Positions 1 through 35,966 of a DNA stretch of 35,966 bases are shown here, in pieces. Below the pieces are notes generated by a model. It was not told where the DNA came from. It saw only the letters and a program-made list of their open reading frames with translations, and ran no database searches. The stretch comes from Altibacter sp. (GTDB lineage: Bacteria; Bacteroidota; Bacteroidia; Flavobacteriales; Flavobacteriaceae): positions 34,719 through 70,684 of the forward strand of contig NZTP01000093.1 in assembly GCA_002696485.1 (NCBI GenBank). The letters run 5' to 3'. The first letter of the stretch is position 1. Each line of letters starts with the position of its first letter. Made by a program: the position numbers and the translations under genes.

Positions 1-113
1 GCGTTGATATCTAGGAGTACCTCCCTTACAGTCGGTGTTCCTGACAACGCTCTGCGTTGATATCTAGGATTACCTCCCTTACAGTCGGTGATCCTGACAA
101 CGCTCCGCGTTGA
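1..113. repeat. Tandem 53-bp hairpin repeat, two full units plus a partial third
   Basis: Units lie at 1-53 and 54-106, and the first 7 bases of a third unit (GCGTTGA) at 107-113. The window edge may cut further units. Each unit begins GCGTTG and ends with CAACGC plus three bases, so it can fold on itself. An inner stem pairs AGGAG with TTCCT in unit 1 and AGGAT with ATCCT in unit 2; the differences keep pairing, and an ACC/GGT pair lies further in. The unit length is not a multiple of three, so this is unlikely to be coding. The function is unknown. It sits just beyond the terminator of the tRNA cluster. Confidence 0.85.
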
Positions 114-114
114 A

Positions 115-174
115 AATAAAAAATCCCCGCTTAAAAATTCAAACAAGTTTGATTTTACACGGGAATTTTTTATT
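115..174 (-). terminator. Long nested hairpin terminator after the tRNA cluster
   Basis: Bases 115-129 (AATAAAAAATCCCCG) pair with 160-174 (CGGGAATTTTTTATT) with one imperfect position. A second stem inside pairs 134-144 with 147-156. On the minus strand it begins 7 nt after the 3' end of tRNA-Arg and ends in a T-rich run, as an intrinsic terminator should. The A-rich other side means it could also work for transcripts coming from the left. Confidence 0.8.
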
Positions 175-180
175 TATTCG

Positions 181-254
<74 letters not shown>

Positions 255-294
255 CTTTTTGGTATACTAGGTAATAAAGCCAAGCTTTATATTC

Positions 295-313
295 TTGTCG
301 GGGTGGCAGGATT
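295..313. repeat. Stray copy of the tRNA-Pro 3' end
   Basis: Nineteen bases here are identical to 402-420, which is the 3' acceptor and part of the T arm of tRNA-Pro with its immediate downstream flank. The match stops inside the T loop, so this is not a second gene. A short direct repeat of a tRNA 3' end is the footprint expected of site-specific integration (attL/attR) or of a partial tRNA duplication. The 88 bases between the two copies hold no integrase or other gene. Confidence 0.6.
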
Positions 314-404
314 ATAAAACAATGATCCTCTTTAAAGGATTACAAATCAATGCCTACGTTTCCTTAAGAAAACAAATTTCCTACGGAAACTCCCTTTTGA
401 TTTG

Positions 405-479
405 TCGGGGTGGCAGGATTCGAACCTGCGACCTCCTGCTCCCAAAGCAGGCGCGATAACCGGGCTACGCTACACCCCG
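405..479 (-). tRNA. tRNA-Pro (anticodon TGG)
   Basis: On the minus strand the acceptor CGGGGTG pairs with CACCCCG, with an A discriminator. The anticodon stem CCTGC/GCAGG closes loop TTTGGGA (anticodon TGG, reads CCN). The T arm is GCAGG-TTCGAAT-CCTGC. CCA is not encoded. It lies between tRNA-Ser and tRNA-Arg in the same direction, so the three are probably co-transcribed. Confidence 0.95.
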
Positions 480-635
480 AATGGGTTATCAATACATTAT
501 TCTCATAATACTCGTACTTTGATAGATACGCTGTAAGCGATCTGCCCACTTGTTCTTAAAGCATTTAGAGAATCGTGTGCATACAAACCGTATGCAATTT
601 GTAATATAGTGCTAATTGCACTTGAATACAACTTG

Positions 636-719
636 CGGAGAGACGGGGATTCGAACCCCGGCAACGGTTGCCCGTTGACAGATTAGCAATCTGCTCCATT
701 ACCACTCTGGCACCTCTCC
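636..719 (-). tRNA. tRNA-Ser (anticodon GCT)
   Basis: On the minus strand the acceptor GGAGAGG pairs with TCTCTCC and the discriminator is G, typical of serine tRNAs. The anticodon loop is TTGCTAA (anticodon GCT, reads AGC/AGU). A long variable arm gives the class II length of 84 nt. The T arm is CGGGG-TTCGAAT-CCCCG. CCA is not encoded. It is the first gene of the cluster, about 35 nt downstream of a consensus promoter. Confidence 0.95.
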
Positions 720-753
720 AATAAATAATGAACGTCATCGTAAAATGCGGATG

Positions 754-789
754 CAAATGTAACTTTTCAATTGGTATAACGCAAAAAAA
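754..789 (-). promoter_or_regulatory. Promoter of the Ser-Pro-Arg tRNA cluster
   Basis: On the minus strand TTTTTTTG (789-782) is followed after 20 nt by TACATTTG (761-754), an exact match to the Bacteroidota -7 element TAnnTTTG. The predicted start is about 30 nt before tRNA-Ser. This is the cleanest promoter in the window, as expected for a tRNA operon. Confidence 0.75.
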
Positions 790-855
790 TACTCGCTTTT
801 TTACCCTAATTTATTCGGCTTATTTCAAAAGAGTTAGTCGGTTTGCTCAAGCTTT

Positions 856-2025
856 TTATATTTTACTGCAAATCAACACCACTTTTTTATCCTCCAATGT
901 GGTGGTAAAGAAAAGATAGCGGTCCCCACCATCCTTAAGCTTCCACTTTTTACGTATCACAGCAACCGATTCGGGGAAATTACGAGTGGCAACATTCGCT
1001 TTTGTAAACGTGAGTAATTCCTTCATGGCTCCTTTGGAGTAGGGGATACAAGTGTCGATTGTAAAACGGCGTCCGGGAAATTCACGCAAGGATTCACTTG
1101 TATACAAATGGCTGTTGGAATGTAATTTCTTAACGCGGAAGGCTTCTGAAAGCAACCCGAAGGCACCACTTTTCATGAGTGCAGCATTGGGTTCATATAA
1201 AAAACGCTGTGGCAGACCATATACTTCCGAAGCTTCAGTCCCCCAAGAAAAATCGAATTGTTGTGGTGTTTCTTTAGTTATATTGACGGTGTGTATTCTT
1301 GGCGATGCCGCTGTAAACTCCTTCCGAAGCATCCATACGAGCTCTTTCACATCATTGTTCACTGCGACAATATGTATTTCTGAAACATACTTTAATTCTT
1401 CCAGACCTACTGAAAGATCGAGCATAGGCGATGTCTTTATAACGAAGGTGTTACATACATCCATAATAGATTCTAAGTGTTCCGGGATGTTTGGCTCACA
1501 ATCGGATAGAAAGAAGACCTTTCCTTTTACATCGTGACGCCGTGACGGATCGGCGTAAATAACATCGTAAGTTCCGTTTTGTACGGCTTCCGTTCCGTTT
1601 TGTGAAAAACAACGAATACCCGGGGAATTCAATACTCTAAAATTATGTGCAGCGATCTCTGAAAGCGTTGCATCGATCTCAAAATGGTCTACGGTTTCAA
1701 AGCGTTTCGAAAAATAATAACAGTCCACTCCCAAACCTCCGGTCATATCTGCCAACGAAGTTCCGCTTACCAGCGATGCTTTGTACGCCGCGGTTGCTTC
1801 AGAAGAAGTTTGCTCAATGTTCAGCTTAGGCGGATAATAGATTCCTTCCGAAGCAAACCAAGTAGGCAATTTCAATTCGGTCTTTCTCCTGCTTTCGATC
1901 TGCTGAAGTAATTCCTGAGTCGTGACATTGTTAAAAGGACTACCCGAAAAGGCAAGTTGCTCCAACGGTCCCTCATACGAACGAATGAACGCTTGGACTT
2001 TGGTATGCAGGAGATTGTTGTTCAA
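856..2025 (-). CDS. Class I SAM-dependent methyltransferase, THUMP-like domain family
   Basis: The 389-residue protein has a Rossmann-type methyltransferase core: the SAM-binding loop DMTGGLGVD at 93-101, an acidic motif II (EID, 116-118), and a catalytic-type DPSRR at 159-163 in the position of the DPPR/NPPY motif of nucleic-acid methyltransferases. The region after about 290 matches what is usually called a THUMP-like C-terminal domain in Bacteroidota proteins of this length. The likely substrate is RNA, but nothing in the sequence fixes which base. It is the last gene of a four-gene minus-strand run, beginning 6 nt after the stop of the AI-2E-type gene, and its ATG start is clear. Confidence 0.85.
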   Translation of the reverse strand: MNNNLLHTKVQAFIRSYEGPLEQLAFSGSPFNNVTTQELLQQIESRRKTELKLPTWFASEGIYYPPKLNIEQTSSEATAAYKASLVSGTSLADMTGGLGVDCYYFSKRFETVDHFEIDATLSEIAAHNFRVLNSPGIRCFSQNGTEAVQNGTYDVIYADPSRRHDVKGKVFFLSDCEPNIPEHLESIMDVCNTFVIKTSPMLDLSVGLEELKYVSEIHIVAVNNDVKELVWMLRKEFTAASPRIHTVNITKETPQQFDFSWGTEASEVYGLPQRFLYEPNAALMKSGAFGLLSEAFRVKKLHSNSHLYTSESLREFPGRRFTIDTCIPYSKGAMKELLTFTKANVATRNFPESVAVIRKKWKLKDGGDRYLFFTTTLEDKKVVLICSKI

Positions 2026-2031
2026 TATAAA

Positions 2032-3126
2032 TTAAAGGTTTTTTGTAAGGCGTTTAACGATCTTATATTCTGAAAGGAATTCCTTCGCGATGACCTTCAA
2101 CGTAGTATATACCGGCACTGCAAGGATCATTCCGGCGATCCCTACCAGATAACCCCCGATCAAGATGACTATGAATATTTCCAAAGGGTGCGATCGCACG
2201 CTTTTTCCGAAGATTACAGGTTGGGTAATCAAATTATCAAACAATTGGGCGATGGAATACCCAATAAGTACGATCAACAACAAGGGTAATAATTCCGAAG
2301 AAAAATCGGCACCCAGATTGTTAGAAACCACAACCAGCATCATGACCACGCTTCCAATAAGGGGTCCTAGATAGGGAACGATATTCAAGAAAGCGCAAAT
2401 GAGCGCTATGGCAATGGCGTTGTGAATATCCAGATAAAGTAATAAAACGGAGTAGAATAGAGTGAGTATCATGATCTGGAGTAGTAACCCAAGAAAGTAC
2501 CGTGATAATAGCTCCTTAACCTTGGTAAGTACATTTATAAAACGCTGTTCTCTGCTGGGGTGTGCGAAAACCAGCACCGCCCGGGCGATAAGTTTTTCGT
2601 CCTTAAGCAAAAAGAACGAAATGAACAGTACTGAAAAAAGACCTACTACAAATCCTCCAATATTGCTAAAGAAAATATCAATGAAACTGGGGATGATCTC
2701 TAAATTAAAATTGCGTACATATTCGGTACGCTTAATCGCTTCCACGATCTTGATCTTTTCAACACCCAGATAATCACTCGCCTGAATGTTAAGTTCGTTT
2801 AAATCTGATTTTACCAATTCAAAATCGATCTCGGCGATATTCTTGCTTTGCTCTATAATAATTGGAACAAAGATCCGTAACATTAGAGCTACCGATCCAA
2901 TCACCAAAAGAAGTGTAAAGAATGCTGCCAATGTATTACCAAAACGCAGACGTCTGGTTAAAAACAGGACAACCGGTCTAAAGATAAGGGATACTACCAG
3001 CGCGATACCAATATAAAGCAGGAGCGCCTGTATCTTAAAGACGAACCAAAATAAAATAAAGATTCCCGTTATAACCGCCAAGGCTTTTAAGATGCCCAGC
3101 GCAATGCTTCTTGCTTTTGCTTTCAC
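2032..3126 (-). CDS. AI-2E family (PerM/YdiK-type) membrane transporter
   Basis: The 364-residue polytopic membrane protein has hydrophobic pairs near residues 10-45 and 60-90, a long polar stretch at about 95-150, and a cluster of helices from about 150 to the end. Loop motifs such as FLNIVPYLGPLIGS and the C-terminal GGYLVGIAGMILAVPVYTTLK are typical of this family, whose members export or exchange small molecules or Na+/H+. Substrates are mostly unproven and no autoinducer role should be assumed. The start is GTG. A -7 element (3138-3131) ends only 4 nt before it, so the mRNA from that promoter would be nearly leaderless. Read-through from the RNA methyltransferase gene upstream is also likely. 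Confidence 0.88.
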   Translation of the reverse strand: MKAKARSIALGILKALAVITGIFILFWFVFKIQALLLYIGIALVVSLIFRPVVLFLTRRLRFGNTLAAFFTLLLVIGSVALMLRIFVPIIIEQSKNIAEIDFELVKSDLNELNIQASDYLGVEKIKIVEAIKRTEYVRNFNLEIIPSFIDIFFSNIGGFVVGLFSVLFISFFLLKDEKLIARAVLVFAHPSREQRFINVLTKVKELLSRYFLGLLLQIMILTLFYSVLLLYLDIHNAIAIALICAFLNIVPYLGPLIGSVVMMLVVVSNNLGADFSSELLPLLLIVLIGYSIAQLFDNLITQPVIFGKSVRSHPLEIFIVILIGGYLVGIAGMILAVPVYTTLKVIAKEFLSEYKIVKRLTKNL

Positions 3127-3130
3127 AACG

Positions 3131-3165
3131 TAAAGATAGCAGAATCCCGCTACGAAAGTATCAAA
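3131..3165 (-). promoter_or_regulatory. Probable promoter directly abutting the AI-2E-type gene
   Basis: TTTG (3165-3162) and TATCTTTA (3138-3131) are 23 nt apart on the minus strand. The -33 element overlaps the stop codon of the upstream methyltransferase gene, and the -7 element ends 4 nt before the GTG start. This leaves room for almost no 5' untranslated region. Confidence 0.55.
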
Positions 3166-3664
3166 GTTTTGTTAAGGAGAATAGAGCGATAGCAGTCGCT
3201 TGGATGACATTCATACTGCTGTTTTCGCCGTACATGGTGATGTGAGTGTTGACAGTTGTATGTTCTAATAATGTTTCGGATATTCCATGACGTTCTCCGC
3301 CAATACACAGGACAGTTTTAGATGACTTCGGAAGGGAAAGTGTTTGCAAAGGAACACTGTTTTCGGTTATTTCTAAGCCAATAAAGGTATACGAAAGATT
3401 CTTCAATCGGGCAACTTCCGAAGCAAGATCGGTCACCTCACGATACGCCACGCGTTGATGTGTATTCCGGGAAGTTCGAAGCAATCTGTTGGACTGTATA
3501 TTAAGTATACAATTATAGAAAAGTATTTCTTCCACGCCAAAGGCTTCACAGATTCGGAATAGTGCACCAATGTTTGCCGGACTATGGAGCGAATCACACA
3601 ACACGATTATGGGAAATTTCTTAGGAGCGAAGGGCGTAGCGTTATGCGAAAGTTGAGAAGCCAT
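3161..3664 (-). CDS. TrmH (SpoU) family RNA 2'-O-ribose methyltransferase
   Basis: The 167-residue SPOUT-fold methyltransferase shows all three family motifs: motif 1 NIGALFRICEAFGV (about 31-44), motif 2 IGGERHGISE (about 121-130) and motif 3 SSMNVIQATAIALF (about 149-162), which form the knotted SAM site. It lacks an extra N-terminal RNA-binding domain, so it is a minimal member acting on tRNA or rRNA; the target nucleotide cannot be told. The ATG overlaps the stop codon of the upstream DUF4159 gene by one base (TAATG), implying translational coupling. Confidence 0.87.
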   Translation of the reverse strand: MASQLSHNATPFAPKKFPIIVLCDSLHSPANIGALFRICEAFGVEEILFYNCILNIQSNRLLRTSRNTHQRVAYREVTDLASEVARLKNLSYTFIGLEITENSVPLQTLSLPKSSKTVLCIGGERHGISETLLEHTTVNTHITMYGENSSMNVIQATAIALFSLTKL

Positions 3665-4308
3665 TAATTCTCGAAGGCATACTTGATAATGTTGGCTCCC
3701 ATTTGCAGTGCTTTTTGACGTACATCGGCGGGATCGTTGTGAATCTCAGGATTTTCCCAACCATCGCCCAAGTCACTTTCAAAGGTATAGAGTAATAGTA
3801 AGCGACCCTCGTGCTCGATTCCGAATGCTTGAGGTCGACCCCGATCGTGTTCATGAATTTTAGGCAATCCCTTCGGAAATGGGAACGCTATAGAAAAGAG
3901 CGGATGATTTCCCGGTAGTTCCTTCAACTCCTTATCGGGAAATACCTTGACCAACTCCTTCCGAAGGTATTGGTCCATTCCGTAATTATCGTCTATATGA
4001 AGAAATCCGCCGCTTAGCAGATAGTTTCGAAGGTTCTCGGCTTCTTCCGAACTGAAGAAAACATTTCCATGTCCGGTCATGTGCACAAATGGGTAATCGT
4101 AGATATCCACACTGCCCGGGGCAACGGTTTGTGGCTTACGTTCCATGGTGGTATTTATTTGCTGATTACAGAATTGAATAAGATTAGGAAGTGCTGTAGG
4201 ATTGCTGTACCAATCACCACCGCCACCGTATTCTAGTACGGCAATTTCCTGTGCATTAACAAAAAGAGGGGCAAGGGTGGCTATAAAAAATAAACAAAGT
4301 ATTCGCAT
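3664..4308 (-). CDS. DUF4159 domain-containing exported protein
   Basis: The start is placed at 4308, giving 214 residues beginning MRILCLFFIATLAPLFVNAQ, a classic signal peptide; the longer open frame to 4386 would bury it. The mature part resembles DUF4159 proteins, with a GGGGDWY stretch near the N-terminus, then HMTGHGNVFFSSEEAENLR and GGFLHIDDNYG, which recall a glutamine-amidotransferase/ThuA-like fold. The function is unknown; location is probably the periplasm. The -7 element TATTTTTG ends 6 nt before the ATG. It heads the run of four minus-strand genes. Confidence 0.82.
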   Translation of the reverse strand: MRILCLFFIATLAPLFVNAQEIAVLEYGGGGDWYSNPTALPNLIQFCNQQINTTMERKPQTVAPGSVDIYDYPFVHMTGHGNVFFSSEEAENLRNYLLSGGFLHIDDNYGMDQYLRKELVKVFPDKELKELPGNHPLFSIAFPFPKGLPKIHEHDRGRPQAFGIEHEGRLLLLYTFESDLGDGWENPEIHNDPADVRQKALQMGANIIKYAFEN

Positions 4309-4314
4309 CGTGTT

Positions 4315-4322
4315 CAAAAATA
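4315..4322 (-). promoter_or_regulatory. -7 promoter element of the DUF4159 operon
   Basis: TATTTTTG on the minus strand matches TAnnTTTG exactly and lies 6 nt before the ATG at 4308. No convincing TTG is seen 17-23 nt upstream, so the -33 half is weak. It would give a nearly leaderless mRNA. Confidence 0.5.
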
Positions 4323-4354
4323 CGAAAAGTAGCGGTTTGGTGCGATAGATACAG

Positions 4355-4570
4355 TTACGAAATTTTGGATAGAATTCCGCTTCCAAGGAGATCTGTAAAT
4401 TTCATCCAGTCCTGTACCAATCGTTGCGGAGCCATACCATGATGGGAGATCGCTAAGGTTTGGTCTAGGGACTTGGAATCCTCAATGAACGCATTGGTAC
4501 CGGTAAGTATACCGGAAGCAATAGTAGGCAAGTTCATGGAGTGTTCAAATTTTCGGGCTGCTGGGGACAT
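4355..4570 (-). CDS. Small hypothetical protein, 71 residues
   Basis: I do not recognise this protein. It has an ATG start, 71 codons, mixed codon use that looks like its neighbours, a short hydrophobic run near 15-25, and no signal peptide, cysteines or transmembrane helix. A second ATG at residue 12 could be the true start. It ends 46 nt before the DUF4159 start and shares its direction. A consensus promoter 200 nt upstream (4803-4772) could drive it through a long leader. It may be a real lineage-specific small protein or a chance frame. Confidence 0.5.
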   Translation of the reverse strand: MSPAARKFEHSMNLPTIASGILTGTNAFIEDSKSLDQTLAISHHGMAPQRLVQDWMKFTDLLGSGILSKIS

Positions 4571-4747
4571 ATGAACATTCTTATTTTAAAGCAGCCAAAC
4601 TAAGTAATATTTTATAAAAATCGAATAAATATTTTACTTTTTTTACGATTAAATGCAATTATTATCGTTTAAATGCACTGTTTCAGCTAGTTAAATCTAG
4701 GTATACGAGCCAAAGATTTGAGTGTTAACAGTAGTTCACAAGCTTTT

Positions 4748-4768
4748 TTACAGTCGGAGAGTTTTCAT
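4748..4768 (-). CDS. Possible 6-residue leader peptide (MKTLRL)
   Basis: An ATG begins 3 nt after the end of a consensus -7 element and runs ATG AAA ACT CTC CGA CTG TAA. If transcription starts at the usual distance, the message would begin at or beside this ATG, making it the first thing a ribosome meets. No terminator or attenuator hairpin follows that I can see, so a regulatory role is only a guess. Confidence 0.25.
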   Translation of the reverse strand: MKTLRL

Positions 4769-4771
4769 CGG

Positions 4772-4803
4772 CAAAAGTACAACGTCTTCAAGCAATTTCT
4801 CAA
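4772..4803 (-). promoter_or_regulatory. Consensus promoter upstream of the small gene
   Basis: On the minus strand TTG (4803-4801), a 21-nt spacer, and TACTTTTG (4779-4772), an exact TAnnTTTG match. It lies about 70 nt beyond the stop of rsmE and about 200 nt before the ATG of the 71-residue gene, so it starts a separate transcript with a long leader. Confidence 0.6.
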
Positions 4804-4869
4804 TTTACAACTCACTAATCAATCATAATTGTATGAAAATTCCTCAATTCACTGTATTGCAATGAGTTA

Positions 4870-5589
4870 TTAAGGTTCTACTTCATTGACAAAAGCGACA
4901 CTGTGGCACCCTACAATGGCGGCGGTTTCAGTACGCAAGCGGGAATCTCCTAGGCTTACCGGTATGAATCCGCTGTCTTTCGCCAAGGTAATCTCAGCAG
5001 TCGAGAAGTCTCCTTCAGGGCCAATGAGCAATAAAACAGGAATGTGTGGTTTCAATACCGACTTAAACGTAGCTTTGGAGCCTTCTTCACAATGCGCAAT
5101 ACAACATAGCGCCTCTAAACCGACGTTTGACGCAATAAATTCTTTAAATGAAACAGCCGGATGTAAGATAGGAAGATATGATTTTAACGATTGCTTCATC
5201 GCACTTTGAAGGATCTTTTCGTAACGTTCCGGCTTTATCTGTTTGCGTTCGCTATGATCACAGATAATAGGGGTTATTTCCGTAACACCAATTTCTGTAG
5301 CCTTCTCCAAGAACCATTCGTAGCGATCGTTCAACTTGGTAGGTGCTACCGCCATATGCAGCCTATAGGGAAGGGGTGCTTGTTGCTGTAATGATACGAT
5401 CTTTGCAGTGCATTTTTTTGGCTGGGACTCTTCCAGCACCGTTTCGAAGAATGTTCCGGTACCATTTGTAACGAGCAACCGGTCTCCCGGCTGCTTTCGA
5501 AGTACTTTAAAAATATGACGACTCTCTTCTTTGTCGAAGACAACCACTTTGGAAGCTTCAGAAATATGAGGATTATAGAAGAGCTGCAT
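4870..5589 (-). CDS. rsmE: 16S rRNA (uracil-1498-N3)-methyltransferase RsmE
   Basis: The 239-residue SPOUT methyltransferase methylates N3 of U1498 in 16S rRNA. It has an N-terminal PUA-like part (SRHIFKVLRKQPGDRLLVTNG, split across residues 23-43) and a C-terminal knotted domain with GPEGDFS followed by LGDSRLRTETAAI, the SAM-site signature. EKATEIGVTEITPI in the middle is also typical. Length is normal. Its ATG shares one base with the stop of the TfoX-N gene upstream, so the two are coupled and follow tsaD. Confidence 0.94.
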   Translation of the reverse strand: MQLFYNPHISEASKVVVFDKEESRHIFKVLRKQPGDRLLVTNGTGTFFETVLEESQPKKCTAKIVSLQQQAPLPYRLHMAVAPTKLNDRYEWFLEKATEIGVTEITPIICDHSERKQIKPERYEKILQSAMKQSLKSYLPILHPAVSFKEFIASNVGLEALCCIAHCEEGSKATFKSVLKPHIPVLLLIGPEGDFSTAEITLAKDSGFIPVSLGDSRLRTETAAIVGCHSVAFVNEVEP

Positions 5590-5924
5590 CAGTGTGTTTG
5601 TTTACTTTGGGCATGTTCAATACCCAGTTCTATCCAATGCTGCAATTTCTCTTCTGAATCGTATCCCTTTTCAGAAACAAAAATAAATTCCTTCATGGGT
5701 TTGCCCGTGAAGTCCATTGGGGTGACATCCGGATCGTTCAAGGCTAGTTCCATCTTATCGTGCACCACACGTACCATAAGTCTTCCTTTGGTCTCACCTA
5801 CACACATTTTCCCTTTATACATAAAACAGTACCCCCCAAACATCTTCTTTTCGGTGATGTGCGGATTCCAAGGCAGTACTGCCACCCGAATTCGTCGTAC
5901 CAATGCTTCAGTATGTGTATCCAT
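5589..5924 (-). CDS. TfoX N-terminal domain protein
   Basis: The 111-residue protein carries the TfoX/Sxy N-terminal domain alone: KKMFGGYCFMYKGKMCVGET (26-45) and a later LMVRV strand are hallmarks. The C-terminal TfoX domain of the competence regulator is missing, as in most stand-alone bacterial members, so a role in competence should not be assumed. It sits 7 nt after tsaD and overlaps rsmE by one base, suggesting co-expression with two RNA-modification genes. Confidence 0.85.
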   Translation of the reverse strand: MDTHTEALVRRIRVAVLPWNPHITEKKMFGGYCFMYKGKMCVGETKGRLMVRVVHDKMELALNDPDVTPMDFTGKPMKEFIFVSEKGYDSEEKLQHWIELGIEHAQSKQTH

Positions 5925-5931
5925 TACAGTA

Positions 5932-6954
5932 TTACAGTTTCATTCGTGCTTTTGCAACCACCGTATTCTTTGCAAATTGATTTTGTTTAAACTTCAATTC
6001 CCCTACGATCGCAATCATGGCTGCGTTATCGGTACAATATTCAAAACGAGGAATGTGCGTGGTCCAACCGTGGGTCGTTTCAGCATCTTTTAGCGCCTTC
6101 CTAATTTCGCTGTTGGCTGAAACTCCACCACCTATCGCAACCGTTTTAATTCCTGTCTTTTTTACGGCATTCTTGATCTTATCCATAAGATAATCGACTA
6201 TGGTGTATTGCAGACTTGCACAAATATCATTGATATTTTCTGAAATAAACTGAGGGTTGGCAGCAACTTCGCGTTCAATAAAATAAAGTACGGCTGTCTT
6301 GAGACCACTAAAACTAAATTCCAGCGGTCCTACTTTAGGTTTTGTAAAGGGAAAACGATGGGGATTGCCTAATTGTGCCCGTTTATCGATATGCGGACCC
6401 GCAGGATAGGGGAGCCCCAAGATCTTACCGGACTTGTCGAAAGCTTCGCCAACCGCATCATCTATAGTTTCTCCAAGGATTTCCATGTCAAAATAGTCGG
6501 TCACTTTAACAATCTGGGTATGACCCCCGCTAATGGTAAGTGCCAAAAAGGGAAAGGAAGGAGCCGTTTGTCCTTCCGCCTTGATGAAATGCGCCAAGAT
6601 ATGCGCTTGCATGTGATTGACATCGATCAAAGGAATACCCAATCCAAAGGCAAAAGACTTTGAAAATGAGGTGCCTACCAACAGGGAACCCATCAATCCC
6701 GGACCACTTGTAAAAGCTATGGCACTTAAGTCTTTTTTGTCGATATTTGCTTTGCGCAAAGCTTGGTGAACCACCGGGACGATGTTCTGTTGATGCGCAC
6801 GTGATGCCAACTCCGGAACCACACCACCATATTCTTTATGAATTGTTTGTGTGGCAACAACATTAGACAAAATAACACCGTTGTTGATCACAGCGGCGGC
6901 TGTGTCGTCACAAGAGGATTCAATACCGAGTATGTAACAATTTTGGTCGCTCAA
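5932..6954 (-). CDS. tsaD: tRNA N6-adenosine threonylcarbamoyltransferase TsaD
   Basis: TsaD transfers the threonylcarbamoyl group to A37 of tRNAs reading ANN codons, in complex with TsaB and TsaE. The 340-residue protein has the ASKHA-fold start ILGIESSCDDT, the metal-binding HMQAH (H114 and H118), SGGHTQ at 142-147, and GGGVSANSEIR near the C-terminus. The start is TTG at 6954; no in-frame ATG or GTG lies upstream and the family N-terminus fits this position. A consensus promoter lies 26 nt upstream. It is the first gene of the tsaD-tfoX-rsmE run and is divergent from tamB. Confidence 0.94.
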   Translation of the reverse strand: MSDQNCYILGIESSCDDTAAAVINNGVILSNVVATQTIHKEYGGVVPELASRAHQQNIVPVVHQALRKANIDKKDLSAIAFTSGPGLMGSLLVGTSFSKSFAFGLGIPLIDVNHMQAHILAHFIKAEGQTAPSFPFLALTISGGHTQIVKVTDYFDMEILGETIDDAVGEAFDKSGKILGLPYPAGPHIDKRAQLGNPHRFPFTKPKVGPLEFSFSGLKTAVLYFIEREVAANPQFISENINDICASLQYTIVDYLMDKIKNAVKKTGIKTVAIGGGVSANSEIRKALKDAETTHGWTTHIPRFEYCTDNAAMIAIVGELKFKQNQFAKNTVVAKARMKL

Positions 6955-6980
6955 AATAAAAAAGGCATATTTATTGGAGT

Positions 6981-7012
6981 CAAAATTAAAACTTTAAAAG
7001 CGTATCAAAAAA
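6981..7012 (-). promoter_or_regulatory. tsaD promoter, overlapping the tamB start region
   Basis: On the minus strand TTTTTTG (7012-7006), a 17-nt spacer, and TAATTTTG (6988-6981), an exact -7 match. It gives a leader of about 20 nt to the TTG of tsaD. The -33 element lies over the first codons of tamB if that protein starts at 7004, so the two genes share these bases. Confidence 0.65.
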
Positions 7013-7051
7013 CTTAGGAAAATAATACTTCGCACTTTCGCAATAATTGTA

Positions 7052-10000
7052 TTGCTGCTCGTGCTTTTAGTCATTATTCTTTCAATTCCTTCCGTCCAAA
7101 CCTATGTTGCCAAAAAAGTAACGGACAATCTCAATGAAACCTACGGAACGCGCATTGAAATAAAACGCTTGGGCCTTAACTGGAAAGGTGAGGTCGATAT
7201 TCGCGAGGTGTACATCGCCGATCATCATGAAGATACACTCATCTACGCAGACAGGCTGGAAACCAACATTGTAAACTTTCAAAATTTAATACAAGGAGAT
7301 CTGGGTTTTGGTAATATCGACCTTGAAAGAGCCAAACTCTATGTGACCACGTACCAAGGCGAAGAAACAGACAATCTTACAATTTTTGCCGAAAAGTTCG
7401 ATACCGGACAAAAAAGTGAAAGCCCTTTCTCGCTCTTTAGCAATGATGTAAGTCTTACCGAAAGTGTTGTAAAGATTACCAATCACAATCTTGATAATCC
7501 GGAGGTTTTTCTTCTGAAGGATGTAAATTTAATGGCCACAGACTTCAAGATCACAGGACCCGAAATTGAAGCTTCCATCCAATCATTGTCCTTGGATGCC
7601 GAACGCGGTTTTGTGATCAAAGATCTGCAAGGAGATTTCTCGTATACACTTACTGAAATGCGCTTCGAAGATCTTACCCTTATCACCGAAGCATCTACAA
7701 TCACGGGTAATATTTTGCTAAGCTACCCCGACGGAAATTTATCTGATTTCGAAAAAGGGGTGATTATTTCAGCTAATTTCAATGATTCCAAACTGTCGAC
7801 CAACGATCTAAACAGTTTTTACAATGAATTTGGTCCAGATCAAGTTATCAATATCGACGGAGAATTCAAAGGAACATTGAACGATTTTGAATTTACCAAT
7901 GCACAGCTGGCGACGGGTGACACGCGCATCTCAGGTGATTTTTCAGTAAAAGACATTTTAGCTGCCGACACCGAGTATTCTATTAACGCTGAAGGGCATT
8001 CCATAACTACTAATTACTACGATCTGCGTCGGTTTATGCCGCGAATTTTAGGAGATGTCATTCCGAAGGAACTAAAGGATCTAGGTACGTTCACCTTTTC
8101 GGGCAATACCACCATCACAACAACCGATTTGGTAACCAAGAGTACTATTTCCTCGGGTATTGGCGGCGCAAAGGTCGATCTAAGTGTTGGAAACCTCAAC
8201 AATTTCGATTATGCCTATTACAAAGGGAATATCGTGCTTAATAACTTCTCATTAGGGAAAATAGCAGGAACCAGCTCGTTAGGAAAAGTGACCGCAGATC
8301 TTAGTGTGGACGGTCGAGGATTTACTCAGGAATCTGTCAACACCGGGATTACAGGAACAATATCCTCACTTACATTTGAAGGATATAATTATCAAAAAAT
8401 CAATATCTCCGGGAATTTAAGAAATCCGTTGTTTGATGGTGAGCTTACCATAAACGATCCTAATTTGAAAATGGAGTTCAAAGGGCTTGTAGATGTTTCG
8501 AAGGATGCCAATCAGTACGACTTTGAGGCCGATGTGGAATTCGCCGAACTGAATCAATTGAATTTATTTACAAGGGATAGTATTTCAGTTTTCGCTGGGA
8601 AGATCATCATGGATATGGAGGGAACTACCGTAGATGATGCACGCGGAACCATTACCTTCAACCAAACGTTCTATCAAAATGAAGATGACGATTTCTTCTT
8701 CGATGACTTCAATATTATTTCTTCTTTTGAAGGGCCGATTCGAACCATTGAGATCAATTCGCCTGATATTATTAACGGAAAGATCACCGGTGAGTTCCTA
8801 CTCGAAGACATACCCAACCTTTTTGTCAATGGAATTGGCAGTATCTACACCAATTACATTCCGCAGGAAGTTACCACAGACCAATACATCGACTACGAGT
8901 TCAAGGTATTCAATAAGATCGTAGAAGTCTTTGTACCACAACTTCAGTTGGGTGAGAATACAAGGATAAAAGGTTCGGTCTCTTCCGATGAATCCAAATT
9001 TCAACTCGATTTTCGCTCCCCGGAGATCATCGTGCTAGATAATTATCTGTCGCGGGTCAACATTCAAGTAGACAATGACAACCCTATTTACAATGCATAT
9101 ATTTCAGTGGATTCGGTATACACGGGATTTTATAATCTTACGGATGTCAATGTTATTAACAAGACCATCAATGACACCTTGTACATTCGTTCAGAATTTA
9201 AAGGAGGTAAGAAAAAAGAAGATCTCTTTAACCTTGCCTTGTTTCACACCATCAACGAACAAGGGAAATCGGTCGTGGGCGTAAAACGTTCCGATATTAC
9301 CTACAAGGACAATGTGTGGTATATCAACGAGAAGAACAATGATTTGAATAAGGTTGTATTTGATGATAACTTTAAGGATGTGCGTATTGACTCACTTGTT
9401 TTTAGTCATAACAACGAGATCATTCAATTAGCGGGAACGCTTCGGGATTCTACCTATAAGAATGTAAAGCTTCAGTTCAATAATGTGAATATTGGAAATC
9501 TTACCCCGGATATCGACAGTCTGCAGCTTCAGGGGAATATAAATGGCAAATTGGATTTCCTTCAGAAGAACGGCGCCTACTATCCAAACAGTCAGGTAAC
9601 CATTGACAACGTGATCATAAACGATGTGTCCTTTGGAGATCTGGACTTAACAGTACGAGGGAATGAGGATCTAACCAACTACAGTATCAATACATCCCTC
9701 ACAAACAACAATGTGAAATCGATCAATGCCGTAGGTACTATCGATGTCTCCCCGCAAAATCCTCAAATTCGGCTCGATGTCGACCTGAACGATTTCAACA
9801 TGCACGCATTCAGTCCGTTTGGGGCCGATGTGATTTCAAACATTCGGGGGCTGGCTTCCGGGAACATTCGCGTATCCGGCAATTACAAATCTCCCGATAT
9901 CTTTGGACGCGTTGCCTTGGAGGATGCAGGTTTGAGGATCCCATACTTGAATACCGACTTCAATTTGGATAATTCCACTCAGATTATTTTAACGAAGAAC

Positions 10001-11446
10001 AAATTTGATCTGGGCCGTACTGAAATAACCGACACTAAATACGGAACCACCGGTACACTTTCAGGAAATGCGACGCATACCAACTTCGGAAACTGGGAGC
10101 TGGACCTGAACATCGATGCTCCGGATCGCCTACTTGTCTTGGACACCAAACCCCAAGAGGATGCACTGTACTACGGAACTGCTTTTATAAGCGGAACCGC
10201 AGCCATTCGGGGGCCCGTTGAAGAGTTAGTGATAGATGTTGTTGCCACTACCGAAGAGGGTACTACTTTCAAAATTCCTCTCAGCGATACAGAATCTATT
10301 GGTGATGATTCATTTATAAAGTTCTTATCTCCCAAAGAAAAACAAGCACGTATTAGCGGTGAGACCATCGTTTCTGAAGAGGTTAAAGGATTGTCCTTGA
10401 ATTTTGAATTGGATATTAATGACAAAGCTGAAGTTGAAGTGGTCGTGGACCAAGTTAACAATTCTACACTGAAGGGGAGGGGTGCCGGGATCTTACTCAT
10501 TGAGATCAATACCCTCGGAAAGTTTAGAATGTGGGGAGATTTCCTGGTGATAAGCGGTGAATACGATTTTAGATACGGAGGGATCATCCAAAAGACCATA
10601 CAAGTAGTTCCCGGCGGAAGTATTACATGGGACGGAAGCCCGGAGCGGGCCAATTTGGATCTAAGTGCCATGTATTTAACACAGGCCAATCCTTCCATAC
10701 TGTTGGACAACCCGGCAGTGAACAGAAAGATTCCCGTTGAAGTGTTTATTGATCTTACCGGTGAGCTCATTCAACCCGATATCAACTTCCGCATTGATTT
10801 CCCCAGAGTGAGTTCTATTGTAAAGAGTGAGCTTGAATACAAACTACAAAATGCCGAACAACGTGAGAGGCAAGCGCTCTTCCTATTGGCATCTGGCTCT
10901 TTTGTGAATGATAATTATGAAGGCTCGAATGCCTTTACCGGCACCCTGGTAGAGCGCGTCTCCGGACTCGTGAATGAGATCTTTGCCGATCAGGATAGCA
11001 AGTTCCGTGTGGGGCTGGATTATTCGCAGGGGTCCCGATTACCCAATCAGGAAACTGCAGATCGCTTCGGAATTACGCTATCTACACAAATCAACGAGCG
11101 TATTCTTATCAATGGAAAAGTGGGAGTACCGGTAGGAGGTGTGAACGAAACTGCCGTAGCAGGGGATATTGAAGTACAATGGTTGGTGAATGAAGATGGA
11201 AGCCTTCGTATTAATTTTTTCAACAGGCAAGCCGACATTCAATTCATTGGAGAAGATCAGATCTTCGAACAAGGTGCGGGAGTTTCGTATACAGTAGACT
11301 TTGACACCTTTGCAGAGTTGGTCAACAAACTCTTCAACAGAAAACTTACTAAAGAATCTGATGAAATTCTTCCCGTAACTCCGGATGATGATACGATGCC
11401 TGCAGATTTTAATACACAAGGCACGCGTGAGAATGAAGAAAATTAG
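7052..11446 (+). CDS. tamB: TamB-like translocation and assembly module protein
   Basis: The inner-membrane-anchored periplasmic protein of about 1464 residues has one N-terminal membrane anchor followed by a very long run of beta-strand repeats and a C-terminal DUF490/TamB domain (roughly the last 400 residues, including WGDFLVISGEYDFRYGG). AsmA/TamB-like proteins form hydrophobic grooves that carry phospholipid across the periplasm; TamB also works with outer-membrane barrel assembly. The TTG at 7052 is the only usual start codon in this frame after a stop at 6995, but it leaves the anchor without positive charges. Reading from the ATC at 7004 adds a Lys/Arg-rich KKLRKIILRTFAIIV, which fits a signal anchor far better. 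The stop is one base from the convergent ridA stop. Confidence 0.9.
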   Translation: MLLVLLVIILSIPSVQTYVAKKVTDNLNETYGTRIEIKRLGLNWKGEVDIREVYIADHHEDTLIYADRLETNIVNFQNLIQGDLGFGNIDLERAKLYVTTYQGEETDNLTIFAEKFDTGQKSESPFSLFSNDVSLTESVVKITNHNLDNPEVFLLKDVNLMATDFKITGPEIEASIQSLSLDAERGFVIKDLQGDFSYTLTEMRFEDLTLITEASTITGNILLSYPDGNLSDFEKGVIISANFNDSKLSTNDLNSFYNEFGPDQVINIDGEFKGTLNDFEFTNAQLATGDTRISGDFSVKDILAADTEYSINAEGHSITTNYYDLRRFMPRILGDVIPKELKDLGTFTFSGNTTITTTDLVTKSTISSGIGGAKVDLSVGNLNNFDYAYYKGNIVLNNFSLGKIAGTSSLGKVTADLSVDGRGFTQESVNTGITGTISSLTFEGYNYQKINISGNLRNPLFDGELTINDPNLKMEFKGLVDVSKDANQYDFEADVEFAELNQLNLFTRDSISVFAGKIIMDMEGTTVDDARGTITFNQTFYQNEDDDFFFDDFNIISSFEGPIRTIEINSPDIINGKITGEFLLEDIPNLFVNGIGSIYTNYIPQEVTTDQYIDYEFKVFNKIVEVFVPQLQLGENTRIKGSVSSDESKFQLDFRSPEIIVLDNYLSRVNIQVDNDNPIYNAYISVDSVYTGFYNLTDVNVINKTINDTLYIRSEFKGGKKKEDLFNLALFHTINEQGKSVVGVKRSDITYKDNVWYINEKNNDLNKVVFDDNFKDVRIDSLVFSHNNEIIQLAGTLRDSTYKNVKLQFNNVNIGNLTPDIDSLQLQGNINGKLDFLQKNGAYYPNSQVTIDNVIINDVSFGDLDLTVRGNEDLTNYSINTSLTNNNVKSINAVGTIDVSPQNPQIRLDVDLNDFNMHAFSPFGADVISNIRGLASGNIRVSGNYKSPDIFGRVALEDAGLRIPYLNTDFNLDNSTQIILTKNKFDLGRTEITDTKYGTTGTLSGNATHTNFGNWELDLNIDAPDRLLVLDTKPQEDALYYGTAFISGTAAIRGPVEELVIDVVATTEEGTTFKIPLSDTESIGDDSFIKFLSPKEKQARISGETIVSEEVKGLSLNFELDINDKAEVEVVVDQVNNSTLKGRGAGILLIEINTLGKFRMWGDFLVISGEYDFRYGGIIQKTIQVVPGGSITWDGSPERANLDLSAMYLTQANPSILLDNPAVNRKIPVEVFIDLTGELIQPDINFRIDFPRVSSIVKSELEYKLQNAEQRERQALFLLASGSFVNDNYEGSNAFTGTLVERVSGLVNEIFADQDSKFRVGLDYSQGSRLPNQETADRFGITLSTQINERILINGKVGVPVGGVNETAVAGDIEVQWLVNEDGSLRINFFNRQADIQFIGEDQIFEQGAGVSYTVDFDTFAELVNKLFNRKLTKESDEILPVTPDDDTMPADFNTQGTRENEEN

Positions 11447-11447
11447 A

Positions 11448-11828
11448 TCACAGGGAAGCTATCATTGAGATCTCGACATTCACATATTTAGGCAAATTGG
11501 CTACTTCTACTGTTTCACGAGCCGGTGCCGTTGCTTCGTCAAAATATTGGGCATATACTTCATTGATGGCGCCAAAATTCTTCATGTCGCTTATAAAAAT
11601 GGATGTTTTGAGCACATGCTCAAAGGTCATTCCTGCTTCTGCGAGAACGGCCTTCAGATTTTCCATCACTAGTTTGGTTTCAGCGGTGATGTCGTCTGTT
11701 CTCAAGGCGCCGGTCTTTGGATCCAAAGCGATTTGTCCGGAAGTGAACAATAAATTACCTTTTAATACAGCCTGACTATACGGCCCAATGGGAGAAGGCG
11801 CATTGTTGGTTTGAATGATCTTTTTCAT
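11448..11828 (-). CDS. ridA: RidA family enamine/imine deaminase
   Basis: The 126-residue Rid protein removes reactive 2-aminoacrylate and similar imines made by PLP enzymes. It has the family N-terminus NAPSPIGPYSQAV, TSGQIALDPKTG, and the catalytic Arg in APARETVEVANLP, so it is likely active. The length matches the family. It follows lptD by 21 nt on the same strand and is probably co-transcribed; the functional link is not obvious. It converges on tamB with a one-base gap and no terminator between. Confidence 0.94.
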   Translation of the reverse strand: MKKIIQTNNAPSPIGPYSQAVLKGNLLFTSGQIALDPKTGALRTDDITAETKLVMENLKAVLAEAGMTFEHVLKTSIFISDMKNFGAINEVYAQYFDEATAPARETVEVANLPKYVNVEISMIASL

Positions 11829-11849
11829 AGTGGAATTAAATTAATACTG

Positions 11850-14567
11850 TTATAACTGTCGATCGGATTCTCTTCGTTTGTCGTATTTAATATCACTTAA
11901 CACCGAAGATTTTATTCCTATATAAAAATACCAAGAAGTGTTTATGCTCCCAATAGGTGTCCAGTTAAAGCTCATTTGCCAGCTCTCAAGATCTCGCTGA
12001 AACCGGAACTGTGTAAGTGTTACGCCTTTGTTCTTAAAATCGTACCCTGAAGAAACTCCCACCCGCCACCGTGGAGAAAGTTCCAAATTGGTACTTACCA
12101 TAAGCGATTGTGATGAGATCTCATTCTGTCGTTGGTTATTGGAATAGGTCATGGTGTACGCCAATCTAAAATCCCATGGGATCTTATAATTGTACCAGCC
12201 AATATCGGTCTTGTCTTCGTCTTCATCATCCTCCTTATAAATATTCCCGTCATAAATATCGGTTGTTTCTCCAAAGAGATCGTCGGGTCGCCCGCCGTTT
12301 CTAAACGTTTCATCTTCGAATACCTTAGGATCATCATCCTTTTTTCCTTCAAAATCTGTACTCGAGAACGAATAATTGATACTGACATTCGCATTTGTCA
12401 AACGAAACAAACTCCCGCCGTTATTTATATTCCATACATCAATCTCACGGTTATTACTGTTCAAGGCATACGGATTCAATGTACCGCTAAAGTTAAAGTC
12501 CAACCGGTCCACGATAGGAATACTTCCGGTGACGCGTAAAGGTTGCCAATTAAGCGAATCGGATACTAGGTTATACGCTGTACTAAAATTGAAATTATTG
12601 AGCAGGATCACCTTCTTGGGTTCGGTGGCTGTAGTGTCCCTGTCCCGTATCTTGGCCTCAAAAGTATTGCTTAAAGATAATCCTATACTACTAGAGTAGT
12701 TTTGTCCGGGGGCACCGTAGATCGAGTTCTGAAATCGTGAATACGAAACGATCTCATCATTCACATCAGGATCTGCCGTAGCCGGGATCGTATATTCGTC
12801 GTAGTATTGATCGAAGCCGGGATTAATGTTGTAGCTTACCGAAGGTCGCATGACGTGCCGAAGCGCCTGTATTCTTTTATCTGTTCCGAAGTTGAATAAA
12901 CCATATACGGTAGTCCCTAAACTTGTTGAAAAGTTATAGGTAAGATATCTGTCAAATCCGGGAATAGTGTCTTCCACGACACCGCCTACACCATCATTGA
13001 GTGTTGCATCATACCGTCGTTCGATAGTTTTTAACACCCATACTTCTTGAAGATTCGTTCCGGCAGACGCACTTATATAATTAAGGATCTTAAAATTGGT
13101 AGACACAGGAATGTTATGTCGCGCACCCACTTGTGCTGTCTCGAACATTTCGGGCTTGAAGAACAAAGAATCGACCGTACTGAACCTATTTTCAGCAGCA
13201 ACATTGTATTGAAAATTGATGTTTTGAAACGCCCCACGCTTTACACCCGAACTTGGAGCAAAGGGAAAGATCCTGGAAACATTTGCATCAATATTGGGTA
13301 ACGACATCGTGATCTCTTGGGTATTGGTGTTCTGACTGTGCGTACCCGCAATTGTAAAATTAACCTGAGGTTCTCCTTCAAAGGTTTTTGAATACGAAAC
13401 AGAAGAGTTCAAGGTATTCACCAAGGCGCTGGCGTTGTTGGTTTGATTGATCGACTGCTGGAAATAGCGGCTACTCCCTAAGTTGACCGAAGCCGAGAAG
13501 GTGGACGACGGACTCGCTTTTTGGTCCTGTGTGTGGCTCCAACGAATGTTGTATACCGAACTCTGACTAAAATCCGGAAAACCGCGTTCACTATTAATAA
13601 GGTTTTCGTATCGTACACTTACATTCCCTCGAAACTTATACCGTACCAGATAGGCCGATTCCCCTCGCAGTCCGTAGCTACCATTGGTATAATAATCTCC
13701 TAAAACTGTGAGGTCTAAATAATCATTGATGGCAAAATAGTACCCCCCGTTCTGGAAAAAGAAACCGCGATTACTGTTCTCGCCAATGGTTGGAATGATA
13801 AAACCCGATGCACGATCTTCCGTAAGTGGAAAATACGCAAATGGTAAGCCTACGGGCGTAGGTACATCGGCTATATACATATTGGTCAAACCGGTAACGA
13901 TCTTCTTCTTAGGAACAAATTTCGCTCTGCGGGTGTAAAAATAATATTCGGGATCTTCGATGTTCTTGGAAGTAGTGAACTTCACATTCCGAAGAAAATA
14001 AACTGAATCATTTTCTTTCTTTGTAGCTTCCGCGATCACATTAAAACCATTCTGTTCGGTTCGGGTATTGTAGACGATCGCTTTTTTTGTCTTCGTATTG
14101 AACCGCAATGAATCGGGTTCGGCTCTGTTACCACCTTGCACGAAAATTGGACGTTGGGAATATACACCTGCGCTGTCAATACCTTTGGCGGTAACTTCAT
14201 TCTTGTTGTAATCTAAAATGATCAAGCCGGCATCAATTCGCATATCGCCATACACAATATAGGCTTTATTATACATATAGACCTTGTTGCTCTTACGGTC
14301 CAGGTACACATAGTCTTCTCCGTAATAATCTACCACGTCATCAAGAAATTCCTTCTGCGGCACTATCGTATCGGTGCGGACGGTATCTGCGACTACTTCA
14401 GTGGTTTCAGGAAGTAAGTCTCTTACGGGAACGGTAATAGAATCTTCTTTTTCTTCGGAAGGAAGGTTTACTTCGTTTTTCGAGGGAATGTCCTGTGAAT
14501 ATAATGCAGCACTGCAGGAAAGCAGAAGTGTGAGAAAAATCGGAAAAAATTGCCGTTTAGTTTGCAA
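11850..14567 (-). CDS. lptD: LPS-assembly protein LptD (OstA family)
   Basis: The 905-residue outer-membrane protein inserts lipopolysaccharide into the outer leaflet with LptE. A signal peptide (1-24, ending LYSQ) is followed by an acidic linker, an OstA-type beta-jellyroll at about 75-190 (YVYLDRKSNKVYMYNKA and onward), then the LptD barrel, with the typical PFAYFPLTEDRASGFIIP at its entry. Asp/Glu-rich inserts near 740-790 are a lineage feature. The start used is TTG at 14567, which gives a good signal peptide; an ATC three codons upstream is the only other oddity. No clear promoter was found. It leads into ridA. Confidence 0.9.
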   Translation of the reverse strand: MQTKRQFFPIFLTLLLSCSAALYSQDIPSKNEVNLPSEEKEDSITVPVRDLLPETTEVVADTVRTDTIVPQKEFLDDVVDYYGEDYVYLDRKSNKVYMYNKAYIVYGDMRIDAGLIILDYNKNEVTAKGIDSAGVYSQRPIFVQGGNRAEPDSLRFNTKTKKAIVYNTRTEQNGFNVIAEATKKENDSVYFLRNVKFTTSKNIEDPEYYFYTRRAKFVPKKKIVTGLTNMYIADVPTPVGLPFAYFPLTEDRASGFIIPTIGENSNRGFFFQNGGYYFAINDYLDLTVLGDYYTNGSYGLRGESAYLVRYKFRGNVSVRYENLINSERGFPDFSQSSVYNIRWSHTQDQKASPSSTFSASVNLGSSRYFQQSINQTNNASALVNTLNSSVSYSKTFEGEPQVNFTIAGTHSQNTNTQEITMSLPNIDANVSRIFPFAPSSGVKRGAFQNINFQYNVAAENRFSTVDSLFFKPEMFETAQVGARHNIPVSTNFKILNYISASAGTNLQEVWVLKTIERRYDATLNDGVGGVVEDTIPGFDRYLTYNFSTSLGTTVYGLFNFGTDKRIQALRHVMRPSVSYNINPGFDQYYDEYTIPATADPDVNDEIVSYSRFQNSIYGAPGQNYSSSIGLSLSNTFEAKIRDRDTTATEPKKVILLNNFNFSTAYNLVSDSLNWQPLRVTGSIPIVDRLDFNFSGTLNPYALNSNNREIDVWNINNGGSLFRLTNANVSINYSFSSTDFEGKKDDDPKVFEDETFRNGGRPDDLFGETTDIYDGNIYKEDDEDEDKTDIGWYNYKIPWDFRLAYTMTYSNNQRQNEISSQSLMVSTNLELSPRWRVGVSSGYDFKNKGVTLTQFRFQRDLESWQMSFNWTPIGSINTSWYFYIGIKSSVLSDIKYDKRRESDRQL

Positions 14568-14583
14568 TGCTACGATGCTGTTA

Positions 14584-14617
14584 TTTTGTAATTTTCGGTT
14601 TAAAAAATATAATTTTG
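14584..14617 (+). promoter_or_regulatory. Plus-strand promoter 200 nt upstream of the amidase gene
   Basis: TTTTG (14584-14588), a 21-nt spacer and TAATTTTG (14610-14617), an exact -7 match. It lies just outside the lptD start and points toward the amidase gene, leaving a leader of about 190 nt. A second, poorer candidate (TTTTTG at about 14722-14727 with TATTTTTTG at 14746-14754) is closer to the gene. Confidence 0.5.
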
Positions 14618-14814
14618 CCGTGTATTGTAGAATTATACAAATTAGACCGAGGAACTTTCATTAAGTTTCTTCAATTTTGCCAAACAGTACAACTGAAAAA
14701 CCCGAAACTTATTTGGCTTAGTTTTTGAAACTTCAAAATTAAGCATATTTTTTGGGCTGTGTTTTTTAAATACACTTTTTTAAAATATCAATTTCTAACT
14801 GTCGTTATACCTCT

Positions 14815-15936
14815 ATGAAAACGAAACTTTTGTCTTTTTTCGTACTTGCTGTCGGCCTCTTGCTATGTGCTTCCTTTACTAATTCCAATAACGCTCCAAC
14901 AAAACCCTTTGTTGTGGTGTTGGATGCAGGACACGGAGGTAAGGATACCGGTAATACAAAGAATGGCTATAAGGAAGCGGAGATCGCGTTAAGCATTGTT
15001 TTAAAAATTGGGGAGATCCTTGAAAAGAATCCAAACATAAAAGTAATCTATACACGTAAAACAGATGTCTTCCTTGAGTTGAGCGAACGTGCTGCCATAG
15101 CCAATAAAGCAGATGCCGATTTGTTTGTTTCTGTACATTGCAACGCTCATCATTCGCAAGCCTACGGCACAGAAACCTTTGTGCTGGGCTTGCACAAGAG
15201 TCAGGCAAATTTCGAGATCGCAAAAAAAGAAAATGAAGTAATATTTCTGGAGGAAAATTACAAAGAGACGTATGCGGGCTTCGATCCAAGTGCGCCCGAA
15301 TCGCTTATTGGCCTTACATTGATGCAAGAGGAGTATCTGGACCAGAGCATCCTGCTGGCGAGTTTGATACAGAATAACTTTACCAACACCTTGAAACGTA
15401 AAGACCGTAGTGTGAAACAGGCAGGTTTTTGGGTGCTTCACAACACCTACATGCCCAGTGTACTTATAGAAACAGGTTTTCTTAGCAATAACGACGAAGG
15501 AGCCTACCTTAATTCAAAGAAAGGGCAACAGGAAATGGCCGATCAAATTGCCAAGGCGATCCTATCCTATCAAAATAGCTTGGCGATTGCAACTACTAAA
15601 TCTCAAAATCCGGTTATTGAAGAAGACGAGATCGACAAGGCCATAGAAACCACTGAAGAAAAGATCTATAAAGACGTGACATTTAAAGTTCAACTTGCAG
15701 CCAGCAGTAAAAAGATTGATACCAAACCTTCAAATTTTAAAGGCTTGAAGGAGATAAGCAGAGAGAAAGAAGACGGTCTTTTTAAATATTACTACGGAGA
15801 AACGTCAGACTATCACAAGATCGAGCTTATGAAAGCCTTTGCACGCGAAAAAGGATATTCCTCCTGTTATGTCGTTGCCTTCAAAAACGGTAAAAAAGTT
15901 AAACTTTCGGATGTCTTAAATTCCGAAGATAAATAA
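14815..15936 (+). CDS. N-acetylmuramoyl-L-alanine amidase with C-terminal SPOR-like domain
   Basis: The 373-residue enzyme cuts the bond between MurNAc and the stem peptide of peptidoglycan, helping daughter-cell separation. A signal peptide (1-about 24) is followed by an Amidase_3 domain with zinc ligands H40 (DAGHGG), E54 (YKEAEIAL) and H108 (SVHCNAHH), and the catalytic E219 (IETGFLSN). Residues about 290-370 (FKVQLAASSKK to SSCYVVAFKNGKKV) look like a degenerate SPOR domain that would bind denuded glycan at the septum. The MCE-type gene follows after 53 nt. Confidence 0.93.
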   Translation: MKTKLLSFFVLAVGLLLCASFTNSNNAPTKPFVVVLDAGHGGKDTGNTKNGYKEAEIALSIVLKIGEILEKNPNIKVIYTRKTDVFLELSERAAIANKADADLFVSVHCNAHHSQAYGTETFVLGLHKSQANFEIAKKENEVIFLEENYKETYAGFDPSAPESLIGLTLMQEEYLDQSILLASLIQNNFTNTLKRKDRSVKQAGFWVLHNTYMPSVLIETGFLSNNDEGAYLNSKKGQQEMADQIAKAILSYQNSLAIATTKSQNPVIEEDEIDKAIETTEEKIYKDVTFKVQLAASSKKIDTKPSNFKGLKEISREKEDGLFKYYYGETSDYHKIELMKAFAREKGYSSCYVVAFKNGKKVKLSDVLNSEDK

Positions 15937-15959
15937 AGGGCTTTTTCTATATTTATTTC

Positions 15960-15967
15960 TAAATTTG
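15960..15967 (+). promoter_or_regulatory. -7 element before the MCE/MlaD-like gene
   Basis: TAAATTTG is an exact TAnnTTTG match 22 nt before the TTG start at 15990. A T-rich run about 15-20 nt upstream may serve as the -33 region but has no TTG. It could allow expression independent of the amidase gene. Confidence 0.45.
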
Positions 15968-15989
15968 TTTTCAACGAAAACAATACCCC

Positions 15990-16940
15990 TTGAGACTATC
16001 TAGAGAAGTTAAAACCGGAATTCTTGCTATTGGCGCCATCTTGCTGTTTATCTTTGGGTACAGCTTTCTGAAAGGCACGAATTTGCTTGAGAAGCACCGT
16101 ACTTTTTACGTGAAATACCAAAATGTCGAAGGCTTGGCTAAGTCGGCTCCGGTGACAATCAACGGATTGAAAGTTGGAAAAGTTCAAAACATCGACTTTG
16201 CAAATCAGGCAGGTGGTCTTATCGTGGAATTTACGGTAGAAAAGGACTTCGATTTCTCCCGGAACAGCCTGGTTCGTATTTACAGTAGTGGTTTGATTGG
16301 GGGGAAGTCACTAGGTATCTTTCCTACCTACGATGTAAATACCATCGCTCAGTCCGGAGATACCCTTAAAGGCGAGATAGAAAAAGGTATGTTGGATGCC
16401 GTGACAGAGCGATTGGGTCCATTGGAAAATAAGGTGAACAATACGCTGGCTACAGTAGATACGCTCTTATTAGCTTTTACCGATATTGTTGATGAGCCAA
16501 CCAGAAATAATCTACGTGAAGCCATTCAAGGTCTAAATCGCACCCTCGCTTCATTTAACAGTGTCACCCAACGTATGGACGGATTGCTGGCAGAGAACAG
16601 CGATAAATTAAGCCGAACCTTTACCAACCTTGATACCACCGCCGAGAATTTTGCAAAATTATCCGATTCACTTGCACAGATAGAAACCGGAAAGATGGTA
16701 GCCGATATGCAAGCCGTAACCGAACAGCTAAATGATATCGTTACGCGTATCAACAGTGGAGAAGGGAGTGTTGGTAAATTACTGAAGGATGACAAATTAT
16801 ACGAGAACCTTGAAGGTGCGTCCAAACAATTGGAGCAACTAATGCAAGACTTGAAACTTAATCCAAAACGATACGTTCATTTTTCACTTTTCGGTAAACG
16901 ACCCAAAGAATATAGTCCGCCGGAAGATCCCAACCAATAG
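15990..16940 (+). CDS. MCE-domain (MlaD-like) protein
   Basis: The 316-residue protein is anchored by one N-terminal helix (about 10-28) and carries an MCE domain at about 38-115 (VKYQNVEGLAKSAPVTINGL). Such proteins form periplasmic rings that pass lipids between membranes in Mla/Yrb-type ABC systems. The rest is hydrophilic and probably helical, with heptad-like spacing, which may form a needle or barrel beyond the ring. Its ATPase and permease partners are not in this window. The start is TTG; the next residues (RLSREVKTGILAIG) fit the family N-terminus. It ends 3 nt before the Fe-S gene. Confidence 0.9.
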   Translation: MRLSREVKTGILAIGAILLFIFGYSFLKGTNLLEKHRTFYVKYQNVEGLAKSAPVTINGLKVGKVQNIDFANQAGGLIVEFTVEKDFDFSRNSLVRIYSSGLIGGKSLGIFPTYDVNTIAQSGDTLKGEIEKGMLDAVTERLGPLENKVNNTLATVDTLLLAFTDIVDEPTRNNLREAIQGLNRTLASFNSVTQRMDGLLAENSDKLSRTFTNLDTTAENFAKLSDSLAQIETGKMVADMQAVTEQLNDIVTRINSGEGSVGKLLKDDKLYENLEGASKQLEQLMQDLKLNPKRYVHFSLFGKRPKEYSPPEDPNQ

Positions 16941-16943
16941 AAC

Positions 16944-18263
16944 ATGCAGTACATTCCTAATATAGTATTCCTTATCGCCCTAATAGCGGGTATTGGTTAT
17001 TTCACAAAGAATATCCGAAAGATCATTCGCAATATAAAATTGGGACAGGAGGTAGATGCTTCCAATCAAAAGGCAGAACGTTGGGGAAATGTAGTGCGTA
17101 TCGCCCTAGGGCAATCTAAAATGGTCGTACGCCCTGTATCGGGACTTTTACACATTATAGTCTATGTAGGCTTTATTGTTATCAATATAGAGGTGCTGGA
17201 AATAATTATCGATGGGCTCTTCGGGACACATCGTGTTTTATCGGGAATGGGTGTCGTCTACGATTATTTGATAGCCACTTTCGAGATCCTGGCTCTTTTA
17301 GTGTTGGTGGGTGTCATACTCTTTTGGACACGACGTAATATTCAAAAGATTAGACGCTTCTGGGCTCGTGAAATGACAGAGTGGCCCAAGAATGACGCAA
17401 ACTATATACTTTATTTCGAAATGGTTTTGATGGTGCTTTTTCTCACCATGAACGCCGCAGACCTCCAACTACAGCGTATTGGAGCAGCACACTACACTCA
17501 AGCAGGCATGTTTCCTGTGAGCCAATATATCGTACCGTTGCTGGAAGGATTTTCTGAAAGTACGCTCATCCTTATCGAACGCACAGCGTGGTGGCTACAT
17601 ATTTTGGGGATCTTAGTTTTCTTGAACTATCTCTATTTCTCCAAGCATTTGCACATTATTTTGGCATTTCCGAATGTCTACTTCGGAAAAGTGGTGCCGA
17701 AAGGAAAATTTAAGAATTTAGAATCGGTAACCAATGAAGTAAAACTCATGATGGACCCAAATGCCGATCCGTTCGCGGCTCCGGCTGAAGGTACTGAAGC
17801 ACCTGCGAAGTTTGGAGCAAGCGATGTCATGGACCTAAACAGGATCCAATTGCTCAATGCCTACACCTGCACCGAGTGCGGACGCTGTACCAGCGAGTGT
17901 CCGGCCAATCTAACCGGAAAAAAATTGTCGCCCCGTAAGATCATGATGGATACGCGTGATCGTTTGGAGGAAGTAGGTAAGAATATTAATGCGAATGGCG
18001 AATTCAAACCCGACGGCAAACAACTGTTGGATGATTATATCCTTAGGGAAGAATTATGGGCGTGCACTACCTGTAACGCCTGTGTGGAAGCCTGTCCGGT
18101 AAGTATCGACCCGTTGTCTATAATTATGGACATGCGTCAATATTTGGTCATGGAACAATCGGCTGCTCCCAATGAGCTAAACGTTGCTATGACCAACATA
18201 GAGAATAACGGGGCCCCATGGCCCTACAATCAAATGGATCGACTTAATTGGAAGAACGAATAA
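16944..18263 (+). CDS. Membrane-bound 4Fe-4S dicluster protein, heterodisulfide-reductase-like
   Basis: The 439-residue protein has helices near 3-20, 66-90, 110-129, 155-171 and 213-232, in the style of a cytochrome-b/NarI-like membrane part, then a cytoplasmic ferredoxin-like domain with two 4Fe-4S motifs: C309-x2-C-x2-C-x3-C319 (CTECGRCTSECP) and C374-x2-C-x2-C-x3-C384 (CTTCNACVEACP). It is the usual partner of the CCG-domain protein encoded at 18710; together they resemble HdrDE or GlcF-type electron-transfer units feeding the quinone pool. The electron donor is unknown. The HAD gene starts with no gap after its stop. Confidence 0.9.
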   Translation: MQYIPNIVFLIALIAGIGYFTKNIRKIIRNIKLGQEVDASNQKAERWGNVVRIALGQSKMVVRPVSGLLHIIVYVGFIVINIEVLEIIIDGLFGTHRVLSGMGVVYDYLIATFEILALLVLVGVILFWTRRNIQKIRRFWAREMTEWPKNDANYILYFEMVLMVLFLTMNAADLQLQRIGAAHYTQAGMFPVSQYIVPLLEGFSESTLILIERTAWWLHILGILVFLNYLYFSKHLHIILAFPNVYFGKVVPKGKFKNLESVTNEVKLMMDPNADPFAAPAEGTEAPAKFGASDVMDLNRIQLLNAYTCTECGRCTSECPANLTGKKLSPRKIMMDTRDRLEEVGKNINANGEFKPDGKQLLDDYILREELWACTTCNACVEACPVSIDPLSIIMDMRQYLVMEQSAAPNELNVAMTNIENNGAPWPYNQMDRLNWKNE

Positions 18264-18698
18264 ATGAAATCGGAGAAAGTAAATAAATTATTACGAGATA
18301 CGCATATAAATGGTGAACACGTTAGTCCTGTACTGCCTAAAGATGTCAAGAACTATTTGATCGATATCGATGGGACCATTACCGACGACATTCCCAATGA
18401 GGAACCTGAGCGAATGGCCACCTGTGAGCCTTTTCCCGATGCCTTACGAACGTTGAATAAATGGTACGATCAAGGTCATATTATTTGTTTTTTCACTTCC
18501 CGAACCGAAGAGCACCGCGAAGTAACAGAAACGTGGTTGAACCAACACGGTTTCAAATACCACAGCCTGCTAATGGGAAAACCCCGTGGAGGAAATTACC
18601 ATTGGGTGGACAATCATTTGGTGAAAGCTACCCGCTATAAGGGCAAATTCACAGATTTAGTTGAAAAAGAAGTGACCATTCAGGTTTTTAAAGAATAA
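18264..18698 (+). CDS. Small HAD-superfamily phosphatase-like protein
   Basis: The 144-residue protein has the HAD nucleophile motif DIDGTITDD (D34 and D36), motif II FFTSR (77-80), a Lys at 106 (GKPRGGNY) and a late acidic motif HWVDN (D116). It lacks a cap domain of any size, so it should act on a macromolecule or an exposed phosphate. Calls as phosphoheptose isomerase, which relatives may carry, are not supported: there is no SIS domain. It sits between the two Fe-S subunit genes, immediately after one and 11 nt before the other, suggesting a linked role. Confidence 0.8.
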   Translation: MKSEKVNKLLRDTHINGEHVSPVLPKDVKNYLIDIDGTITDDIPNEEPERMATCEPFPDALRTLNKWYDQGHIICFFTSRTEEHREVTETWLNQHGFKYHSLLMGKPRGGNYHWVDNHLVKATRYKGKFTDLVEKEVTIQVFKE

Positions 18699-18709
18699 AG
18701 AGTACACAC

Positions 18710-19501
18710 ATGAGTGAACCAATAAAAATACCAACGATGGCCGAATATATGGCGCAAGGAAAACAACCCGAAGTGTTGTTTTGGGTGGGCTGTGCCGGAA
18801 GTTTTGATGATCGTGCCAAGAAGATTACCAAGGCGTTTGTAAAATTATTGCATAATGCCAACGTGGAGTTTGCTGTCTTGGGAACCGAAGAAAGTTGTAC
18901 AGGAGATCCGGCAAAACGCGCGGGGAACGAGTTTTTGTTCCAAATGCAGGCTATGGGCAATATAGAGGTGTTAAATGCTTACGAAGTACAAAAGATCGTA
19001 ACTGCTTGTCCGCATTGCTTTAACACCATTAAGAACGAATATCCGGAATTGGGCGGTTCGTACGAGGTGGTGCACCACACACAATTCCTGAAAGATCTTT
19101 TAGCTGAAGGCCGACTGCGAGTGGAGGGTGGAAAATTCAAAGGGAAACGAATTACATTCCACGACCCTTGTTATTTGGGGCGTGCCAATGGTGAATATGA
19201 AGCACCTCGGGAGCTTCTGGAAAAACTGGAGGTAGAGCTTGTAGAAATGCGGCGTTGTAAGTCCCGCGGACTCTGTTGTGGGGCCGGGGGAGCACAAATG
19301 TTCAAAGAAGCAGAACCGGGCGATAAAGAAGTGAATATAGAGCGTACCGAAGAAGCCATGGAAACACAGCCCGACATTATTGCAGCCGGTTGTCCCTTCT
19401 GTAATACCATGCTAACCGATGGCGTAAAAGGAAAAGAAAAAGAAGGCGATATACAAGTAATGGATGTCGCAGAGATGATTGCCAATGCTGAAGACTTATA
19501 A
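18710..19501 (+). CDS. CCG-domain (Fe-S)-binding protein, heterodisulfide-reductase subunit B/D-like
   Basis: The 263-residue protein has two CCG-type halves. The first has C28, C63 and C100/C103 (TACPHC). The second has C154 (HDPCYLGR), the C189-C190 pair in CCGAGGAQMF, and C228/C231 (GCPFC). This domain holds the unusual cluster that acts on disulfides in heterodisulfide reductases and is shared with GlcF and LutA. With the membrane protein encoded at 16944 it forms a probable electron-transfer pair. It is followed after 2 nt by a small conserved gene. Confidence 0.9.
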   Translation: MSEPIKIPTMAEYMAQGKQPEVLFWVGCAGSFDDRAKKITKAFVKLLHNANVEFAVLGTEESCTGDPAKRAGNEFLFQMQAMGNIEVLNAYEVQKIVTACPHCFNTIKNEYPELGGSYEVVHHTQFLKDLLAEGRLRVEGGKFKGKRITFHDPCYLGRANGEYEAPRELLEKLEVELVEMRRCKSRGLCCGAGGAQMFKEAEPGDKEVNIERTEEAMETQPDIIAAGCPFCNTMLTDGVKGKEKEGDIQVMDVAEMIANAEDL

Positions 19502-19503
19502 TC

Positions 19504-19989
19504 ATGTTGACCGATTTTAACAACTTACCCGACGATTCACGTGTGTGGATCTACCAAGCGAATAGAAAACTAACCGATGACGAATTAGCTATCATCCATG
19601 ATAAAACAGCAAAGTTCTTGGAGGCGTGGACGGCACATGGAACCGATCTGGAAGCCGGTTTCGAGCTAAAATACAATCGGTTTATTGTGATTGGCCTTAA
19701 CCAAGAGAATGCTTCAGCTTCAGGATGTAGCATCGATGCTTCAGTACGATTCATTCAGTCGTTAGAGAAAGAATTTGAAGTAGACCTGCTTGACAAGATG
19801 AATGTCACATTCTATTCCGGAGATTTCATAGCGTATAAGCCTTTGACCGATTTCAGAAAAATGGCAAAAGCACGTTCTGTCTCTCCCAATACCGTGGTAT
19901 TCAACAACCTGGTGAATACAAAAGCCGAATACTTGGAAAACTGGGAAGTTCCTGCAAAAGAAAGCTGGCACAATCGATTTTTAGCATAG
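19504..19989 (+). CDS. Conserved hypothetical protein of the Hdr-like operon
   Basis: The 161-residue soluble protein has no signal peptide. Relatives in Flavobacteriaceae are, as I remember, often labelled 'ABC transporter ATPase', but no Walker A (GxxxxGKS/T), signature or Walker B motif is present, so that label looks wrong. One cysteine lies within ASASGCSIDASVRF. It starts 2 nt after the CCG-domain gene and is the last gene of the run that includes the Fe-S pair. The function is unknown; a helper of that electron-transfer unit is a fair guess from position. Confidence 0.8.
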   Translation: MLTDFNNLPDDSRVWIYQANRKLTDDELAIIHDKTAKFLEAWTAHGTDLEAGFELKYNRFIVIGLNQENASASGCSIDASVRFIQSLEKEFEVDLLDKMNVTFYSGDFIAYKPLTDFRKMAKARSVSPNTVVFNNLVNTKAEYLENWEVPAKESWHNRFLA

Positions 19990-19995
19990 TTTTTG

Positions 19996-20003
19996 TACCT
20001 TTC
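19996..20003 (+). promoter_or_regulatory. -7-like element abutting the NagZ-fusion gene
   Basis: TACCTTTC matches TAnnTTTG at all but the last base and ends 5 nt before the ATG at 20009. No clear -33 TTG is seen. If used, the mRNA would start within about 2 nt of the ATG. Confidence 0.35.
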
Positions 20004-20008
20004 AGTAT

Positions 20009-22942
20009 ATGAAAAAATTGCTTGCAACCTCACTTCTTGCACTCGTTCTATTCCCTGTATTTTCACAGCAAATTAATCCATTAATCGTTAAGGAGGACTT
20101 CCCGAATCAGCAAAAATGGGTCGATAGTATCTATGGTAACATGTCCCTTCAGGAAAAGATCGGACAATTGTTTATGGTCGATGTGTTTTCCAGTGATCCT
20201 ACCTCTAAAACCGATAAAGTGAAAGACCTAATTGCCAATCAATACATTGGCGGTGTTATCTTTTCGAAAGGAGGCCCTATGCGGCAAGCCAAACTAAATA
20301 ACGAGTTTCAAGCCGCTTCAAAAATACCACTTATGGTTGCCATGGATGCCGAATGGGGACTCGCCATGCGTTTGGATTCTACCTTTGCATATCCTTGGAA
20401 TATGACCCTGGGAGCCATTAAAGATAACCGTATTGTTGAAAAAATAGGAGAACGTATTGGGGAGCATTGCAAACGTTTGGGAGTGCACATCAATTTCGCT
20501 CCCGTGACCGACATTAACACGAATCCGAAGAATCCCATTATCGGGAACCGTTCGTTTGGCGAAGACAAAGACAATGTTACCGAAAAGGCTCTGGCATTTA
20601 TGAAGGGAATGCAGCGTGCCGGGATTTTGGCAAATGCAAAACATTTTCCCGGTCATGGGGATACCGATACCGACTCCCACAAGACGCTGCCCACGATCAA
20701 CTTTAGCAAAGAGCGAATTGACAGTATAGAACTTTACCCTTATAAGCGTCTTATCAACAACGGACTGAGCAGTGTGATGGTTGCGCATTTAAACGTTCCA
20801 TCGCTGGAAGAACGTAGCGATTATCCATCTTCCATTTCCAGAACAATTGTTTCAGGAATTCTTAAAGGTCAATTGGGTTTTAACGGACTTATTTTTACCG
20901 ATGCCCTTAATATGAAGGGAGCTTCCAACTTTTCATCACCCGGGGAGATTGATCTGGCTGCATTTCTAGCCGGGAATGACGTTCTATTGATTTCTGAAGA
21001 CATCCCAAAAGCGCACCAACTCTTAGTGAATGCCTATCGCGAAAAAGTGATCACTGAAGAACGCCTGGAGCATTCCGTAAAAAAAATTCTGTACGCGAAA
21101 TATAAGGTGGGGCTCCACGATTATGCTCCAGTAGATACTAATTATTTAATCGAAGAACTCAATACAGTACAGGACGCTGTTCTGTATGAGGAATCCATGG
21201 AGAAAGCACTTACTGTTTTAAAGAATGAACAAGATATTCTACCCATCAAAGACCTTCAAAAAAGTTCCATTGCCTACGTCAATTTTGGTGATGACGACGG
21301 CAGTGCGTTTTTGGACCAATTGCAACAATACGCACAAGTGGATTGGGTCAAGGCAGATGACTTGGACAGTTACATAAAGAAATTAGCAACCTATACCCAC
21401 GTGATTATTGGTTTTCATAAGTCGAATGCATCACCATGGAAAGACTACGAGTTTACTGAAAATGAATTGGTCTGGATCTATGAGATCGCACGTACCAACA
21501 AGGTTATTTTGGATGTATTTGCCCGTCCATACGCTCTTTTAAACCTGAGAAGCCGTGCCAATTTTGAAGGGATTGTGCTCTCGTATCAAAACAGCGAAGT
21601 GAGTCAGCAACTGTCGGCTCAATTAATTTTTGGAGCGAGAAAAGCGAACGGTCAGTTGCCGGTTTCATTGGGACCCGATTTTCCGCTGCATACTTCTATT
21701 GAAACGAATAGTATGAATCGTTTACAGTACGGTACTCCAGAAAGTGTAGGTATGAACAGCTTTACCCTGCATAAAATAGATTCGCTTGCTCGCACGGGGA
21801 TCTATGGCGGTATGACCCCGGGAATGCAAATATTGGTAGCCCGTAAGGGGAAAGTAGTTTATCAAAAGAATTTTGGGTACCACACTCAGGAAAACAAGAA
21901 TGCCGTAAAGAACGATGATGTGTATGATGTGGCATCACTTACCAAAATACTCGCAACATTACCGTTGGTGATGGAACTTGTAGATCGGGATGTTCTTTCT
22001 ATGGATACCAAGCTTTCTGAAATGCTCCCGGAATACAAGAATTCAAATAAAAAAGATATCACCCTTAAAGAGATCCTTACGCACACGGGCAGACTACAGG
22101 CGTGGATACCATTTTACATTGGAACCTTGGACACATTAACCAAACAACCCGCAGCAAAATACTATTCCAAATCACCTTCTGAAACATTTGGTTTGCCAGT
22201 GGCGGAAGACTTGAATATGCGTACCGATTATCAGGATTCCATATACAATATCATCCGAACGAGTGAATTGAGGGACCGGCCGGGATATAAATACAGCGAC
22301 CTGCCGTACTATATCCTGAAAAAATACCTGGAAGAATTCTACGGAACGCCTTTGGACAAGCTGGTACAGCGAAATTTATATGAGCATCTTGGTGCCAATT
22401 ATACCACGTACAATCCGCTTCAAAAATTCTCAAAGATCGATATCGTTCCAACAGAAGACGATTACAGCTTTCGTATGCAGAAAGTTCACGGTTATGTGCA
22501 TGACCAAGGGGCAGCCATGTTAGGAGGAGTAGGGGGTCATGCAGGACTTTTCAGTAATGCCAACGACATCGCGAAGATTATGCAGATGTATCTTTGGAAA
22601 GGGTTTTATGGCGGAAAGCGATTCTTTAAACCACAAACCTTGGACGCCTTCAATACATGCTATTACTGTGAAAGCGATGTACGGCGCGGTGTCGGGTTCG
22701 ACAAACCGCAATTGGGTGATGTTGGCCCAACCTGCGGCTGTGTCTCCATGACCAGTTTTGGGCATAGCGGGTTTACGGGAACATTAACTTGGGCAGACCC
22801 TGAAGAAGAGATTGTTTATGTATTTTTATCGAACAGAACCTATCCCAGTGCCGACAACCGCAAACTAATTGGAAGTAATTTGAGAAGTAATATTCAATCC
22901 GTTATATACGATGCTATCGATTTTAAAAACACCGACCTATGA
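20009..22942 (+). CDS. Fused NagZ-type glycoside hydrolase family 3 and serine hydrolase (beta-lactamase fold)
   Basis: The 977-residue exported protein has a signal peptide at 1-19. The GH3/NagZ domain (about 35-370) has the catalytic-loop signature KHFPGHGDTDTDSH (211-224) and nucleophile D298 in FTDALNMKGAS, so it should cut GlcNAc from muropeptides. A middle domain of about 380-570 resembles the GH3 C-terminal part. The C-terminal class C beta-lactamase-like domain has S643-x-x-K646 (SLTK), Y762-S-D, and HSGFTGT near the end; such domains hydrolyse D-amino-acid peptides or esters. The fusion joins sugar and peptide trimming of wall fragments. The gene overlaps bshA by 4 nt. Confidence 0.92.
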   Translation: MKKLLATSLLALVLFPVFSQQINPLIVKEDFPNQQKWVDSIYGNMSLQEKIGQLFMVDVFSSDPTSKTDKVKDLIANQYIGGVIFSKGGPMRQAKLNNEFQAASKIPLMVAMDAEWGLAMRLDSTFAYPWNMTLGAIKDNRIVEKIGERIGEHCKRLGVHINFAPVTDINTNPKNPIIGNRSFGEDKDNVTEKALAFMKGMQRAGILANAKHFPGHGDTDTDSHKTLPTINFSKERIDSIELYPYKRLINNGLSSVMVAHLNVPSLEERSDYPSSISRTIVSGILKGQLGFNGLIFTDALNMKGASNFSSPGEIDLAAFLAGNDVLLISEDIPKAHQLLVNAYREKVITEERLEHSVKKILYAKYKVGLHDYAPVDTNYLIEELNTVQDAVLYEESMEKALTVLKNEQDILPIKDLQKSSIAYVNFGDDDGSAFLDQLQQYAQVDWVKADDLDSYIKKLATYTHVIIGFHKSNASPWKDYEFTENELVWIYEIARTNKVILDVFARPYALLNLRSRANFEGIVLSYQNSEVSQQLSAQLIFGARKANGQLPVSLGPDFPLHTSIETNSMNRLQYGTPESVGMNSFTLHKIDSLARTGIYGGMTPGMQILVARKGKVVYQKNFGYHTQENKNAVKNDDVYDVASLTKILATLPLVMELVDRDVLSMDTKLSEMLPEYKNSNKKDITLKEILTHTGRLQAWIPFYIGTLDTLTKQPAAKYYSKSPSETFGLPVAEDLNMRTDYQDSIYNIIRTSELRDRPGYKYSDLPYYILKKYLEEFYGTPLDKLVQRNLYEHLGANYTTYNPLQKFSKIDIVPTEDDYSFRMQKVHGYVHDQGAAMLGGVGGHAGLFSNANDIAKIMQMYLWKGFYGGKRFFKPQTLDAFNTCYYCESDVRRGVGFDKPQLGDVGPTCGCVSMTSFGHSGFTGTLTWADPEEEIVYVFLSNRTYPSADNRKLIGSNLRSNIQSVIYDAIDFKNTDL

Positions 22943-24066
22943 AAATTGCGATAGTTTGTTATCCAACCTTTGGAGGAAGTGGCGTTGTAGCAACCGAATT
23001 GGGTATTGCCTTGGCAGAGCGAGGTCATGAGATTCATTTTATTACTTACAATCAACCGGTAAGGTTGGAACTGGTTTCGCATAACATCCATTATCATGAA
23101 GTAACCGTCCCGGACTATCCATTGTTCCATTATCAACCGTATGAATTGGCCTTGTCAAGCAAATTGGTGAACATGGTGAAACTATATGGAATCGAACTGC
23201 TTCATGTTCACTATGCCATACCGCATGCGTACGCAGGATATATGGCCAAGAAAATGCTCGAAGAAGAAAACATCTATATCCCCATAGTAACCACTCTTCA
23301 CGGAACTGATATAACACTGGTAGGAAATCACCCATTCTACAAGCCGGCCGTAACCTTCAGTATTAATAAAAGCGAAGTGGTAACGTCAGTTTCTGAAAGT
23401 CTTAAAGAAGATACACTTCGATTGTTCGATATCACCAATGAAATAGACGTGGTCCCAAACTTTATTGATGTTGCGAAGCACGACAACCCTTATACCGACT
23501 GTCAAAGGGATCTAATGGCAGATAAGAATGAAAGAATCATTACACACATAAGTAACCTACGCCCCGTAAAACGTGTCATGGATGTCATTGAGATCTTTGA
23601 CCGTATTCAGAAAAAAATACCGGCCAAGCTTATCATGGTAGGAGAAGGTCCCGAAAAAGAAGCGTGTGAGGCGTTGTGTGTTAAGAAGGGGATTCAGGAA
23701 AAAGTATTATTTTTAGGGAACAGCAGCGAGATCAATAAGATTCTGTGTTTTACAGACCTCTTTTTGTTGCCTTCAGAAAAAGAGAGTTTCGGTCTTGCAG
23801 CCTTAGAAGCAATGGCCTGCGGTGTTCCTGTGATCTCCAGTAATACCGGCGGATTGGCTGAAGTGAATGTACAGGGGGTAAGCGGGTATTTAAGCGATGT
23901 AGGTAATGTAGATGAGATGGCTGCAAATGCTTTACAGATTTTAAAAGATGAAAAAACCTTATCGCAATTCAAGAAGCAAGCTAAAGAAGCTTCACGAAAA
24001 TTCGACACAAAAAATGTAGTACCCTTATATGAAACTGTTTATGACAAAGCCTTTCAGAAAATATAG
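22939..24066 (+). CDS. bshA: N-acetyl-alpha-D-glucosaminyl L-malate synthase BshA
   Basis: The first enzyme of bacillithiol synthesis joins GlcNAc from UDP-GlcNAc to L-malate. The 375-residue GT4, GT-B-fold protein has the N-terminal loop FGGSG (11-15), HYAIPHAYAGYMAK, HGTD at 121-124, and the retaining-GT EX7E motif ESFGLAALE (282-290) in the C-terminal half. These features separate BshA from other GT4 enzymes. Its ATG overlaps the stop of the NagZ fusion (ATGA), so translation is coupled. bshB and bshC are not in the window. Confidence 0.94.
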   Translation: MKIAIVCYPTFGGSGVVATELGIALAERGHEIHFITYNQPVRLELVSHNIHYHEVTVPDYPLFHYQPYELALSSKLVNMVKLYGIELLHVHYAIPHAYAGYMAKKMLEEENIYIPIVTTLHGTDITLVGNHPFYKPAVTFSINKSEVVTSVSESLKEDTLRLFDITNEIDVVPNFIDVAKHDNPYTDCQRDLMADKNERIITHISNLRPVKRVMDVIEIFDRIQKKIPAKLIMVGEGPEKEACEALCVKKGIQEKVLFLGNSSEINKILCFTDLFLLPSEKESFGLAALEAMACGVPVISSNTGGLAEVNVQGVSGYLSDVGNVDEMAANALQILKDEKTLSQFKKQAKEASRKFDTKNVVPLYETVYDKAFQKI

Positions 24067-24538
24067 TAAAGTACTCATTATACTTTGTGCGGTGCTATTA
24101 AGTTTCTTGTGGAGCTGTAAAAGCAGTACGAATAATTCGAAACCGTCAATAACAGCTTCCATAGATTTTACTGTTTTAGAAAAAGGCAGCCACGGTAACT
24201 TTACTAATAAACAAGAACGTATTATATCTGATCAAATAACACTGCAAGACATATATAATACTATTAACGGTACACGAAAACCCGGCCTTCCTGTGCCCGA
24301 AGTGGACTTCTCGAAATACCAAGTCGCATTTATCACATCCGGGGAACGTTCTACCGGAGGATATTCAATCGCCATTGATACTATTGTGAGGGAAGAAGAA
24401 CAAACCATTCTATATATTGGTGGTGAATCTCCCAAGCCCGGTGACTACGTTACCACGGTGATCACAGCTCCATTCATTCTTGTAAAGTTCGAAAAGCAAT
24501 CTGTGCCGGTGGTCTTTAGATATTCCTTGCATAAATAA
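24041..24538 (+). CDS. PrcB-like lipoprotein
   Basis: The start at 24041 gives 165 residues; an ATG 12 nt earlier is also possible, and both overlap the end of bshA. A basic start is followed by a hydrophobic run and a lipobox-like LWSC, so the mature protein begins at Cys and is anchored to a membrane. The rest resembles the PrcB C-terminal domain, with FITSGERSTGGYSIAIDTI and PGDYVTTVITAPFILVK. PrcB was described as a partner of a Treponema protease complex; no protease gene is adjacent here. A strong terminator follows. Confidence 0.75.
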   Translation: MTKPFRKYSKVLIILCAVLLSFLWSCKSSTNNSKPSITASIDFTVLEKGSHGNFTNKQERIISDQITLQDIYNTINGTRKPGLPVPEVDFSKYQVAFITSGERSTGGYSIAIDTIVREEEQTILYIGGESPKPGDYVTTVITAPFILVKFEKQSVPVVFRYSLHK

Positions 24539-24563
24539 TACGGCGTTCACTCAAACCCAATAA

Positions 24564-24588
24564 AAAAACCCGCAACTTGCGGGTTTTT
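24564..24588. terminator. Bidirectional intrinsic terminator
   Basis: A perfect 12-bp inverted repeat AAAAACCCGCAA/TTGCGGGTTTTT around a central C has an A-run on one side and a T-run on the other. It lies between the convergent PrcB-like and outer-membrane barrel genes and can serve both. Confidence 0.92.
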
Positions 24589-24609
24589 ATTATCTATGTT
24601 GCACTATCC

Positions 24610-25098
24610 TCAAAATTGATAGCGAATTCCTAAAGCAATGTCGAAATCGACATCATCATTGAAATCTCCAAAACCAATTTCAGGTCTAAAGTCCAGTGAC
24701 AACAATAACGGAATATCAAAATCGTATTCGATCCCGATATCCCCGGCAGCGTAGAGATACGTTTCTGTGTCGTCATTAAATCCCGGAAAATCATCATCAA
24801 AGTCTACCTGTGCGACACCACCACCAACACCAACATACCAGTTAAAGCCTCCGTCGAGATTCCAAACCCATTGGTACAGTCCGGTGAGGCGGTAAGCATC
24901 AAAATTTTTACTGCTGCGCCATCCCAGATCCAATTCAAGTCGGTTATTGTCACCTAGTCCCCGTTGATAACTGATCTCGGTCCCGAAACCATCACTGTCA
25001 CCAAGGCGAAGACCCAAGGCATTCTTAGCTACAGTTTGAGCTTCAGCCTGCATAGAGAAGGCAACTATTGTAATCATTACTAAAAGTACTTTTTTCAT
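24610..25098 (-). CDS. Small outer-membrane beta-barrel protein
   Basis: The 162-residue protein (another ATG lies two codons upstream at 25104) has a signal peptide MKKVLLVMITIVAFSMQAEAQ split at about residue 20, then alternating amphipathic strands rich in Gly and aromatic residues and Asp-rich turns (DFDDDFPGFNDD, DFNDDVDFD). It ends in YQF, the usual C-terminal outer-membrane sorting signal. The size suggests an 8-stranded barrel like OmpX/OmpW. The acidic turns could bind cations. A weak -7-like TACTTTTA (25134-25127) lies upstream. Confidence 0.85.
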   Translation of the reverse strand: MKKVLLVMITIVAFSMQAEAQTVAKNALGLRLGDSDGFGTEISYQRGLGDNNRLELDLGWRSSKNFDAYRLTGLYQWVWNLDGGFNWYVGVGGGVAQVDFDDDFPGFNDDTETYLYAAGDIGIEYDFDIPLLLSLDFRPEIGFGDFNDDVDFDIALGIRYQF

Positions 25099-25195
25099 AA
25101 ACATTTGTTTAGGGTTGTTAATTGAATAAAAGTAGGCCTATTATAGATGGTAACATGTTAAGACTCTCCGAAAAATTAATTTGTATTATAGAAAG

Positions 25196-25231
25196 TTTTG
25201 TTAAAGAAATGCCCCATGTTTGTTACATTTA
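25196..25231 (+). promoter_or_regulatory. Promoter abutting the FAD/Fe-S dehydrogenase gene
   Basis: TTTTG (25196-25200), a 23-nt spacer and TACATTTA (25224-25231), 5 nt before the ATG at 25237. The spacing equals that of the promoter at 3131-3165. It supports 25237 rather than the upstream frame start at 25198, since transcription would begin beyond 25198. Confidence 0.55.
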
Positions 25232-25236
25232 CGGTC

Positions 25237-28158
25237 ATGGAATGGGAAAAGCTCCTACATCATTTGGCTGTACGATTGGATGGCGATCTCTTTTGGGACA
25301 AACTGCATAGATCGATCTATGCTACCGATGCTTCAGTATATCGAAAAACTCCCTTAGCTGTGGCTTTTCCGCGTAGCGTAGAAGATATTCAATGTCTTGT
25401 ACGATTCGCTTCAGAAAATAAGACCTCACTCATTCCCAGAACCGCAGGAACTTCCTTGGCCGGTCAATGCGTAGGGGAAGGTATTGTGTTAGATGTATCC
25501 AAATATTTCACAAAGATCATAGCTGTGGATACACATGCTAAGACGGTGACCGTACAACCGGGTGTGATTCGTGACGATTTAAACAGGGTTCTTGAACCCT
25601 ACGGACTTTTTTTTGGGCCCAATACATCCACCTCCAACCGTTGTATGATAGGAGGGATGGTAGGCAATAATTCCAGTGGTACTACCTCCATTCAATACGG
25701 CGTTACCCGTGATAAGGTTCGCAGGCTCTCAGTAGTTCTTTCCAATGGCGATCTGGCAGAATTCGGACCTCTCTCTAAGACTGAATTTCACAAGAAAGCA
25801 CAAACCGATTCTTTTGAAGGATCCCTTTATAGGATGCTCTTTTCGGAATTGTCTTCGGAAAAAGTGCAACAAGAGATCAGAAAAGAATTTCCGAAACCCG
25901 AAATCCACCGAAGAAATACCGGCTATGCTGTTGATTCGTTGCTCGATTCGGAAGTATTCTCAAACTCTGAAGCTGCTCTCAATCTTTGTACACTTCTTTG
26001 CGGAAGTGAAGGCACCCTTGCCATTACTACAGAGATCGTGCTTCAACTGGATGAACTTCCACCCCGGCATTCGGCTATGGTAGTTGCGCACTATGAAACC
26101 CTTCGCAACTGCTTGAATGATGTAAATGTGGTCATGGAACACAACCTCTACAGTTGCGAAATGATGGACGATGTGATTCTAAATTGTACGAAAAAGAATA
26201 AGAAGTATGAGTCCTATCGCTTCTTTGTGGAAGGAGCTCCAAAGACCTTATTGATGCTGGAATTAAGGTCCAATGATCCTGCCGATCTTACCTTCCAAAC
26301 AAACGCATTGTTACAATCGCTGCAAGCTTCGGCCCAAAGTTACAGTGCCCCGGTATTGACAGGAGACGCTATCGATATGGCTATGGAGTTGCGAAAAGCG
26401 GGTCTCGGTTTGTTAGGAAACATGGTGGGAGATGCCAAGGCGGTTGCCTGCATCGAAGATACTGCTGTGGCTTTATCAGATTTGCCTTCCTTTATTGGAG
26501 CATTTTCCGACCTTATGGAACGCTATGGCCAGCGTGCCGTATATTATGCTCACGCAGGCGCAGGTGAATTGCATTTAAGGCCTATTTTAAACCTTAAAAA
26601 AGCGGAAGATGTGTCCTTCTTCAGAAAGATTACTACCGACGTTGCCATGCTGACAAAAAAGTACAAAGGCTCGTTTTCGGGAGAACATGGAGATGGTATC
26701 GTACGAGCCGAATTTCTGCCCATGCTCATTGGACAAGAAAACTACCGCTTATTGCAACGCATTAAACAAGCGTTCGATCCTAACACCCTATTCAATCCAG
26801 GAAAGATTGTAGATGCCTATAAAATGGACGAATCCTTGCGCTATGAAGTGAACCGGAAAGAACCAAAAGTAAGCACGTACTTCGATTTTGAGGATTCGGG
26901 CGGGCTACTGCGCATGGCCGAAAAATGTAACGGTAGCGGGGACTGCCGCAAACCTGCGTCGGCCGGAGGTACGATGTGTCCCAGCTATCATGCTACTTTA
27001 AATGAAAAGGACACCACTCGGGCCAGAGCCAACGCTTTACGAGAGATGCTCACGCATCCCGAAAGCGCAAATGCTTTTGATTCGGAAGTGCTTATGGAAG
27101 TATTCGATCTTTGTATAGGTTGCAAAGCATGTGCGAGCGAATGTCCCAGCAATGTGGATATGGCCACTGCTAAGATAGAGTTCTTGTATCAATACCAGAA
27201 AATTCACGGCATAGCCTCATCTAACAAGCGCTTCGGAAGAAGTTCATTTTACAACAAACAGGCGGCACGTATTCCGGTAATTTCGAATTGGATAGTAGGG
27301 CATCCTTGGATCGCTAAACAGATCAAGCAGTGGAGCGGTATTGCACCACAGCGGGATCTGCCTAAAGTATCAAGTAAAAGTTTCAGTAAGATTTACAAAA
27401 AGCATTACAATCAATTACTTACGGAAAATAAAGTATTGCTTTTTGTGGATGAGTTCAGCAACTATTTGGAGGCACAAATTGCGCTGGACGCCTATGAATT
27501 GCTTACCGGATTGGGATACACCGTCACAGTTGTAGATACGTTGGACAGCGCCCGTGCGCTTCTTTCCAAAGGGATGCTGGATGAAGCAAAAACCGAAGTG
27601 GATAAGAATATCGCATCTTTGAAGAGCTTGGTTTCTGAAAGTACGCCCTTACTTGGTATTGAACCTTCCGCAATTTTGGGGCTTCGGGACGAATATCTTC
27701 GTTTAGCGAGCGATCGGTCTTCGGCTGAAAAAATAGCCAATCACGCCTTCTTGATCGAAGAATTCCTCGCTTCAGAGATAACAAAAGGAAATATTACCGC
27801 TAAACAATTTACTTCCGAAGCAAAAGAAATAAAGATCCACGTGCATTGTCATCAAAAAGCACTTAGCAATCAAAAGGTCACATTCGACCTACTAAACCTT
27901 CCCGAAAATTATACTCCTACCATTATTCCATCCGGATGTTGCGGTATGGCAGGCAGTTTTGGCTATGAAAAGGAACATTATAATCTCAGTATGAACATAG
28001 GGGAACGTATACTGTTTCCGGCAATTCGCAAAGCTTCACAGGATACTATTATTGCTGCGAATGGCACCAGTTGCAGACATCAAATACTAGATGGCACCAC
28101 GAAAAAAGCACTTCATCCTGTAACTATTTTGCGACATGCGCTTTTACCCGGGAATTAA
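25237..28158 (+). CDS. FAD-binding and 4Fe-4S 2-hydroxyacid dehydrogenase (YdiJ/GlcD-GlcF-like)
   Basis: The protein of about 973 residues joins a PCMH-type FAD domain (about 35-230: RTAGTSLAGQCVG, then MVGNNSSGTTSIQYG), an FAD-oxidase C-terminal domain (about 280-530, ending LFNPGKIVD), a ferredoxin-like part with C564/C570 and C626-x2-C-x2-C-x3-C636 (CIGCKACASECP), and one CCG domain with C901-C902 (SGCCGMAGSFG). The family oxidises D-lactate, D-2-hydroxyglutarate or similar acids and passes electrons to the respiratory chain; the substrate is not visible. The start is chosen because the family begins near MEWEKLL and the promoter abuts it. Its stop shares TTAA with the convergent phosphoesterase gene. 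Confidence 0.9.
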   Translation: MEWEKLLHHLAVRLDGDLFWDKLHRSIYATDASVYRKTPLAVAFPRSVEDIQCLVRFASENKTSLIPRTAGTSLAGQCVGEGIVLDVSKYFTKIIAVDTHAKTVTVQPGVIRDDLNRVLEPYGLFFGPNTSTSNRCMIGGMVGNNSSGTTSIQYGVTRDKVRRLSVVLSNGDLAEFGPLSKTEFHKKAQTDSFEGSLYRMLFSELSSEKVQQEIRKEFPKPEIHRRNTGYAVDSLLDSEVFSNSEAALNLCTLLCGSEGTLAITTEIVLQLDELPPRHSAMVVAHYETLRNCLNDVNVVMEHNLYSCEMMDDVILNCTKKNKKYESYRFFVEGAPKTLLMLELRSNDPADLTFQTNALLQSLQASAQSYSAPVLTGDAIDMAMELRKAGLGLLGNMVGDAKAVACIEDTAVALSDLPSFIGAFSDLMERYGQRAVYYAHAGAGELHLRPILNLKKAEDVSFFRKITTDVAMLTKKYKGSFSGEHGDGIVRAEFLPMLIGQENYRLLQRIKQAFDPNTLFNPGKIVDAYKMDESLRYEVNRKEPKVSTYFDFEDSGGLLRMAEKCNGSGDCRKPASAGGTMCPSYHATLNEKDTTRARANALREMLTHPESANAFDSEVLMEVFDLCIGCKACASECPSNVDMATAKIEFLYQYQKIHGIASSNKRFGRSSFYNKQAARIPVISNWIVGHPWIAKQIKQWSGIAPQRDLPKVSSKSFSKIYKKHYNQLLTENKVLLFVDEFSNYLEAQIALDAYELLTGLGYTVTVVDTLDSARALLSKGMLDEAKTEVDKNIASLKSLVSESTPLLGIEPSAILGLRDEYLRLASDRSSAEKIANHAFLIEEFLASEITKGNITAKQFTSEAKEIKIHVHCHQKALSNQKVTFDLLNLPENYTPTIIPSGCCGMAGSFGYEKEHYNLSMNIGERILFPAIRKASQDTIIAANGTSCRHQILDGTTKKALHPVTILRHALLPGN

Positions 28159-29027
28159 ATTGGGAACGCACTATAAGCAGAAAAAGCAGAAATAAGAGTG
28201 GAAATATCAACCTCTTCTGTAGCTTGCCATTCATCGGGATTGGGAATGCGCTTTTTGGTGTTAAAATGAAACAAATGCCAACGCTCATTGTTATATTCCA
28301 GTGCTGTTAGGTTCTCAACCCAGTCGCCACTGTTCATGTAAATACAATTGCCATTTTCCGTCACCACCTTTTTAATGGCGGGTTGATGTATATGCCCGCA
28401 GATCACAAAATCATATCCATTTTCAATCGCGAGCTCAGATGCTGTTGCTTCAAAATTCGATATAAATTTTACAGCGCCTTTTACATTGTCCTTTATTTTT
28501 TTGGAGAGCGAATATTTCTCTCTGCCCATACGTTCCAGCAGGGTATTGGTCATTCTGTTTAAAAGAATTAGCAGGTCGTATCCCCAACCTCCTAATTTGG
28601 CAAGCCATTTGGCGTGTTGTATTGAGACATCGAAGACATCGCCGTGAAAGAACCAAGCTCTTTTACCATCCAGGCTAAGCACCAACTTATCCAGTACCCG
28701 AATATTACCCATCTTGGTTCCTGTAAAGCGTCGCATCTTCTCATCGTGATTACCGGTAAGGTAATAGACCTGGGTCCCTTTGGCCGCTAAGGCAAAGATT
28801 TTCTTGATGACTAACAAGTGTGCTTTTGGAAAGTACCGTTTTCTAAACTGCCAAATATCCACAATGTCCCCATTGAGGATCAATTTCTTAGGCTTTACCG
28901 TATTCAAATAATGCAACACCTCTTTCGCATGACATCCGTAGGTTCCTAAATGGAGGTCTGACAAGACCACAACTTCAACTTTTCGTTTCAAGAGCAATAG
29001 TTTAATACAAAGGAATTTAAACAGCAT
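28155..29027 (-). CDS. LpxH-like UDP-2,3-diacylglucosamine diphosphatase / metallophosphoesterase
   Basis: The protein has calcineurin-type metal motifs in order: SDLHLG (23-28), NGDIVD (52-57), GNHDE (92-96), HGDVFD and CGHIHQPA. This is the layout of LpxH relatives, which cut UDP-diacylglucosamine to lipid X in lipid A synthesis; Bacteroidota carry more than one such paralogue, so the exact substrate is open. The start is uncertain: ATG 29027 gives a hydrophobic N-terminus, TTG 29030 is one codon longer, and TTG 28991 would begin KRKVEVVVLSDLHLG, closer to the conserved fold. Confidence 0.82.
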   Translation of the reverse strand: MLFKFLCIKLLLLKRKVEVVVLSDLHLGTYGCHAKEVLHYLNTVKPKKLILNGDIVDIWQFRKRYFPKAHLLVIKKIFALAAKGTQVYYLTGNHDEKMRRFTGTKMGNIRVLDKLVLSLDGKRAWFFHGDVFDVSIQHAKWLAKLGGWGYDLLILLNRMTNTLLERMGREKYSLSKKIKDNVKGAVKFISNFEATASELAIENGYDFVICGHIHQPAIKKVVTENGNCIYMNSGDWVENLTALEYNNERWHLFHFNTKKRIPNPDEWQATEEVDISTLISAFSAYSAFPI

Positions 29028-29141
29028 CAAATTGATTTTACAGCAGTGTTATCATTCCTTATACTGAAAGTTATGTTTGAGTTTGCAATGTTTCTGAAAC
29101 ATTAAGCAAAGAGTTTATTTTTAGGATTCAAATAGAACATT

Positions 29142-29149
29142 TACATTTG
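29142..29149 (+). promoter_or_regulatory. -7 element of aroC
   Basis: TACATTTG, an exact TAnnTTTG match, ends 14 nt before the aroC ATG. The -33 region has a T-run (29118-29122) but no TTG. The predicted start lies just before a two-codon frame (ATG CGA TAA) whose stop overlaps the aroC ATG. Confidence 0.5.
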
Positions 29150-29163
29150 TTCAAAATGCGATA

Positions 29164-30228
29164 ATGGCAGGAAATTCCTTCGGAACGGTTTTTAAACTTA
29201 CGAGCTTTGGCGAATCGCATGGCGCCGCCATAGGTGGTATCATAGAGGGATGTCCGGCGGGAATTAAGATCGATCTAGAAGCAATTGCCTTAGAAATGCA
29301 ACGAAGAAAACCGGGACAGTCGGCCATAGTAACCCAGCGAAAGGAAGAAGATGAAGTAGAATTTCTTTCCGGTATTTTTGAAGGCATCACGACAGGCACC
29401 CCCATTGGATTCCTCATAAAGAATACCAATCAGAAATCGAAGGATTACTCCCACATTAAAGATACGTACAGACCGTCTCACGCCGATTTCACGTACGATA
29501 AGAAATACGGTACTCGCGATTATCGTGGAGGGGGCCGTTCTTCGGCGCGGGAGACCGCTTGTAGGGTCGTTGCCGGTGCCATTGCAAAACAACTCTTAAA
29601 AGATATTTCGATTACCGCCTATGTTTCGGGCGTGGGAGAATTACAACTTTCAACGCCTTATCAAGAATTGGATTTTTCAGAAATAGAAAAAAATCCGGTC
29701 CGCTGTGCCGATCCTGTCATGGCTACTGCTATGGAATCTTATATCAAACAGGTACGCAAACAAGGGGATACCGTAGGTGGTGTGATCACATGCGTAATCC
29801 AAAATGTTCCGGTTGGTCTGGGAGAACCTGTGTTCGACAAGTTACATGCACAACTAGGGAAAGCCATGTTATCCATCAACGCCGTAAAAGGTTTTGAGTA
29901 CGGAAGTGGTTTCGAGGGAACACGTCTTCAAGGAAGTGTACATAACGATGCATTCAATGCGGATGGAACTACCAAAACCAATTACAGTGGGGGCATACAG
30001 GGTGGGATTAGTAATGGGGAAGATATCTACTTCTCGGTTGCTTTCAAACCTGTGGCTACACTCATGCAAAAGCAAGCGACCATCAACAAAAAGGGCGAAG
30101 CCGTCGAAATGCAGGGGAAGGGCAGACACGACCCCTGTGTCGTGCCCCGCGCCGTGCCTATAGTGGAAGCAATGGCGGCCCTTGTCTTAGCAGATTTTTG
30201 GTTATTAAACCGGGTTTCTAAAATGTAA
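29164..30228 (+). CDS. aroC: Chorismate synthase AroC
   Basis: The last step of the shikimate pathway makes chorismate from EPSP using reduced FMN. The 354-residue protein has the family signatures TSFGESHG (13-20), [13 protein letters not shown] (about 120-132) and [17 protein letters not shown] near the C-terminus, including the basic and His residues around FMN and phosphate. Length and start are normal. A two-codon frame ends on its ATG. No other aromatic-pathway gene is adjacent; the symporter follows after 51 nt. Confidence 0.97.
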
Positions 30229-30279
30229 ATATTAATACGTAATTTAACGCCTTTCAACATCGAAAAATAAACAACACCT

Positions 30280-31725
30280 ATGAAAAAATTAGCACTGCAC
30301 TGGAAGATCATTATCGGATTGGTATTGGGTATTATTTGGGCCTTGCTGTCCAGTCAGTTGGGATGGAGCGCCTTTACGATCAATTGGATCGCACCCTTTG
30401 GTACTATTTTTATCAATTTACTGAAATTGATCGCGGTTCCTTTGGTATTGGTTTCTATTATTAGTGGTGTAGCGAATATTGGTGATGCCGGAAGTCTGGG
30501 CCGCATGGGTGGAAAAACATTACTTGCCTATTTGGTCACTACTGTTTTAGCGGTAAGTTTGGGATTGGCACTTGTAAATGTGATCAAGCCCGGAAAATTA
30601 GTAGATGAACAAAGTCGTATCGACAATAGAATTAGCTACGAGCTTTGGGCGAGTTCGCAAGGGTATCAAATTAAGGACGGTATCAATTATCTGCAAGAAC
30701 CCGAATTTTTTGAACGTGCGCAACGTATCACAGAGCTATCCAAAAGTGAATTGCAGGATGCTGCGGTTACCGAAAAAATGAAAACTGCCGATGAGACGAA
30801 AGACGCTACTCCGTTGCAACCTCTGGTAGACCTCGTGCCACAGAATTTTTTCTTATCCTTAACAGATAACGGGTTGATGTTACAGATCATTTTCTTCGGC
30901 TTGTTCTTTGGCGTGTGTTTATTATTGATCCCTAATGAAAAGTCTCAGGCCGTTACCAGTTTTATGGATAGTGCCATGGAGGTCTTTCTTAAAATGGTGG
31001 ATCTTACAATGCAGGCTGCGCCCTTCTTTGTTTTTGCGCTATTGGCAGGCGTAGTGAGTAAAATGGCCGGAGATGATATTAGCAAAGTATATGAAATATT
31101 TAAAGGATTAAGCTGGTACTCATTAACGGTCTTTTTAGGCCTTATGCTTATGATATTCGTGGTGTATCCAACTATATTAAAGCTGTTTGTTAAGAAGATT
31201 CCTTATACCGGCTTTTTTAAGGCGATGAGCCCTGCACAAACGCTAGCATTTTCCACCTCGAGTAGTGCCGCTACCTTACCGGTGACCATGGAATGTGTGG
31301 AAGAGAATCTGGGGGTGGATAAAAAGATAACCAGTTTTGTGTTGCCAATTGGTGCTACCGTGAACATGGACGGAACTTGTTTGTATCAAGCCGTAGCTGT
31401 TGTTTTCTTGGCTCAACTTCACATGATCGATCTCACTTTGGGTCAGCAGTTGACCATCGTACTTACTGCAACCCTTGCGTCTATTGGCTCTGCTGCTGTG
31501 CCCAGTGCCGGATTGGTGATGTTGATCATTGTTTTGGACTCGGTAGGGTTAAATCCGGCTTGGATCGCGATCATCTTTCCTGTTGACCGTATCTTGGACA
31601 TGTTCCGCACCGTTGTGAACGTGACCGGAGACGCTACAGTGTCAACGATTATCGCAAACGGGGAGGGGATGCTACAGTACGAACCTCAGGAGAATCCTAC
31701 AGAAACATTTGACCTTGACTCGTAA
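30280..31725 (+). CDS. Dicarboxylate/amino acid:cation symporter (DAACS family)
   Basis: The 481-residue polytopic transporter has the features of Glt/Dct proteins: a serine-rich re-entrant loop AFSTSSSAATLPVT, the cation-binding NMDGT in TM7, and a second re-entrant loop near IGSAAVPSAG, then FPVDRILDMFRTVVNVTGD in TM8 with the substrate-contacting Asp and Asn. An insert of about 70 residues (roughly 110-185) between early helices is polar. Likely substrates are glutamate, aspartate or C4-dicarboxylates with Na+ or H+. It may be read with aroC or alone. Confidence 0.93.
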   Translation: MKKLALHWKIIIGLVLGIIWALLSSQLGWSAFTINWIAPFGTIFINLLKLIAVPLVLVSIISGVANIGDAGSLGRMGGKTLLAYLVTTVLAVSLGLALVNVIKPGKLVDEQSRIDNRISYELWASSQGYQIKDGINYLQEPEFFERAQRITELSKSELQDAAVTEKMKTADETKDATPLQPLVDLVPQNFFLSLTDNGLMLQIIFFGLFFGVCLLLIPNEKSQAVTSFMDSAMEVFLKMVDLTMQAAPFFVFALLAGVVSKMAGDDISKVYEIFKGLSWYSLTVFLGLMLMIFVVYPTILKLFVKKIPYTGFFKAMSPAQTLAFSTSSSAATLPVTMECVEENLGVDKKITSFVLPIGATVNMDGTCLYQAVAVVFLAQLHMIDLTLGQQLTIVLTATLASIGSAAVPSAGLVMLIIVLDSVGLNPAWIAIIFPVDRILDMFRTVVNVTGDATVSTIIANGEGMLQYEPQENPTETFDLDS

Positions 31726-31909
31726 TATTTTAAAAATGTTTTAAATTTCATCATAATTTCATAACTTAGAAGTCCAACTTCCCGAGTATTTTTACCGTCC
31801 ATTAAATAGTATAAGCGTCTTTAAATAAAGTGTGTGTTGCTTATTTATGGAAACAGTAAGCCCTCAATCGCTAGAATTTTGATCTGCTTATGATTTAAAT
31901 GATCATGGC

Positions 31910-32698
31910 ATGAAAAAATTTGTTTTCCTATTAATATGCAGTACTTGCTACCTCGGTCTTTCTCAAGTTGGAATTGGAACAGTTAATCCCAGCGATGCTG
32001 CTATGTTAGACATACACAGCACAACAAACAACGTGAACTACGGTGGTCTCATGCCGCCTAGGGTTCCCGGTCAGGCAGAACGTGATGCCATTCCTACCAC
32101 GTCCAGCGATACAGGTTTATTGGTCTTTGTTGAGAGCACCGGCACCTTGGAGATTTGGAACGGAATCAACTGGGAGGTCATCTATACTCTTAGTACACAA
32201 GCTACAACAGCTGCAATTCAAGATTTTGACACCAATATTAGCTGGAACTATACATTAACTCCTGCTACGTACAACATAAACGATGATGTTTGGGATATTG
32301 TTACCACTTTGGGAGGCGGAACCGGAGCGATCGACCTTGTCTCTGGAAATTTCTTGGGCTGTCGTGATCTTGATAACCCGAATGGTGGGGGAAATTTCTT
32401 CCATGAAATTGCTTTTGTCAATGTGAATGTCTCTTCGCTAAACAATGCTCGAATTTCTTTTGACTACGATGTGTATCAATACGATGCCGGTGACGATATT
32501 CAGTATGAGGTCTATCACGACGATGTAAGTCAAGGGGTGATTACGATGGTCAACGGGGCGGGCAACCTTACCGTGGAAGGAACGGAAGTGATCAATGTAC
32601 CAAATTCTGTCACGAACGTGCGTATTTCGCTACGTATCGAACAAAACGGCAATGATGATTTTGCCGGTTTCGATAATTTTAGAGTGTATGGCCAATAA
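31910..32698 (+). CDS. Secreted protein with flavobacterial 'VGIGT-LDI' N-terminal region
   Basis: The 262-residue protein has a signal peptide at 1-18. Residues 20-110 follow a pattern frequent in secreted flavobacterial proteins (VGIGTVNPSDAAMLDIHS, then LMPPRV, RDAIP, GLLVFVE and WNGINWEVI). The C-terminal half (about 115-262) is beta-rich with many Asp and Asn residues, ending FAGFDNFRVYGQ, and looks like a jellyroll or carbohydrate-binding-type fold; I cannot name the family. No T9SS tail is present. The 184 nt upstream are AT-rich with no clear promoter. Confidence 0.8.
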   Translation: MKKFVFLLICSTCYLGLSQVGIGTVNPSDAAMLDIHSTTNNVNYGGLMPPRVPGQAERDAIPTTSSDTGLLVFVESTGTLEIWNGINWEVIYTLSTQATTAAIQDFDTNISWNYTLTPATYNINDDVWDIVTTLGGGTGAIDLVSGNFLGCRDLDNPNGGGNFFHEIAFVNVNVSSLNNARISFDYDVYQYDAGDDIQYEVYHDDVSQGVITMVNGAGNLTVEGTEVINVPNSVTNVRISLRIEQNGNDDFAGFDNFRVYGQ

Positions 32699-32710
32699 GC
32701 ACGGGAAAGG

Positions 32711-32741
32711 TTTTCAGATTATTCGATAATTGCTATCTTTA
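32711..32741 (+). promoter_or_regulatory. Promoter of the three-gene ligase/hydrolase operon
   Basis: TTTTC (32711-32715), an 18-nt spacer and TATCTTTA (32734-32741), each one base off consensus. The ATG at 32765 lies 23 nt downstream, giving a short leader. Confidence 0.45.
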
Positions 32742-32764
32742 GTTTATAATCAAAACCAGCCTTT

Positions 32765-33793
32765 ATGAACGTTTGCTTCATTATGTACCCTTGGGAAGAG
32801 ATCAAACCCGAGGACGACTCAACACTTGCCATGATCCATGAGTTTGTAAAGCGCGGTCACGGCTTGGCAATCACAACACCGGCCAATTTAACGATACGTG
32901 ACAGCGTTGCTTTTGCCTTTTCCAAATGTTACAAGAGAAAAGAAAAAATATCTTCCAGTTTAAAATCTTTTCATACACATGCCGAATTCTATGATGAAAT
33001 GCTTCCCTTGGCGGGTTTTGATGTCATTATCCTACGAAGCAATCCGCCCCTGGACATGATCATGCTTAATTTTCTGGATTCTGTCAAAGACGATGTATTC
33101 ATCATGAACGATTTGGATGGGATTCGGCGTGCCAATAACAAACTTTACACGGCTGTTTTTGAAGATGACAGCAACGAGATGATCCCACGTACGCATGTAA
33201 CAAAGAACAAAGAATACTTAAAAAAGACTATTAAAGAAGGCCCGGACAAAATGATATTGAAGCCACTCAACGGCTTTGGAGGTTCGGGAGTCATCTTAAT
33301 CGAGAAAAGCGCCATGCTAAGCATCAATTCGCTCCTCGATTTTTATATTGACAACCGCGATGGTACCACCAATTATGTGATTCTGCAGGAATATATTGAA
33401 GGTGCAGATCAAGGGGATGTACGTATCTTATTGCTGAATGGTAAACCTATTGGTGCGATGAAGCGTGTGCCGGGCGATGAGGATCATCGCTCGAATGTAA
33501 GTGCGGGTGGTTCGGTACAAAAACACACCTTATCCAAAAAAGAAAAGGAACTCTGCCGAAGAATTGGTCCGAAGCTGGTATCAGACGGGCTTTATTTTGT
33601 GGGAATCGATGTCATCAATGGAATGCTGGTAGAAGTGAACGTCATGTCTCCGGGGGGTATTACGTATATGAATCGTGTCTATAAAACAAGAGTTCAAGAA
33701 AAGATTATTGATTTTGTGGAAGATAAGGTGCTCGAGCGTGTATCTGCTTTCGAGCGTCGCCACAAACTTCGTAAACATGTAGATGAAGCGTAA
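32765..33793 (+). CDS. GshB-like ATP-grasp ligase
   Basis: The 342-residue protein resembles glutathione synthetase across its length: an N-terminal substrate domain (MYPWEEIKPEDDSTLAM; ILRSNPPLDM at 89-98), the ATP-grasp lysine and glycine loop MILKPLNGFGGSGV (163-176), QGDVRILLLNGKPIGAMKRV (216-235), NVSAGGSV, and the metal-binding E290-V-N292. It should join a carboxylate to an amine through an acyl-phosphate. No gamma-glutamylcysteine ligase gene is near and the organism carries bshA, so glutathione is an unlikely product. It overlaps the next gene by one base (TAATG). Confidence 0.88.
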   Translation: MNVCFIMYPWEEIKPEDDSTLAMIHEFVKRGHGLAITTPANLTIRDSVAFAFSKCYKRKEKISSSLKSFHTHAEFYDEMLPLAGFDVIILRSNPPLDMIMLNFLDSVKDDVFIMNDLDGIRRANNKLYTAVFEDDSNEMIPRTHVTKNKEYLKKTIKEGPDKMILKPLNGFGGSGVILIEKSAMLSINSLLDFYIDNRDGTTNYVILQEYIEGADQGDVRILLLNGKPIGAMKRVPGDEDHRSNVSAGGSVQKHTLSKKEKELCRRIGPKLVSDGLYFVGIDVINGMLVEVNVMSPGGITYMNRVYKTRVQEKIIDFVEDKVLERVSAFERRHKLRKHVDEA

Positions 33794-34629
33794 TGGAAAG
33801 GTTGATCGTTTCAGAAATCATTAAAAGGATACAACGTGAAGACTGTTTTGAAGCTGTTTCAGAAGACAATTCCTTTACGTTAAAGATCGACCGTTACGTG
33901 CCCTATGTGTGTGGTGCGGTGCATGACGGACACCAATTTAGGAAGGAACTGTGGGATAAATGCCTTCATACAGGGTACGATAGGTGGTTTGAAGAAGATC
34001 CCTGCACGAAAGATTTCATAGCCTCGCATCCTATCGTGATCGCCGGTAGAGATAGCCGGTTCGAATACGATCTTAACCGTGATCCTGAAAATGCTATCTT
34101 TGAAACCGCGTGGGGAAAAGAACTCTGGAAAGAACCGCTTTCCGAAGATGAACGACGTGTAAGTCTGGAGAAACACAGTGCCTTCTACAGTGTAGTGGAA
34201 GCATTGATGTGCAAAATGGAAGAAAAATTTGGAGCAGTAGTCGTATATGACATGCATTCGTATAACTGGCGACGATGGGATCGTGAAGTTCCCGTTATTA
34301 ATTTAGGGACTACAAATGTGGATAATGAACGGTTTGGAAAAATTATAGAACGTTGGCGGCATAGCCTTTCGGAGTTGGTATTTCCCAATGGGTTGGAAGC
34401 TACTTCTAAGATTAACGATACCTTCTTCGGAAATGGATATTTTCTTAAATTCATTACCCAGAACTTCAAAAATACCTTAGTTTTGGCGACAGAATTCAAA
34501 AAGATATACTGTGATGAACGGCGGCAGGTTATCTATCCTGAAATGGTTTCAGCCATCGAAAAACAACTTCAGCAAAAGATAAAAGAACACGCCGATCAAT
34601 TCTACAGTATGCATAAACCTGAGGCATGA
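33793..34629 (+). CDS. N-formylglutamate amidohydrolase-like enzyme
   Basis: The 278-residue protein matches the N-formylglutamate amidohydrolase (HutG-type) family: AVHDGHQF (42-49), RDSRFEYDLNRDP (86-98), the metal-site VYDMHSYN (151-158) and LATEFKKIYCDE near the C-terminus. The fold is related to zinc carboxypeptidases and cuts amide bonds next to glutamate-like groups. No histidine-degradation gene is nearby, so the classic role is unlikely. It is coupled to both neighbours, by a 1-nt overlap upstream and a 4-nt overlap downstream, which points to work on the same compound. Confidence 0.88.
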   Translation: MERLIVSEIIKRIQREDCFEAVSEDNSFTLKIDRYVPYVCGAVHDGHQFRKELWDKCLHTGYDRWFEEDPCTKDFIASHPIVIAGRDSRFEYDLNRDPENAIFETAWGKELWKEPLSEDERRVSLEKHSAFYSVVEALMCKMEEKFGAVVVYDMHSYNWRRWDREVPVINLGTTNVDNERFGKIIERWRHSLSELVFPNGLEATSKINDTFFGNGYFLKFITQNFKNTLVLATEFKKIYCDERRQVIYPEMVSAIEKQLQQKIKEHADQFYSMHKPEA

Positions 34630-35789
34630 CCTATCTCCGCGTACTAACCGAAGCACATCCCAATCTATTTAAGATCGATCAAACTTTAAATAAATTAGTT
34701 CAAAAGATCGAATTGCTTAATTATATCAACCCGATCAATATTGAACAGGAAAAGCGAAATTTTTTTGCTTCCAAGTACAACATCAATCCGAATTTTAAAT
34801 ACCGAAAGATCGATTTTGATGCCCATAAGTTGCAACAGGCACTCTTTTCACAAGACATAGACAGTATTCGGGATCCGGAGACTCAAAAATTTTACCGGGA
34901 TGTGATTTACGATTATTCCGGTTTGGTGCAATGCATCGAAACTATTGGAAAAGGCAGAAAATTCTATTACAACGCTCTTAAATCCTTTGGTACACCCACC
35001 CAAAAGGATGTTGAGAACGCGCAATTTATTTTACATTTTCAGGACGAGGAATACAACCAAGAGATGTTTCCTGTCTTTAGTGCCGATGAAGCCACGGAGT
35101 ATTTTATGGAATTCTCAAAAAAATACGATTTTGAGGTTTCGATAAAGCATTCAACAAAAATTACGGCGGCAGCGATGGTACAGAACAATACCCAACGCAT
35201 GTTGTTAAAGAAAAATCACCGGTTTAGTGCAAATCAATTAAAAGTGCTCGCCAATCATGAAATAGGCGTGCATTTGGTCACTACCTTCAACGGGATGAAA
35301 CAATCTTTAAGGATATTTCATAACGGATTTCCTAACAATGTAGAAACGCAGGAAGGATTAGCGGTTTTTAGTGAATATATGAGCGATTGCCTCACGCTTT
35401 ATCGTTTAAAGGAACTTTCGTATCGTGTTCTGGCTGCTGACAGTCTGCACAAGGGTTTTAGTTTTTGCGACACCTTCGATCTTTTGCACAATCAATATAA
35501 GTTGAATAGAGAAGAGGCGTATAATATTTCCTTGCGGGCCCACCGAGGGGGTGGTTTTACAAAGGATTATAAATATCTTACCGGACTTAAAAAAATATAC
35601 GACCACTACAACGCGGGAGGTGATCTTTCGCTCCTGTTAACAGGAAAAGTGTCATTAAAGCACGAGCAGACCATACAGAAATGGCAAAAAGAAGGTCTCT
35701 CACAAAAAATTACCTATAAGAATGAGGCCTTCAACGCCAATACAAATTCCAACCAAACCATCGAGTTTATTCTTCAGAATTTAAAATAG
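34626..35789 (+). CDS. DUF1704 'QEGLA/QEGLP' family zinc metallopeptidase
   Basis: The 387-residue soluble protein has a zinc-peptidase signature HEIGVH at 211-216 and QEGLAVFSE at 242-250, whose glutamate is the probable third ligand. Some annotations call the family a flavohemoglobin expression modulator; its eukaryotic relatives include the MATCAP tubulin carboxypeptidases, which remove a C-terminal Tyr. A peptidase acting on a C-terminal or single-residue bond is the best reading. It is the last gene of the operon; its stop codon runs into the terminator stem. Confidence 0.87.
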   Translation: MTYLRVLTEAHPNLFKIDQTLNKLVQKIELLNYINPINIEQEKRNFFASKYNINPNFKYRKIDFDAHKLQQALFSQDIDSIRDPETQKFYRDVIYDYSGLVQCIETIGKGRKFYYNALKSFGTPTQKDVENAQFILHFQDEEYNQEMFPVFSADEATEYFMEFSKKYDFEVSIKHSTKITAAAMVQNNTQRMLLKKNHRFSANQLKVLANHEIGVHLVTTFNGMKQSLRIFHNGFPNNVETQEGLAVFSEYMSDCLTLYRLKELSYRVLAADSLHKGFSFCDTFDLLHNQYKLNREEAYNISLRAHRGGGFTKDYKYLTGLKKIYDHYNAGGDLSLLLTGKVSLKHEQTIQKWQKEGLSQKITYKNEAFNANTNSNQTIEFILQNLK

Positions 35790-35824
35790 AAAAGCAGGTA
35801 AAAATTTAATTTTACCTGCTTTTC
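35789..35824. terminator. Strong bidirectional terminator
   Basis: A perfect 15-bp inverted repeat (GAAAAGCAGGTAAAA and its complement) surrounds a 6-nt loop; the first base is the last base of the upstream stop codon. It separates the three-gene operon from the convergent T9SS-cargo gene. A small extra hairpin (AGTCT/AGACT, about 35841-35854) sits at the stop of the latter. Confidence 0.93.
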
Positions 35825-35852
35825 CGGTATTAACTAATCTAGTCTAAAAAGA

Positions 35853-35966
35853 CTACTCTTTAATAATCTGGTACGTTCCAATTTGTCCGTTTACGGTTGC
35901 TTTCAGGATATAGGTTCCTGTAGCAAGTCCCGAAACATCCAATTGCGAACTCGTAGCTCCGATCTT
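35853..35966 (-). CDS. C-terminal end of a T9SS-secreted protein (type A sorting domain), partial
   Basis: The minus-strand frame is open from the window edge to a TAG at 35855-35853 and gives 37 residues ending LDVSGLATGTYILKATVN and then GQIGTYQIIKE. The LDVSGLxxGxYxL core followed by a short hydrophilic stretch and a final K-x is the consensus of the type A C-terminal sorting domain that sends proteins through the type IX secretion system. The body of the gene is outside the window, so its function cannot be told. Confidence 0.85.
   Translation of the reverse strand, partial: KIGATSSQLDVSGLATGTYILKATVNGQIGTYQIIKE

What the first reader, a model, noticed from the sequence alone, without database searches (positions are those of the whole stretch)
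32765..35789. Coupled operon: GshB-like ligase, N-formylglutamate-amidohydrolase-like enzyme and DUF1704 peptidase
Three genes overlap by 1 and 4 nt, have their own promoter-like element, and end in a strong terminator that starts inside the last stop codon, so they form one closed unit. One enzyme makes amide bonds with ATP; the other two belong to families that cut amide or peptide bonds, one of them next to glutamate-like groups. No glutathione, histidine-degradation or transport gene accompanies them. The inference is a build-and-trim pathway: either a small glutamate-containing peptide is made and remodelled, or an amino acid is added to and removed from a protein tail, as the tubulin-carboxypeptidase kinship of DUF1704 would allow. 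I know these families can occur together in other bacteria, but know of no established product.
Basis: partly seen in the sequence, partly recalled or inferred. Interest (0 to 1): 0.8.

Follow-up and report, generated by a model that had tools for sequence, protein, structure and literature searches.

The report
Conserved ligase–hydrolase–carboxypeptidase gene module
Three neighbouring genes encode an enzyme that builds amide bonds and two that cut them; the set recurs across distant bacteria, is probably mislabelled as glutathione synthesis, and may add and trim acidic amino acids when salt is low.

Summary
The operon is real: GshB-like ATP-grasp ligase (A), N-formylglutamate-amidohydrolase-like enzyme (F) and MATCAP/DUF1704 metallopeptidase (D), overlapping by 1 and 4 nt and closed by a hairpin. 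The promoter is unproven, and "no transport gene" is wrong: a glutamate/aspartate-type symporter lies upstream. F and D are fused in other families. A second version (F, pseudo-F–D fusion, ligase A2) occurs in rhizobia and Bacteroidota. The ligase is probably not glutathione synthase: no GshA found in the host genome, bacillithiol genes present, a clade apart from GshB. In Photobacterium damselae genes with consecutive tags, annotated GshB and QEGLA and by gene order this pair, rise 38- and 27-fold at low salt (published RNA-seq). Best reading: a write-and-trim module, A extending and D (with F) trimming an acidic peptide or protein tail, analogous to RimK–RimB and the rlo operon, linked to low-salt adaptation. 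Substrate and activities are untested. New variant of a known kind.

The parts
32765..33793 (+). A: GshB-type ATP-grasp C-N ligase (NF009110/PRK12458 subfamily), 342 aa
   Evidence: residues shared with five GshB-type sequences include K126, K166, R220, R234, R242, N244, D282, E290, N292
33793..34629 (+). F: N-formylglutamate-amidohydrolase-like hydrolase, 278 aa; 1-nt overlap with A
   Evidence: AlphaFold model pLDDT 87.5 closest to 2q7s/2odf; H44, D93, N95, R96, D153, E234 invariant in 21 divergent members, H155 in 20 of 21
34626..35789 (+). D: DUF1704/MATCAP metallopeptidase, 387 aa; HExxxH at 211-216 and E243 in QEG; 4-nt overlap with F
   Evidence: model pLDDT 91.2 closest to human MATCAP 7z5g/7z6s, TM 0.58-0.60 by query
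35789..35824 (.). hairpin, probable bidirectional terminator
   Evidence: (z -6.3)
32723..32750 (+). weak sigma-70-like promoter match, unproven
   Evidence: not above shuffles
30280..31725 (+). SDF (glutamate/aspartate-type) symporter upstream; possible but unproven partner

Best explanation
A, F and D form one functional module that makes and unmakes amide bonds on the same acidic substrate. A, a GshB-type ATP-grasp ligase that is not the glutathione synthase, activates a carboxyl group with ATP and adds an amino acid to it. D, a metallopeptidase of the MATCAP fold, removes residues from that carboxyl end. F, a FGase-fold hydrolase that acts as a unit with D, cleaves an amide next to an acidic residue. 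The likely substrate is glutamate-rich: a small peptide pool or a protein tail. In marine bacteria the module would be raised when external salt falls, much as RimK is, and D (with F) would keep the ligase's product in check. SHOWN here by computation: families, gene order, conserved neighbourhood, co-occurrence of ligase with D, F-D fusion, kinship of the N domain of type II D with F, no GshA found in the host genome. SHOWN in print: low-salt induction in Photobacterium damselae of two genes with consecutive tags annotated GshB and QEGLA. INFERRED: that those two are A and F-D; the F-D complex, the direction of the chemistry, the acidic substrate, a protein or peptide target, the osmotic role in Flavobacteriaceae.
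For: Gene order: A, F and D on one strand in 72 of 80 genome-contig loci (50 A-F-D, 12 with one inserted gene, 9 with two, 1 with two F frames; 7 have D alone, 1 is cut by its contig end); the 80 are the best of at least 555 and all Flavobacteriaceae-like. Co-occurrence: in the same 395 sampled Bacteroidota genomes the ligase family NF009110 passes its cut-off in 17 and all 17 have D within a few kb; D is in 19 (Fisher p 6e-28, not corrected for shared ancestry). The two others: G197, ligase at 396.5 bits, just under the cut-off of 408, in the same gene run; G361, D alone. Fusion: F-D is one protein of 662-681 aa in 8 Bacteroidota loci (L022-L028, L143), two Photobacterium and one Vibrio. Second version: F, N-D (about 610-660 aa), A2 in rhizobia and Bacteroidota and one record named Roseateles; the N domain matches F (hhalign probability 96.8, E 2e-10) but lacks F's catalytic positions. 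Not glutathione: host genome has neither glutamate-cysteine ligase family; of 25 genomes with D, 0 have PF04262 and 5 have PF04107; host has BshA (564 vs cut-off 274) and BshC (473 vs 266); A, A2 and five GshB-type sequences (three annotated gshB, two ORFs of unannotated stretches) form three supported clades. Low salt: A0J47_RS17020 'GshB' 38.4-fold and A0J47_RS17025 'QEGLA' 27.5-fold up at 1% vs 3% NaCl, RimK 52-fold (PMC10308900, passages); Photobacterium DA100 and GJ3 carry A directly followed by F-D. Chemistry: MATCAP/TMCP enzymes are carboxypeptidases that also remove glutamates (PMC10499314, passages). Asymmetry: in the Bacteroidota sample ligase implies D, while D may stand alone, as expected if the ligase product must be trimmed; in the rlo operon, mutants without the proteases cannot grow at low osmolarity and are rescued by loss of the ATP-grasp protein (PMC12239564, sections 11-12). 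All 73 D (of 80) with F in the locus keep the metal site HEHE; 2 of 7 solitary D have lost two ligands.
Against: No activity or substrate is tested. Five of seven solitary-D genomes have no NF009110 ligase over the cut-off yet D keeps its metal site (completeness of these genomes not told, F elsewhere not searched), so D may have a use without A. The two solitary D that lost their metal site (Salinimicrobium) are in genomes that do have a type II ND-A2 pair elsewhere, probably one event. Three Ensifer plasmids carry A2-type ligases with no F or D in 15 kb. A Vibrio F-D has lost H155 of F and has no ligase beside it. The low-salt data are from one species under a condition that changed 1,808 genes; the RM-71 'GshB' sequence was not fetched, so its identity with A rests on gene order in two other Photobacterium. 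A keeps the GshB core and passes the NF003573 glutathione-synthase cut-off (282.7 vs 272). The symporter link may be mere synteny.
Confidence: 0.5

Rival explanations
1. Biosynthesis of one defined small peptide metabolite (osmolyte, cofactor or thiol analogue): A joins two units, F removes a protecting N-acyl group or matures the acidic end, D trims the precursor; nothing is recycled.
For: F-family hydrolases stand beside other amide ligases too: GCS2 and FGase genes side by side in G348, with an ATP-grasp-like gene recognised by eye. AstE/AspA-type deacylases stand next to N-D and A2 in three loci where F is missing (L030, L149, L150; for two of the three proteins).
Against: A dedicated carboxypeptidase coupled to F is odd in a one-way pathway; the ligase-implies-D asymmetry fits trimming better; no precursor gene or exporter was noticed among the neighbours (by eye, not searched).
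Confidence: 0.25
2. Scavenging: peptides or N-acyl glutamates taken up (with the upstream symporter) are cut by F and D to free glutamate, and A conserves part of the product as a dipeptide.
For: Symporter upstream in 59 of 72 loci with A; D and F are both hydrolases and occur fused.
Against: The most conserved member is the ATP-using ligase (mean pairwise identity A 0.795, F 0.665, D 0.63 in 71 loci); no SDF gene in 13 type II loci; no peptide importer or histidine-degradation gene was noticed nearby (by eye, not searched).
Confidence: 0.13
3. A is a true glutathione synthase with glutathione-degrading neighbours.
For: GshB domains and catalytic core; passes the NF003573 cut-off.
Against: No GshA found in the host and no Glu_cys_ligase in 25 D genomes; bacillithiol genes present; TIGR01380 cut-off not met (234 vs 299); separate clade, with a Thr constant in five GshB-type sequences changed to Gly (A position 297) in all 20 A and A2 compared. 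An S. meliloti record (Ak57, CP090106) has its own annotated gshB, 33% identical to the Shinella A2 query, while accession CP090105 carries A2 (same strain assumed from the numbers, not checked).
Confidence: 0.06
4. The three genes are neighbours by inherited synteny without shared function.
For: Flavobacteriaceae loci share wider synteny (chorismate synthase in 63 of 80).
Against: Same partners in different order, as fusions and in other genomic settings in other families and phyla.
Confidence: 0.03

Closest known systems
RimK-RimB (Pseudomonas): ATP-grasp glutamate ligase plus retropepsin-like protease acting on the tail of ribosomal protein S6 (RpsF)
   Same: ATP-grasp ligase adds residues to a C-terminus, a linked protease removes them; ligase and protease also occur fused (PMC11957791, abstract and passages)
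   Different: A is GshB-type, below the RimK-family cut-off (96 vs 143); the trimmers are a MATCAP-fold metallopeptidase and a FGase-fold hydrolase, not a retropepsin; target unknown. The host genome has RimK-like ligases and an AstE-like gene elsewhere.
rlo operon (P. aeruginosa): RloA proteases, RloB, RloC ATP-grasp
   Same: ligase-protease operon tied to growth at low osmolarity; the growth defect of protease mutants is rescued when the ATP-grasp gene is deleted (PMC12239564, sections 11-12)
   Different: unrelated secreted proteases, a transglutaminase-like membrane protein; RloC is described as RimK-like (24% identity)
TTL/TTLL and MATCAP/TMCP cycle on tubulin tails
   Same: D is in the MATCAP family (PF08014; TM 0.58-0.60 to 7z5g) and is paired with an ATP-grasp ligase
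   Different: no tubulin; ligase is GshB-type, not TTL; D about 17% identical to human MATCAP; the TTL half is recalled
Bacterial glutathione synthase GshB
   Same: both domains and the catalytic core
   Different: separate clade, no GshA found in the host, operon with two hydrolases
HutG N-formylglutamate deformylase and AstE/ASPA deacylases
   Same: F has the FGase fold (2q7s, TM 0.68, 17% identity)
   Different: F has no NCBIfam match; no match between the F and AstE profiles

Membership tests
GshB glutathione synthase | GSH-S_N and GSH-S_ATP domains | tested here: met
GshB glutathione synthase | equivalog model cut-offs | tested here: inconclusive
   NF003573 282.7 vs 272 met; TIGR01380 234.1 vs 299.05 not met
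GshB glutathione synthase | GshA partner in the genome | tested here: not met
   own genome (95.8% complete): no match to PF04262 or PF04107
GshB glutathione synthase | groups with annotated GshB | tested here: not met
   five GshB-type rows (three annotated gshB) and nine A rows form separate clades, support 100/99 and 100/97; long branches warned of
GshB glutathione synthase | makes glutathione | not testable with these tools
   needs enzyme assay
HutG N-formylglutamate deformylase | FGase domain and fold | tested here: met
HutG N-formylglutamate deformylase | TIGR02017 equivalog match | tested here: not met
   no NCBIfam match for F; type II F of L040 25.6 vs 278.75
MATCAP/DUF1704 (PF08014) | Pfam model, HExxxH and E metal site, fold | tested here: met
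MATCAP/DUF1704 (PF08014) | C-terminal carboxypeptidase activity | not testable with these tools
   needs assay
TIGR02421 QEGLA | curated cut-off | tested here: not met
   304.3 vs 338.65; the Photobacterium, Vibrio and Pseudoalteromonas members tested pass it
RimK-RimB system | RimK-family ligase with retropepsin partner | tested here: not met
   RimK subfamily 96.3 vs 143.4; F and D match other Pfam families only

The most novel reading that the evidence does not exclude
The cluster is a bacterial relative of the tubulin-tail cycle: an ATP-grasp ligase writes and a MATCAP-type carboxypeptidase, coupled to a FGase-fold hydrolase, erases acidic residues on a glutamate-rich peptide pool or protein tail, so that cells adjust to falling salt. 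Many genes now labelled glutathione synthase would be its writers.
Probability: 0.25. Interest if true: 0.85.

Novelty: new variant of a known kind. Interest (0 to 1): 0.62.

Why it matters
It gives a poorly understood bacterial family (DUF1704, named 'flavohemoglobin expression-modulating' in NCBIfam) recurrent partners, a fused architecture and a testable condition (low salt). It suggests that a 'GshB' highlighted in a virulence transcriptome is probably not the glutathione enzyme. It also offers bacterial relatives for studying how MATCAP-type tail peptidases are paired with ligases.

Tried and rejected
Defence system: no PADLOC match for any of the three at E 0.01. Phage cargo: one distant record among 50,697 phage records and one short viral-contig match, so not a mobile phage module. 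Bacterial discussion in the TMCP/MATCAP paper: nothing seen in the passages read. Literature on the cluster: searches for DUF1704, QEGLA, MATCAP with bacteria, ATP-grasp with N-formylglutamate amidohydrolase, and glutathione synthase with that enzyme listed no study of it (listings seen, and passages of PMC10308900, PMC10499314, PMC4431377, PMC11957791, PMC12239564 only). Only open-licence papers are held; the 2009 amidoligase survey that I recall as possibly relevant is not held. PMC4431377 (ATP-grasp survey) has no mention of formylglutamate or peptidases.

Profile comparison of F with the AstE-like neighbours gave no similarity, so the exchange of F for AstE is a pattern of neighbourhood only: 3 of the 4 Bacteroidota type II loci without F (on the opposite strand in L150); the fourth is the host's own C65. 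A mirror-tree test was not run; F was not sought elsewhere in the solitary-D genomes.

Rows chosen or dropped: the weak G118 match (E 6e-4, stop inside) was dropped. L151 (high GC) was not counted because the ORF caller chose wrong frames. Alignments used subsets: 31 rows for F (of 74 F frames found), 33 rows for D (of 80 loci), 19 for D across types, 25 ligases. One search failed half-way because gapped alignment rows overwrote the query proteins; its partial output was not used and the count was redone.
Full report
WHAT IS THERE. Three ORFs on the + strand, 32765-33793, 33793-34629 and 34626-35789, overlap by 1 and 4 nt. They encode a GshB-type ATP-grasp ligase (A), an N-formylglutamate-amidohydrolase-like protein (F) and a DUF1704/MATCAP metallopeptidase (D). 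A 15-pair hairpin starts at the last base of D's stop (z -6.3). The promoter claim is not supported above chance. The window ends at its contig end. Its nearest named loci are Flavobacteriaceae, at up to 78% identity of D.

CONSERVED NEIGHBOURHOOD. Of these 80 loci, 72 have A, F and D on the same strand: 50 as A-F-D, 12 with one and 9 with two inserted genes, 1 with two F frames. Seven have D alone and one is cut by its contig end. A to F lies within 30 nt in 46 of 72, F to D in 58 of 72. Inserted genes looked at in one locus (L021) are a rhodanese and a weakly TerB-like protein. In a sample of the order, 16 of 196 genomes matched D; one match is weak and was dropped, and all 15 further loci with D (14 in other genomes, one more in the own genome) have a ligase in the same gene run. 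In the phylum sample D is in 19 of 395 genomes and the ligase family NF009110 passes its cut-off in 17; all 17 have D, a few kb away at most. G197 has the ligase at 396.5 bits, just under the cut-off of 408. G361 has D alone. Fisher p is 6e-28; it ignores shared ancestry.

ARCHITECTURES. Type I is A-F-D, or A with an F-D fusion (L022-L028, L143, Photobacterium L039 and L221). Type II is F, then a longer D with an extra N-terminal domain, then a second ligase A2, in rhizobia, in a record named Roseateles but flagged UNVERIFIED_ORG and in Bacteroidota (L144, L146-L148). The extra domain, tested in two proteins, has no Pfam or NCBIfam match, but its profile from 14 sequences matches F (hhalign probability 96.8, E 2e-10), with F's catalytic stretches missing. 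So D is tied to F as a neighbour, as a fusion to an F that keeps its conserved residues, or as a fusion to a degenerate one; I infer a physical F-D unit. Two genomes carry both versions in one run, A-F-ND-A2 (L031, L032). The host genome has a second ND-A2 pair on C65. In plasmid records a type II F query (E up to 1e-30) matches 115 and D (E up to 1e-5) 127 records, with equal counts for Sinorhizobium 79, Rhizobium 11, Ensifer 9, Shinella 5, Aminobacter 3, Pararhizobium 2, Phyllobacterium 2 and Photobacterium 2; counts are by genus, not record by record. D's surplus includes Pseudoalteromonas 9 and a Legionella; in the one Pseudoalteromonas and the Legionella region viewed, D stands alone.

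NOT THE GLUTATHIONE ENZYME, PROBABLY. The host lacks a match to both glutamate-cysteine ligase families. Among 25 genomes with D, 0 have PF04262 and 5 have PF04107. The host has BshA (window 22939-24066) and BshC, that is, bacillithiol genes. In a tree, 9 A rows, 14 A2 rows (3 of them orphan Ensifer copies) and 5 GshB-type rows (three annotated gshB, two ORFs from unannotated stretches) are three separate clades; the tool warns of long branches and the root is only for drawing. The catalytic core is kept, while 13 columns constant in the five GshB differ in every A and A2, among them a Thr replaced by Gly at A position 297. Against this, A passes the NF003573 glutathione-synthase cut-off.

F AND D. 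F's model is closest to N-formylglutamate amidohydrolase structures 2q7s and 2odf, with M14-type carboxypeptidases next. D's model is closest to human MATCAP; M32 carboxypeptidases follow at E above 0.001. D's metal site HEHE is intact in all 73 loci with F and in 5 of 7 solitary D; it is lost (H216N, E243A) in the two Salinimicrobium, whose genomes have an ND-A2 pair elsewhere. TMCP/MATCAP enzymes remove residues from tubulin C-termini and also glutamates (PMC10499314, passages).

PHYSIOLOGY. In Photobacterium damselae RM-71, RNA-seq at 1% versus 3% NaCl lists A0J47_RS17020 'GshB' at 38.4-fold and the next tag A0J47_RS17025 'QEGLA' at 27.5-fold up, with RimK at 52-fold, among 1,808 changed genes (PMC10308900, passages). 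Two other Photobacterium have A followed directly by F-D, so these are very probably A and F-D; the RM-71 sequence itself was not read. The authors discuss the first gene as the glutathione enzyme. The rlo operon of P. aeruginosa pairs an ATP-grasp protein with proteases needed for growth at low osmolarity, and deleting the ATP-grasp gene rescues that growth in protease mutants (PMC12239564, sections 11 and 12 read). The pattern here is parallel: in the Bacteroidota sample the ligase is never without D, but D can be without the ligase (5 of 7 solitary-D genomes have none over the cut-off).

VERDICT. One functional module is nearly certain; that the ligase is not the glutathione synthase is likely; write-and-trim on an acidic substrate with a low-salt role is my best but untested reading (about 0.5). 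Main counter-evidence: solitary D with an intact metal site, three orphan A2 in Ensifer with no F or D in 15 kb, and a single-species expression study.

Noticed in passing
window 30280-31725: SDF (Glu/Asp-type) symporter upstream of the operon; upstream of A in 59 of 72 related loci with A, F and D, but in none of 13 type II loci.
   Followed up: partly
window 22939-24066 and L029 5500-7095: BshA in the window and BshC beside the host's second ND-A2 pair: bacillithiol genes.
   Followed up: yes
L098 and L106: Solitary D of two Salinimicrobium has lost two metal ligands (H216N, E243A); none of 73 D with F in the locus has. Both genomes have an ND-A2 pair elsewhere, one with a doubled A2.
   Followed up: yes
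L038 7128-9119: Vibrio F-D fusion without a ligase beside it, F domain H155 changed to Y; a DUF413 (maoP) gene and a LysR gene next to it.
   Followed up: partly
L232 3165-6434 (own genome C39): Two RimK-like ligases around a small RimB-like protein (by eye, no family search), followed by an AstE-like gene.
   Followed up: partly
L233, L234: Another cassette in Bacteroidota: a peptidase-like gene (by eye), an ATP-grasp gene, GCS2 and FGase (in L233 the ATP-grasp gene, in L234 the GCS2 gene, by eye).
   Followed up: no
L153, L154, L141: Solitary DUF1704 proteins of about 424-429 aa without ligase or F listed nearby in Pseudoalteromonas, Legionella and one Bacteroidota.
   Followed up: no
L222, L223, L224: Extra A2-type ligases in Ensifer plasmids without F or D in 15 kb.
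   Followed up: yes
L030, L149, L150: AstE/AspA-like deacylase next to ND and A2 where F is missing (family search on two of the three).
   Followed up: partly
window 35825-35966: Minus-strand frame that runs off the contig and converges on the operon's hairpin; it looks like the end of a secreted protein (by eye).
   Followed up: no
L225 (CP090106.1): Record titled S. meliloti pSymB is 3.7 Mb and carries gshB and rsmI; probably the chromosome mislabelled.
   Followed up: no
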